The notes under the pieces: generated by a model
Databases searched by the model: none
What the model was told of the DNA's origin: nothing
What the model saw: only the letters and a program-made list of their open reading frames with translations
Origin: Flavobacteriales bacterium
GTDB lineage: Bacteria > Bacteroidota > Bacteroidia > Flavobacteriales_C > GCA-002722245
Direction: 5' to 3'
NCBI GenBank assembly: GCA_947444925.1
Contig: CANFBW010000018.1
Location: 1-55,052, forward strand
Length of the DNA stretch: 55,052 nucleotides
Translations under genes and position numbers: made by a program
Part shown: positions 1 through 55,052 of the stretch, one piece after another
Numbering within the stretch: the first letter of the stretch is position 1
How the letters are laid out: each line of letters opens with the position of its first letter

Positions 1-611
1 GCCCCGGCATCCACTTTTTGTTTCAAATACTGCAAATCCATCGTTGGATTGGCGCTCTCAAAATGCTTTTCAGGATATCCTGCAACGCCGATGCAAAAAT
101 TTGTTGGCATCGGGTTTTTTAAATCTTCCTCCATGTATTGTCCGCTGTTCAAGGCAACAATTTGCTTCACCATGTCTTCAGCATGCGCATGTCCATTCGG
201 ATCAGGAGAAAAAATCCCCTCCGACTTCAATGGATCTCCTCGCAATGCCAGCACATTGTCAATGCCTAAAAAGTACAAATCAATGAGTGCATTCTCCGTT
301 TCTTCCTTGCTAAAGCCACCACAAATCAAGTGAGGTACGGCGTCAATCTTGTATTTGTATTGAATTGCTGCACAAATCCCCACAGTTCCAGGACGTTTTT
401 TGATCGCTACTTTTTCCAAATAACCCTTCTCCCTCTTTTTGTAAACATACTCCTCGCGGTGGTAGGTCACGTTGATGAAAGATGGATTGAATTCCACCAA
501 AGGATCAATACCATCGTAAATGGCCTGAATACCTTTTCCTCGAAGTGGAGGAAGAATTTCAAATGAAAAAAGTGTAGACTTCGACTGCTGCAGATGATCA
601 ATGACTTTCAC
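1..611 (-). CDS. metF: 5,10-methylenetetrahydrofolate reductase, N-terminal part (runs off window start)
   Basis: Reduces methylene-THF to methyl-THF, the methyl donor for methionine synthesis, using FAD. About 203 residues are visible; the C-terminal third lies outside the window. Translation of the minus strand gives the family's N-terminal FSFEILPP motif, the FINVTYHREEY stretch and a later HLICGGF / LALRGD segment, all characteristic of MetF. I chose a GTG start at 611, because the reading continues straight into the conserved VIDHL...FSFE region and no in-frame ATG occurs just upstream. It is divergent from lepA with about 90 bp between them. The methyl-cycle partner metK lies in this window but far away. 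Confidence 0.9.
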   Translation of the reverse strand, partial: MKVIDHLQQSKSTLFSFEILPPLRGKGIQAIYDGIDPLVEFNPSFINVTYHREEYVYKKREKGYLEKVAIKKRPGTVGICAAIQYKYKIDAVPHLICGGFSKEETENALIDLYFLGIDNVLALRGDPLKSEGIFSPDPNGHAHAEDMVKQIVALNSGQYMEEDLKNPMPTNFCIGVAGYPEKHFESANPTMDLQYLKQKVDAG

Positions 612-666
612 GCAAATATTTTTTAGGAGCGTAAATATAGATAACGCTAGGCATATTTAAAATTCT

Positions 667-674
667 TACTTTTG
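667..674 (+). promoter_or_regulatory. lepA: Bacteroidota-type -7 element for lepA
   Basis: TACTTTTG matches the TAnnTTTG -7 consensus of the Bacteroidota housekeeping sigma factor and sits 26 bp before the lepA ATG. No clear TTG/TTTG -33 box lies 19-21 bp upstream, so only half of the promoter is convincing. An AGAGGAAGA stretch just before the ATG may act as a ribosome binding site. Confidence 0.5.
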
Positions 675-700
675 TCGACTTAAAGACAGAGGAAGACAAC

Positions 701-2491
701 ATGGAGAACATTAGGAATTTTTGCATTATCGCCCACATCGACCACGGCAAAAGCACACTTGCCGACCGTTTGCTGGAATTCACCGGAACCGTTGACAAAC
801 GAAATTTAGTTGCGCAAACGCTTGACGACATGGACATTGAGCGCGAACGCGGCATCACCATTAAAAGTCACGCCATTCAAATGGATTATACTTTTGAAGG
901 CAAAAAATATGTTTTAAATCTTATCGACACACCAGGGCACGTAGACTTTTCTTATGAAGTATCGCGCTCCATCGCCGCCTGCGAAGGCGCTTTGCTCATT
1001 GTTGACGCAGCACAAGGTATCCAGGCGCAAACCATTTCCAACCTCTACCTCGCATTAGGCAACGACCTTGAAATCATTCCGGTACTCAATAAAATAGACC
1101 TTCCCAGCGCAATGCCTGAAGAAGTGAAAGACCAAATTGTTGATCTCATCGGCTGTAAACGCGAAGACATACTTTCCGCTTCTGGCAAAACAGGAATGGG
1201 CATTGCCGACATCCTTTCCGCCATTATACACCGCGTTCCCGCTCCGGTTGGCGATCCAAAAGCACCTTTTCAAGCCTTGATTTTTGATTCGCTATACAAT
1301 CCCTTCCGCGGTATCGAAGCCTATTTCAAAGTGATCAATGGCGAAATCAGAAAGGGTGATCCCGTTAAATTTTTTAATACAGGCAAAGAATACAATGCCG
1401 ACGAAATTGGTGTTTTACGCTTAAAACAAGAACCGCGCGACGTCATCAAAACAGGTGATGTAGGCTATATCATATCGGGTATCAAAGTGGCTAAAGACGT
1501 AAAAGTCGGCGACACCATTACCAACAAAGAACGCCCATGCGAAAAAGCAATCGACGGTTTTGAAGACGTAAAACCTATGGTGTTTGCGGGAATTTACCCT
1601 GTCGACACGGAAGATTACGAAGAATTGCGCGACTCTATGGAACGCCTTCAACTCAACGATGCTTCGCTTACCTTTGAGCTAGAATCCTCTGCTGCATTGG
1701 GTTTTGGCTTCCGTTGCGGTTTCTTGGGAATGCTGCACATGGAAATTATTCAGGAACGTCTAGAGCGCGAATTCAATATGAACGTGCTTACAACAGTGCC
1801 CAACGTATCTTACTACGCTTACACCACCAAAGGAGAAAAAATAATCGTAAACAACCCCACCGAATTACCATCGCCCAACCACCTCGACTATGTGGAAGAA
1901 CCGATGATCAAGGCACAGGTGATTACAAAATCAGAATACGTAGGTGCTATTATGAGTTTGGCCATTGAAAAAAGAGGCATGCTCACCAATCAGGTTTACC
2001 TCACTACCGACCGCGTGGAATTGAGTTTTGAAATGCCTTTGAGTGAAATTGTTTTCGACTTCTACGACCGATTGAAATCTATCTCAAAAGGATATGCTTC
2101 CTTCGACTACTACCCTGCCGATTACAAACGCAGCAACTTGGTGAAGGTTGACATCTTAATGAACAACGAAGTCGTAGATGCGCTGTCGGCATTGATTCAC
2201 ACTGACAATGCATACAACTTTGGCAAGAAAATTTGCGCCAAACTGAAAGAGCTCATCCCTCGTCAACAATTTGAAATTCCGATACAAGCTGCCATTGGCG
2301 CAAAAATAATCTCTCGTGAGACTTTAAAAGCCTTACGTAAAGACGTTACCGCCAAATGTTATGGTGGCGATATTTCTCGAAAAAGAAAATTGCTGGAAAA
2401 ACAAAAAGAAGGAAAAAAGAAAATGCGTCAAGTGGGCAGCGTAGAAATTCCACAAGAAGCATTTATGGCGGTGTTGAAGCTGAATGATTAA
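701..2491 (+). CDS. lepA: Elongation factor 4 (LepA) ribosome back-translocase GTPase
   Basis: Translational GTPase that acts on stalled or mistranslocated ribosomes. The 596-residue length is standard for the family. The G1 P-loop AHIDHGKS is at residues 11-18, DTPGH (G3) at 76-80 and NKID (G4) at 130-133, followed by the EF-G-like domains and the LepA-specific C-terminal domain with the AKCYGGD...[10 protein letters not shown] segment. The start is the first ATG, directly before the conserved [14 protein letters not shown]. It is monocistronic: metF diverges upstream and the acyl-CoA dehydrogenase converges downstream, with a hairpin terminator in between. Confidence 0.98.
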
Positions 2492-2525
2492 ATTGTTCTT
2501 CTTTTCAACAGAACGATTTTTGTTT
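2492..2525 (+). terminator. Rho-independent terminator after lepA
   Basis: An 8-bp stem (ATTGTTCT at 2492-2499 with AGAACGAT at 2510-2517, one G-U pair) encloses a 10-nt loop and is followed by a T-rich tail. It lies immediately after the lepA stop codon, between two convergent genes. The minus-strand reading has a weaker T tail, so lepA is the more likely user. Confidence 0.55.
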
Positions 2526-3663
2526 ACTTCAATATTTCTCGAGAGATCACTACTTTTTGTATTTCACTGGTGCCTTCACCAATGGTACACAACTTAGCAT
2601 CTCGGTAATATTTTTCTGCTGGAAAATCTTTGATATAGCCATAGCCACCAAAAATTTGCACGCCATCATTGGCCACTTCTACGGCGATTTCGGAAGAATA
2701 GTATTTCGCCATCGCCGATTCTTTCGACACTGGTAGATGTTCGTTTTTCAAATACGCAGCATGCATAATCAACAATTCGGCAGCTTCAATTTTAGTCGCC
2801 ATATCGGCCAACTTGAAGGCAATGGCCTGAAATTCAGAAATAGATTTACCAAACTGCTGTCTTTCTTTAGAGTACTTCAAAGCCGCTTCATAAGCGCCTT
2901 TCGCTATTCCTAAACCCAAAGATGCGATAGAAATTCTACCACCGTCTAATATCGCCAAAGCCTGCTTGAATCCACTGCCCACTTCGCCCATTCTGCAAGA
3001 ATCAGGAATGCGCATGTCTTGAAAAATAAGTTCAGCTGTTTCTGATGCACGCATACCGAGCTTGTCTTCTTTTTTTCCAGTGGTAAATCCTGCAGTTCCT
3101 TTGTCAATAATAAATGCCGTAGCGTTGTTTTTTTCGCCCAACTTACCTGTACGCGTCATCAGTACCACCACATCTCCTGAAATACCGTGGGTGATGAAAG
3201 TTTTCGATCCATTAATGATCCAATGGTCGCCGTCCTTTACTGCCGTTGTTCTCATATTTCCTGCGTCAGAACCCGTACTTGGCTCGGTCAAACCCCAAGC
3301 GCCAATGAATTCAGCACTAGCGAGTTTGGGCAAATATTTTTGTTTTTGTTCTTCAGATCCGAAATATAAAATATGGTTCGTACACAAAGAATTGTGCGCT
3401 GCCATAGAAAGTCCAATACCACCACAAATTTTAGAAATTTCGGTAATCGCGGTCACGTATTCAAAATAACCAAAACCTGAACCGCCATATTCAGTAGGAA
3501 CTAAAACCCCCATCAATCCAAGTTCTCCCATTTTTTTGAAAAGCTCCACCGGAAAAATTTGTTTTTCATCCCAATGATTGCGGTGTGGAAGTATGTTTTT
3601 TTGTCCGAAATCACGCACCATCTGCGCAATCATTTTTTGGTTTTCGTTCTGACTAAAATCCAT
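2524..3663 (-). CDS. Acyl-CoA dehydrogenase (short/branched-chain, butyryl-CoA dehydrogenase-like)
   Basis: FAD-dependent dehydrogenase that introduces the alpha-beta double bond into short-chain or branched acyl-CoA and passes electrons to electron-transfer flavoprotein. The 379-residue length fits the family: N-terminal helical domain (1-115), middle beta domain with the WGLTEPSTGSDAG signature, and C-terminal helical domain. The catalytic base is expected at Glu363 in IGEGTSEIQ near the C-terminus, as in the short-chain members. It is last in a long minus-strand run, 43 bp after apt. No etf or thiolase genes are adjacent, so the exact substrate (butyryl, isovaleryl or 2-methylbutyryl) cannot be told. 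Confidence 0.93.
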   Translation of the reverse strand: MDFSQNENQKMIAQMVRDFGQKNILPHRNHWDEKQIFPVELFKKMGELGLMGVLVPTEYGGSGFGYFEYVTAITEISKICGGIGLSMAAHNSLCTNHILYFGSEEQKQKYLPKLASAEFIGAWGLTEPSTGSDAGNMRTTAVKDGDHWIINGSKTFITHGISGDVVVLMTRTGKLGEKNNATAFIIDKGTAGFTTGKKEDKLGMRASETAELIFQDMRIPDSCRMGEVGSGFKQALAILDGGRISIASLGLGIAKGAYEAALKYSKERQQFGKSISEFQAIAFKLADMATKIEAAELLIMHAAYLKNEHLPVSKESAMAKYYSSEIAVEVANDGVQIFGGYGYIKDFPAEKYYRDAKLCTIGEGTSEIQKVVISREILK

Positions 3664-3706
3664 GCTTTTATATTTAAATGAAGTTGTAATTCTCTTTGTC
3701 TGACGC

Positions 3707-4234
3707 CTAATACGTCGCCAAAGAAATTAGGTTAGGACTGTATTGCAATAAATTTTGACGACCATTCAAAAAGCCCAACTCAATAATGAAAGCAAAGCCC
3801 ACAAGTTCCCCACCCATCTTTTGCGCGAGCTGAGCTGCGGCCGCCGCCGTGCCGCCTGTTGCCAGCAAGTCGTCGTGCACCAGCACACGAGATCCATGCT
3901 GTATTGCATCAGAATGAATCTCCATCACAGCTTGACCATATTCAAGATCATACGACACCTTGTAAGTGCTATAAGGCAATTTACCCGCCTTGCGAACGGG
4001 AACAAAAGGCACCGACAAGCGATTTGCCAACGGAATACCAAATAAAAAACCTCTGCTCTCCACGCCAATCACAATGTCGATTTTTAAATCCTTCAATTTT
4101 TCAGCAAAAGCGTCGATCAATTCTTCACGTAATTTAAAATCAATCAGCAGAGGTGTAATGTCTTTAAAAACGATTCCCGGCTTAGGAAAATCAGGAATAT
4201 CTCTAACACTACTTTTAATTTTTTCAGCGATCAT
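3707..4234 (-). CDS. apt: Adenine phosphoribosyltransferase
   Basis: Purine salvage: adenine plus PRPP gives AMP. The 175 residues are the usual length. The PRPP-binding motif VLVHDDLLATGGTA lies at residues 117-130, and the N-terminal IPDFPKPGIVFKDITPLL and GVESRGF segments are typical of Apt. The start overlaps the end of the helix-hairpin-helix gene by 11 bp, suggesting one transcript and translational coupling. A second purine gene, purM, occurs further upstream in the same minus-strand run. Confidence 0.96.
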   Translation of the reverse strand: MIAEKIKSSVRDIPDFPKPGIVFKDITPLLIDFKLREELIDAFAEKLKDLKIDIVIGVESRGFLFGIPLANRLSVPFVPVRKAGKLPYSTYKVSYDLEYGQAVMEIHSDAIQHGSRVLVHDDLLATGGTAAAAAQLAQKMGGELVGFAFIIELGFLNGRQNLLQYSPNLISLATY

Positions 4235-5096
4235 GTAATAAAATATAGGGTTCGATCAAATATAAAATAGAATCATTGATAACCTGCGTTTTTAATAAAT
4301 CTTTTGGCGAAGAAAAATCACCATGTTGTTCACGAAAAGCCACAATTGCTTTTGCACGTTTTTTGCCAATGCACCAAAAGGCCGAAAGCTCCTCAACAGT
4401 CGCGCTATTTAATTTCAAGGTCCGCACCAAATTTGCGTCTACAGTTACTTGTGGCGCTATCAGAACATAGGCTTCCGAATCAATTCCAAATACTTTACGC
4501 AATTCTTCTTTGCGCAAGAAGCCACGTGAAACCTGTCGATATTTCAGGATGCGCGCTGCGAGCGTTGGTCCAATCCCCCTTACTTCAATCAGTTGCATTT
4601 CGTTGGCTGCATTGAGTTCAAGCAGAGAACGAGCCGTAAATACACGGGGCGCAAATTTACGAGGAGAATACAATGTGTCTTTTCTTTTGTGATTGCCATT
4701 AAGTAGTTGTTTCTCTTTATTCTGAATGTCGATTTTGTTTTCCATCAAATTACAAAACAAAGAATCCATTCCGTACATTTTTCGCAAGTCTGCTGCTTTA
4801 TCAAAGCGCCCTCCTTTACTCAAATACTTAATAATTCGATGTGCAATCTTTTCCTCTAAACCCATCGCAATCCATTCGTCGGAACGCAGCGTATTTGGGT
4901 CAAACTGATGTATTGGAACGCGATAGCTTTTTGGCCGAAATTCTGTTTTTTTCCCAACTGCCACTGTATCATTGGATGATAAAACAACCGGTGCCGAATA
5001 AAAATAAAATTTACTTGCAATAAACAAGGTTGCCAGGAAGATCAGTGTGTACAAACCCTTTCTTTCTTTTTGCGCAAAAAGAAAAGGATGTTTCAT
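4224..5096 (-). CDS. Membrane-anchored ComEA-like protein with several helix-hairpin-helix domains
   Basis: A 290-residue protein with a basic N-terminus, one hydrophobic segment at about residues 17-35 that would anchor it in the inner membrane, and three helix-hairpin-helix regions. The first (about 60-115) includes GLEEKIAHRIIKYL. The second (about 155-215) is LNAANEMQLIEVRGIGPTLA. The third (about 228-285) is LNSATVEELSAFWCIGKKRA. Such motifs bind the DNA backbone; ComEA-type proteins pull DNA through the periplasm during transformation. No other competence gene is adjacent, so a competence role is an inference. It lies 6 bp after the AGCS symporter and overlaps apt by 11 bp. Confidence 0.75.
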   Translation of the reverse strand: MKHPFLFAQKERKGLYTLIFLATLFIASKFYFYSAPVVLSSNDTVAVGKKTEFRPKSYRVPIHQFDPNTLRSDEWIAMGLEEKIAHRIIKYLSKGGRFDKAADLRKMYGMDSLFCNLMENKIDIQNKEKQLLNGNHKRKDTLYSPRKFAPRVFTARSLLELNAANEMQLIEVRGIGPTLAARILKYRQVSRGFLRKEELRKVFGIDSEAYVLIAPQVTVDANLVRTLKLNSATVEELSAFWCIGKKRAKAIVAFREQHGDFSSPKDLLKTQVINDSILYLIEPYILLHDR

Positions 5097-5102
5097 CTCA
5101 TA

Positions 5103-6647
5103 TTATTTATATGGCTTTATTTCGCCTGTTTTAATGCGCAAAAGGAAGTCCTTGAGATCTCGTCTTATTTCAGGAGCCATTAAGTATAAACCAATCATAT
5201 TGGGAATACTCATGGCAAAAATTAGAGCATCCGACAAACCGACAAGATTATTCAATGACAGCACAGACCCCACTACCACAAAGGCACAGAAGATTATCTT
5301 ATATAAGTATGCCAGGTACTTGTTTTCACCAAAAAGATAACCCCACGATTTCAAGCCATAATAACTCCAAGTGATCATTGTAGCGAAGGCAAACAACAAA
5401 ACAGCGATGGTTAAAATAATATTCCCAAATGCTCCAAAGACGCTGTGAAAAGCCTGAGCAGTCATCTCAACACCTTCTATTCCCTGATGATTGTAGGTTC
5501 CGGTAATTACCAGCACCAATGCAGTCATGGTACAAATAACCACAGTATCAATAAAAGGCTCAAGCAATGACACCAAACCTTCAGTAATAGGTTCATCTGT
5601 TCTCACGGCAGAATGAGCAATGGCCGCGGAGCCAATGCCGGCCTCATTTGAAAATGCAGCACGCTTAAAACCCTGTATCATCGCACCAACAGCACCACCA
5701 ATGCCTGCATCGAAATTTAAGGCACCATTGAATATCAGCTTAAAAGCCGAAGGAATTTTATCATAGTAAAAGGCGAGAATGATAAGTGCCGAAATCACGT
5801 ACAATGCACACATAAACGGCACCAACTTGTCGGTAACACGGGCAATACTTTTAATACCACCAATAATAACTACACCTGTCAAGGTTGCTATGATCACACC
5901 AAACAGCAAGGCGCCTTCTTCGCCTTGCCAGAAAGCACCAAAAATACCCGACAAACTTTGAAACTGCACGCGTGCCTGGTTGACCTGAAACATATTGCCA
6001 CCACTCAACGAACCCCCTACACACATCACGGCAAAAAAAACTGCCAACACTTTTCCCCAACGCGCCATACCGCGCTGCGCAAAGCCTTTACTGAGGTAGT
6101 ACATCGGTCCACCCGACACGCTACCATCTGCATTTTCATTTCTATATTTTACCCCCAAAGTGCATTCAACAAATTTGGAAGACATGCCCAAAATACCAGC
6201 AACAATCATCCAAAAAGTTGCACCAGGCCCACCGATCGCAATTGCTACAGCCACTCCAGTAATATTACCTAAGCCAATAGTACCAGACAATGCCGCGGTC
6301 AATGCCTGAAAATGCGACACTTGTCCACTTACTTCTGTACCATCTTTTTTCTTGCAAGGAAAATCATATTTTCCACGAACGATTTGAATCGCGTGTTTGA
6401 ATCCACGAATATTCACAAAGCCCATGTATACCGTACAAAAAAGCGCCCCCACCAACAACCAAATCAAAATCAATGGAATTGAAAAACCCAAAAGGGGCAC
6501 CTCGTAAAAAAAATAATAAGTCACTGAATCTGCCACTGGAGTGAAGTTTTCAACGATAGCATCATTGATTTTACGCAAAGTACTTTTCTCTTGTGCAATA
6601 GAAAAAAGCGGACAAAACAAGGCGAGGTACAATGCTATTTTTTTCAT
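5103..6647 (-). CDS. Sodium:alanine symporter, AGCS family
   Basis: A 514-residue polytopic inner-membrane transporter that takes up small neutral amino acids (alanine or glycine) with Na+ or H+. AGCS signatures are visible: [20 protein letters not shown], the FWM...G(M)[11 protein letters not shown] stretch with YRN and GGPMYYL, and later [16 protein letters not shown] with AHSA. Unusually for the family it begins with a cleavable-looking signal ([20 protein letters not shown]) before the first transporter helix, a feature common in Bacteroidota AGCS proteins. The start overlaps the SDR stop by 4 bp (ATGA), so it is cotranscribed with the SDR gene. Confidence 0.95.
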
Positions 6648-7555
6648 GCAGAATGCGTTTTCATTTGGTGGTCCAAAATAGCAATTCCTTCTTCAAAAGA
6701 ATGCGGTTTATAGCCCAACTCACGTATGGCTTTTGTCAAAATAAATCCCGTAATAGGTGGTCGCTTAGCCCTCTGATTCAACGTTTTAGATGAAATTGCA
6801 CGAATCAAACTTTTATCGAGATGATAATAATCAGCCACTTTTTCTACAATTTGCAACACATTCAATTGCTCTTTACCAGAAATATTGAAAATCCCCCCCG
6901 CCGTTTGATCAGCGATCAAAATACAACCATTGGCAAGATCCTCAGCCAAAGTAGGCGTTCGAAACTGATCGTTCACTACGTTGATCGGCTCACCTTTTTC
7001 TAGTGCCCCTTTCGCCCACAAAACAATGTTTGAACGACTCATGTTGTCAACGAGTCCGTATACCAAAACCGTCCTCGCTATAGCCCACACCCCTTTGTAT
7101 TTTCTTACAATTTCTTCTGCAGCCAGCTTAGATTCACCATAATAACTCAAAGGATTTGCTTTTGCTTCTTCGCTGTATGGTCCGGCACTGCCATCAAAAA
7201 TAAAGTCGGTAGAAACATGAATAAAATGACTGCCATATTTCTCGGCAGCATTAAGTAAATATTGAACGGCATCAACGTTAATTTTCCAGCACAGCACCTT
7301 TGCGTCTTCGCACTCATCAACATTCGTCATTGCAGCTCCATTAATAACGATGTGTGGTTGGTGCTTCAAAAACACCTGCTCCACTTCGTGCGCACTTGTA
7401 ATATCAAGTGTTTCGTACAAATAGCCCGCTTTTTCAAGCAAACGATTTTCACCTCGTGCAGTCGCTATAACCTGATAGTCTTTGCGATCACGTAGTGCAT
7501 AAACCAACTTTTGACCAAGTAATCCATTGGTTCCTGTGATTAGTATTTTCTTCAT
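6644..7555 (-). CDS. SDR-family sugar nucleotide reductase, dTDP-4-dehydrorhamnose reductase-like (RmlD)
   Basis: A 303-residue extended short-chain dehydrogenase. The NAD(P)-binding glycine motif TGTNGLLG is at residues 7-14, STDF at 115-118, and the catalytic Tyr139-x-x-x-Lys143 lies in YYGESK. The RmlD-type segments ([18 protein letters not shown]) are present. The known role of the family is the final reduction to dTDP-L-rhamnose. No other rml genes are nearby, so it could act on another sugar or be the MAT2B/SpsK-like variant. The gene overlaps the AGCS symporter by 4 bp and follows the PspC gene by 13 bp. Confidence 0.85.
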
Positions 7556-7568
7556 GTTAGCCGGGGCA

Positions 7569-7793
7569 CTACAAATGCCAGATATTTCTTCTCTTAAAAC
7601 TATTGAACCATTTTTTATACTCTAATGAACATGCCATGAGCAAGTATATCAACACTGGCGACCCCAATGTGAGAAAAGAAATATAAATAAAAAACAAGCG
7701 AATGCGATTGGTTTCAACACCGAGCTTAGCGCCCCAAAAAGCACAAACACCAAAAATGCTCAATTCAATATTCTTTCTGAATTTCTCCAACAT
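7569..7793 (-). CDS. Small PspC-domain membrane protein
   Basis: A 74-residue protein made almost entirely of a PspC-like domain: an N-terminal amphipathic segment (ELSIFGVCAFWGAKLGV) and one strong hydrophobic helix (about residues 30-55). PspC proteins sense or damp envelope stress, or influence DNA/sigma-factor regulators. An earlier ATG at 7805 would add four residues, but MLEKFRKN matches the usual start better. The gene begins inside the 3' end of the DUF2851 gene (29-bp overlap), so the two are likely translationally coupled. Function beyond the domain call is unknown. Confidence 0.7.
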   Translation of the reverse strand: MLEKFRKNIELSIFGVCAFWGAKLGVETNRIRLFFIYISFLTLGSPVLIYLLMACSLEYKKWFNSFKRRNIWHL

Positions 7794-9075
7794 AATGCCC
7801 TGCATTTTTAAAAATCGATAATCCGATAGCGCAATTTAAACATTTTTTTTGAGAGCAGAATTCGTTGTGCAACTCTATCAAAGCTTGACCTTCCCCCGAA
7901 TTCGCAGCAGTAAGACCAACCTTCTTCCACGCCTTTAAAATACGGTTTTCTTCAGATTTAATCTTCAGCAAAAGAGACAATGCTTTCTCTTTCAAATCAA
8001 AATCCGAATTGTATTCACTCCTTAAAAACAATATAGGAACAACGGCATTGACCACTATTTTGTCTATAAAAGATTTACTCAAAAAAAGAGTCTTTCCACC
8101 AATTGCATCGTCGAAATAACGGTGGGTATGCCAATATTCCGACACCTTTCCATCAAAATATTCATAAAAATCACTAGGCTTTTGTAATGCTGAAAGCGCT
8201 GAGAAAAAATGTTGCCGATTGTGCAAAAACGCGGCCAATTGGGCAATTCGCCGCAAAGGAAAAGAAGCAGGCCGCAAACGAAACCATTGCCATTCTGATT
8301 CCGCCATGGGAAACAAATCATATTTCTTTTTCAAAAAGAGATAACATTTTTTCAAATCAGAAGGGTATTTTTCAAAATACTCTGCCTCTAAAAAACCCGC
8401 TTGCCCAAACAAAAGCGCTTCCAACATTATAATATCATCGTTGTTCTTGTATAAAACGTCTAACGAAAAAGAAGTGATTAAGCGTTCAAAAGCTGCAGAA
8501 TTGTGGCGCAAACCCATAGTCTTCGCTATAGCCATCAAGGTGATGTGATCCCAGTTTTTGTGCAGGCGGTCAAAATCATTTTTCAAACCATTTTTCTTGC
8601 GCTCGAGGCGTTCCACAAGCAAGCCATCCAAAAAAAAATTACGCGTCAAAACCGGCACATCAGTCACCAATTCTTTGCATGCGATCGCATCAGCACTATT
8701 TGAAAAATTAGCGATATAAGTCAAAATTTTCTCTGGTACTTTATCCTTCAAAACAAAACATGCGAGCGCTCTTCCACTTTCAGTGAAAACCGCTAGGTCG
8801 TGCTCCCACACTACATGTAAAGCAACAGCATTGTAGCTTTTATTGCTATGATGAGCGTGAGCATTCCAATCCGAACTCTTGAAATGAAGTTCAACATGTC
8901 CATACCAATGGGTAGCACCAATTTTGAGATGAGCGTTTAAAAAATCAGGTCCGCCGCTATCTACATTGTGTGTTCCAGTAGCGAACACCTCTATCGCCTC
9001 ACCATCTGTTGTTAGGGCGGCAGCGCGCTCAAAAAGACTGTACTTCCACAAATAGTGAAGCACTTTTTCTTGCAT
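7765..9075 (-). CDS. DUF2851 family protein of unknown function
   Basis: A 436-residue soluble protein. The start MQEKVLHYLWKYSLF, the following GTHNVDSGGPDFLNAHLKIG and the GHVELHFKSSDW motif are what I recognise as the DUF2851 signature, a family common in Bacteroidota. The His and Asp residues of the conserved WYGHVELHFKSSDWNAHAH stretch look catalytic or metal-binding, but that is inference. The C-terminus has four cysteines (FCSQKKCLNCAIG region), a possible metal site. It lies 53 bp downstream of pyrF and overlaps the PspC gene. Confidence 0.85.
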   Translation of the reverse strand: MQEKVLHYLWKYSLFERAAALTTDGEAIEVFATGTHNVDSGGPDFLNAHLKIGATHWYGHVELHFKSSDWNAHAHHSNKSYNAVALHVVWEHDLAVFTESGRALACFVLKDKVPEKILTYIANFSNSADAIACKELVTDVPVLTRNFFLDGLLVERLERKKNGLKNDFDRLHKNWDHITLMAIAKTMGLRHNSAAFERLITSFSLDVLYKNNDDIIMLEALLFGQAGFLEAEYFEKYPSDLKKCYLFLKKKYDLFPMAESEWQWFRLRPASFPLRRIAQLAAFLHNRQHFFSALSALQKPSDFYEYFDGKVSEYWHTHRYFDDAIGGKTLFLSKSFIDKIVVNAVVPILFLRSEYNSDFDLKEKALSLLLKIKSEENRILKAWKKVGLTAANSGEGQALIELHNEFCSQKKCLNCAIGLSIFKNAGHYVGEIQKEY

Positions 9076-9128
9076 AAAATAAAAAATTATTGAAACGGGA
9101 AGAACGGTATATACCGCTGCTTACAAAA

Positions 9129-9950
9129 TCACACCAATCCTTTAGTGCGGAGTAGTACTTCCATCTCTTGCTGTAACTTCTTCGCCTCCTGCTTCGCCTT
9201 TTCAGCAAAATCAGCGCCCGAAGATGCATAAATAATACTGCGAGAAGCGTTGACCAAAAGTCCAACTTGCTTCGTTGCGCCATACTTAAACACCTCCTCT
9301 AAACTTCCGCCTTGCGCGCCAACGCCAGGAATCAGCAGAAAATGTTCCGCTGCGATTTTACGCACTTTTTCAAGCATTTGTGGTCGCGTTGCCCCCACCA
9401 CAAACATTAAATTATCAGGAGTGCCCCACGCACATGTTTTTTGAATCACGTGCTCAAACAATTGTGTGCCATCATGAAGCACTTGCATTTCAAAATCAAC
9501 GGCTCCAGAATTTGAAGTCAAACCCAAAACAATAACCCATTTATTAGGATATTCCATAAAAGGTTTTACTGAATCTTCGCCCATATAGGGAGCAACAGTA
9601 ACCGAGTCAGCGCTTAAATTTTCAAAAAATGCTTTTGCATATAATTTCGAGGTATTGCCAATATCTCCTCTTTTGGCATCAGCGATCGTAAAAATATCTT
9701 TTGGGACGTATTCCATTGTTTTTCTCAAACTCTCCCAACCAGAGGCTCCCAATGCCTCATAAAAAGCGGTATTGGGCTTATAGGCAACGCAATAATCTTT
9801 GGTAGCATCAATGATGCGCTTATTGAATTCGAAAATAGGATCTTCAAATTCCAATAAAAACGCAGGAATTTTAGTGAGATCCGCATCCAGCCCAACACAG
9901 AGGAATGATTTTTTCTTTTGAATGTTGTTGTATAATTCTTCTCTTGTCAT
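9129..9950 (-). CDS. pyrF: Orotidine 5'-phosphate decarboxylase, subfamily 2
   Basis: Last step of UMP synthesis: OMP to UMP plus CO2. The 273 residues are typical of the longer subfamily 2 enzymes of Bacteroidota. The substrate and catalytic segment DAKRGDIGNT is at residues 91-100, including the conserved Asp-Lys pair; SFLCVGLDADL at the N-terminus and LIPGVGAQGG near the C-terminal phosphate site support the call. It sits 47 bp downstream of prfA in the purM-prfA-pyrF minus-strand series. Confidence 0.97.
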   Translation of the reverse strand: MTREELYNNIQKKKSFLCVGLDADLTKIPAFLLEFEDPIFEFNKRIIDATKDYCVAYKPNTAFYEALGASGWESLRKTMEYVPKDIFTIADAKRGDIGNTSKLYAKAFFENLSADSVTVAPYMGEDSVKPFMEYPNKWVIVLGLTSNSGAVDFEMQVLHDGTQLFEHVIQKTCAWGTPDNLMFVVGATRPQMLEKVRKIAAEHFLLIPGVGAQGGSLEEVFKYGATKQVGLLVNASRSIIYASSGADFAEKAKQEAKKLQQEMEVLLRTKGLV

Positions 9951-9997
9951 GGTGTTAATCAGCTAACATTGCATTTTGAACATTCACAGATAACGTG

Positions 9998-11083
9998 CTA
10001 AAAAGTTCCTGTTCCTTCTTTAAGTTTTTCAGCATTTTCAGCCACCTTTAATGATTCAATCATATCGTCAATCTCTCCATTCATAAAGGCTGGCAAATTG
10101 TAAATGGTTTTGCCAATACGGTGATCTGTAATTCGTCCTTGCGGATAATTATAGGTGCGGATTTTGGCAGAACGGTCACCCGACGAAACCAAAGATTTTC
10201 GGTGTGCAGCCCTCACAGCATGCAACTTATCAGCTTCGGCCTGATACAAACGAGCACGCAAAACAGAGAGTGCTTGCTCAAAGTTTTTATGTTGCGAACG
10301 ACCGTCTTGGCATTCCACAACAGTGCCCGTAGGCAAATGCGTCAAACGAATGGCTGACTCTGTTTTATTTACGTGTTGCCCACCTGCACCAGAGGCGCGA
10401 AAGGTGTCTTTTTTTACATCCCCCATATTGAGCACAAAATCCACCTCTTCAATTTCAGGCAAAATAGCTACAGTAATGGCAGAAGTGTGCACACGACCTT
10501 GAGATTCAGTTTCAGGAATGCGTTGCACGCGGTGTACACCTGATTCAAATTTCAATTCACCATAAACATTGTCACCAGCGACACTCAATGAGATTTCCTT
10601 GAGTCCTTTAGTACCTCCAGCATTTGAGTTCATGAGTTCAACCTGCCATCCCTTGTTTTTAAAAAACATGGTATACATGCGATACACATCTTCCACAAAA
10701 ATACAGGCCTCGTCGCCACCTGTACCGGCACGCAATTCCATAATTGCATTTTTGTTGTCTTCGGGATCCTTTGGAATCAGCATCACTTTGATGTCTTCTT
10801 CCATCTTGTTTTTGCGCTGGTCAAGTTCGTGCAATTCAGCTTTCGCCATATCAATGAAATCCTGATCTGTTTCCGTTTTCAAGAGTTCCTTCGATGACTC
10901 GATATTGTCGACAATACTTTTGAACTCTTCATAGGCATCAACCAAAGGTTTAAGCTCTTTATATTCTTTGCTGTATTGCGTATATTTTTTTTGATCACTA
11001 ATCACATCTGGCACCGTGAGTTGCTCTCCAACTTCGTCGTAGCGCAACTTGATGCTGTGCAATTTCCCTAATAAATCCTTCAT
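9998..11083 (-). CDS. prfA: Peptide chain release factor 1
   Basis: Terminates translation at UAA and UAG. The 361-residue length is standard. The peptidyl-tRNA hydrolysis motif GGQ is at residues 234-236 (SGAGGQHVNKTES). The codon-reading PxT tripeptide is PET at 190-192 within RVQRIPETESQGRVHTS, which marks RF1 rather than RF2. No programmed frameshift is seen. It lies 8 bp downstream of purM and is probably cotranscribed with it. Confidence 0.98.
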   Translation of the reverse strand: MKDLLGKLHSIKLRYDEVGEQLTVPDVISDQKKYTQYSKEYKELKPLVDAYEEFKSIVDNIESSKELLKTETDQDFIDMAKAELHELDQRKNKMEEDIKVMLIPKDPEDNKNAIMELRAGTGGDEACIFVEDVYRMYTMFFKNKGWQVELMNSNAGGTKGLKEISLSVAGDNVYGELKFESGVHRVQRIPETESQGRVHTSAITVAILPEIEEVDFVLNMGDVKKDTFRASGAGGQHVNKTESAIRLTHLPTGTVVECQDGRSQHKNFEQALSVLRARLYQAEADKLHAVRAAHRKSLVSSGDRSAKIRTYNYPQGRITDHRIGKTIYNLPAFMNGEIDDMIESLKVAENAEKLKEGTGTF

Positions 11084-11091
11084 TTTGTCTC

Positions 11092-12261
11092 TTAATAAAT
11101 AAACTTTCCGAATTCCGATTCAACTTGTACTTGCTTCCCGCTATAGGTTTCGCAATAACCAATGACTTTGGCATCAATGTTAAAACTCTTCGCAATATCA
11201 ATAACGCCTTGCGCATATTTCTCATCAATGTACACCTCCATGCGATGTCCCATGTTGAATACTTTATACATTTCTTCCCATGAGGTTCCGCTTTCTTCCT
11301 GAATGATTTTAAAGAGCGGAGGTAGTTCAAACAAATTGTTTTTCACCACTTTTAAATCGTTTATAAAGTGCAACACCTTCGTTTGTGCACCTCCACTGCA
11401 ATGCACCAATCCGCCAATTACGGCGCGGTATTCATGCAGCACTTTTTTCATTACTGGCGCATAAGTGCGCGTGGGCGACAAAACCAATTTACCAATATTC
11501 AAAGGCAATCCGACTTGCGTGTCACTAAGATTGTATTTCCCTGAATAAATCAAATCTTCAGGCACGCCAGGATCAAAACTTTCGGGATATTTTTTGGCCA
11601 ATATTTTATTAAAAACATCGTGGCGCGCAGAAGTCAATCCATTGCTGCCCATTCCGCCATTGTACTCTTTTTCGTAAGTCGCTTGTCCGAAAGAAGCCAT
11701 CCCTACAATCACTTGACCGCCTTTGAATTTCTCGTTCGTCACCACATCTTCGCGCTTCATTCTGCAGGTCACAGTTGAATCAACAATCAAAGTGCGCACC
11801 AAATCTCCTACATCGGCAGTTTCACCTCCTGTAGAGTATATGCCAATGCCATTGTCGCGCAAATCCTGCAACACTTCTTCGGTGCCATTGATTATAGCCG
11901 AAATTACTTCACCTGGAACCAAGTTCTTATTTCTTCCGATGGTTGACGATAACAAGATTCCTTCAGTGGCGCCAACACAAAGCAAGTCGTCGATATTCAT
12001 AATCACTGCATCTTGTGCAATGCCACGCCATACCGAGAGATCACCTGTTTCTTTCCAATAGATGTATGCCAGTGATGATTTTGTACCTGCACCATCGGCA
12101 TGCATGATATTGCAATGGGCATCACTTCCACCCAAAATATCTGGTACTATTTTACAAAAGGCTCGTGGATAAACTCCTTTGTCTACGTTTTTAATGGCTG
12201 CGTGCACATCTTCTTTCGAAGCTGATACACCGCGCAACTTATATCTTGAATCTTGTGTCAT
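11092..12261 (-). CDS. purM: Phosphoribosylformylglycinamidine cyclo-ligase (AIR synthetase)
   Basis: Fifth step of purine synthesis: FGAM plus ATP gives AIR. About 389 residues, in the size class of Bacteroidota PurM, which is longer than the roughly 345-residue E. coli enzyme. Recognised by HADGAGTKSSLAYIYW, the NIDDLLCVGA metal/ATP region, GIYSTGGETADVGD and VHCSGGAQTK. I set the start at 12261 (MTQDSRYKLRGVSA). The longer reading from 12282 would begin inside the terminator hairpin of the upstream gene and adds only seven poorly conserved residues. It leads the purM-prfA-pyrF series. Confidence 0.95.
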   Translation of the reverse strand: MTQDSRYKLRGVSASKEDVHAAIKNVDKGVYPRAFCKIVPDILGGSDAHCNIMHADGAGTKSSLAYIYWKETGDLSVWRGIAQDAVIMNIDDLLCVGATEGILLSSTIGRNKNLVPGEVISAIINGTEEVLQDLRDNGIGIYSTGGETADVGDLVRTLIVDSTVTCRMKREDVVTNEKFKGGQVIVGMASFGQATYEKEYNGGMGSNGLTSARHDVFNKILAKKYPESFDPGVPEDLIYSGKYNLSDTQVGLPLNIGKLVLSPTRTYAPVMKKVLHEYRAVIGGLVHCSGGAQTKVLHFINDLKVVKNNLFELPPLFKIIQEESGTSWEEMYKVFNMGHRMEVYIDEKYAQGVIDIAKSFNIDAKVIGYCETYSGKQVQVESEFGKFIY

Positions 12262-12275
12262 CGTATAAAAAATGA

Positions 12276-12302
12276 AAAGCATCCCAAAAATAGGGATGCT
12301 TT
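12276..12302 (-). terminator. Strong terminator after the PorE-like gene
   Basis: A perfect 10-bp inverted repeat (AAAGCATCCC at 12276-12285, GGGATGCTTT at 12293-12302) with a 7-nt loop, followed on the minus strand by TTTTCATTTTTTAT. It lies 22 bp past the stop of the PorE-like gene and 14 bp before the purM start, so purM must start from within or just after it, or depend on read-through. Confidence 0.88.
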
Positions 12303-12323
12303 ACCATATATAAAATTATTTAG

Positions 12324-14399
12324 CTACTTACCAACGCATTGATCGGCAGTTTTTCCTGGTGCCCAGTCAGTACATAAGAATTTAAATTCAGTACGACGGT
12401 TCATTTGGTGCGCTACTTCTTGCAATTCCTTTGATTTCATTGCGTTGATGAAAGCTTCTGTCAACACAGTTCCAATTGGAAAAGTAGTTTCGTATCCGGC
12501 AGGCACAAATTTCAAGTTTTCTTTCGTAATTTCTTTCGGCACATCTTCACCATATCCTTTTGCTTTCAAACGATTCGGATCAACACCTTGCTCAATCAGG
12601 TATTTCACCGCAGATTCAGCTCTGCGTTGTGCCAACTTTCTATTGAAGTCAGCACCCCCTCTAAAGTCGGTATGAGAACCCATTTCGATGGACATTGTAG
12701 GATTTGGAATCAGAGTTTCTACGATAAAAGTTTTCAAGATGATTTTTGTTTCAGGAGTCAACTCCGCACTGTTGTACGGATAAACAATGTTCGGCAATTC
12801 CAGTTTGATTGGAATTAAAGGCAAAATAATGTCTTGCTCAAAAGTTTTTGACTCCTCCATACCAACTGTAGAAATCAAGGCAGTTGCAGAAGAAAGGTAT
12901 TTTTTTCTACCTTTTTTCAATGGTTCTTCATCACCATATTGGTCGTCAGACTTGCCATTCACTTGGTAATTCATATTGGGCAACAAAGCAAATTGATAGT
13001 TTCCATCTTGATCCGCTTTTGTTTCTGCCAAAGTACCATCTGTCATATTTTTCAAGTAAACAGTTGAACCCGGGATAATTTTAAACGAACCGTCTTCCAA
13101 TACTTTTCCTTTCATAGCAAACTCCAACTTAGGCAGTACGAAAGACCAAATGTCTAATTTGCCTTTTGTTCCTTCGCGGTTAGAAGTGATATAACCTCGT
13201 TCCGCCTTATCTTCAAAAGAAATTGAAATGTCGTCACCACATGAATTTAAAGGTGCTTTCAAATTGATCACTGGACCGAAACCATCTTGCGTTTTAGCAG
13301 CTTTAAACAAATCAAAACCACCAATTCCTATATGTCCATTAGAACTAAAGTACAATGTGCCATCAGAGTGCACGTAAGGAAAAATTTCATCGCCAGGTGT
13401 GTTGATTTCTGCGCCTAGATTAGTTGGTTTCTCCCAAGTATTGTCTTTTTTATTGTAAGTAACGTACCAAAGGTCTTTTCCTCCTTGGCCGCCTGGCATA
13501 TTCGAAGTAAAGTACATGATTTGATCGTTCGGACTCAAAGCAGGTTGAGCAACAGCCAATGAGTCAGCAGCAATTGGAATTACAATCGCAGGACCAAAAT
13601 CATTGCCTTGTTTTTTTGACACATAAATTTGACAACCTTTCTTTTGGGCATCGCCACCGCAACGAGAAAAATACAAGGTATTCATTTTTGCATCCATTGC
13701 TGGTCCACCTTCTGTAAATTCAGAATTTACGCCAGGTCCCAAAAGAGCTGGTGTGCTCCATTTTCCTTTTTTGTCCAATTTAGTCGTATATAAATCTGGG
13801 AAATCTTGTCCCAAGATATCTGATGAACCTTTACCAGTTGCACCATCGCGGTAAGAGTAAAAAATAATTTCCTTGCTGTCTTTAGAAGAATATGCAGGTG
13901 TTGCATCGTCGTTCGCAGAGTTCAATTGAACCATGTTTTCAACTTTGTAACGTGTTGGATTTTTCAACCATTCAGCAGCCAATTCACATGATTTCGCACC
14001 ATTGATCGCCTTTTTGTCACCTGGCACACGCTCTAAATATTTATTGTATCTGATCAATGCTTTTTCATAATCACAGCTAGCTTTGTAGGATTCAGCCAAA
14101 AAGAGATTCAACTCCGGGTGGGCTTCTCCATATTTAGCAGCATCAGCATTTTCAAACCAAACTGCAGCCTGCTTGTAATCTTTTGACTGATAATAAGCTG
14201 TTGCTAGGTTAAATGTCATTGCAGCAGCCTCAGCTTTGTCCTTCGTTTTAGGGATTTCAGCTTTGTATAGGTCTATACTTTTGGTCCAATAACCAGCTTT
14301 AAATGCTTCGTTTCCTTTTCCATCAGAACTTAAACAACCCGACAAAAATGCTGATAACCCAACAACAAGTATTAAAATGTAGTTCGAAATTTTGTTCAT
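12324..14399 (-). CDS. PorE-like lipoprotein: TPR, PD40 propeller, carboxypeptidase-regulatory-like and OmpA C-terminal domains
   Basis: A 691-residue outer-membrane lipoprotein. The signal peptide ends in the lipobox LSGC with Cys22. Next come TPR-like helices (about 30-165) and a WD40-like PD40 propeller (about 175-395, with repeated PALSPNDQIMYFTSN / GTLYFSSNGHIG blades). A carboxypeptidase-regulatory-like fold follows (about 430-500). A peptidoglycan-binding OmpA domain (about 560-690) carries the SHTDFRGGADFNRKLAQRRA motif. This exact four-domain order is that of PorE, which anchors part of the type IX secretion apparatus to peptidoglycan in Porphyromonas. Bacteroidota also have related OmpA/PD40 lipoproteins of other function, so the ortholog call is inferred. 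It lies about 120 bp downstream of tatA and ends at a strong terminator. Confidence 0.8.
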   Translation of the reverse strand: MNKISNYILILVVGLSAFLSGCLSSDGKGNEAFKAGYWTKSIDLYKAEIPKTKDKAEAAAMTFNLATAYYQSKDYKQAAVWFENADAAKYGEAHPELNLFLAESYKASCDYEKALIRYNKYLERVPGDKKAINGAKSCELAAEWLKNPTRYKVENMVQLNSANDDATPAYSSKDSKEIIFYSYRDGATGKGSSDILGQDFPDLYTTKLDKKGKWSTPALLGPGVNSEFTEGGPAMDAKMNTLYFSRCGGDAQKKGCQIYVSKKQGNDFGPAIVIPIAADSLAVAQPALSPNDQIMYFTSNMPGGQGGKDLWYVTYNKKDNTWEKPTNLGAEINTPGDEIFPYVHSDGTLYFSSNGHIGIGGFDLFKAAKTQDGFGPVINLKAPLNSCGDDISISFEDKAERGYITSNREGTKGKLDIWSFVLPKLEFAMKGKVLEDGSFKIIPGSTVYLKNMTDGTLAETKADQDGNYQFALLPNMNYQVNGKSDDQYGDEEPLKKGRKKYLSSATALISTVGMEESKTFEQDIILPLIPIKLELPNIVYPYNSAELTPETKIILKTFIVETLIPNPTMSIEMGSHTDFRGGADFNRKLAQRRAESAVKYLIEQGVDPNRLKAKGYGEDVPKEITKENLKFVPAGYETTFPIGTVLTEAFINAMKSKELQEVAHQMNRRTEFKFLCTDWAPGKTADQCVGK

Positions 14400-14518
14400 A
14401 TTAAAATATTTAAAAGCTTAAGTACCGGAGTTAAATGTATTAATTATTTTTTACCAAACAAATAAGGAGAAGTACCTATGCAATCAAGGCCCTGTTCCTT
14501 TTCATTGAAAGAACTGAA

Positions 14519-14764
14519 TCACAAAGTGCGGTCGACATCCTTTTTAATATCATCTGCAATATCTTGAACTTGCTTTGTCTCCTCGCTCATTCCCTTGCGT
14601 ATTTCATTTTGAATTTCTCCTGTTACATTCTTAATTTCTCTAATGCCTTTGCCCAAATTGCGTGCAATATCGGGAATGTTTTTGGAACCAAACAAAAGCA
14701 GAACCACTAACAATATCAGCATTATTTCCCCACCGCTAGGCGACAGGAAGAGTAAATCAATCAT
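14519..14764 (-). CDS. tatA: Twin-arginine translocase subunit TatA/TatE
   Basis: An 81-residue single-pass membrane protein. The hydrophobic helix with GGEIMLILLVVLLLFGSKNI is followed by the amphipathic helix starting IARNLGKGI and an acidic, coiled tail, the standard TatA layout; TatA oligomers form the pore for folded proteins. I use the ATG at 14764 (MIDLLFLSPSGGE) instead of the longer reading from 14815, because the extra 17 residues are basic, non-conserved and wholly inside secDF. The start overlaps the secDF stop by 8 bp (ATGATTGA), implying translational coupling. No tatC is nearby. Confidence 0.93.
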   Translation of the reverse strand: MIDLLFLSPSGGEIMLILLVVLLLFGSKNIPDIARNLGKGIREIKNVTGEIQNEIRKGMSEETKQVQDIADDIKKDVDRTL

Positions 14765-17700
14765 TCTTTTTTTTGTTAGCTCTAATTTCCAAGTCGACAA
14801 ATATTGGCGTAGCAACGAACAATGAAGAGTAAGTACCGATCACGATACCGATCAACAAAGCGAAAGAGAATCCGCGAATGGTTTCGCCACCAAAGATGAA
14901 GATCGCCAACAACACCACAAATATGGTCATTGAAGTATTGATGGTTCTCCCAAAAGTACTGTTCAAGGCGTCGTTCGTCAAAGTCACAGGATCCTTTTTA
15001 GGATAAAGTCCTTTGTACTCTCTAATTCTATCAAATACTACCACTGTATCGTGGATAGAATAACCTAGCACCGTCAGCAAGGCTGCGATGAAATGCTGAT
15101 TCAACTCCAAAGAAAAAGGAAAGATACCGTGGAAAATGGAAAACACACCCATTACCACAATAACGTCGTGAAAAAGCGACACCAAGGCTCCAACGCCAAA
15201 AGACCATTTTCTAAATCTAAAAGCAACATACAAGAAGATTCCTAACAAAGAGAAGGTCACCGCCAATAATGCTGACATTTTAATATCGTCGGCAATTTCA
15301 GCCCCTACCGTATTGGCATTCATCACCCCAACTGTTTTGTTTTCATTGTCACCAGAGAATTCCTGGTAGGTCATGTTTGCGGGAATGTATGCTTTCAAGC
15401 CATTAAACAAAGCTGTTTGCACTACCAAACTAGCGCTATCGCCCGTTAGGCCGTGCAAGTATTTAGTAGTGATGGCAAACTGATTGTCACCACCGTATTG
15501 CTTCACTTCAGGCGTCATTTTATTTCCCTGCTCGTCAACAAAGAATTCAGCTAATGATCGAGACATCTCGTCAACTGGTGCCGCTTTTTCTAAACGCACT
15601 GTATAACTTCTACCTCCTGTAAAATCGACACCGAAATCAAAACCACGTGTTGCGAAGGCAAGCAATGACAATACGGTTAATGAGATGGAGAAAATATATG
15701 CTTTCTTCCTGTTCTCCATGATTTTGTATTTCACACCCACCAAGAAAGTATTGGTGAATTTATTACCAAAGGAGATCACTCTGTCTTTCTTCATCAAAGC
15801 CATAAATACTAAACGTGAAACAAAAATCGCTGAGAAGAACGAAGTGATTACACCGATAACCAATGTTTGCGCAAAGCCTTCTACTACTCCTGAACCAAAA
15901 TGCCAAAGAATTAAACCAGTGATGGTGGTAGTGAGGTTGGTATCCACAATTGCTGTTAAAGCATGTTTGTAACCATCGTCAATCGCAAGTTTCAAGCCTT
16001 TTCCAGCTCTCAACTCCTCCCTTATTCTTTCAAATATCAATACGTTCGCATCCACCGACATACCTACCGTTAACACGATACCTGCGATACCAGGAAGTGT
16101 CAGTGAAATCGTTGGGAAAGCCGCCAATACACCCGCAATCAAGAACATATTGAGAAACAAAGCAACGTTGGCAATCCAACCTGCTTGTCCATAGTAAAAA
16201 GCCATATAAAGCAATACCAATAATATCGCAACCACGAATGAAAGCACACCTGCTTGAATAGCTTCTTGTCCTAATGAAGGACCAACATAAGCTTCTTCCA
16301 CAATGTGCACCGGCGCAGGAAAACGCCCTGCATTCAACACCGTTGCCAAGTCAAAATTCCAATTCGGATTTTTATCAGCACCACCTGAAATCTGTGTTCT
16401 TCCTTCATTAATTATACCTCTTGCTGTTGGAGCAGAGAACACTAGTCCATCCATTACAATTGCAATCGGACGACCCGTTTCAAAAGAAACTTTCGTCATG
16501 TTGGCCCAATCAGAAATTCCAGTGGCATTAAAATCCAAAGAAACTACTGGAGCACCTGATGTTTGGTCATTTTCAGCAACGGCGCGCTTGATCACGTCAC
16601 CTTTCAAGCCCGCAGCACCATCTTCACGACCGCCTCTTAAAAACCAAATGATATGGTAGTTTTTTCCTTCAACTTCTTCAGCATCGTTGCTCCATCCCAA
16701 TTCTAAGTTGCGCGGCAACAATCCTTTTTGTTTTCCTAAATTCAAATACTCACGAACTTTTGGTGTGTCTGAAGCCAAAACTAAACCTTGTAATTTACTT
16801 TCCCAGTGCAACAAAGTCAGCAAAGGGTGGGTAGCTTCTGCTTCTTTAGCTGCTTTTGCGGCAGTAGTATCTGTTTTCACCTTTGCTGTATCAGCTGCTG
16901 TCGCACCTAAATTCACAATACTATTAATATCACTGCTGCTTTGTTTTGCTTTTTCTACAACTGCTGCTTTTGCGGTAACGCTAGAACTGTTTTCCTTTTG
17001 CATCAACTGCAAAGCATTAATTTCTTTGTCACTCATGAACAATCCATCTCTTAACTCTCCAGCACTGTATGTATCCCAGAACTCTAATTGAGCCGATCCT
17101 TGCAATACTTTCTTAACGCGTTCAATGTCTTCAACACCTGGCAAATCCACCATGATTCTACCTGTATTTCCTACTCTTTTGATGGATGGTTGTGCAATTC
17201 CAAATTGCGCTACCCTTGTTCTCAATACTTTAAACGACTCATCAATCGCTTGATCAGCATAAGTAAACAAGTATTTATTGACTTCGGCATCCGTTGCACC
17301 ATCGGCCAATTGATCTGAATTGTTTCTGTTTTTAAACAAGGAGAAGAAACTCGCCTGAATTTCGTTGGCCGACTTCAACTGAGCATATGCCTGGTAAAAA
17401 ACGTCAACAAAATTATCGGCAGAAGTCTTTTTCATCTCTCTTGCCTTCGCCATTACTTTTTTGAAGTCAGGTTTTTCAGCATTTGGCCCTGCATTTTGTT
17501 GTATCAAATTCTCCAATGCAATTTCCAAAGTCACCGAAACACCACCTCTTAAGTCAAGGCCCAAGTTGATTTCTCTCTCCTTACATTCCTTGTAGGTATA
17601 TTCCGCACCAATGAAGTTGAAAACAACTTCATCTTCCTTTGCTTTAATCAATTCACGGTACTTGGTCGCATTGCCTGCCGCCGCATCACGTGCGTCTTGC

Positions 17701-17795
17701 GCCACACTTCTTGATTTAAAAGTAAAGGAGAGTTCGTAAACACAAACCATCACTAAAATGACGGTTAAAAACTTGATGAGACCACTATTTTGCAT
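14757..17795 (-). CDS. secDF: Fused protein translocase subunit SecDF
   Basis: A 1,012-residue fusion of SecD (about 1-640) and SecF (about 680-1012), which uses the proton gradient to finish Sec export. SecD signatures: GLDLRGGVSVTLEI after the first TM helix and the periplasmic P1 domain ending in VDLPGVED. TM segments 2-6 carry LTLPGIAGIVLTVGMSVDAN and FERIREELRAGKGLK. SecF signatures: FGVDFTGGRSYTVRL, LTVLGYSIHDTVVVFDRIRE and NSTFGRTINTS. A long Ala/Lys/Thr-rich insert (about 275-325) lies in P1. Expression is driven from a good promoter at 17828-17859, and tatA is coupled to its stop codon. Confidence 0.97.
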   Translation of the reverse strand: MQNSGLIKFLTVILVMVCVYELSFTFKSRSVAQDARDAAAGNATKYRELIKAKEDEVVFNFIGAEYTYKECKEREINLGLDLRGGVSVTLEIALENLIQQNAGPNAEKPDFKKVMAKAREMKKTSADNFVDVFYQAYAQLKSANEIQASFFSLFKNRNNSDQLADGATDAEVNKYLFTYADQAIDESFKVLRTRVAQFGIAQPSIKRVGNTGRIMVDLPGVEDIERVKKVLQGSAQLEFWDTYSAGELRDGLFMSDKEINALQLMQKENSSSVTAKAAVVEKAKQSSSDINSIVNLGATAADTAKVKTDTTAAKAAKEAEATHPLLTLLHWESKLQGLVLASDTPKVREYLNLGKQKGLLPRNLELGWSNDAEEVEGKNYHIIWFLRGGREDGAAGLKGDVIKRAVAENDQTSGAPVVSLDFNATGISDWANMTKVSFETGRPIAIVMDGLVFSAPTARGIINEGRTQISGGADKNPNWNFDLATVLNAGRFPAPVHIVEEAYVGPSLGQEAIQAGVLSFVVAILLVLLYMAFYYGQAGWIANVALFLNMFLIAGVLAAFPTISLTLPGIAGIVLTVGMSVDANVLIFERIREELRAGKGLKLAIDDGYKHALTAIVDTNLTTTITGLILWHFGSGVVEGFAQTLVIGVITSFFSAIFVSRLVFMALMKKDRVISFGNKFTNTFLVGVKYKIMENRKKAYIFSISLTVLSLLAFATRGFDFGVDFTGGRSYTVRLEKAAPVDEMSRSLAEFFVDEQGNKMTPEVKQYGGDNQFAITTKYLHGLTGDSASLVVQTALFNGLKAYIPANMTYQEFSGDNENKTVGVMNANTVGAEIADDIKMSALLAVTFSLLGIFLYVAFRFRKWSFGVGALVSLFHDVIVVMGVFSIFHGIFPFSLELNQHFIAALLTVLGYSIHDTVVVFDRIREYKGLYPKKDPVTLTNDALNSTFGRTINTSMTIFVVLLAIFIFGGETIRGFSFALLIGIVIGTYSSLFVATPIFVDLEIRANKKKND

Positions 17796-17827
17796 AAATA
17801 TTGAATTCAGAATTATTATAAGAGGGG

Positions 17828-17859
17828 CAAATATAAATTATAGGAAAGGAATTAACAAA
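17828..17859 (-). promoter_or_regulatory. Promoter of secDF-tatA
   Basis: On the minus strand, TTTG (17859-17856), a 20-bp spacer and TATATTTG (17835-17828) match the Bacteroidota consensus TTTG-N19-21-TAnnTTTG exactly. The expected start point is about 25-30 bp before the secDF ATG at 17795. Confidence 0.8.
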
Positions 17860-17970
17860 CAATTCAAAAAGCTGTTGTTTCCTACTAAAAAACCGAGCCA
17901 GAGCAGCCTATCAACTCTGCTGCGTTAATAACTTCTGACACTGAACTTCATATACCATTAACAATGCAGA

Positions 17971-17978
17971 TATATTTG
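17971..17978 (+). promoter_or_regulatory. -7 element upstream of the 182-aa unknown gene
   Basis: TATATTTG matches TAnnTTTG and lies 35 bp before the ATG at 18014. No -33 TTG is evident. The short leader contains a small GGGG/CCCC inverted repeat (about 17986-17998) that could form a hairpin just before the start codon. Confidence 0.45.
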
Positions 17979-18013
17979 TTCAAACGGGGGTACGCCCCAC
18001 AACTTGAAAAACT

Positions 18014-18562
18014 ATGTTTTCTACTTTTTTCGGCAAAAAGAAACTCAAAGAAGAAAAAATTGCGCAACTCTTCGTGAGCACCATCAACGCTACGGCGATG
18101 GAAGGTTTTCCAACTTTGGCGGAGTACATCAACGATGGTCCTGATTTTCAAGAATCACCTAAAATTTCACCCAACCAGGTGGAATGGTTCCTGTACATTG
18201 TTTTTGCGGCGAACTTATACAACCTCAAAAAATACTTTCCGTCAGAACAACTCAACCGCATGCGTCTGCTCATCATTGACGAGTTCATCGCAAGTCTTGA
18301 AGGCAGAAGCGAAGACGAAACACTGGAAAACATTAACAACTACGAGGCTTTTATCGTGCAATTGAAATCACCTACTGACGAAATGGAAAAAGTGATTTCT
18401 AAAGCGGTATTTTACAAATACGGATTGAATCGCTTTCAAATCGACCACTTCCAAAGACTGAACGCCCCAAATCCGGTGGTAATGAAAGCGCTCAGCGAAG
18501 TGAGTCAAAATTTCATTTGGAACTGGGAAGACATTTTAGGCAAATACAAACTCGTTGGCTAA
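18014..18562 (+). CDS. Conserved-looking cytoplasmic protein of unknown function
   Basis: A 182-residue protein that I do not recognise. It has no signal peptide or membrane segment and is predicted to be mostly helical, with an acidic middle and a basic N-terminus (FFGKKKLKEEK). Tryptophans and aromatics (NQVEWFLYIVF, FIWNWEDILGKYKL) suggest a packed helical bundle. The ATG at 18014 has a TATATTTG promoter element 35 bp upstream, and coding-like composition persists through the whole frame. It is divergent from secDF and stands alone; a candidate small RNA follows. Confidence 0.7.
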   Translation: MFSTFFGKKKLKEEKIAQLFVSTINATAMEGFPTLAEYINDGPDFQESPKISPNQVEWFLYIVFAANLYNLKKYFPSEQLNRMRLLIIDEFIASLEGRSEDETLENINNYEAFIVQLKSPTDEMEKVISKAVFYKYGLNRFQIDHFQRLNAPNPVVMKALSEVSQNFIWNWEDILGKYKLVG

Positions 18563-18625
18563 TGCAATTTGAGCTTGAGTGCTCATTGACAGTAGATACT
18601 ATTTTTCAGATTAAATTTTTAATTG

Positions 18626-18633
18626 TACTTTTG
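18626..18633 (+). promoter_or_regulatory. -7 element of candidate small RNA or leader
   Basis: TACTTTTG matches TAnnTTTG exactly. The -33 region (TTTTT around 18602-18606) is only a weak match. Transcription would begin near 18638-18642, at a perfect 9+9 bp palindrome centred on 18649 (TTGAAAATT / AATTTTCAA). Confidence 0.5.
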
Positions 18634-18637
18634 CGCC

Positions 18638-18757
18638 CCTTGAAAATTTAATTTTCAATTTCCTTAGACGCTCCTACTTAATGGTAACATTGTACTGGCT
18701 ATCCAAATCTAAAGAAGAACAGAGTCCTTCAGAGCAATCCGAAGGACTTTTGTTTTA
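18638..18757 (+). ncRNA. Candidate small RNA or attenuated 5' leader, about 120 nt
   Basis: A promoter-like TACTTTTG, a palindrome (18640-18658), about 60 nt without an obvious ORF, and then a terminator hairpin (18723-18748) followed by TTTTGTTTT make a self-contained transcription unit of about 120 nt. It ends 9 bp before the ATG of the membrane protein at 18766. It may be an independent small RNA or a leader that controls that gene by premature termination. I looked for SRP RNA, tmRNA and common riboswitch cores and did not recognise any; 6S RNA cannot be judged by eye. Confidence 0.4.
18723..18757 (+). terminator. Terminator or attenuator before the 458-aa membrane protein
   Basis: AGTCCTTC (18723-18730) pairs with GAAGGACT (18741-18748) across a 10-nt loop, followed by a TTTTGTTTT tail. 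It lies directly before the ATG at 18766, so it either ends a small RNA or attenuates the next gene. Confidence 0.7.
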
Positions 18758-18765
18758 ACATAAAC

Positions 18766-20142
18766 ATGCGTAGCACAAAAATCCTCCATATAACAATTGC
18801 TTCTGCGAACCTTTTTTTCTTGTTACTGTTTATAAGTGCAAGTTTCAGCAACAGACTTTCCATTGACGATTTTCACTTTCTGCACAACATTCGCCAAAAC
18901 AACATTTTCAATGCGACCCATATCGAATATCAAAAATGGAGCACCCGATACAGCTCTGTACTATTAAATCATAGTGTACAATTGCTGCAAACGAAATGGA
19001 AATACACTTTGTTTTGTTTCAACATCATGGGATTGCTTGTATTTATAGTGGCACTGCAAATGCTACTAAAAAACATTTTGATGCTACTGCACTGCAAACA
19101 CTGGTCGTTTTTAGCGCGATTCAATACCGCGCTGTTTGCAGTAAGCGCTCTGTTTCTGACTACCATCAAGATTGACGAAACGTGGTTTTGGCTATGTGCT
19201 TCCTGTACATATTTGTGGAGCATTGTTTTTTTAGCACTGGGCGCGGCTTGGATAACGCACTTCAACCTGAGTAAAAAAATGGGGGCGATCGGCGCAATAT
19301 CGCTCATCTACGTAGGTGGTGCGTGCGAACCTCTAGCGGTGGTAACAATAGTTGTTTTAAGCGCCTTGCTTGTGTTCGAATTTTTCAGACAAAAACCTGC
19401 AAATATGCTGTTGCGACAACGACTGGCGACTGCCATTGCACTCTGCTTATGTGCATTTATTCTGCTTTACATAGGACCTGGCAACAAAGTACGCGAGCAG
19501 TTTTTTCTAAAGACAAGTCTCTATCACTCTTTTATTTTGAACTTCCAAATGACAGACATTGTCATTGAACAATTTTTCAAAAATAAAATCCCTTTGATCA
19601 TCGCTTTTTCTGCACCTATGATGTATGCCGGCGCCTGCAACAAAAGCAATAAGACCGATGACTATTGGGTGCTTAAAATCTTACTTATTTTCACATTGTG
19701 CTACTGCGCAATTTTTTTGCACCAGTGGACGATGACTTACAAAACACAAAATGTTGGTGCCTTTCGCGCTTTGTTCGCGCTGAGTGCGTATACTATAGTG
19801 GCATGCTCATTAATTTTTTACCTCATCGGAAAAAACTTTGAAATACACCGTCCAGCCCTATTTTTCGCGACTTTTTGCTGCGTTCTTATTGCAAGCGGAT
19901 TTTTGGCGCAGCGCTATTTCAATGAAAAAAAAGCATTGCAAAACTACGCAAGTGCATACGACAGTAGAATGAATTTTCTACTGCAGCATAAAAATGACAG
20001 CAGCGCCCTTGTCGTCGAAGCTCTTCCTCCAAGCTCTATGCTGTACTCCGCAGAAATCCGCACAGATTCCACCCATTTTTCAAACCTTCATTTGCGCATG
20101 GGACTTCAATTAAAGTGCAGCAGTTTGATACGAAAACAATGA
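18766..20142 (+). CDS. Polytopic membrane protein, possibly DUF6056/GT-C glycosyltransferase-like
   Basis: A 458-residue integral membrane protein with about 10-12 hydrophobic segments. The first periplasmic loop after TM1 contains LSIDDFHFLHNIRQNN and KWSTRYSSVL. An acidic pair in that loop plus a W-x-x-R-Y motif is the layout of DUF6056 and other GT-C-fold lipid-sugar glycosyltransferases, where the acidic residues bind metal and donor. The substrate is unknown. The C-terminal 80 residues are soluble. It follows directly on a terminator-like hairpin and is 50 bp before the MFS gene. Confidence 0.6.
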   Translation: MRSTKILHITIASANLFFLLLFISASFSNRLSIDDFHFLHNIRQNNIFNATHIEYQKWSTRYSSVLLNHSVQLLQTKWKYTLFCFNIMGLLVFIVALQMLLKNILMLLHCKHWSFLARFNTALFAVSALFLTTIKIDETWFWLCASCTYLWSIVFLALGAAWITHFNLSKKMGAIGAISLIYVGGACEPLAVVTIVVLSALLVFEFFRQKPANMLLRQRLATAIALCLCAFILLYIGPGNKVREQFFLKTSLYHSFILNFQMTDIVIEQFFKNKIPLIIAFSAPMMYAGACNKSNKTDDYWVLKILLIFTLCYCAIFLHQWTMTYKTQNVGAFRALFALSAYTIVACSLIFYLIGKNFEIHRPALFFATFCCVLIASGFLAQRYFNEKKALQNYASAYDSRMNFLLQHKNDSSALVVEALPPSSMLYSAEIRTDSTHFSNLHLRMGLQLKCSSLIRKQ

Positions 20143-20173
20143 CGCAGCTTGGCCCTTTTGCCCTTTGAGCAAT

Positions 20174-20181
20174 TACTTTTA
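20174..20181 (+). promoter_or_regulatory. Possible -7 element for the MFS-lhgO operon
   Basis: TACTTTTA is one base off TAnnTTTG, with a TTGG about 22 bp upstream (from 20149). It lies 12 bp before the ATG at 20193, which would give a nearly leaderless transcript, so the call is weak. Confidence 0.25.
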
Positions 20182-20192
20182 TCTTTCCACTT

Positions 20193-21464
20193 ATGAAATT
20201 AACAAAAGCGCAAAAAGGATGGATACTCTTCGATTGCGGAAATTCAGCGTACTACCTCATCATCAACACCGCCATTTTTCCTATTCTTTTTGAAAACGTA
20301 GTGCACAACGGCACCACCGTATTTGGCAGTTCCATCAGAAGCAGCGAAGCACTATTTCAACTTACGATCTCCCTCTCCTACGCATTCATAGTTCTGCTGT
20401 CCCCCATTTTGAGTGGCATCGCAGATTACAGCAACAACAAAAAGTTTTTCATGCGTATGTTCACTACCATTGGTGCCATTGCTTGTTTCTCTCTTTACTT
20501 TTTCGACGCACAACATATTGAACTTGGGTTATTTGGCGCCGCTTTGGCGATGATAGGTTTCTCAGGATCATTGGTTTTTTACAATGCTTATCTACCCGAA
20601 ATCGCCACCCGCGAAGAACAAGATAAAATATCTGCGCTGGGCTTCTCAGCCGGATACGCGGGCAGCACCTTACTGCTCATAGCAATTATTGCAGTTGCAG
20701 CGCTATGTGAAGAACACGAACTACAGGTTTACGCTTTTGGATTTATTGCAGTTGGATTATGGTGGCTCGGCTTTGCGCAATACACCTTTCGCCATTTACC
20801 AAAAGACGAAGTGCTAAAGGTTTCGCTAACAAAAGCCCTGGGACACGGCATTGACGAACTCAAAAAAGTATGGGAACAAATCAAGAAAAATTCAGTGCTC
20901 AAAAAATTCATTGCCACTTATTTTTTCATAAGCATGGGTGTGCAAACGCTGATTCTAATTGCGCCACTGTTCGCCCTGCACAACTTAAAACTAAAAACAG
21001 CTGACCTCATCGTAATCATTCTGCTCATGCAAGCCATGGGGATTATAGGCGCTTGGGGCACAGCCAGACTATCGGCCAGCAAAGGAAATTTCAATGCCTT
21101 GTTTTTTCCGCTGATTATTTTCAGTGTGATTTGTTTTGCCGTACTTTTCATTCGCGATGCCAATTCATTTTACGTTCTTGGCGCATTAATGGGCTTGTCG
21201 ATGGGAGGTGTTCAAGCCCTAGCCCGATCGACCTACTCTAAACTTTTGCCCGAAACGCATGACCACGCTTCTTTCTTTAGTTTTTACGACATCGCCGAAA
21301 AAGTCGCCATTACGCTGGGCACATTGCTTACAGGCTTCATTGCCTATGCAACAAATGGAGCATCACAATATGGAATTGTGTCGCTTTCTTTGCTATTTTT
21401 GACAGCAGTTATTTTATTGAAATTTACGCAAATCGAAGCTCAAAAAAATGGAAGACCAATTTGA
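20193..21464 (+). CDS. MFS transporter, UMF1 (Atg22-like) family
   Basis: A 423-residue transporter with about 12 hydrophobic segments. The start KAQKGWILFDCGNSAYYLII is the hallmark of UMF1/Atg22-like major facilitator proteins, in which the W-x-x-x-D-x-x-N(S) motif opens TM1. Other MFS elements include GGVQALARSTYSKLLPE between TM10 and TM11. Yeast Atg22 exports amino acids from the vacuole; bacterial members are uncharacterised, so the substrate is unknown. The gene overlaps lhgO by 17 bp, so the two are translationally coupled. Confidence 0.88.
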   Translation: MKLTKAQKGWILFDCGNSAYYLIINTAIFPILFENVVHNGTTVFGSSIRSSEALFQLTISLSYAFIVLLSPILSGIADYSNNKKFFMRMFTTIGAIACFSLYFFDAQHIELGLFGAALAMIGFSGSLVFYNAYLPEIATREEQDKISALGFSAGYAGSTLLLIAIIAVAALCEEHELQVYAFGFIAVGLWWLGFAQYTFRHLPKDEVLKVSLTKALGHGIDELKKVWEQIKKNSVLKKFIATYFFISMGVQTLILIAPLFALHNLKLKTADLIVIILLMQAMGIIGAWGTARLSASKGNFNALFFPLIIFSVICFAVLFIRDANSFYVLGALMGLSMGGVQALARSTYSKLLPETHDHASFFSFYDIAEKVAITLGTLLTGFIAYATNGASQYGIVSLSLLFLTAVILLKFTQIEAQKNGRPI

Positions 21465-22665
21465 TATCATAATTGTTGGTGGAGGAATCGTGGGACTCGC
21501 TACTGCTTACCAATTCGCAAAAACATATCCCAACAAGACTATTGCCCTCATTGAAAAAGAAGACCACTTGGGAGGACATCAAACAGGCCACAATTCAGGC
21601 GTTTTGCATTCGGGCCTTTATTACAAACCGGGATCAAAAAAAGCAATTTTGTGTTTGGAAGGAAAAGAAGAGATGGTGGCTTTTGCAAAAGAACACAACA
21701 TTCCACACGACATTTGCGGTAAAATAATTGTCGCCACGGAAGCCAAAGAACTTGCCAATCTGGAAAAGATATATGCAAATGGGGTCGCCAATGCCACTCC
21801 CGGTATTGAAAAAATTGACGCGAAGCGCATCAAAGAAATTGAACCTTTTTGCGAAGGCATCGCCGGTATTTGGGTACCCAGCTCAGGCATCATCAACTAC
21901 CGCGCTGTTTCTGACAAATTGGGCGAGTTGATACTACAACAAAATCCAAAAAACAAGATTTTTCTTTCTGAAGAATGTAAAAAAATCACACAACAAGAAA
22001 GCATTTCAACGATCACTACCAATAAAAAAACACTACAAGCGAAAATAGTAGTGGCTTGCGCTGGACTCCATTGCGACCGTATTGCAACAAAAGACAACTT
22101 GAAAATAAATATGAAAATCGTGCCCTTCCGCGGCGACTACTACGAACTCAGCGACAAAGGGAAAAACAAGGTGCGCAATTTAATTTATCCTGTGCCTGAT
22201 CCTGATTTTCCCTTTCTCGGCGTGCACTTCACTCGCATGATTGACGGAAGTATTGAATGCGGTCCAAATGCTGTGTTCTCTTTCAAAAGAGAAGGATACA
22301 GCCGCACCGCATTTAGCTTGCGCGATGCATTTGAATCACTGACATATAAAGGATTGTGGATCTTGTTTTCCCGACATTGGAAACAAGGTATTGAAGAATA
22401 CAAGCGTGCCTTTTCAAAACGTTTGTTTTTAAAATCGTTGCAAAAATTAGTTCCATCGCTTGAATTGAACGATATTCAGCCTGCGCGCGCCGGAGTGCGT
22501 GCACAGGCTCTAGACAACAAAGGCGACATGATCATTGATTTTCGAATTGAATTTAATAAAAACCATGTTCATGTATTGAACGCGCCATCACCAGCGGCTA
22601 CCGCGTCACTGTCAATTGGTCGATACATTGTTGCCGAAATACAAAAGAAGAAACTCATTGAATAA
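21448..22665 (+). CDS. lhgO: L-2-hydroxyglutarate oxidase/dehydrogenase
   Basis: FAD-dependent enzyme of the DAO superfamily that oxidises L-2-hydroxyglutarate to 2-oxoglutarate, feeding electrons to oxygen or quinone. The 405 residues match the family. The dinucleotide-binding motif GGGIVG is at residues 11-16, followed by GHQTGHNSGVLHSGLYYKPGS. That segment, with VPFRGDYYEL and IQPARAGVRAQA near the C-terminus, is characteristic of LhgO/YgaF. It sits between a UMF1 transporter (17-bp overlap) and the GldN-like lipoprotein (2-bp gap). Confidence 0.94.
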   Translation: MEDQFDIIIVGGGIVGLATAYQFAKTYPNKTIALIEKEDHLGGHQTGHNSGVLHSGLYYKPGSKKAILCLEGKEEMVAFAKEHNIPHDICGKIIVATEAKELANLEKIYANGVANATPGIEKIDAKRIKEIEPFCEGIAGIWVPSSGIINYRAVSDKLGELILQQNPKNKIFLSEECKKITQQESISTITTNKKTLQAKIVVACAGLHCDRIATKDNLKINMKIVPFRGDYYELSDKGKNKVRNLIYPVPDPDFPFLGVHFTRMIDGSIECGPNAVFSFKREGYSRTAFSLRDAFESLTYKGLWILFSRHWKQGIEEYKRAFSKRLFLKSLQKLVPSLELNDIQPARAGVRAQALDNKGDMIIDFRIEFNKNHVHVLNAPSPAATASLSIGRYIVAEIQKKKLIE

Positions 22666-22667
22666 CC

Positions 22668-23222
22668 ATGACTACAAAACTGTTTTTATTTTCTGCGCTT
22701 GCCTTCCTTGTAGGATGCACTTCTTCGCCCGAGCAGCATGGCGATGTGGTCACTAAGGAAATTAACTACAACGCGTTTATTGGCGATCCTTTGGCAGAAG
22801 AAAGCACCTTTGAAATCGAAGCATTATCCGCCGACAACAGAAAAGAAATTTTAGAGCAATGGATAGGCGGCGTTTTCGAAGGAAAAATAAAAGCATACCT
22901 GCCTGTTCCAAAAGGAGAACGCCTACTAACAGCGCAAGAGATTGCCGACATACAATCAAAAAACGATACAGTATTTGAAGAAATTCCTGATCACCCAGGA
23001 GAAACAAAAGCAATTCCAATTGTACACAAATTCAACTACGATGGTGTGACACATGTGAAATTTAAAGAAGCTTGGTACTACGACGAAAGCACCAACCATT
23101 TTAGCAAGGAAGTCATTGCTGTTTGCCCACTTGTTAAAACCTTTGACGAAAGCGGAGAAGTGCGCGGACTCACTGCTTTATTTTGGATTTATTTCGACAA
23201 ACATTTACCTGAAGAAAAATAA
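22668..23222 (+). CDS. GldN/PorN-like lipoprotein
   Basis: A 184-residue putative lipoprotein: MTTKLFLFSALAFLVGC is a signal peptide with lipobox LVGC and Cys17. The C-terminal half resembles GldN/PorN, the periplasmic ring component of the type IX secretion system. VKFKEAWYYDESTNHF corresponds to the family's I-x-x-K-E-D-W-x-F-D region. It is followed by an IAVCPL analogue of the I-x-G-I-A-P motif and by a LFWIYFD segment equivalent to LFWIYYPE. It is shorter than GldN (about 300 residues) and, unlike true GldN, appears lipid-anchored and lies outside a gldKLMN cluster. The similarity was judged by eye. The M16 peptidase ATG begins 2 bp after its stop codon. Confidence 0.6.
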   Translation: MTTKLFLFSALAFLVGCTSSPEQHGDVVTKEINYNAFIGDPLAEESTFEIEALSADNRKEILEQWIGGVFEGKIKAYLPVPKGERLLTAQEIADIQSKNDTVFEEIPDHPGETKAIPIVHKFNYDGVTHVKFKEAWYYDESTNHFSKEVIAVCPLVKTFDESGEVRGLTALFWIYFDKHLPEEK

Positions 23223-23223
23223 G

Positions 23224-24459
23224 ATGCCTAAAGAATTTGAGATTTTTCAACTGTCTAACGGAATTCGAGTAATCCATCAAGAATATCCTTATAGTAACGT
23301 GGCACATTTGGGCATCATCGCCAATGCAGGTTCCAGAGATGAAACTGCTTACGAGCATGGATTGGCGCACTTTATAGAACATGTGATTTTCAAAGGAACG
23401 AGCACTAAAAAAGCCTTTCACATTTTAAATCAAATTGATTCAGTGGGTGGTGAACTCAATGCATACACCACCAAAGAAGACACCTGTGTTTTCGCTTCTT
23501 TCTTGCAAAAACATTTAGACAGTTCTATCGATTTACTCGCTGATATTTTTTTCAACTCGACCTTTCCCTTGAAAGAATTAGAGAAAGAAAAAATTGTAAT
23601 TGTCGACGAAATACACTCTTATCAGGACAGTCCACCCGATTTGATTTTAGACGAATTTGAATTGCTTCTTTTCCCAAAACACGCGCTGGGAAGAGATATT
23701 TTGGGCACCAAAAAATCACTTCAAAAATTCACAAAAAAAGACATTCAAACCTTTATCAAAAAACATTACACACAAAACAATGTTGTCATCAGCAGCATTG
23801 GAAATATTTCAGCTTCCGAACTTCAAAAAAAATTAGAAATACATGTTGGGAAATATGTTTTAGCCGACACGATAGAAAAAAAGATTCCGGCTATTCACGC
23901 AGTAAATTCACACAAAATAGCCAAACCCGAAACCAATCAGAGTCATTACATATTAGGCAATGCCGCTTATTCGCTGCAAGACAAGCGAAAAACCGCAATG
24001 ACTTTGCTGACCAATCTTTTAGGTGGTCCAGCGATGAACTCCAGACTTAACCTAGAGATTCGGGAGAAGCATGGACTTACCTATAACATAGAAGCCAATT
24101 ACAACCAATACAGTGACACAGGAATTTTTAATATTTATTTCGGAACCGATAAAAAAAACCTCAACAAAACCATTGAACTTGTTCAAAAGGAATTGAAAAA
24201 ATGCCGAGATAAAAAACTTACTGAATCTCAACTCAGTTCGGCAAAAGAACAAATCCTTGGTCAAATAACATTGGCGAATGAAAACCGCACCGGACTCATG
24301 CTTGCTTACGGTAAAAGTCTTGTAACCTACGGCAAAGTAGATTCCGTAAAACAGATTTACAATAAAATTGAAAAAATAACTGCCGCGGAGATACGTGAAA
24401 TTTCCAACGAAATATTTGATGTCAACACGATGAGCAGCGTGACCTACATTAACAGATAA
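23224..24459 (+). CDS. M16 family zinc metallopeptidase
   Basis: A 411-residue peptidase of the insulinase/processing-peptidase (M16B) type. The inverted zinc motif HFIEH is at residues 49-53, and the third ligand is expected near Glu129 in VIVDEIHSYQD. The C-terminal half has GGPAMNSRLNLEIREKHGLTY, the substrate-cleft motif. No signal peptide is visible, so it is probably cytoplasmic. I start at 23224 (MPKEFEIFQLSNGIRV); the longer frame from 23116 lies inside the GldN-like gene and is not conserved-looking. It ends the four-gene plus-strand unit and is followed by a two-way terminator. Confidence 0.93.
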   Translation: MPKEFEIFQLSNGIRVIHQEYPYSNVAHLGIIANAGSRDETAYEHGLAHFIEHVIFKGTSTKKAFHILNQIDSVGGELNAYTTKEDTCVFASFLQKHLDSSIDLLADIFFNSTFPLKELEKEKIVIVDEIHSYQDSPPDLILDEFELLLFPKHALGRDILGTKKSLQKFTKKDIQTFIKKHYTQNNVVISSIGNISASELQKKLEIHVGKYVLADTIEKKIPAIHAVNSHKIAKPETNQSHYILGNAAYSLQDKRKTAMTLLTNLLGGPAMNSRLNLEIREKHGLTYNIEANYNQYSDTGIFNIYFGTDKKNLNKTIELVQKELKKCRDKKLTESQLSSAKEQILGQITLANENRTGLMLAYGKSLVTYGKVDSVKQIYNKIEKITAAEIREISNEIFDVNTMSSVTYINR

Positions 24460-24583
24460 GATTTGAGCACAATAGCCTATTTCGCTTATTCATCAGGAAA
24501 TACCGCTCACACTTACAAACCTTAGCGTTACGCACAAGATAACGACAATGCTCGTTTCAGCCTTCAAAACACAAAATATGTTC

Positions 24584-24620
24584 AAAAAAAAAGTCTCCCA
24601 ATTACTCGGGAGACTTTTTT
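24584..24620. terminator. Bidirectional terminator between the M16 gene and metK
   Basis: AAGTCTCCC (24591-24599) pairs with GGGAGACTT (24608-24616), and flanking A and T runs extend the stem and give a T tail on both strands. It lies between two convergent genes and serves both. Confidence 0.88.
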
Positions 24621-24637
24621 ATTTTACTTCGGTGAAA

Positions 24638-25903
24638 TTATTTTTTCAAGCCGAATTCCTTTTTGATTTTATCAACATACTCAAGTTTTTCCCAACCAAA
24701 GAAAGTAACTTTCTTTTTGGTTTTTTTACCGTTGTACAACAACTCCACTTCTTTTTCATAAGAATCTCTCCCCATGTGACCGTAAGCAGCAGTTTCGCCG
24801 AAGATAGGATATCTCAATCCAAATCTTTCGATAATAGCCGCTGGTCTCATGTCGAATAATTTCGCGATTTTCACAGCGATTTCACCGTCACTCAATTTCA
24901 CTTTTGAAGTACCGTAAGTGTTCACGTACAAACCAACTGGCTTAGCAACACCGATAGCGTACGCCACCTGAACCAACACTTCGCTAGCCAAACCTGCGGC
25001 AACTAAGTTTTTAGCGATGTGACGTGTAGCGTAAGCTGCTGAACGGTCTACTTTAGAAGAATCTTTTCCAGAGAAAGCACCACCACCGTGAGCACCTTTT
25101 CCTCCGTAAGTATCAACAATAATTTTTCTACCCGTTAAACCAGTATCACCGTGAGGACCTCCAATTACGAATTTTCCTGTTGGGTTGATATGGTAGATGA
25201 TGTCTTTGCCGAATAATTTTTTGTTGGCTGCTGACAATTTAGAAAGTACTCTTGGAATCAAAATCGCTTTCATATCCGTTGCAATTTTCTTCAACATTTT
25301 GTCTTCTTTGTCGAAGTCGTCATGCTGCGTAGAAACAACGATAGTGTCTACTCTCAAAGGCTTGTTGTTGCTGTCGTACTCAATAGTAACTTGAGATTTA
25401 GCATCGGGACGAAGGTATTTCATTTGTTTGCCTTCCTTGCGGATAGCAGCCAATTCAACCAACAACTTGTGAGAAATATCTAACGCCAATGGCATGTAGT
25501 TCGCCGATTCGCTGGTAGCGTAACCGAACATCATACCTTGGTCACCAGCACCTTGCTCAGCGTGTAAACCTGCGTTTACATCAACTCCTTGTGCGATGTC
25601 TGGAGATTGCCCGTGAATTGCAGAAATGATACCGCAAGAATCCGCATCAAACATATATTCAGCTTTATTGTAACCGATTTTACGGATTACATTACGCGCC
25701 ACTTCTTGCTGATCGAAATGACCATTGCAAGTTACTTCACCAGCCAATACAGTTAAACCTGTAGTTACTAAAGTTTCACAAGCGATTCTAGAAGCAGGAT
25801 CTCTTCTTAAATATTCGTCCACCAAAGCGTCAGAGATTTGGTCGGCAACTTTATCCGGATGCCCTTCGGAAACTGATTCTGAAGTAAATAAGTAATTGGC
25901 CAT
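24638..25903 (-). CDS. metK: S-adenosylmethionine synthetase
   Basis: Makes SAM from ATP and methionine. 421 residues. [20 protein letters not shown] at the N-terminus carries the ATP-binding His (GHPDK). [12 protein letters not shown] is the catalytic loop with the conserved hexapeptide, and [19 protein letters not shown] is the P-loop-like motif. Compared with E. coli MetK there are Bacteroidota-type insertions ([12 protein letters not shown] region). No SAM riboswitch fits in the 68 bp before the start. It converges on the M16 gene and follows gldA on the same strand. Confidence 0.98.
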
Positions 25904-25971
25904 TTTTATTTTTTTTGAATGATTTTATGTATTGAGTTGCAAATAAACAAAGATTAAATTCCAATAAGAAA

Positions 25972-26682
25972 TTATTTCACTGCTTTTGTCAACTCTTGGA
26001 AAACTTTTTCGAGGGTCTCCCCTTTTTTTACCATGTCAGAAATAGAGTTATCAGCCACAATTTCGCCTTTATTGATGATGATTGCGCGTTCACAAATGGC
26101 CTCCACCTCCTGCATAATATGGGTAGAAAGCATTACTGTTTTGTTTTTACCAAGTTCTTTGATCAGGGCGCGAATTTCAGAAAGCTGATTGGGATCCAAG
26201 CCAGTCGTTGGCTCATCTAAAATTAGCACTTGGGGATCGTGTATGATGGCCTGCGCCAATCCCACGCGCTGACGGTAGCCTTTCGACAATTGTCCAATTT
26301 TTTTATTTTGCTCTACAGTGAGTCCCGTCATCTCCACCATTTCTGCCACACGTTTGTTTAAGTTTTGCAAGTGGTAAAAGCGCCCAACAAATTCAAGGTA
26401 TTCTTTCACGTACATGTCTAAATACAGCGGATTGTGCTCAGGAAGATAACCCACTTTTTTGCGCACCTCCATCGACTGCTCCATCACATCCAATCCGCAT
26501 ACTTTGATCGTACCTTCGGAAGGCGGCAAATAACAGCAAATAATTTTCATCAGCGTCGATTTCCCAGCACCATTCGGCCCGAGAAAACCAACAATTTCAC
26601 CTGACGATACGCTCAGTGACACTTTATTCAAAGCCTTTTGCTTTCCGTATTCTTTGGTGATATTTGAAACAACTATCGACAT
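25972..26682 (-). CDS. gldA: ABC transporter ATPase, GldA type
   Basis: A 236-residue nucleotide-binding protein. Walker A GPNGAGKST is at 35-43, the signature LSKGYRQ at 132-138, Walker B LILDEPTT at 153-160 and the switch His188 in LSTHIM. The sequence, including IVGFLGPNGAGKSTLMKI and VGYLPEHNPLYLDMYVKEYL, is what I associate with GldA, the ATPase of the gliding-linked GldAFG exporter in Flavobacterium. It lacks most of the C-terminal extension seen in the roughly 300-residue GldA proteins. No gldF/gldG is adjacent, so the membrane partner is elsewhere or unknown. Confidence 0.8.
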   Translation of the reverse strand: MSIVVSNITKEYGKQKALNKVSLSVSSGEIVGFLGPNGAGKSTLMKIICCYLPPSEGTIKVCGLDVMEQSMEVRKKVGYLPEHNPLYLDMYVKEYLEFVGRFYHLQNLNKRVAEMVEMTGLTVEQNKKIGQLSKGYRQRVGLAQAIIHDPQVLILDEPTTGLDPNQLSEIRALIKELGKNKTVMLSTHIMQEVEAICERAIIINKGEIVADNSISDMVKKGETLEKVFQELTKAVK

Positions 26683-26752
26683 GTTTTTTAGTTCAAAGTT
26701 TAATGTTCAATATTCAATCAGCTGTTGCTTAGCAAGACAGGCATTGAACGAT

Positions 26753-27631
26753 CTACAAGTATCCAAATCTTTTCAATTGTTTGTCGTCACTGCGCCATTC
26801 TTTTTGCACTTTAACGTGCATTTCAAGAAAAACTTTTTCTTGCAAAAACGACTCCAACTCGATGCGCGCAGCGGTTCCCACTTTTTTCAGCATGCTGCCT
26901 TGATGACCAATGATGATGGCCTTTTGCGTTTCGCGGGCAACATAAATAATGGCCGAAATGCGTGTTATCTTTTTGTCGCGCTTGAAAGCTTCAACCTCAA
27001 TTTCAACGCTATAAGGAATTTCCTTGTCGTAGTTCAATAATATTTTTTCACGAATGATTTCGCAGGCAAAAAATCTTTCGGGCTTGTCGGTAAGTTGGTC
27101 TTTATCAAAGTAAGCGGGTGATTCCGGAAGATGGCGCAAAATCCAATCCAGCACAAAAGCAGTGTTCAATCCTTCGAGCGCGCAAACCGGCAAAATGCTG
27201 ATACCCGGAATTTTCAAGGCCCATTTCTCTACCAAATTTTCAAGTAGCGTTTGGTCGATCAAGTCAATTTTATTGATGATCAATAACTTCGGAACATCAG
27301 AAGAAATGATCTTTTCCCACAACTTTTCATTTTCGGGTTCACTCTCCTGCACGTCGGTGATCAATAAAAAAACATCGGCGTCAGATACTGCTGAATTCAC
27401 GAAATTCATCATACCCTCCTGCATTTTGTACTTCGGATTCATGATGCCGGGCGTGTCGGAATAAACTATTTGAAAATCTTCACCGTTCACTATTCCCATG
27501 ATGCGGTGACGCGTGGTTTGCGCCTTTGACGTGATGATGGAGAGTCGCTCTCCCACCAATTGGTTCATCAATGTTGACTTACCAACGTTGGGACTCCCAA
27601 CAATATTTACAAATCCTGCTTTATGTGCCAT
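26753..27631 (-). CDS. era: Ribosome assembly GTPase Era
   Basis: Binds 16S rRNA during 30S maturation. 292 residues. G1 GSPNVGKST is at 12-20, DTPG at 59-62 and NKID after LLI, followed by the C-terminal type II KH domain (residues about 200-292) with EIPYSVEIEVEAFKRD and IIGHQGSMLKKVGTAARIELE (GxxG loop). It lies 37 bp downstream of ispE and is probably in one transcript with gldA and metK. Confidence 0.98.
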   Translation of the reverse strand: MAHKAGFVNIVGSPNVGKSTLMNQLVGERLSIITSKAQTTRHRIMGIVNGEDFQIVYSDTPGIMNPKYKMQEGMMNFVNSAVSDADVFLLITDVQESEPENEKLWEKIISSDVPKLLIINKIDLIDQTLLENLVEKWALKIPGISILPVCALEGLNTAFVLDWILRHLPESPAYFDKDQLTDKPERFFACEIIREKILLNYDKEIPYSVEIEVEAFKRDKKITRISAIIYVARETQKAIIIGHQGSMLKKVGTAARIELESFLQEKVFLEMHVKVQKEWRSDDKQLKRFGYL

Positions 27632-27668
27632 GCGGTAAAAATAAGAAAAATCTTCGTGGCCTTGACGC

Positions 27669-28475
27669 CTATAGTTCCATCCACCATTTTGAATACTTTT
27701 TCAAGGGCTCGCTCACTTCCTTTTGCTCCTTAAAAATCGCGAAGAAAGAAGAACCACTTCCACTCATGCAAGCATAGATCGCCCCCATTGCGTACAGTTC
27801 ATTTTTCAAGTTCTGCAACTCAGGATAGAGCGTGAAAGCAGATAATTCAAAATCATTTTCCAGTCGACCCTTCCATTCTTCAACGGGCAAGAGCACTAGA
27901 TCACGCACATTGTGTGAGGGCTTTTTGGGCTTCACATGAGCGTAAGCCTGGGCAGTACTGATGTGTAAATTCGGATAGACCAACAATAAATGATAGTCTT
28001 TCAACCACAAATTCATCGGCTCCATTTCATCGCCTTTGCCCCAGGCATAAGACGCTTGGTTGTCGATAAAAAAAGTGCAGTCGCTGCCAAGTTGCGCAGC
28101 GTAAGGCTTCAACTGTTCGTTACTCAAAGGCAATCGACAATAGTCGCGTATCACTTTGAGTGCAAAAGCACAATCGGCCGAACCGCCGCCCAAGCCCGCA
28201 CCTATGGGAATGGATTTGTGCAAATGGATTTTCAATGCTTCTATAGCGAAATCATTCTTTAAAAGCGCATATGCCTTCATCACCAAATTGTCACCCCCAT
28301 TGTTCGGAATATCAATGCCAGAAGCCGAAAAAACACTTTCTTCCGCTCTTGTGACCTCCAATATATCGTTCAATGGAATTGGGTAAAATACAGTTTCAAG
28401 GTTATGAAATCCATCTGCTCTTTTGCTGACGATATTCAAGCCCAGATTTATTTTGGCATTCGGATAAACGATCAT
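27669..28475 (-). CDS. ispE: 4-diphosphocytidyl-2-C-methyl-D-erythritol kinase
   Basis: GHMP kinase of the non-mevalonate isoprenoid pathway. 268 residues. The N-terminal PNAKINLGL segment contains the catalytic Lys8. The ATP-binding loop PIGAGLGGGSAD is at residues 90-101, and the C-terminal MSGSGSSFFAIF forms the third GHMP motif. It is first of the ispE-era-gldA-metK minus-strand series. The start is the first ATG, directly at the conserved YPNAKINLG. Confidence 0.97.
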   Translation of the reverse strand: MIVYPNAKINLGLNIVSKRADGFHNLETVFYPIPLNDILEVTRAEESVFSASGIDIPNNGGDNLVMKAYALLKNDFAIEALKIHLHKSIPIGAGLGGGSADCAFALKVIRDYCRLPLSNEQLKPYAAQLGSDCTFFIDNQASYAWGKGDEMEPMNLWLKDYHLLLVYPNLHISTAQAYAHVKPKKPSHNVRDLVLLPVEEWKGRLENDFELSAFTLYPELQNLKNELYAMGAIYACMSGSGSSFFAIFKEQKEVSEPLKKYSKWWMEL

Positions 28476-28662
28476 TTACAGTAAGCTCAAGGTTTAAAGA
28501 TCAAAGAATAAAGTTTGGTCTTCAAAGTTAATATTAGTCCTTACACCCGCAAACATTGACCTTTTAACTTCAAAAAAAGAACCTGTAAAGCGAACTTTAA
28601 ACAATGAACTTTATACATATGATTATCCGCAATTGCACCAAACTTGTGACAGAAGTGGCGCT

Positions 28663-28786
28663 AGATCCTTCGAATTACCTCAGAAAGACAATCATTCTCG
28701 AAAAACTTATGTGGATAATCGTGCGCATTTGTCCTCCCGAGATTTGAGATGAAGAGAGAAACGAAGTTTCGGTCTTTGAAGGATCT
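28663..28786. repeat. Candidate miniature inverted-repeat (REP/MITE-like) element
   Basis: The perfect 9-bp termini AGATCCTTC (28663-28671) and GAAGGATCT (28778-28786), extended inward by three more pairs including one G-U, enclose 106 bp. The ends resemble the AGATCCTTCGA...TCGAAGGATCT termini of dispersed intergenic repeats that I have seen in many bacterial genomes. Only one copy occurs in this window, so repetition is unproven. Confidence 0.4.
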
Positions 28787-28850
28787 TTCGACCTAAACAT
28801 AAATCTACTGCTACGATTCCGGATAATCATTTATACATTGAACTATTTCC

Positions 28851-28858
28851 TATATTTG
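28851..28858 (+). promoter_or_regulatory. accA: -7 element for accA
   Basis: TATATTTG matches TAnnTTTG exactly, 19 bp before the accA ATG. A TTG occurs 10 bp upstream (28838-28840), which is too close for a -33 box, so the upstream half of the promoter is not clear. Confidence 0.5.
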
Positions 28859-28877
28859 CCCTCCAAATAATTTTCAT

Positions 28878-29843
28878 ATGATTACTTTTTTAGAATTTGA
28901 GAAGCCAATTGAGGAATTATACGAACAACTCGAGAAAGCGAAAGAAATTGAAGTCATCAGCGGCGTTGATGCTTCATCTACCATAAAAGAATTAGAGAAA
29001 AAAATTCTTGACACAAAAAAAGAATTGTACAGCAATTTAACAGCTTGGCAAAAAGTATTGGTGTCACGCCACCCTGAGCGCCCGTATACATTGGCATACA
29101 TTGATGGTATTTGCGACAAAGGATCTTTCATTGAACTACACGGCGACCGCAATGTTCGCGACGACAAAGCAATGGTAGGCGGCCTTGCCAGCATTAACGG
29201 CGAAGGCATCATGTTCATAGGTCACCAAAAAGGAATCAACACTAAAATGCGTCAGTACCGAAACTTCGGTATGCCAAATCCAGAAGGCTACCGCAAAGCT
29301 TTGCGCTTGATGAAAATGGCTGAGAAATTCAACCGCCCTGTCGTTTGCTTAATTGATACGCCGGGTGCTTACCCAGGCTTGGAAGGTGAAGAGCGCGGAC
29401 AAGGCGAAGCCATTGCCCGCAATTTGTTTGAGATGGCGCAATTGCAAGTTCCTATAATTTGCATCATCATTGGCGAGGGAGCCTCAGGAGGAGCCCTAGG
29501 CATTGGTGTTGGAGATGTGGTAATGATGTTAGAACATACTTGGTACTCTGTTATTTCTCCGGAATCATGCTCTTCAATTTTATGGAGAAGTTGGGATCAC
29601 AAAGAAAAAGCGGCCGAAGCCTTAAAACTTACCGCCCAAGACATGCTGAAAAACAAGTTGATCGACGGCATCATAAAAGAACCACTGGGCGGCACGCACA
29701 GCAATGTGCCAGATGCATGCAAATTCGTGAAGGAAGCAATTGTAAGTAACCTCGCGAAACTCAAAAAAATGAAGCCCGACAAACGTGTGGACAAACGTAT
29801 CGAGAAATTTTGTGCAATGGGCGTTGTGATTGAAGCTGATTAA
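28878..29843 (+). CDS. accA: Acetyl-CoA carboxylase carboxyltransferase subunit alpha
   Basis: With AccD, transfers CO2 from carboxybiotin to acetyl-CoA to make malonyl-CoA. 321 residues, normal length. An N-terminal coiled region ([18 protein letters not shown]) is followed by the carboxyltransferase core with [33 protein letters not shown] and the oxyanion-hole stretch [15 protein letters not shown]. No accD, accB or accC is adjacent. The ATG is preceded by a TATATTTG promoter element. Confidence 0.98.
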
Positions 29844-30081
29844 TTTTCAGCTCAAGCATGTTGTGAAATGGCAATGACGCAATTTGAGGGATTAGTTGAT
29901 TTAAAACAACTCGAAATCACCAAATTGCCTCATTACAAAATCATCAAATCCCCTCATTCTCAAATTGTTCATAATTCAACATTTGAACTTTCCTCTTTTT
30001 TCCTCACCTTTATAGATTCATTGAAAAGGCACAAGTTAAAAGCAGTTGACTTTCGATTTTCAATTTTCAATCCCTTCGATT

Positions 30082-31587
30082 ATGGACAAGATACGCGATA
30101 AAAAAACAGCCTTTAAAAAACGAGTGATCTCCCTTTCCATGGAAGAACAACATGGGAAAGTACCACCTCAAGCTGTTGATTTAGAAGAAGCTGTATTGGG
30201 CGCTTTAATGCTTGAAAAAGATGCGCTCACCGCCATCATTGATATTTTACAACCCGACAGTTTCTACAAAGATGCGCACAATCGCATTTACGCTGCAATA
30301 CAACGCTTGTTTCAACGTTCAGAGCCCATCGATTTACTGACTGTTAAAAATGAGTTGCAAAAAACAAGTGAATTGGAAATGGTAGGTGGAGCTTACTATT
30401 TAACACAACTCACCAATCGCATTTCTTCTGCAGCCAATATTGAATATCATTCTCGTATCATTTCGCAAAAGCACATTCAACGTGAACTAATTCGTATTTC
30501 GTCTGAAACCATTCGCGATGCTTACGACGAAACGACCGACGTTTTCACCTTGCTAGATACCGCTGAAAAAAATCTTTTTCAAGTTGCAGAAGGCAATATC
30601 AGAAAGAATTACGACAGCATGGCGACTTTAATCAAGCAAGCCAAAGAACAAATTAAGAAAGCAGGCGAAAAAGGAGAAGGCGTCAATGGCGTCCCTTCTG
30701 GTTTCACTGAATTGGATCAACTGACATCGGGATGGCAACCAGGTGACTTACTCATCTTGGCCGCTCGTCCGGGTATGGGAAAAACCGCATTCGTACTCTC
30801 TGTCGCGCGCAACACATCTGTGCGCTTCAACATTCCTACGGCCATTTTCTCCTTAGAAATGACCTCGCTGCAAATGGTAACAAGGTTAATTGTTACTGAA
30901 ACACAGCTGTCTGCCGACAAATTAAAAAAAGGACAGTTGCAAAGTCACGAATGGGAGCAGCTCAATTCAAAAATCACAAAAATTGCTGAAGCGCCTTTGT
31001 TTATTGACGATACCCCAGCTCTTTCCATCTTTGAATTGAGAGCAAAAGCACGTCGCTTAAAACAACAACACAATATTGGCATCATCATTATTGACTACTT
31101 GCAGTTAATGACCGCTGGTGGCGAAGGTGGTGGAAATCGTGAACAAGAGATCTCTTTTATATCGCGATCCCTCAAAAGTATCGCCAAAGAATTGGCGGTT
31201 CCTGTTATAGCACTTTCACAGTTAAGCCGCGCCGTAGAAACCAGAGGCGGAGACAAACGACCAATGCTTTCCGACTTGCGAGAATCGGGTGCGATTGAGC
31301 AAGATGCCGATATGGTAATGTTTTTGTACCGTCCCGAATATTATAAAATTAACGAAGATGAAAACGGAAATTCTCTTTTAGGAATCGGTGAAGTGATCGT
31401 AGCAAAACACAGAAACGGCGCATTAAAAAACATTCCGCTGCGCTTTATTGACACACTCGCTAAATTTGAAGACTTGGACACCAATCAATTTGGTGTAATT
31501 ACACAAGGTGAAAGTGGAGGCCCGTCAACCATGACGCGCTCTTCGCGAATGAACGACGAATGGAGTGGTGATGAAAGCCCTTTTTAA
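30082..31587 (+). CDS. dnaB: Replicative DNA helicase
   Basis: Hexameric 5'-3' helicase at the replication fork. About 501 residues from 30082. The N-terminal DnaB domain starts at PPQAVDLEEAVLGALMLE. The RecA-like motor has Walker A ARPGMGKTA near residue 225, Walker B IIIIDYLQLM, and RESGAIEQDADMVMFLYRPEYY. There is no intein. The start is uncertain: 30082 (MDKIRDKK) gives a basic N-terminal extension, 30139 (MEEQHGKV) is also possible, and 30046 is the longest reading. The 3' end overlaps the next gene by 17 bp. Confidence 0.97.
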   Translation: MDKIRDKKTAFKKRVISLSMEEQHGKVPPQAVDLEEAVLGALMLEKDALTAIIDILQPDSFYKDAHNRIYAAIQRLFQRSEPIDLLTVKNELQKTSELEMVGGAYYLTQLTNRISSAANIEYHSRIISQKHIQRELIRISSETIRDAYDETTDVFTLLDTAEKNLFQVAEGNIRKNYDSMATLIKQAKEQIKKAGEKGEGVNGVPSGFTELDQLTSGWQPGDLLILAARPGMGKTAFVLSVARNTSVRFNIPTAIFSLEMTSLQMVTRLIVTETQLSADKLKKGQLQSHEWEQLNSKITKIAEAPLFIDDTPALSIFELRAKARRLKQQHNIGIIIIDYLQLMTAGGEGGGNREQEISFISRSLKSIAKELAVPVIALSQLSRAVETRGGDKRPMLSDLRESGAIEQDADMVMFLYRPEYYKINEDENGNSLLGIGEVIVAKHRNGALKNIPLRFIDTLAKFEDLDTNQFGVITQGESGGPSTMTRSSRMNDEWSGDESPF

Positions 31588-32851
31588 CATAAGCAATTTT
31601 CTTTTTGCATTCCTGTTTTGCAACAGTGTTTGCGGCGCATATTTGTTTATTCCGATGGACAACACGCAACGCGACCACCTTAAGGCATACGGCATTGCCT
31701 ACTGGGCACTCACTAAAAATGCAGAAACAGATTGGCTGCTCAATTACAGAGGTGGCAGCTTTGCCTTCAAACAAAGTACAGAAATGGAAAACGAATGTTT
31801 GATCAGAGGCGTGAGCTATGAAATACTGCCCGACGTAAAATACACAGCTATACTCACAGAAATCGCAAACCCAGAATACAACGCCGATGTTGTTAAATTA
31901 GAGAAGGCACCTAAAGTAGCTGTGTATTCTCCAAAAAACAAACAACCTTGGGACGATGCAGTAACGCTTGTGATGGCATATGCCGAAATAAAATACGACG
32001 TGGTGTACGATGAAGAAATCATCAACGGCGCACTGCCGCTATACGACTGGCTTCACTTGCACCATGAAGATTTCACCGGTCAGTATGGCAAATTTTGGTC
32101 GAGTTATAAAAACCAATCTTGGTACCAAGAAAACCAAAGTATTGCAGAAGCAACCGCGCTGAAATTAGGGTTTTCTAAAGTGTCTCAATTAAAGTTGGGC
32201 GTTGCAAAAAAAATCAAAGAATTTGTTGCGGGCGGTGGATTTATGTTTGCAATGTGCGCCGCAACTGATTCATACGACATTGCGCTAGCGGCAGAAAACA
32301 CTGATGTTTGTGAGTCCATGTTTGATGGCGACCCAATGGACCCTAATTACCAAAGCAAAATGAATTTCTCCAACGGTTTTGCATTTAAAAACTACGCCTT
32401 AGAAGAAAATCCTGCGGTGTATGAATTCTCAAGTGTTGACGCCACAAAAGAACACTCCGATTTTGTCAGCACCTATGGTGAAGACAAAGACATTTTTACC
32501 CTGTTCGACTTCTCTGCCAAATGGGATCAAGTCCCTACAATGCTGTGCCAAAATCACACCAAAATAGTGAAAGGATTTATGGGACAAACAACTGCATTTA
32601 TTAAAGATTATTTGCGATCAGATGTATTAGTGATGGGAGAAACACCTACCGTCAATTCAGCACGTTACATCCATGGAGAATTTGGAAATGGCACTTGGAC
32701 TTTCTACGGCGGCCATGATCCAGAAGACCATACACACCACGTGGGCGACCCTCCCACCGACTTAAAACTTCACCCCAATTCACCAGGCTATCGCTTGATT
32801 TTAAACAACGTGCTTTTTCCGGCTGCAAAAAAGAAGAAAAGAAAAACTTAG
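31571..32851 (+). CDS. Secreted protein of unknown function, amidotransferase-fold-like ('asparagine synthetase B' misnomer family)
   Basis: A 426-residue protein with a signal peptide (MKALFNISNFLFAFLFCNSVCGA) followed by YLFIPMDNTQRDHLKAYGIAYW. I recall close Bacteroidota homologues labelled 'asparagine synthetase B', but there is no N-terminal nucleophile cysteine domain and no synthetase domain, so that name looks wrong. Features: a FVAGGGFMFAMCAATDSYD stretch resembling the Gly-rich nucleophile elbow of class I amidotransferase/ThuA folds, and a HGEFGNGTWTFYGGHDPEDH segment resembling their His-containing C-terminal motif. It lies in a 17-bp overlap with dnaB and converges on the glycosyltransferase with a 3-bp gap. 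The start at 31571 (ATG) is preferred over a GTG two codons upstream. Confidence 0.65.
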   Translation: MKALFNISNFLFAFLFCNSVCGAYLFIPMDNTQRDHLKAYGIAYWALTKNAETDWLLNYRGGSFAFKQSTEMENECLIRGVSYEILPDVKYTAILTEIANPEYNADVVKLEKAPKVAVYSPKNKQPWDDAVTLVMAYAEIKYDVVYDEEIINGALPLYDWLHLHHEDFTGQYGKFWSSYKNQSWYQENQSIAEATALKLGFSKVSQLKLGVAKKIKEFVAGGGFMFAMCAATDSYDIALAAENTDVCESMFDGDPMDPNYQSKMNFSNGFAFKNYALEENPAVYEFSSVDATKEHSDFVSTYGEDKDIFTLFDFSAKWDQVPTMLCQNHTKIVKGFMGQTTAFIKDYLRSDVLVMGETPTVNSARYIHGEFGNGTWTFYGGHDPEDHTHHVGDPPTDLKLHPNSPGYRLILNNVLFPAAKKKKRKT

Positions 32852-32854
32852 CTT

Positions 32855-33790
32855 TTATTTTCTGCCAAAAATATTGCGGAATTCATAACGGATTTTGTCT
32901 CGAATTTTGTTTTTGAATAAACGCCATTTTGTTGGTGTATTAGTGATTTCCAGCAATGAATACATAAACGCCTTTCTAGCTTGAGAACTCTCTCTCATTC
33001 TCACTTTTTTTACAATAATTTTTTGTGCCAACTCCTGCAACTCAAAATTCTCTACAATGGTGCAATTCTCTCCGCTTCCATCGTGACCAATATTTCTAAC
33101 CAAAGATCTTTTGGGAAAAAGAGTTAATCCATCGAGTAAAAAAACAGAAGCATACCACTTAACAGCCCACGTTTCTATCACTCCTTTTTGATTCCTTTGT
33201 AAATGTGCAAAATAGCCCATCGAGTCGTCTAGTTCAAATTCTGCTATTTTATTTCTTTTTGTTATCTCTAAAATATGCTGATCTGTATCCAAAGACAAAT
33301 GATCCCAAGCTCTCTTCCATGTTCCCCAGCCCCACGAAGTAGTTAAACGCACAAAAAAGGTATCCGGTAAATTTTTATTAGTTGGGAAAGTATAGCCAGA
33401 AACGTGCATCACCCTTTCGTCTTTTTCATATAGCGAAAGTGCGTCATTCATATATGTCAAAAAGTATGGAGACGTTATTAAATCATCTTCCATGACGATG
33501 ATTTTTCCAAAAACATTGACTTGCTCAGTCACTCCATTTACTATCGATTTTGCTAAACCCACATTTTCTTTATGCAATACTATTTTCACTTCCAAAAATC
33601 CTGCAATAGCGCGTAAATATTCTCGTACATCGTCAACTTCTTCTTTATGCTCAGGTTTACTTGCCGCATCAGAATATATTATTAGAAGAGTTTCCTTTGC
33701 CAAAAAATTATTCTGCAATGCAGAAATGGTTTGTTGAAGGTGATCCAAACGACGGTAAACAAATAAAATAACCGGTACATAACTATTCAT
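32855..33790 (-). CDS. Glycosyltransferase with a GT-A fold (GT2/GNT-I-like)
   Basis: A 311-residue cytoplasmic or membrane-associated enzyme. The start VPVILFVYRRLDHLQQTISAL and the metal-binding IIVMEDDLITSPYFL (a DxD-type acidic triad) mark a nucleotide-sugar transferase of the GT-A fold. The VMEDDL...YMNDAL...VSGY pattern recalls the GNT-I/GT13 group as well as GT2. The TTSWGWGTWKRAWD motif probably lines the acceptor site. Sugar and acceptor are unknown. The start overlaps the pseudouridine synthase stop by 4 bp, so it is the last gene of that operon. Confidence 0.8.
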   Translation of the reverse strand: MNSYVPVILFVYRRLDHLQQTISALQNNFLAKETLLIIYSDAASKPEHKEEVDDVREYLRAIAGFLEVKIVLHKENVGLAKSIVNGVTEQVNVFGKIIVMEDDLITSPYFLTYMNDALSLYEKDERVMHVSGYTFPTNKNLPDTFFVRLTTSWGWGTWKRAWDHLSLDTDQHILEITKRNKIAEFELDDSMGYFAHLQRNQKGVIETWAVKWYASVFLLDGLTLFPKRSLVRNIGHDGSGENCTIVENFELQELAQKIIVKKVRMRESSQARKAFMYSLLEITNTPTKWRLFKNKIRDKIRYEFRNIFGRK

Positions 33791-34830
33791 ATCTCTTTAT
33801 TTAAATGCGTTGAATACACGCTCCATTTATCAATTATATTTTGAAAACCTTCAGGTAAATCAGCGCTGAAATTAAGAAATGTTCCTGTAACTGGATGCTT
33901 AAACGCTAATGTTTTTGCGTGTAATGCTTGACCTGGAATCATTCCGAAACAATTCTCAACAAACTGTTTGTACTTTGCAAAGTTAACACCCTTCAATATT
34001 TTGTCGCCACCGTATTCAGGGTCATTGAACAATGGATGTCCTATGTGTTTGAAATGCACTCTGATTTGATGCGTTCTTCCTGTTTCTAATTTACATTCCA
34101 CCAAAGTAACATAAGTGAAGCGTTCCAAAACTTTATAATGGGTCACAGCGTGTTTTCCTTCTTCACTTCCTTCAGGATAAACTGCCATAACCTTTCTGTC
34201 TTTCATACTGCGACCAACATTTCCAATGATGGTGCCCTCATCGTCTTTCACATCACCCCAAACCAAGGCGTGGTAGCGGCGGTCAATCGTTCGGTCAAAA
34301 AATTGCTTTGACAAATGACTCAATGCAAAGTCGTTTTTTGCGATAACCATAGTACCACTTGTCAATTTATCAAGGCGATGCACCAATCCTGGACGCAATA
34401 CTTCTTTCGAAGGATTTGTTGCCAACTCATTAAAGTGGTATAACATGGCATTGACCAGTGTTCCGCTATAGTTACCATAACCGGGATGCACCACTAAACC
34501 AGCATATTTATAAACCACTGCCAAGTCGGCATCTTCATACAAAATCTCTATGGGAATATTTTCGGCGATTAACTCAATTTCTCGAGGAGGATAAGGCAAA
34601 ACAATAGAAACTTCATCGAAAGGCTTTACCTTATAATTGGATTTTACGGCCTTGCCGTTGACAATAATACTTCCTGCTTCCGCTGCATTTTGAATTTTTG
34701 TTCGCGACGTATTGTCTATACGATTGAGCAAAAACTTATCAATGCGCAACAATTGCTGACCTTTATCGGCAATGATCTTATAATGTTCAAAAAGCTCATC
34801 AGGCCTGTCGTCTTCTATCTCTTCTATCAT
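33787..34830 (-). CDS. RluA/RluD-family 23S rRNA pseudouridine synthase
   Basis: Isomerises specific uridines in 23S rRNA. 347 residues. An N-terminal S4-like RNA-binding domain (about 28-80, LRIDKFLLNRI...AAEAGSIIVNGKAVK) is followed by the catalytic domain. VHRLDKLTSGTMVIAK contains the catalytic Asp154, and GRTHQIRVHFKHIGHPLFND lies downstream. It is closest to RluD by layout (S4 plus catalytic domain). It overlaps both neighbours by 4 bp (T9SS cargo upstream, glycosyltransferase downstream). Confidence 0.94.
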   Translation of the reverse strand: MIEEIEDDRPDELFEHYKIIADKGQQLLRIDKFLLNRIDNTSRTKIQNAAEAGSIIVNGKAVKSNYKVKPFDEVSIVLPYPPREIELIAENIPIEILYEDADLAVVYKYAGLVVHPGYGNYSGTLVNAMLYHFNELATNPSKEVLRPGLVHRLDKLTSGTMVIAKNDFALSHLSKQFFDRTIDRRYHALVWGDVKDDEGTIIGNVGRSMKDRKVMAVYPEGSEEGKHAVTHYKVLERFTYVTLVECKLETGRTHQIRVHFKHIGHPLFNDPEYGGDKILKGVNFAKYKQFVENCFGMIPGQALHAKTLAFKHPVTGTFLNFSADLPEGFQNIIDKWSVYSTHLNKEI

Positions 34831-36995
34831 TGCACGATCAACTTATGAAATTCTACTTTACCACTTTCAGCGTAAACTATTTTGATGATGTACAAGCCTT
34901 CACTTTTGTTCGATAGATCAATGCTATTTCTCCCAGCTTGACAGTCATTTTTCGAGAGAACTCTTCCCTCTAAATCTAAAATCATGATTTCTGTTTTTTC
35001 TGCACAATCTATAAAAGCAATATGTTTTGCTGGATTAGGAAAGATTTGTGCCAGAGCAGCTTGTTCCACCACATTCGCAGGAAATACAACCGGTGCGCCT
35101 AGCACCGGCTCAAACATCACGCTGCCTGAAATATGTGAAGTATTCCAAGTATTTGAAGAAACAACGTAAAAAAACATCTTGTCGGCATTTGACGTGTTTA
35201 AATCCAAACCCACATTGATATAATCATTCGTTGTTTGTTTCCAACCGATACAAATGGTGTCTTTTACAAAAATCACTTTTCCGAAGGGATAATACAAATA
35301 TTTATTAATGCCTTTTATGCTGTCGGGCATATACTCAGTGCTTTCCAAAAGCAGGGTTCCAGGCTTTCCATTTGAATAATTCCATACACGCAGTGTAAAC
35401 GGAATTTGATAGTTACCCGAACCAATAACCTCATTGAAATAAATTTTAACACCGCGTAAACTATCTCCTTTGCTCTGAAGTATCGGAAATTTATACGCGA
35501 ATTCTGCACCAGCGTAATAAAAACCGTAACCAGCCTCAGCTGAACCATCGTCGTAGGCGTAACAATTCGACAACACCTGTGCAAAAACCATAGTGTCATT
35601 TCCCTTAAAATCATTTGACAATGGTGTATTCAGCGCGTATTGCACATTAAAAACCGCCGTATCATTTTCAGGAGAAGTGTACACAAAGGATCCATAATCC
35701 TCATCATACACATGCGCTAAACCTGGCTGTATTGCAGCACTTTGTGTTACCGCAGAATTGTATAATACACTTCCCTTTTCCTTGATATTCACTGCGAAAT
35801 CAGCATTTACATCCACATTAGAAATATTACGAACCAACGCTTCCGATGTACCCACCATTAAATTCCCTGCTGATTTAAAGTGATTCCACGGCACGGCGTA
35901 AAAACCATTGACCAATGTTTTAGGGGGATACACAAAAGTCATATCACTGCCATACGCATCATTGATGATTCTATTTTTGTCCAACTGCACGTAATCCAAT
36001 TGCCATTGGTCACGATTGCTTCCATCGGTGCCGAAACCTTCGATACTCGCAAAATTGAAAAATTTAAAACGAAAATTTTTATGAAAGAAAATGGGCAGTT
36101 CAACTTTTACATAAAACTTAAAAAAACTATCCGTCGCCCATGTATCCTTCGCTTTTGAACCCCATACTGAACGCCACATTCCGCTATTGTCCATAAAATG
36201 CAAAAGCAATGAATCCTTTTCCTCAGGCGCATCACCTCCAAAGCCTTTTGATTCAACGTAAAAACTCAAATACACATTGTCGGAAGCGGACAAACCCGAC
36301 AAATCAATAGGCTTCGAAACCAGTGAATCTCCCAGAAATTGAGTGCTGCTGGCGTTTGGATACAACTTTCCAATGTCGTTAATTGCATCAAAAGTGGCAA
36401 CACCAATACTTGGAGGATTAATGGGGTAATTAGCGTTCACAAAAACGCCTCTGCCGGTCCACAGTGAAGCATCGTCCTTCATGAAATAAAAAATATACTT
36501 GGTATTAGTGAGTGTGAGTTCCTTTAAAAATGTGGTGTCACTGCCATAAATGGAATACGAAGGCCATGCTTCAATAGTGTCTGCAACCGTTGCTGGATAT
36601 TGACTGGCATTGTACTGAATAATTTTAAACATTGAATTGGGTGCTATTTTGGTGCTGTCCAATTGGTATCTCCAAGTAGTATCCTTAGAATAAGCTATTG
36701 TATCAGGATGATTACCGCCCACAGAAAACGCATACTGCACAACAGTCGCGCTGACTTTTCCCGCTGAATCGCTGCTGTATACTTTTATGTTGTCGCTTGA
36801 AAAATCATCAAAAAAAGGCAAGGTCAAGGTGTTTAAATTGTACTCGAAGTGCTCGAAAACACCCACTGCAGAAGCGGCTTGCGCTTGATTAGCATTGGCA
36901 TGCAGTTGTGGATTTCCTTTTAACCCCAGCACCACTTCTTGCGCAGAAAGTGCTCCAAAAGCTAAAAACAAAAGAAAAACTAAAGTGCAGCGCAT
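34827..36995 (-). CDS. Secreted protein with T9SS type A sorting domain
   Basis: A 722-residue extracellular or surface protein. The signal peptide MRCTLVFLLFLAFGALSAQE is followed by a long beta-rich region without a recognised catalytic motif (aromatic and Asp-rich, e.g. WQLDYVQLDKN), resembling uncharacterised jelly-roll surface proteins. The C-terminal ~75 residues are a type A T9SS domain: IFPNPAKHIAFID, then IMILDLEGRVLS and SEGLYIIKIV, ending in HKLIVQ. The domain is removed after passage through the outer membrane. It sits between the PASTA gene and the pseudouridine synthase, overlapping the latter by 4 bp. Confidence 0.85.
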   Translation of the reverse strand: MRCTLVFLLFLAFGALSAQEVVLGLKGNPQLHANANQAQAASAVGVFEHFEYNLNTLTLPFFDDFSSDNIKVYSSDSAGKVSATVVQYAFSVGGNHPDTIAYSKDTTWRYQLDSTKIAPNSMFKIIQYNASQYPATVADTIEAWPSYSIYGSDTTFLKELTLTNTKYIFYFMKDDASLWTGRGVFVNANYPINPPSIGVATFDAINDIGKLYPNASSTQFLGDSLVSKPIDLSGLSASDNVYLSFYVESKGFGGDAPEEKDSLLLHFMDNSGMWRSVWGSKAKDTWATDSFFKFYVKVELPIFFHKNFRFKFFNFASIEGFGTDGSNRDQWQLDYVQLDKNRIINDAYGSDMTFVYPPKTLVNGFYAVPWNHFKSAGNLMVGTSEALVRNISNVDVNADFAVNIKEKGSVLYNSAVTQSAAIQPGLAHVYDEDYGSFVYTSPENDTAVFNVQYALNTPLSNDFKGNDTMVFAQVLSNCYAYDDGSAEAGYGFYYAGAEFAYKFPILQSKGDSLRGVKIYFNEVIGSGNYQIPFTLRVWNYSNGKPGTLLLESTEYMPDSIKGINKYLYYPFGKVIFVKDTICIGWKQTTNDYINVGLDLNTSNADKMFFYVVSSNTWNTSHISGSVMFEPVLGAPVVFPANVVEQAALAQIFPNPAKHIAFIDCAEKTEIMILDLEGRVLSKNDCQAGRNSIDLSNKSEGLYIIKIVYAESGKVEFHKLIVQ

Positions 36996-37035
36996 TTTAT
37001 AAAATTAAGGAAGATCCTTGGTAACGCAAAAGCAA

Positions 37036-37839
37036 TTATTTTATTGGCGCAGGTTCTTTGTAAGTGCTGTCGCAACTAAAATACAACTCCACCGGCGCTC
37101 CCATTTTCAACTTCAATCCTTGCTCATAAGTTGGACGCTGACGAATAACTGTTCTTGACATACTGTCGGCCTCTGTAACACACAAAGGCTTGCCAAGCTG
37201 CACCGCCAAGGGTGTGAATGAACTGGTTTGTGCCCTATTAATCGCGTCTTTCAATGACAAACCAATGTAGTCACCCAAATAGGATGAAGCATTTGATCCA
37301 CCTGACACTACTATTGTTACTACATCTCCGTCGTTAATTAAAGTTTTACCAGGAATTACTTTTGAGCCATGATAAGACACGCCCAACACAACACCAACAG
37401 GGGTGCTTGGTTTCGTTTGAATCACTACTTGAACACCATACGATTGCAACCTTTCAACCGCATCTTTCACGGACAAATCAATCATTTCTTCTTTGATGGT
37501 AATTTTTTTCGTTGTTCGTGCATTGATGGTCAGGTACAACTTTCGCCCCTCTTTAACAAAATATTCAGGTGATGGCGATTGATCTACCACCACTCCTTTT
37601 GGTTTTTTACGATCGAAAATCGAGTCAATGATCACATATTCAAAACCCTTATCTACCAATGCCGAATCGAGGTCTTCTGTTTTCTTTCCTATTACATTGG
37701 GCACCACAATTTGCTCACCATGGTGCGTAAAATTATCCAGGTACGATATCACCAAAAACACTAAACCAGCGGTGAGAAGTAAGGCAATCAACAGATTGAC
37801 AATAAATACTTTGCTGAAAACAAATTTAAAAAAAGACAT
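37036..37839 (-). CDS. PASTA-domain membrane protein without kinase domain
   Basis: A 267-residue protein: a short cytoplasmic N-terminus, one TM helix (about 12-32) and three periplasmic PASTA domains (about 38-108, 110-180 and 185-262). Each PASTA domain has the V-P-N/D-(V/L)-x-G...A...L...G pattern (VPNVIGKKTEDLDSAL in the first, IDLSVKDAVERLQSYG in the second). PASTA domains bind peptidoglycan or beta-lactams. Unlike Firmicute or actinobacterial proteins, no Ser/Thr kinase or transpeptidase domain is attached. It is divergent from ddl with a 180-bp gap, a cell-wall-linked context. Confidence 0.9.
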   Translation of the reverse strand: MSFFKFVFSKVFIVNLLIALLLTAGLVFLVISYLDNFTHHGEQIVVPNVIGKKTEDLDSALVDKGFEYVIIDSIFDRKKPKGVVVDQSPSPEYFVKEGRKLYLTINARTTKKITIKEEMIDLSVKDAVERLQSYGVQVVIQTKPSTPVGVVLGVSYHGSKVIPGKTLINDGDVVTIVVSGGSNASSYLGDYIGLSLKDAINRAQTSSFTPLAVQLGKPLCVTEADSMSRTVIRQRPTYEQGLKLKMGAPVELYFSCDSTYKEPAPIK

Positions 37840-38020
37840 ACGCAGAAATTACAGAACAAACTTAAGTGTTTCCTCCTAAAATCCCAATTAATATTGAAAT
37901 TCAACCAAAGTACAGCACACACAAAAACAAGTTATAAACAACCCTCTCCTAATTTTTATCTCAAGACACTCTCTTTTTTAGAAAGAATATTCATTTATTT
38001 TGACCCCAAACATCTACACT

Positions 38021-38980
38021 ATGCAAAACATTGCCCTCGTTTATGGCGGATTCAGTAAAGAAGCCGAAATCTCAGAAAAAAGCGCCAATGAGGCGAAAAA
38101 AGCTTTAGAGGGATCACAATATAAAGTATACCCCATCAATATCACGAAAGAACGTTGGTACCATGTTGCCGCAGATGGACAAGAATACAATATTGATAAA
38201 AATGACTTTTCAGTAAGCATCGCTGGTGAAAAAATAACCTTTAGCAAAGCCCTCAACCTCATCCATGGTGCGCCTGGGGAAAATGGAGTGCTCGGCGGCT
38301 ATTTTTCACTGATTGGACTTCCATATACAACCAGTGGTGTGTTGACATCAGCGCTGACTATGAATAAAAATTGGACAACCCGTTTTTTGAGTCAATCGGG
38401 AATTCGTACAGCTCCTTCCTTTGTAGTATACCGCGGTGATCTTGCTGCCGACTACCAAAGCAAAGCAAAATACCCTTGTTTCGTAAAGCCCAATAACGGC
38501 GGTTCTAGCGTTGCAACTTTCAAGGTAAAAAATACAGTCGAACTGGAAAACGCACTTCATGAAGCATTCAAACACGACGACGAAATTATTGTTGAAGAAT
38601 TTATTCAAGGCCGCGAGTTCACCTGTGGTGTAATGGGTTTCAACAATACGATCAAAGCACTGCCTTTGACAGAAGTAAAACCAAAACATGAATTTTTCGA
38701 TTTTGCCGACAAATACGGCGACGATGGTGCAACCGAAGAAACACCAGCCAATTTAAACGACGCGCTCACAGCAGAATGCCAAGCCATTGCAGAGAAAGCC
38801 TTTAAAATTTTGCGGTGCAAAAACGTTTCGCGCATCGACTTTATACTTCAAGACAATGAATTTTTCTTAATTGAAGTCAATACCATTCCAGGCATGAGCA
38901 ACAAAAGTATTTTACCTCAACAAGCCAAAGCAGTGGGTATTTCATTCAAAGAATTGCTCCTAAAAATTATAGAAGGCTAA
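38021..38980 (+). CDS. ddl: D-alanine--D-alanine ligase
   Basis: Joins two D-alanines for peptidoglycan. 319 residues from the ATG at 38021, which begins the conserved MQNIALVYGGFSKEAEIS; a 7-residue longer start at 38000 is less likely. The ATP-grasp fold shows KPNNGGSSVATF, EEFIQGREFTCGVM and the metal-binding FFLIEVNTIPGMSNKS. Its stop codon overlaps the convergent response regulator stop by 4 bp. Confidence 0.97.
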   Translation: MQNIALVYGGFSKEAEISEKSANEAKKALEGSQYKVYPINITKERWYHVAADGQEYNIDKNDFSVSIAGEKITFSKALNLIHGAPGENGVLGGYFSLIGLPYTTSGVLTSALTMNKNWTTRFLSQSGIRTAPSFVVYRGDLAADYQSKAKYPCFVKPNNGGSSVATFKVKNTVELENALHEAFKHDDEIIVEEFIQGREFTCGVMGFNNTIKALPLTEVKPKHEFFDFADKYGDDGATEETPANLNDALTAECQAIAEKAFKILRCKNVSRIDFILQDNEFFLIEVNTIPGMSNKSILPQQAKAVGISFKELLLKIIEG

Positions 38981-39666
38981 GCATTGGGACTAAAGCGATA
39001 GCCCACTCCCTTAACTGTTTGGATATAGGCATCGCCCAATTTTTCGCGCAACTTTCTAATGTGTACATCAATTGTTCGGTCGCCCACTATCAAATGTTGA
39101 CCCCACACTTTGTTGTATATTTCATCACGCGTAAAAACACGTTCAGGCACCGAGGTAAGCAGCGCAAGCAATTCAAATTCCTTTTTTGGGAAATAAAATT
39201 TCTCTGCGTCTTTATAAACTACATATTTCGACTTATCAATTGTGATGCCTTTCAACGTCGAAGGAAGCTCGCCAACACCTGGTGCATCACGTTTCATGCG
39301 TTTAAGCAAAGAATGCACTTTTGATATCAATACCCGCGGTTGAATTGGTTTCTTAATAAAATCATCGGCACCAGCATTTAATCCGGCAATCAATGAATAA
39401 TCCTCAGCACGTGCACTTAGAAACACAATCAAAATCTCTTTCAATCCAAGATCGTTGCGCATTTTATAACACAACTCAATGCCATCCATATCGGGCAGCA
39501 TGATGTCTAAAATAAGTAAATCAGGGGGACTCATTCGGCAAGAATCCAGCGCACTTTTTGCATCGGGGCATTTGGTAACATGAAAACCTTCTTTGGAAAG
39601 GTTGTACCCAACAAATTCCAATATATCCAAATCATCATCGACTATCACTATATTGATTTTGCTCAT
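38977..39666 (-). CDS. PhoB/OmpR-family response regulator
   Basis: A 229-residue two-component transcription factor. The receiver domain (about 1-120) has the acidic pair Asp10-Asp11, the phosphoacceptor Asp54 in LLILDIMLPDMDG and the conserved Lys in KKPIQP. The winged-helix DNA-binding domain (about 135-226) has EFELLALLTSVPERVFTRDEI and IDVHIRKLREKLGD...TVKGVGYRF, a classic OmpR/PhoB recognition helix. No sensor kinase gene is adjacent, so the signal is unknown. It converges tail-to-tail on ddl. Confidence 0.94.
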   Translation of the reverse strand: MSKINIVIVDDDLDILEFVGYNLSKEGFHVTKCPDAKSALDSCRMSPPDLLILDIMLPDMDGIELCYKMRNDLGLKEILIVFLSARAEDYSLIAGLNAGADDFIKKPIQPRVLISKVHSLLKRMKRDAPGVGELPSTLKGITIDKSKYVVYKDAEKFYFPKKEFELLALLTSVPERVFTRDEIYNKVWGQHLIVGDRTIDVHIRKLREKLGDAYIQTVKGVGYRFSPNA

Positions 39667-39783
39667 TCTCTTTTTTCTTTACTCAAATCTACGTCATCAG
39701 CATTAGCGCTGCGTTAGCTTAATATTAAGTAAACATTAAAGATGTGTGTCAAACGTATTTCAAAATACCAGCAAAAACAAAAA

Positions 39784-39809
39784 ATCCGCATCAGTTTCCC
39801 GATGCGGAT
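39784..39809 (-). terminator. Terminator after the T9SS cargo gene
   Basis: A perfect 9-bp stem (ATCCGCATC at 39784-39792, GATGCGGAT at 39801-39809) with an 8-nt loop, followed on the minus strand by TTTTTTGTTTTTG. It lies about 40 bp beyond the stop codon at 39851. Confidence 0.9.
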
Positions 39810-39850
39810 CATTTGCAAAAAATCTACTTTATACTGTTGTTCAAAAATGC

Positions 39851-41785
39851 TTAGCGCACTACTAATTTTGTTATCTCAAGAGCATCAGCACCTATTGTTT
39901 GTATGTAGTAAACACCCGCTGACAATTGCGCTGTATTGATTACTACTTGATGCGTACCCGCAGCCAAAAATTGCGCCTCTGTTGAGAAAATTAATTTTCC
40001 TGAAACATCGTACAAATTGTTTGTTAATAAAGCCGCTTTGTTTAAAGCAATTACAATTGTTGCACTCGTTGTCGCTGGATTTGGGTAAACACTAACCCCC
40101 ATTGATTTTTCGACAAGCTCAACTACTTCGTTGCTGTAAGGCTTAGTATAATCAGCATTTTGCGGATTAAAATTACACCACACTTTTGTCCAATCATCCG
40201 ATGTTGTTTGCGTGCCAGAAAAAGCACCAACATAATTTGTTTTGGTAAAAAACGCACTCAATTTGGTGCTAGTTGCGGGCGCGAAGTTCGGCGCATTGTA
40301 ATTGGCAAACCAATTTGTTGTATCGGTATTGATTGGCAAAGTCGGATTAAACGGATACACTTTTCCGTTGCTGAAAGGATCTGCTTTGTTGAAATGCGAA
40401 AGATTCGTCATATAAGCAGGCAATGCCTTTGAATTATAACAAAAATCAGAAGAACTTGTTGGAACAAAATTCGGATTACTTGGGTTGAAAGGATTTTGCA
40501 ATTTGAAACCGTTTTGCGCATTTGCATATATTTTATTGTGGTGCTTGGCATTGCCAAACCATTGGAAAGGCCCTACATATGGAGCAAACGGACTACCCGT
40601 TGCAGTATCCGCCATAAGCGCTGTTGGCGTCAAATTACGAGCACCATCAATAACGTACATCACTTCTTTGCGTGGTACTGCTCCATTTGTTGGAATACCT
40701 GCAATTGCGACACCGTTTATTTGGCAAATTGAATCCTTAATATTTTCACTCGTTTTCGCATAAGTAGCCGAAGATTCGTCAATCAAAATACCTGCAGGGT
40801 ATCCAGAAATAATAGTGTTGATCAAACTCAAGGCACTTCCTCTTCTAATGTGCGCAGCGGCCACAAACTGAGGATCAAAAGCAGTAGAAGTTGGACTCAC
40901 AAGGGGGCCAATGATTGTTGCGTTTGCGAATACTGGTTTTGTCAAATGATTGGTATCAGATTTACCATTATTGGTACCCGATTGGTAGCTGTCCGATTCA
41001 AAAGCTTTAGAACCTGATTGGTCAGCAGAATAAGGGTCACGCAAAGAAACCACGAACTGATTGTTGCCCTGGTATCCGCAATCCATATCAAAATCGTCAT
41101 CCCAAGCCAAATGCGACACTAAATACTTTGCATTCACAGTTCCTCCAAACCATTCATAAGAATCGTCACCACTGTAGGACACCTGCACGTGATCTACCTG
41201 CGTGCCGTCACCCACACCGCAAAGCGTTAAGCCGTTTACCTCATTGTTTGGCGAAAATGCAACGCCCCCAAATTCAAGTCGAACATAACTCAATACCCCT
41301 GAGTTGTCATGAGGATCAATGCCGCCATACAATGAACGCGGTCCTCCTTCAACTTGCCCGAAACCAGCCGTCCAGTTCACCAATGATTTACCGCAAACAA
41401 TCAGTCCTCCCCAATCGCCATATGATCTGCTGCCTGCTGGCTGATTAGATGTAAAAACAATGGGGTGATTTACACTTCCTTGCGCCATTATTTTCGCTCC
41501 TCTTTCAATAACCAAAGTACCCTTTGTGTTTTTATCTCCTCTGATCACTACTCCTGAATCAATGGTCAATACTGTTCCATTAACGGCATAAACATAACCT
41601 TGCAAAAGGTATTGCTTGTCGTTTGTCCAGTGTACGTTTCCTGTAAGACTGTCTTTTACCGTAATTGTCGTTACCTGTGCTTCAGCCGCTGAGCTAAAGA
41701 CCAAACAAGCACTCGCCAATAAAAGCGCTTTGCCGGTAAGCTGTTTTAGTAATCCTTTTTTCATTGTTTTAGTTTTTATTTTCAT
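39851..41785 (-). CDS. Secreted right-handed repeat-like protein with T9SS type A sorting domain
   Basis: A 644-residue surface or secreted protein. The signal peptide (through SSAAEA) is followed by TLTIDSGVVIRGDKNTKGTLVIERGAKIMA and GDWGGLIVCGKSLVN. This beta-helix-like sequence belongs to a family I have seen beside TonB-dependent receptors in Bacteroidota. The C-terminal ~80 residues are a T9SS type A domain (VSVYPNPATTSATIVI, NLYDVSGKLIF, AGVYYIQTIG, ITKLVVR). Two ATG starts (residues 1 and 8) are possible. It lies about 320 bp downstream of a large TonB receptor on the same strand and probably has its own promoter. Confidence 0.85.
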   Translation of the reverse strand: MKIKTKTMKKGLLKQLTGKALLLASACLVFSSAAEAQVTTITVKDSLTGNVHWTNDKQYLLQGYVYAVNGTVLTIDSGVVIRGDKNTKGTLVIERGAKIMAQGSVNHPIVFTSNQPAGSRSYGDWGGLIVCGKSLVNWTAGFGQVEGGPRSLYGGIDPHDNSGVLSYVRLEFGGVAFSPNNEVNGLTLCGVGDGTQVDHVQVSYSGDDSYEWFGGTVNAKYLVSHLAWDDDFDMDCGYQGNNQFVVSLRDPYSADQSGSKAFESDSYQSGTNNGKSDTNHLTKPVFANATIIGPLVSPTSTAFDPQFVAAAHIRRGSALSLINTIISGYPAGILIDESSATYAKTSENIKDSICQINGVAIAGIPTNGAVPRKEVMYVIDGARNLTPTALMADTATGSPFAPYVGPFQWFGNAKHHNKIYANAQNGFKLQNPFNPSNPNFVPTSSSDFCYNSKALPAYMTNLSHFNKADPFSNGKVYPFNPTLPINTDTTNWFANYNAPNFAPATSTKLSAFFTKTNYVGAFSGTQTTSDDWTKVWCNFNPQNADYTKPYSNEVVELVEKSMGVSVYPNPATTSATIVIALNKAALLTNNLYDVSGKLIFSTEAQFLAAGTHQVVINTAQLSAGVYYIQTIGADALEITKLVVR

Positions 41786-42105
41786 TTAATTTTTTCTCTG
41801 CGAGTTCAACGGGTCGCAAACTTCCCGTTTTTAATGTTTCAAAGCTACCTCCTCATTGTTATTTAAATATTTCACTGAGATTAACTTTACGTTGCGCTAC
41901 ATTACTTTAATGTTAAGATGTGAAACCATTAAAAAGCACAACAAGGTTGCGCTAACTACAAACACACGAAAATCAAAAGCCTAAAACACAACAACCGCAA
42001 TACTCATAAAATAAATATTGGCGACTCGTTTTTTCGCGAATCGCCAACACCAAAGAAAATTATTTGTTAAGTATGGAAAGAAACTCTGAATTACCTGTGG
42101 GTTAA
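41786..42105. other. 320-bp intergenic region between T9SS cargo and TonB receptor
   Basis: No gene is visible. It holds the terminator of the TonB receptor (42018-42047) and must contain the promoter of the T9SS cargo gene at 41785, but I see no exact TAnnTTTG element on the minus strand. Confidence 0.5.
42018..42047 (-). terminator. Probable terminator after the TonB receptor gene
   Basis: TTGGCGACTCG (42018-42028) pairs with CGAATCGCCAA (42037-42047), one mismatch, with an 8-nt loop. The minus-strand tail TATTTATTTTATG is only moderately T-rich. Confidence 0.55.
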
Positions 42106-44904
42106 TTAAAACACTCCTTTAATTCCTAAAGTTGCATAAGGGCCCCTGTAAAATTTCATAATGAGCTTATCGGATCCATCAGCCGAAAAATGATTGTCCT
42201 TGTTGGTGTCTTGCACATAGTACACCGGATTGTTCAGCACGTCTTGAATACCTAAATTAAGTGAAAAATGTTTGTTAATAGTTTTTGACATACTGATGTC
42301 TAAAGTATTTCTAGACAACTCGCCGATACTTGGATAATCAAGAGTTCCCAATAAAAAAACACGAGGACCAAACACATTGTACAACACGTTAATTTGAAAA
42401 CCAATAGAGTCGTTTTGATAGTATAAACCAGCATTCACAATATAAGGTGATTGTCCTTGCAAAGGCATTGTACTCGACTGATTAATCGTTTTGCTGATGT
42501 TCAAAGCACTTGAGGTCAGCGCCACATTTGCAACCAAAGATAAATTACTAAAAAAATTAGCCTGAAAAACAGTATCGAGCAACACTAAATTTTTGCGAAC
42601 ATCAAATTCTATCCCTCTTGCGTATGCAGATTCACCATTGATAAAAGTGAACGATCTACTATCGCCACCCGAAGCCAATACAACTTGTTGAATTGGATTG
42701 ATGAAGGATTTGTAAAACGCGCCCAAATGCACCAATTCACCGCTGCTTGAGTAATACTCATAACGCAAGTCGTAATTTTGAATTTCCGCCACCTGCAATA
42801 TATTTCCTGCAGGAGACAAAACGGTGGGAAACAATGAACCATAAGTACCCGCATTAAAATTGAAATCATAAAAGAAAAATGGCGACCACTCTCTAAATTC
42901 AGGGCGATTCAGCGTTTTTCCGTAAGCTACTCTCATTAAACTTTTGCTATTGAAATTGTACGAGGCATTGGCTGAAGGAAGCAGATATTCTGTTGTCACC
43001 GAAGGATGCACACTGTCTAAATTAACATGACTTTGCAAGCTTTGCTGGTTGTATTCGTAACGCAAACCAGTCACCACTTTAATTTTATTACCAAGAGGCA
43101 AGGCCAATTGAGTAAAACCCGCAATCAATCTGTTTTGCGCATTGTATTTATCAGAAGCGCTTGTAATTTCATCTATTTTGAATCCACCCGGAACACCAAC
43201 ATTTTGGTCGGCAAAAATTTTATCTACCGAAAGATGTGTCATCGCAAAAGCATTCATTCCTGGAGCGATAGTATAACCCAAAATGCGAGCTGCAAACGCT
43301 CTGTTCTTCTGCTCAAAATAGGAACCCGCAGTTACAGTAAAAGCATACTCCTTTAGTTTTAAATTCATTTTCAAACTGTGGTTGAATGAAAAAACATTTT
43401 CCGTCAGTGTTGAATAAAACCGACCTCCTCCGTTAACCGGATCGACCACATTCGCCACCTGCGCTTTGTACATACTGTCGGGCGCGTCTTGATTTTTCGT
43501 GTATCGAATTCTTCGCAAATCGGGATCATTTCGATTTACTAGTGAATATCCGGCCGACCAATCGTAAATGAATTTATCGCCTTTCGCAGAGTACTTTCCA
43601 GTGAATTGTCCGGTGTAAGTCAATTTATCTTGGTAAGAATACATGTATGCTTTTTCATCAGGTGCATCTGCCCTCTGGCCATTTCGAAGCACCGTCTGTT
43701 CTGTTCCGCTTTGATTCAATAAATTTTTTAATTCTATTTTCCAACCCTTGTATTCCATAGCGAAATTTTCAAGAATATTGGTGCGCACCACACGCATAAA
43801 TTGCTGGTCAAAATAGTCCATTTGAACATCTACAGAATCCCAATCCTGACGCTGCACTTGAAATGCAGTTTGCACCGAACTGTAGTTGACTCCTAATGTA
43901 TTTCCCATTTTCAAATTCTTTATTTTCCAAACCTGATTGTAGTACATATTGATCCGAAAATCTGGATTAATTTTGCTTGTTTGAGTAGCCCAAGTATTTT
44001 TAAACGACTTTGTTTGCTCACTGTTGTTGACATCGCCCTTTGCGACATATGCGTTCAACGCAGAAGGGAGTGCTCTGAACTTATTATCGAACCCCAACCA
44101 ATCGGTGCTACTGCCTTGTGTTGATTTGAAATCACCAAAAGTTGATCCATCACGGTATGAGCCTTTGACATCAAACGAAAAACTGGTTTTATCAGGAATA
44201 GACGTGGTGTAAATTTTCACCATTCCACCGGCGAAATCACCCGGCAATTCGGCAGATGGGGTTTTGAAAATCAAAATCTTTTCAATCAAACCTGCAGGAA
44301 TAATATCGAATGAAAAAGCACGCTTGTCTGTTTCAGCACCAGGTGCTGCCGCGTCGTTAAGCCACACAGAGGTATAGCGGTCATTTAAACCACGAATGGT
44401 AATAAATCTATCTATTACTGTAACGCCCGGAATTCGACGCACTACCTCCGACGCATCCCTGTCTTGTGTCTTTTGAATTTGCGCAGTAGAAACACCTACG
44501 ACTACATTGTCACTCTTCTTGATTTCATCAATCACAGCTTTATTCTTGTCCTTAAATTTTTTCTTGATCACAATTTTATCAATGCGAATGTTCTTCTCCA
44601 CCTCGAGTGTCATGTCTAAGGTTTTAGATTGGCCTGAACTTAAAACCACTTTGCCAATTGAATCTCGCACAAAACCTTTGCACGTAAAAACAATACTATA
44701 AGTGCCGGCTGGCAAGCGCAAAGTATATCCACCTTGCTGATCAGTAATTGCAGCAACAGTTGTGTTCTCTACTGACACTAAAACATTGGGCAAGGCCAAT
44801 TGCTGCCCATTGTCAATTTGATATACAATTCCTGAAACATCAGCCTCTTGACCAAAAGAGAGGAACACTGAGAAAAACGCTGCGCAAAACAATAGAATCT
44901 TCAT
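42106..44904 (-). CDS. TonB-dependent outer-membrane receptor
   Basis: A 932-residue outer-membrane transporter. The signal peptide MKILLFCAAFFSVFLSFGQE starts at the ATG at 44904; an earlier ATG at 44922 adds MLQINF. Next come a carboxypeptidase-regulatory-like domain (about 22-105), a plug domain (about 140-235, with DASEVVRRIPGVTV, IRGLNDRYTSVWLN and LPGDFAGGMVKI) and a large 22-strand barrel ending in an aromatic residue (LGIKGVF). The IRGL-(N)DRY and FSFD-IIP-IEKI motifs fit the group of large receptors that import complex ligands. A DTNKDNHFSADG stretch near the C-terminus resembles a calcium site. The ligand is unknown. A cytochrome-like pseudogene lies upstream and a T9SS cargo gene downstream. 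Confidence 0.93.
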   Translation of the reverse strand: MKILLFCAAFFSVFLSFGQEADVSGIVYQIDNGQQLALPNVLVSVENTTVAAITDQQGGYTLRLPAGTYSIVFTCKGFVRDSIGKVVLSSGQSKTLDMTLEVEKNIRIDKIVIKKKFKDKNKAVIDEIKKSDNVVVGVSTAQIQKTQDRDASEVVRRIPGVTVIDRFITIRGLNDRYTSVWLNDAAAPGAETDKRAFSFDIIPAGLIEKILIFKTPSAELPGDFAGGMVKIYTTSIPDKTSFSFDVKGSYRDGSTFGDFKSTQGSSTDWLGFDNKFRALPSALNAYVAKGDVNNSEQTKSFKNTWATQTSKINPDFRINMYYNQVWKIKNLKMGNTLGVNYSSVQTAFQVQRQDWDSVDVQMDYFDQQFMRVVRTNILENFAMEYKGWKIELKNLLNQSGTEQTVLRNGQRADAPDEKAYMYSYQDKLTYTGQFTGKYSAKGDKFIYDWSAGYSLVNRNDPDLRRIRYTKNQDAPDSMYKAQVANVVDPVNGGGRFYSTLTENVFSFNHSLKMNLKLKEYAFTVTAGSYFEQKNRAFAARILGYTIAPGMNAFAMTHLSVDKIFADQNVGVPGGFKIDEITSASDKYNAQNRLIAGFTQLALPLGNKIKVVTGLRYEYNQQSLQSHVNLDSVHPSVTTEYLLPSANASYNFNSKSLMRVAYGKTLNRPEFREWSPFFFYDFNFNAGTYGSLFPTVLSPAGNILQVAEIQNYDLRYEYYSSSGELVHLGAFYKSFINPIQQVVLASGGDSRSFTFINGESAYARGIEFDVRKNLVLLDTVFQANFFSNLSLVANVALTSSALNISKTINQSSTMPLQGQSPYIVNAGLYYQNDSIGFQINVLYNVFGPRVFLLGTLDYPSIGELSRNTLDISMSKTINKHFSLNLGIQDVLNNPVYYVQDTNKDNHFSADGSDKLIMKFYRGPYATLGIKGVF

Positions 44905-45006
44905 AAAATTTATTTGCAGCAAAGATGGTCTTGTGTTATAAATTGCAGGTTATCTCAATGTTACCATTGTGTTAACCCGAAAAATCCAAACTGTAAAGTA
45001 ATGCGA

Positions 45007-45366
45007 TTAATAGTTTGGCGCTCCGCTGCTGACTCACCATTGCACCACAGTCAACTCAGCTGATGAACAAAGGCCTGAAGGAGACATGTCTTTATTGTCA
45101 ATTAAATGCGATTAAAGCCTTCTATTTTTAGCTCGAATTTGAACAAGCTCAAACAATGTGAAGTTCGGATGAGGAGCCATTTCAATGCAATCCGCAATTA
45201 CAATCGGCTGAACATTCGCCGCATACTTTAGTTTAGAACAATCGCTTACTGCTTTTTAACCGGGCTGTGGAGTCGCATCAATAATTTGTGTTTTTTTGCA
45301 AGAATAAAAAACAATAAAGCAACAAATGATCCCTGCATAAATTTGAAATACTGTTGTAATTTTCAT
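45007..45366 (-). pseudogene. Decayed c-type-cytochrome-like small lipoprotein
   Basis: One continuous 120-codon minus-strand frame reads as a recognisable lipoprotein. It has a signal peptide with Cys23 in FIVFYSCKK, a KYAANVQPIVIADC segment, MSPSG, and a C-terminal VSSGAPNY. It is broken by three in-frame stops: TAA at 45258-45256, TAA at 45114-45112 and TGA at 45036-45034. The pattern matches small Bacteroidota cytochromes of the type YSGTVAPIIAANC...MPPSG...WVAAGAPNN. The heme motif C-x4-C-H is also lost (CIEMAPH, second Cys to Pro). No frameshift is needed, so decay is by point mutation. It lies 102 bp upstream of the TonB receptor on the same strand. Confidence 0.75.
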
Positions 45367-45449
45367 GTGGTAAAAATGCAACAGCAAAATAAATTTACAG
45401 TTAGATTAAAATTAACACTAGGTCAAGACAAAGTCAAAAAGCAAAAAAA

Positions 45450-45475
45450 AATCCCTTCGAACAATCGAAGGGATT
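45450..45475 (-). terminator. Terminator after the 274-aa lipoprotein gene
   Basis: A perfect 11-bp inverted repeat (AATCCCTTCGA at 45450-45460, TCGAAGGGATT at 45465-45475) with a 4-nt loop, followed on the minus strand by TTTTTTTGC. It sits just past the stop codon at 45496. Confidence 0.9.
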
Positions 45476-45495
45476 TTCATTTTTAGCAATTCAAT

Positions 45496-46320
45496 TTACA
45501 ATGTGTTTTTGTATTTAGTGCCACCAATGGTAACTACTGATTTGTCATCGCAGGTTCCATCGCCGTAATCAATCGTAATATCAGGCTTACCGGTGCAGGT
45601 AATCAACAAAGTACCTTCCTTCGCATAATCGCAACCATACTCAAAAAGAACCGGTTTAGTAGTCGTTACCGTATAGCTTTCGCCCAAATGGTTTGTACCG
45701 CTAGCTGTACCACTTGTATATGTTTTAAAAACACCGCCAACAAAAGTAACGTCCATTGTTCTATGAGTTTCATAAGCCAACACTTTGTTGTCGGGAGTGG
45801 TAATACGACCACCAATTAAATCAAACTTAAAGGTCAAACCAACTTCGTAGGTAGCGCTGCCTTCAATGTGACAATCATCGATGTAAAAATTTTCAAAAGT
45901 GATATAGCATTTGGTACCCGTGGTTTTCAATAATCCTTGTTTGACAATAATAATTTTCCCCTTACGCACGCGACCATCCCAAGTACAACCTGCTGTACCA
46001 TAGTCAATAGTCAATTTTTTAACGAAGCGATGAGCCTTGTCCACCGAATCAACTTCAATGGTTTTTACGGCGCATGGATCTGCATCCAAAGCATTTTCCA
46101 TTTTCAACGCTTGATCTTCTACATTGCTCACCTCAGTGTGCACCACGGTGTAAACGTGCGTGTACATCGCGTCAGATTTCTTGTTGTCTTGCGCACTTTC
46201 TACCGCAGTAGCTGCCGGCAATTCTTCATAGGGAACCACTCTATCCTTGTTACAAGAATAACCCAACGCCACCATCAGTGCCGATGCCATCACAAAGCTT
46301 TTAGTATTCAATGTCATCAT
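45496..46320 (-). CDS. Putative lipoprotein of unknown function
   Basis: A 274-residue protein with a lipoprotein-type signal ending VALGYSC (Cys23), followed by a low-complexity linker and a beta-rich body. The body contains VKKLTIDYGTAGCTWDGRVRKGKIIIV and later ITIDYGDGTCDDKSVVTIGG. The repeated 'DYG...C...D' pattern suggests two related beta domains with paired cysteines and is common in uncharacterised Bacteroidota lipoproteins. No enzymatic motif is seen. It is monocistronic, with its own terminator. Two Met codons at the start leave the exact start uncertain by one residue. Confidence 0.75.
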   Translation of the reverse strand: MMTLNTKSFVMASALMVALGYSCNKDRVVPYEELPAATAVESAQDNKKSDAMYTHVYTVVHTEVSNVEDQALKMENALDADPCAVKTIEVDSVDKAHRFVKKLTIDYGTAGCTWDGRVRKGKIIIVKQGLLKTTGTKCYITFENFYIDDCHIEGSATYEVGLTFKFDLIGGRITTPDNKVLAYETHRTMDVTFVGGVFKTYTSGTASGTNHLGESYTVTTTKPVLFEYGCDYAKEGTLLITCTGKPDITIDYGDGTCDDKSVVTIGGTKYKNTL

Positions 46321-46483
46321 AAAATATATTTAAGTTGATTTGTTCAAAATTCAAATATGCCTATTAGACGTTGAAATTACAAAAAGGTTGACTTTTTTTA
46401 AAAAAAAATTAGATCTCTCTGCTTTTTCACAATGAAAAACACATTCCAAAGCGGACAAAAAAATTCATCCTCTTTTATACAAG

Positions 46484-49400
46484 CTATCTGATTAGCGTCA
46501 CATGCCCCATACGTTCCCCTGCTTTTTCGGTAAACGAATCGGTATAGTAAAGTTTCCAAACATATACATCAATCTCCGCATCTCTCATGGTATTGGTGCG
46601 CTTCCCATTCCATGGCTCATCTATTTTAGTTGACCTGAATATCAGCTCACCCCAACGATCAAAAATTAAAAACTCATAGTTGCCGCAATTGTTGCAGCCG
46701 TGGTTGGCGCCATAAGGAAAAAAAACTTCGTTTAAATTGTCACCGTTGGGCGAAAAAGCATTGGGCGCGTACAAAGTAAAAATATCTTTAATGTACACAT
46801 CGTGCTGCGTTGTATCGGCGCACATTGCATTTCGCGCAATCAAAGTCACTGGAACAGTATCTGTTTTGACAACAGTAAATACAATCGGAAATTCTGTATT
46901 GGTGGTATTGGATGTCGCAGGAAAACCTTTTGCTGTAAAATCCCACTCGAAAGTCGATGCATCAATAGATGTGTTTGTAAAATTAATTCGCGGATCGGCA
47001 GTGCTCGCCGGCGATGGATCAAAAGTAAATTCAGCAGTTGGCACAGAGGCAATCTGCACCCGCGCAGAAGCGCTGTCCATGCAGCCATTTTGAAACTGAA
47101 CAAACAACTCTGCTTTGTAATTTCCATCATTCGAATATAGATGTGATGTGGCGGCAGTTGGATTAATTACCACCGCCGAATCTCCATCTCCAAAACGCCA
47201 CAAAGCCGACACTACATTCGCTGAAGAACTATCTGCAAAATTGACTTTAAAAGGTGCACAACCACCCAACAATGGTTTCACATTTAAATCGGGAAGCGAA
47301 TCTATTTTCACCGAGATGCTGCTCGATGTTTGACACTGCGTGCCTTGCGTATACGTAATCACGTGCATGCCTGCTGGCGCGCCTTTCGGATTAAACAAGC
47401 CACTTGCATTCACCGCCGTTCCGCTAAAAAAACCATTGGGTTTTAAGGGATACAATTGCTGTGGCGGCAAATTCTGACAAAATGAAGTGGTGGCTAAAAT
47501 TGCAGCACTCACCGTATCGGTAACCACCACTGTAATAGAATCTTTGTCGGGACAGAAGCCACCGCTTCCTGTCAGTGTGTATTTCACTTTGAAGGTTCCA
47601 GCCGTTGTTGGTGTAAACAATCCTGAATTGCTTACCCCTGTTCCGCTCCAGGTTCCACCATTATTGATTGCTGTAATCTGCATCGGCGCATCATAAATAC
47701 ACAATGCCTGCGGACTTCCGGTGGTGATACTCGCATCTTCTCTTTCTACTATTGTGATGTCAATACTGTCCTTTGCACTGCACATTGCTGTGGCTCCCGA
47801 TACCGAGTACAATACTTTGTAGGTGCTGCCTGCCGTGGCCAGCGCTGGATTAAACTGTCCGCTGCTGTTTACCAATCCCGCTGTAGCACAAGTCCATGTT
47901 CCGCCCGGTGTGGAGTTTCCACTTTTTTGTATGGTGTACAATCCTGCGTCTTCACACACCGATGCTATGCTGCTGGTGAGGTTCGCTATCATTTGATTCA
48001 CTACATAAATGGTCATGGTATCTTGCACAAAGCAGGTTCCCGAAGTTTTGTAAGTGATCAAATGCGAACCAACTGCGGCGGTTGCTGCGGTGAAAGCTCC
48101 AGTGGCTGTGTTGGTAATGCCTGTTCCACTCCACGCTCCTGCGCTTGACGCTGCCTCTATTTTTAACGTCTGAATTGGATCGTTGAGACAAAACGGGCCT
48201 TGACCCATGGTGATTTTTGCGGTGTCGATGGACGATACGGTGATGAGCACACTGTCTGCTGCGCTGCAACCCAGCGTTGCTCCCGGCATCACATAATACA
48301 CTTTAAACACACCCGCTCCTGCTACTATTGGATTGAACTCCCCTGTGTTGGTTACCAATCCAGGTGTGGGGGCCGATAGCCATGTTCCGCCTGCGGTGCT
48401 ATTGCTGCTTAATCGTACTTGTTTTGTGCTTGCGTTTTTACACATCGTTGTGTCAGCGGTCACTATGTTCGTTATTTTTTGTCCTACTACTTTTACCGTG
48501 GCCGTGTCTTGCACCGGACAAGAACCGCTGGTTTTGTAAGTAATCAAATAGGAGCCCTGACCTACCGACGGATCAAAGGTTCCTGCTGCGCCATTGGTGA
48601 TTCCTGTACCGCTCCACGTTCCTGCGTTCGACACTAGCTCTTTGGCCAGGTTCACTGTGCCTTGTGACTGGCAGAATGGCCCTTGTCCCAATGTGATTTT
48701 TGCGGTGTCAATTGTCGTTACTGTAATCACCTTAAATGTAGTGTCTCCGCAGGATCCAGCCTTCATGTACCAAATGGTGTCCTTGCCAACACCTGCCAGT
48801 TTCGGATCATAATATCCAAAGTCGGCATCGGTAATCCCTTTGCCACTCGAGGCGCTAAACTTCCCGCCCAACGCAGTTACTTCAATAGTGTCCTTTGCTG
48901 CGTTGTGGCAATAAGATGATTTTTGGGAGGTGATGTTGAGCACCACACTGTTGGATACCGTTACAGAGATGTTGTCACTTTCAGGACAAACACCTGCCGT
49001 GGCATAGGTGAGGCTGTAAGTTCCATTACCTGTTGCCGGACTGAATACGCCCAGCCCGCTCACTCCAGTTCCACTCCAGACTCCACCAGTGGTGCTGCCC
49101 GAAGTGAGTTTCATGGTGTATGCAGGATCAACACTACAAAACGGTCCAGCTGGCAATATCTTCGCGCTATCGGTAGCATTTACAGTGATGCTGGTTGTTT
49201 TGCTATCTCCACATGTTCCGGAAATAGTATAGGTAATAGTGAATGTTCCTGCGCCAGAAACTTTAGCATCAAAAACTCCTGTTGCTGTGTTGGTAATGCC
49301 AGTTCCACTCCACACTCCACCTGCATCAGTGCCTGTTAAAGTTTTCGTCGCTGCATTCGCACACATCGGAGAAACAGCTGTAATCGCAGCATTCTTTCTT

Positions 49401-52225
49401 TGATTGATTTGCACTGTAATGGTATCGTGTGAGCTGCAACCATTGGCTGTTACGTTGCAATGAATTTGGTGAGATCCTGCGGAGTACGATGCCGGATTAA
49501 AACTATTACCCACCAACGCAGTTGCATCTACTTTCCAGGTTCCGCCTGTTGTGGCTGCTGCAAGATTTACTGCTGCATCGTTGCTGCAAAATGGCCCCAC
49601 CTGTGTGATGGTAGAATCGGGTATTGCATTTACAGTGATTGTTTTCATCGCAGAAGAATCTACACAACCGTTCAAGGTAGCAAGCACTTTGTAGTTGTGC
49701 GTGCCCACTGTTGTTAAACCTGCTGTTGCAGCCAATGTTCCTGTACCATCGTATTTCCATTGGAAAGTTGAGCTTGCTGTTGTTGCCGCTGTTAAAGTAT
49801 GTGCTTCGCCTTTGCAAAACGTGCTTTTATTAGGAGACACCGTAATTGTAGGAGTAGTTGGTTTAGCATTGATAGTAACCAAAACTTTATTGCTGATGGG
49901 TGATTCACCACTGCATGAAGCTGAGTTGGTTACTGTAGCCCAATAATTTTTAGTCGCCGCTGCCGCTGCGGAAACAGAATAGGTGGAAGCATTAGCACCG
50001 CCAATAGCACCATCATCATTGTACCACTGATAGGCAATGGTGCCGGTTGTTGCCACATTTTTAGTGGCAGTTAAAGTAATGTTAGAACTTCCTTCGCACA
50101 CCGTTGCTCCACCTGTCACCACCGGAGCCAGTTGAGTACAACATGATGTAATATTTACCAATTTACCTTTGATACATTTTAAAGCATTTCCTTCCTCATA
50201 GGTAGTCATAGAATAATCTACTGTTCTCCCCCCGTTAATCGTAACATTACCGGAAGAATACGATGAAGCCGTCAAAAGTCCGAAACTTGCTCCACTTGGC
50301 GCTGAAGTAATCACCACCGAATAGTTCCCGGCTGTAGTCAATTTCCAATCAGTAGGATTAATGGTCACGTTTTTTATTCCTGTACCTGTCACCACCTGAC
50401 TAAACGGAGTTCCTACCACTTGATTGCTACCGTTTCTAAGCTCAACTGTTAAGTTTCCAGAGTATGTGCCCCAAGTATACATCCCAACCACTAAAGAGTT
50501 AATCGTCGCACTACCCGCAGATAAAGTAATGGACGTGTTACCCGTAGCCGCTCCATTGTCTACGGCCGAACGGGTATCATTTATATTGGTTTGAGTTACT
50601 GTTCCTGTAGGTTGAACCCATACAGAAGTTAAATTCCCTGGATCATATGTTGCTCCATATCCTAAAAAAGTGCCGCCACCCGACGGATCGGCTGTGTACC
50701 AAGCATAATTTCCTGAGGTTGATCCTGTTCCGGTAACTACTCTTGAAGGACATGCAGCCAAAGTTCCATTGGCATTTTGATAAGGTTCCACCTCAACAAC
50801 AAATGGCACATCCTTTTGTCGACCACACTCATCGGTAACAGTAGCAGTTACATTGGTAGTTCCTGAATTGGTCATTGTCATTGTAAATGATGCGCCTCCA
50901 TTTTGACTGCCTGTGTTAGTCCCTGTTGCGACCCAATCAACATTGGCTGCTACAGAACCAGATACTGACAATTCAAATTTCACACTTTGACCTTTACAAA
51001 CTGATGTTTGACTTAGCTCCACACCATCGACCAACAATTTAGGTAGCGGAACAACCAATGACTTCAAGAAATTAGGCATGTCCATGTTAACAGCTTGGCC
51101 TTCAATTTTTGCGGTATTGTTGTCTTCGGCCGCAGCCTTGTACCAAGTTTTATCCACAACGCCACCGCCATTGGGATTTGTAATTCTACCAATGTAACCG
51201 GTTCCTAAATTTCCATAGGATTTTGGAGCGGCAAAATATATATTTCCATCGGGTGCCAATTGTAAATGCCCACCTCTCATTCCTCCGGTAACACCTAAAT
51301 CCACTGGAGTTCCCATACCTGCACCAGTCACCGCCATACGGTACAAGTGCCCCGGATTACTATCATCTTGTCCGGTAATTGCGTAAGCGTATTTTCCATC
51401 GGGAGAAAACTCCATACTGTAGGCCGAACTCAAGCCTGTAGTGATGGTATTTTTATGAGTAAACTGTCCGGTTTTAGCATCAAAATCAAACAACATGACC
51501 TTGTCACCCATGATGTAAGAGGCTTGTGTAAAGCAACTATTAAATTTCAAAGTGCCGATATCATCGTACTTAGGCGGCCACGTACCAATACAATCCAAAT
51601 TCGGTCCGGCATTCGAAGTACCAGCATTCGAAATTCCGCTTCCTGACACTGTAAACAATTGAAAACTATTGTTGCACAGTTGATGACTAATCAACCAATA
51701 ATCACTTGATACCGTTCCATCCGGATTTAATTTAGGAACACCCGTTTGACTTTGCGTTAAGTTGGCGGCCAAGTTAGCAGGACCAGTAATCGTTAAATTG
51801 CCCGATCCAGTTCCACTTGTTTTGATGGTGTAATACACTGCCATCGGTTTTGTTGACGCACCACTTCCATTTTTTAAAACCGTTAAATAATATTCATTCG
51901 TTTTTCCTGGAACCGGAATAACCATGGTGCCTTGCGATACATCCCAAGTAGCTGAGGGCAAATTTAATACATTGTTTTTACCCCCATCATACAAATTGTC
52001 GCCCACTACAGAAAACAACAACTTTCCGCTAGGATCTGTAATGGAAGTACTACTTTCCGTTAAATCAGCTCCGATGACAATTCCTGCACCAACAACGGCT
52101 GTGCCCGATGAAAAATTAATTGAAATATTATTCCCTAAAAACCAAACGTCCGCTTGGGCGCAAGCATAACCTGCGGAAATAAGACACAATGCTGCTGTAT
52201 AAAAACACTTTTTACAAAAGTTCAT
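46484..52225 (-). CDS. Giant secreted protein with tandem Ig-like repeats, PKD domains and T9SS type B C-terminal domain
   Basis: A 1,913-residue extracellular protein, likely an adhesin or gliding-associated surface filament. I start at 52225 (MNFCKKCFYTAALCLISAGYACAQ, a good signal peptide); the longer frame from 52315 adds 30 unlikely residues. N-terminal part: a beta-propeller-like region of the 'WFLGNNISINFSSG' type (about 20-420). A jelly-roll segment follows (about 540-680). Then come about twelve tandem Ig-like repeats of roughly 75-80 residues, each with the pattern PFC...GG.WSGTGI.N...G.F.P...G...I.Y...G.C...D. Two PKD-like domains (SALWRFGDGDSAVV) come before the type B domain with YAPNAFSPNGDNLNEVF and IFDRWGELIF. 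The promoter -7 box lies at 52251-52258. Confidence 0.9.
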   Translation of the reverse strand: MNFCKKCFYTAALCLISAGYACAQADVWFLGNNISINFSSGTAVVGAGIVIGADLTESSTSITDPSGKLLFSVVGDNLYDGGKNNVLNLPSATWDVSQGTMVIPVPGKTNEYYLTVLKNGSGASTKPMAVYYTIKTSGTGSGNLTITGPANLAANLTQSQTGVPKLNPDGTVSSDYWLISHQLCNNSFQLFTVSGSGISNAGTSNAGPNLDCIGTWPPKYDDIGTLKFNSCFTQASYIMGDKVMLFDFDAKTGQFTHKNTITTGLSSAYSMEFSPDGKYAYAITGQDDSNPGHLYRMAVTGAGMGTPVDLGVTGGMRGGHLQLAPDGNIYFAAPKSYGNLGTGYIGRITNPNGGGVVDKTWYKAAAEDNNTAKIEGQAVNMDMPNFLKSLVVPLPKLLVDGVELSQTSVCKGQSVKFELSVSGSVAANVDWVATGTNTGSQNGGASFTMTMTNSGTTNVTATVTDECGRQKDVPFVVEVEPYQNANGTLAACPSRVVTGTGSTSGNYAWYTADPSGGGTFLGYGATYDPGNLTSVWVQPTGTVTQTNINDTRSAVDNGAATGNTSITLSAGSATINSLVVGMYTWGTYSGNLTVELRNGSNQVVGTPFSQVVTGTGIKNVTINPTDWKLTTAGNYSVVITSAPSGASFGLLTASSYSSGNVTINGGRTVDYSMTTYEEGNALKCIKGKLVNITSCCTQLAPVVTGGATVCEGSSNITLTATKNVATTGTIAYQWYNDDGAIGGANASTYSVSAAAAATKNYWATVTNSASCSGESPISNKVLVTINAKPTTPTITVSPNKSTFCKGEAHTLTAATTASSTFQWKYDGTGTLAATAGLTTVGTHNYKVLATLNGCVDSSAMKTITVNAIPDSTITQVGPFCSNDAAVNLAAATTGGTWKVDATALVGNSFNPASYSAGSHQIHCNVTANGCSSHDTITVQINQRKNAAITAVSPMCANAATKTLTGTDAGGVWSGTGITNTATGVFDAKVSGAGTFTITYTISGTCGDSKTTSITVNATDSAKILPAGPFCSVDPAYTMKLTSGSTTGGVWSGTGVSGLGVFSPATGNGTYSLTYATAGVCPESDNISVTVSNSVVLNITSQKSSYCHNAAKDTIEVTALGGKFSASSGKGITDADFGYYDPKLAGVGKDTIWYMKAGSCGDTTFKVITVTTIDTAKITLGQGPFCQSQGTVNLAKELVSNAGTWSGTGITNGAAGTFDPSVGQGSYLITYKTSGSCPVQDTATVKVVGQKITNIVTADTTMCKNASTKQVRLSSNSTAGGTWLSAPTPGLVTNTGEFNPIVAGAGVFKVYYVMPGATLGCSAADSVLITVSSIDTAKITMGQGPFCLNDPIQTLKIEAASSAGAWSGTGITNTATGAFTAATAAVGSHLITYKTSGTCFVQDTMTIYVVNQMIANLTSSIASVCEDAGLYTIQKSGNSTPGGTWTCATAGLVNSSGQFNPALATAGSTYKVLYSVSGATAMCSAKDSIDITIVEREDASITTGSPQALCIYDAPMQITAINNGGTWSGTGVSNSGLFTPTTAGTFKVKYTLTGSGGFCPDKDSITVVVTDTVSAAILATTSFCQNLPPQQLYPLKPNGFFSGTAVNASGLFNPKGAPAGMHVITYTQGTQCQTSSSISVKIDSLPDLNVKPLLGGCAPFKVNFADSSSANVVSALWRFGDGDSAVVINPTAATSHLYSNDGNYKAELFVQFQNGCMDSASARVQIASVPTAEFTFDPSPASTADPRINFTNTSIDASTFEWDFTAKGFPATSNTTNTEFPIVFTVVKTDTVPVTLIARNAMCADTTQHDVYIKDIFTLYAPNAFSPNGDNLNEVFFPYGANHGCNNCGNYEFLIFDRWGELIFRSTKIDEPWNGKRTNTMRDAEIDVYVWKLYYTDSFTEKAGERMGHVTLIR
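47290..50130 (-). repeat. Tandem Ig-like coding repeats in the giant T9SS protein
   Basis: About twelve units of roughly 225-245 bp each. At protein level they recur as S/D-x-I-x-x-(G/S)-P-x-C ... GGxWSGTG(I/V)(T/S)N ... GxFxP ... GxC. Neighbouring units alternate between two subtypes: one begins DTAKITxGQGPFC, the next begins with I-x-N-I/L and has PGGTW or AGGTW. The two-unit pattern suggests growth by duplication of pairs. Each unit has a Cys pair that could form a disulfide. Confidence 0.75.
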
Positions 52226-52250
52226 AAACCAATACAAGTTAAGTAGTAAG

Positions 52251-52258
52251 CAAAAGTA
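52251..52258 (-). promoter_or_regulatory. -7 element for the giant T9SS protein gene
   Basis: On the minus strand TACTTTTG (52258-52251) matches TAnnTTTG, 25 bp before the ATG at 52225. A TTG (52277-52275) lies 16 bp further upstream, slightly closer than the usual 19-21 bp. Confidence 0.55.
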
Positions 52259-52365
52259 ATAAAAGGACTTTAGCCAAGCCACTTTTAGTAAATAATATAC
52301 CCCCAAGTAAAACAAAGAGAAAGGACGATTGTTACAAGTGCAAAAAAAAATCTACTTTTACACTA

Positions 52366-52680
52366 ATGAATATTCTAAGAAAGAAAATACTTACTCTGCC
52401 ACTCAGCCTTTTCTTTTTGCTGTTGTATGCAGGTGTATATCTTTCTTCGGGATATTGGCATACGCACCACAAGAGTTCAGATGAAAAATCACTGTCGCTT
52501 TCCAAAGAGGAGCGCTGCGACTATTGTAAACTCGTTACAAGCGAAACTTTTGATGTTTGCAACAACGACATCATTTTTCACAAAAATGCCATCATCCATT
52601 TTTCTCTTCTTGCAACGGAGAAAGTTTTTTTCTCTTCTGTATTAAATCACCACAACAAGGCTCCTCCCGTTAAAGCTTAA
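52366..52680 (+). CDS. Small membrane-anchored protein with HTHH and CxxC motifs upstream of a TonB receptor
   Basis: A 104-residue protein that I do not recognise. The N-terminus is a signal anchor (about residues 9-27). It is followed by SGYWHTHHKSSDEK, a possible metal-binding His cluster, then EERCDYCKLVTSETFDVCNNDIIFH with three cysteines, two of them in a CxxC. The C-terminus has HFSLLATEKVFFSSVLNHHN. His/Cys richness together with a ZnuD/CirA-like receptor 66 bp downstream suggests a metal chaperone or sensor, but that is inference. A TTG (52329-52331) and a TACTTTTA (52353-52360) lie just upstream, very near the ATG. Confidence 0.6.
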   Translation: MNILRKKILTLPLSLFFLLLYAGVYLSSGYWHTHHKSSDEKSLSLSKEERCDYCKLVTSETFDVCNNDIIFHKNAIIHFSLLATEKVFFSSVLNHHNKAPPVKA

Positions 52681-52746
52681 TTTTTATTTCTTCAACTCAC
52701 CGCAACGCTGCCGTGGGTTATTGTTTTATTTTCAAATTAAGCTATC

Positions 52747-55052
52747 ATGAAAAATTTAGTGCTATTTCTGTTGTGCTTTTGCGCACACCATTCTTTTGCA
52801 AATACCGACACCACTCACCTTTCCGGAAAAGTAGTGGATCAGCATACGCAACAACCCATCTACGACGCCGAGATTTATTTTCCAGATTTACGAACAGGAA
52901 CTGCATGTAAAGCGGATGGAAGCTATTACATCGGCCATCTTCCTAAAATAAAAGTATTGGTGAAAGTGAGTTTTTTAGGCTATTCCAGTATTACTGAAAT
53001 GATTGATTTAAGCACCATCAACACCAAAGATTTCACCCTTGAAATTGAAGTCACGGAGATCAAAGAAATTGTAATTACAGGAACTTCCAAAGCTACGGAA
53101 TTCAAAAAAAATCCGGCGCCTACCATCACACTCACTAGTAAATATTTAAATGAAAATTCGTCTACCAATATTATTGATGCCTTAGCTAAAGTGCCCGGTG
53201 TTGCTGCACTCTCCACCGGACCGAATGTTTCAAAGCCTTTCATTCGCGGATTAGGATACAATCGCGTACTAACCTTATTCGATGGCATTCGTCAGGACGG
53301 ACAGCAATGGGGCGACGAGCACGGTGTTGAAGTAGACCAGTTTCTGGTAGACAAAGTGGAAATTGTAAAAGGTCCGGCCAGCTTGATGTATGGCTCCGAT
53401 GCCATGGGCGGAGTGGTGAATTTATTGCCGATGAATCCTGTTTTACCCGGAAGCATCAAAGGATCACTGCTCACCAATTTCCAAAGCAACAACAATCAGT
53501 TGGCAAGCTCCTTTGCTCTCGACGGCAATCAAAATGGCTGCGCCTGGGGTTTTCGCGCTTCAAAAAAACAGGCAAGTACCTACCAAAATAAATTCGACGG
53601 AAAAGTTTTCGGCACCAAATACAATGAAACAGATATCAATGCACATTTGGGATGGCACAAAGCATGGGGCTTTTCTTATTTGAATGTAAGTATTTATGAT
53701 AATCTTCAGGAAATCCCCGATGGCAGCAGAGATTCGGCTACACGAAAGTTCATTAAATACGCATCGGAAGAAGATAACATCGGACAAATCGTGAGTTCTG
53801 ATGAATTAAATTCCTATAAAATCGGTGCAGCACACCAACACATACAACACTACCGACTCCACACGGCGAACAGCTTCATTCTCGGGAAAAGCAAGCTGAA
53901 TATCAAGCTCGGCGCACAACAAAGTGTACGCAAAGAATTTGAAGATCCTGAAAATGCAAGCACTGCCAGCCTCAGTTTGCTGCTAAATACTTTCACGTAC
54001 GACGCCAAGTTCTATCTCCCCGATTTTCACGGCTGGGAAAGCACCATTGGCATAAACGGTTTATATCAGCAAAATCAAAACAAGGATGCTGAAGAATTTA
54101 TCATACCCGACTACCACTCTTTTGATTTCGGACCATTCGCTTTTGTAAAAAAATCTTTCGGAAAAGTAAATCTCGCAGGAGGATTGCGATATGACGTGCG
54201 AAATTTCAACAACAAAGAAAGCTATTCCTTCAGCGCTTACAGACACACCTTCTCAGGAGCCAGCGGAAGCATTGGCGCTACCTACAACGCGAACAAAAAA
54301 ATATGCATCAAGGCAAATGTATCACAAGGTTACCGCTCCCCCAACATCGCCGAAATATCGGCAAAGGGTGTGCATCCCGGCACAGGTTTTCAGCAACTGG
54401 GCGATGCCAACTTCATACCTGAATTCAACCTTCAGGAAGATCTCGGTTTTTTTCTTAACACCGAACATCTTTCTATCTCTGCCGAGGTTTTTAATAATAC
54501 TATCAGCAATTACATTTACAATGAAAAATTAGTGAGCACAAGCGGCGGTGATTCATTATTCACTGAAGGCGGAAATGCTTATTCGGTTTTTAAATTCAAA
54601 CAAACAACGGCGCAATTGTATGGTGGTGAAATGAGTTTAGATATTCATCCGCATCCCGTTCACTGGCTACACATAGAAAATTCCGCATCATTTATTTACG
54701 CTTTGAACTTGGGCGGCAATAGCGACAGCACGCGCTATCTGCCTTTCATTCCGCCCTTTCACAGCAATTCAGAAATTAAAATTGACCTCAAAAAACAGTT
54801 AGGGTGCTTTGCAAAAATGTACTTTAAAATTGGCGTACAATATTATGCGGCACAAAACAGGGCTTTCACTGCTTACGGCACAGAAACCCCAACTGCGGGA
54901 TACACCTTAATCGACGCAGGATTGGGCGGCGCGGTAATCAACAAAAAAGGAAACACCATTTGTACTTTCAACATAGCCGGAAACAACTTGAGCGACGCAG
55001 CCTATCAATCAAATATGAGTCGACTCAAATACATGGATTCATCGCCCAGCAA
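52747..55052 (+). CDS. TonB-dependent receptor, ZnuD/CirA-like (C-terminus beyond window)
   Basis: An open frame of 768 codons from ATG at 52747 to the window end, with no stop. The signal peptide MKNLVLFLLCFCAHHSFA is followed by a carboxypeptidase-regulatory-like domain (about 24-105) and a TonB plug (about 115-225). In the plug, KPFIRGLGYNRVLTLFDGI, GQQWGDEHGVEVDQF and VDKVEIVKGPASLMYGSDAM resemble ZnuD-type zinc receptors and their Bacteroidota relatives. A barrel with many His residues follows (PHPVHWLH, PPFHSNSEI). The last visible residues, NLSDAAYQSNMSRLKYM, are near the usual end, so only about 40 residues are missing. The ligand (zinc or another metal) is inferred. Confidence 0.85.
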   Translation, partial: MKNLVLFLLCFCAHHSFANTDTTHLSGKVVDQHTQQPIYDAEIYFPDLRTGTACKADGSYYIGHLPKIKVLVKVSFLGYSSITEMIDLSTINTKDFTLEIEVTEIKEIVITGTSKATEFKKNPAPTITLTSKYLNENSSTNIIDALAKVPGVAALSTGPNVSKPFIRGLGYNRVLTLFDGIRQDGQQWGDEHGVEVDQFLVDKVEIVKGPASLMYGSDAMGGVVNLLPMNPVLPGSIKGSLLTNFQSNNNQLASSFALDGNQNGCAWGFRASKKQASTYQNKFDGKVFGTKYNETDINAHLGWHKAWGFSYLNVSIYDNLQEIPDGSRDSATRKFIKYASEEDNIGQIVSSDELNSYKIGAAHQHIQHYRLHTANSFILGKSKLNIKLGAQQSVRKEFEDPENASTASLSLLLNTFTYDAKFYLPDFHGWESTIGINGLYQQNQNKDAEEFIIPDYHSFDFGPFAFVKKSFGKVNLAGGLRYDVRNFNNKESYSFSAYRHTFSGASGSIGATYNANKKICIKANVSQGYRSPNIAEISAKGVHPGTGFQQLGDANFIPEFNLQEDLGFFLNTEHLSISAEVFNNTISNYIYNEKLVSTSGGDSLFTEGGNAYSVFKFKQTTAQLYGGEMSLDIHPHPVHWLHIENSASFIYALNLGGNSDSTRYLPFIPPFHSNSEIKIDLKKQLGCFAKMYFKIGVQYYAAQNRAFTAYGTETPTAGYTLIDAGLGGAVINKKGNTICTFNIAGNNLSDAAYQSNMSRLKYMDSSPS

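Follow-up and report, generated by a model that had tools for sequence, protein, structure and literature searches.

A short lipoprotein from a side branch of the GldN family in Bacteroidia

The locus and its lipoprotein gene

The window, that is, the whole stretch of DNA analyzed here, is a 55,052-nucleotide contig (C18) of the Flavobacteriales bacterium assembly GCA_947444925.1. The gene under study lies between lhgO and an M16 peptidase gene, with the following features.

21448..22665, + strand: lhgO (L-2-hydroxyglutarate oxidase), upstream neighbor; NCBIfam, 521 bits
22668..23222, + strand: lipoprotein gene encoding a stand-alone GldN core; ORF, 184 aa
22668..22718, + strand: signal peptide and lipobox LVG|C, the last codon (22716-22718) being Cys17; from the sequence and the alignment of 25 family members
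22821..23204, + strand: GldN core domain, residues 52-179, matching PorN 59-197 (9ots numbering)
23224..24459, + strand: M16 family peptidase, downstream neighbor; Peptidase_M16 and M16_C domains, 119 and 123 bits

The ORF starts 2 nt past lhgO, and the ATG of the peptidase gene lies 1 nt past its stop codon, the placement reported in the initial annotation. The lipobox proposed there is borne out by a signal peptide ending in LVG|C, with the Cys at residue 17 and invariant in all 25 aligned family members. That the protein is lipidated, and which side of the membrane it faces, are predictions from these features. The residues following the Cys differ among orthologues, and we therefore make no claim of a surface-export signal. 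Comparison with two congeners gives dN/dS values of ∼0.09 and ∼0.10, so that the gene is under purifying selection. The neighboring peptidase has the HxxEH motif (as HFIEH) together with both M16 domains, and no evident signal peptide; judging from its N-terminus it is therefore probably cytoplasmic, which makes direct contact with a secreted lipoprotein unlikely.

The GldN core and what it lacks

GldN belongs to the bacterial type IX secretion (T9SS) and gliding machinery, as a subunit of the ring or track that is held to the outer membrane by GldK. Against the Pfam GldN family PF19841, the 184-aa protein scores 51.2 bits (E 1.7e-13) over profile positions 29-148 of 228, well above the curated cut-off of 23 bits, whereas its score against the NCBIfam GldN equivalog TIGR03523, 28.6 bits, does not reach the cut-off of 85.9. 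The protein is therefore a member of the GldN superfamily but not GldN by the NCBIfam standard. When PDB chains were compared with a profile built from seven orthologues, only PorN/GldN chains were matched (E 1e-7), in agreement with the homology first noticed. The accompanying statement that the C-terminal half of the protein matches GldN holds in part: KEAWYYDE, the CPL motif, and LFWIYFD all fall within the matched stretch, but what is matched is the middle of GldN, its core, and GldN's own C-terminal part is missing.

The AlphaFold2 model of the protein is of moderate quality (mean pLDDT 71), with blocks from residue 61 to 180 averaging 77-90. Below 0.001, Foldseek returned PorN alone (9ots, 7pvh, 9mzu). 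The TM-scores of these matches are only ∼0.4, and the assignment to the fold therefore rests on sequence and structure jointly. VIA-align gave a Z of 7.2 to 7pvh across 110 residues; its first non-PorN row has a Z of 4.4, and the rows at 4.4 and less include 3na2 and ChuX. With both programs, the only confident structure matches are to PorN.

The structural work on PorN makes clear what the lipoprotein does without. On PorN, the binding sites for PorK are an N-terminal helix with a loop reaching W47 and, at the C-terminal end, a helix-bearing segment at ∼249-281; D220 is cross-linked to PorK, the loop at 235-236 locks neighboring PorN copies together, and A241 is cross-linked to PorM, which is also modeled on PorN loops 4 and 6 and as docking between two PorN copies, while GldK has an FGE-like fold (PMC12421860). 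We take the 9ots numbering as that of PMC12421860, since the ranges 25-281 and 45-239 given there amount to 257 and 195 residues, the chain lengths of 9ots and 7pvh. In the structure alignment, the 184-aa protein, correctly described at the outset as shorter than GldN, terminates at the equivalent of PorN ∼197, so that D220, loop 235-236, A241, and the C-terminal PorK-binding segment are all absent. At the other end, a lipobox and a linker stand where PorN has its first helix, in a region where the alignment with PorN is too weak to judge any remnant of the W47 loop. The protein's own lipid would then take the place of PorK as its link to the membrane. We conclude that the 184-aa protein is very probably a lipoprotein from an old branch of the GldN family, with the GldN core as its sole folded domain.

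In the same genome, contig C32 carries a complete gldKLMN operon (GldK, 558 bits; GldL, 207; GldM, 274; and a full-length GldN), and the lipoprotein gene, on C18, is thus outside this cluster, as originally supposed, and is not encoded beside gldKLM. We also observed a second full-length GldN on C5 (175 bits; G000:C5, L033:1669-5718), convergent to genes for a 550-aa protein and a 460-aa protein with weak PorG-like and OmpA-like parts. The same layout is seen again in G003 (L035) and G004 (L040), and it is possibly an accessory T9SS locus. An orphan second GldM (259 bits) lies on C13, distant from gldKLMN (G000:C13, L039:5398-6999), and the window itself encodes T9SS substrates, namely, type B and type A sorting-domain proteins at 46484-52315, 34827-36995, and 39851-41785.

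Distribution, phylogeny, and gene neighbors

In a class-wide search of 395 genomes, in which many short GldN-like ORFs were listed and the loci were then read, proteins of ∼174-205 aa with a single GldN core were found in at least 34 genomes from 10 bacterial families, nearly all with a recognizable lipobox. Two genomes of an eleventh family (f31) encode tandem proteins of ∼470-490 aa with two GldN domains, a signal peptide, and a Cys (L124:746-3704, two side by side; L125:1035-2513). The lipoprotein is missing from most of the T9SS-bearing genomes sampled. The matches listed for family f32, some of whose genomes have no GldM, are full-length GldN or weak partial hits, with no short lipoprotein among them. 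A 343-aa secreted protein in G001 (L036:5025-6056) has two GldN-like matches, lacks a lipobox, and forms a very long branch.

A tree of the core domain splits the lipoproteins and tandem forms from the ring GldNs with support of 90/93, rising to 98/91 when four very long branches are removed; in the latter tree the single-domain lipoproteins form one side of a branch (99/97). Since the alignment is short (∼130 columns) and the root unknown, the tree shows one group and not the direction of change. The subclades track bacterial families, which argues for vertical inheritance. The named loci from the scan are MAGs of Flavobacteriales or Bacteroidetes. The literature searched holds no description of a GldN that is lipidated or stands alone. 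In a draw of 394 further genomes from the phylum, most of them well finished, no short lipoprotein form was listed among the best eight candidates per genome, which may explain the silence of the literature. It appears that a lipid-anchored GldN branch without the ring-assembly parts is unnamed in the libraries and papers searched; the fold itself is known.

The gene's neighbors vary between families and are mostly enzymes. An M16 gene lies directly 3′ of the lipoprotein gene in 7/7 loci of the source's bacterial family, across two genera and either 1 nt apart or with a few-base overlap, but beside no lipoprotein gene of any other family among the loci read; lhgO is kept only in genus g1. The cluster is thus conserved within the family as far as M16 is concerned, and the link to the peptidase, proposed in the initial annotation, fails as a general rule. 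A similar M16, often followed by an O-methyltransferase, also occurs in genomes in which no lipoprotein was found, including one without GldM. The apparent lack of the lipoprotein gene in G004 may reflect the position of its M16, at the end of a contig. Across families, the more persistent neighbor is an O-methyltransferase of one family, which is found on the same strand, no more than four genes downstream, at 11 loci from four bacterial families; in genus g2, M16 sits between it and the lipoprotein gene. An M20 peptidase gene precedes the lipoprotein gene in f4 and f46, and a carotenoid-isomerase-like gene is upstream in 4/5 loci of f10. In f23, 6/6 loci have a PorE-like OmpA/PD40 gene immediately adjacent and divergent. 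The f23 product that was tested scores 260 against a PorE cut-off of 600, and slightly higher to CHU_0125, so "PorE-like" is the limit of its naming. Such PorE/CHU_0125-like OmpA-PD40 genes are present at L118, L119, L122, L097, L100, and L101, as a tandem pair in three of these.

Possible roles and comparison with known systems

The 184-aa protein is not the GldN ring subunit but a side branch of the GldN family in Bacteroidia, and two readings of its role are about equally likely, because it lacks the residue through which PorN was cross-linked to PorM. According to one, which we regard as plausible though short of an even chance, it is a lipoprotein of GldN fold whose envelope role has nothing to do with T9SS, a duplicate of long standing in which the fold survived while a different binding function at the outer membrane was acquired. 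The loss of the ring-assembly parts and of the known PorM contact, the ordinary metabolic neighbors in most families (M16, M20, O-methyltransferase, carotenoid-isomerase-like), and the patchy occurrence among T9SS-bearing genomes are all consistent with this; against it, carriers have T9SS genes as far as tested, and PorE-like genes adjoin the lipoprotein gene in f23.

The reading that we put forward, tentatively, is that of an accessory to the T9SS/gliding energy chain; we prefer it for offering a definite mechanism that can be tested, not for any clear lead in probability. The lipoprotein would be held by a lipid of its own rather than through GldK, with the GldN core tethered to the outer membrane and facing the periplasm. 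It could dock at the tip of GldM or at the edge of a GldKN ring or track, and there it would act as an accessory (adaptor, brake, or cap), not as part of the ring itself. In favor of this reading, with its putative contact with GldM or GldN, are the homology to GldN, the PorE-like neighbors in f23, and the tandem forms in f31; PorN A241, the sole cross-linked PorM contact, is missing from the lipoprotein, and its family-dependent, mostly enzymatic neighbors likewise count against an accessory role. GldM matches are more numerous in families with the lipoprotein than in those without (means of 2.7 vs 1.5, one genome per family; Mann-Whitney p 0.001), in a post hoc comparison that is not corrected for kinship and counts split hits twice. 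GldM was found in every carrier examined except for one genome that is 60% complete; since GldM is near universal (378/395 sampled genomes), its co-occurrence with the lipoprotein says little. A bolder form of the accessory reading, which we think unlikely, has the lipoproteins as a second, lipid-anchored GldN class docking on the GldM motor without GldK, as an extra attachment to the outer membrane in the form of a brake, a clutch, or a non-ring track. If this is true, the proton-driven T9SS/gliding motor gains another outer-membrane attachment, and the tandem versions are a ready-made GldN pair.

Other explanations fare less well. It is very unlikely that the lipoprotein and the M16 peptidase work as a unit, with the former as the peptidase's lipid-anchored partner: the tight adjacency at all seven loci speaks for it, but it is confined to one bacterial family, and M16 also occurs in genomes without a found lipoprotein and lacks an evident signal peptide. 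A shortened but otherwise ordinary GldN, still built into the GldK ring, would share the same fold core; the failure to reach the NCBIfam cut-off, the missing C-terminal PorK-binding parts, the full-length GldN encoded beside gldKLM in the same genome, and the separate clade make this very improbable. A decaying gldN copy without function, to which the reduced length might point, can practically be dismissed, as it is contradicted by the low dN/dS, by the lipobox kept in 25 aligned members, and by clades that track bacterial families.

What the locus documents is an old, separately inherited branch that kept the GldN core, dropped the ring-assembly parts, and has its own lipobox, which suggests a use for the core beyond the ring. 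The branch provides a small protein with which binding partners of the GldN core could be sought. If annotated by Pfam alone, such lipoproteins would be labeled GldN, and T9SS ring genes would be miscounted in uncultured Bacteroidia.

Among known systems, GldN/PorN (PF19841, TIGR03523; PDB 7pvh, 9ots, 9mzu, 9myj) shares with the lipoprotein the core fold (PorN 59-197) and the motifs around KEAWYYDE, CP, and RGxxxLFW; the lipoprotein differs in its own lipobox, its separate clade, and its lack of the C-terminal PorK-binding helix, the PorN-PorN locking loop, and the cross-linked PorM contact. GldK/PorK (TIGR03525), the lipoprotein of the T9SS ring, is likewise lipid-anchored and related to T9SS ring parts, but the 184-aa protein has no match to GldK families. 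The extra full-length GldN copies (on C5 and in several f1 genomes) are likewise GldN paralogues outside the main operon; unlike the lipoprotein, they retain the C-terminal part, score above the family cut-off (175 bits), and cluster with the ring GldN.
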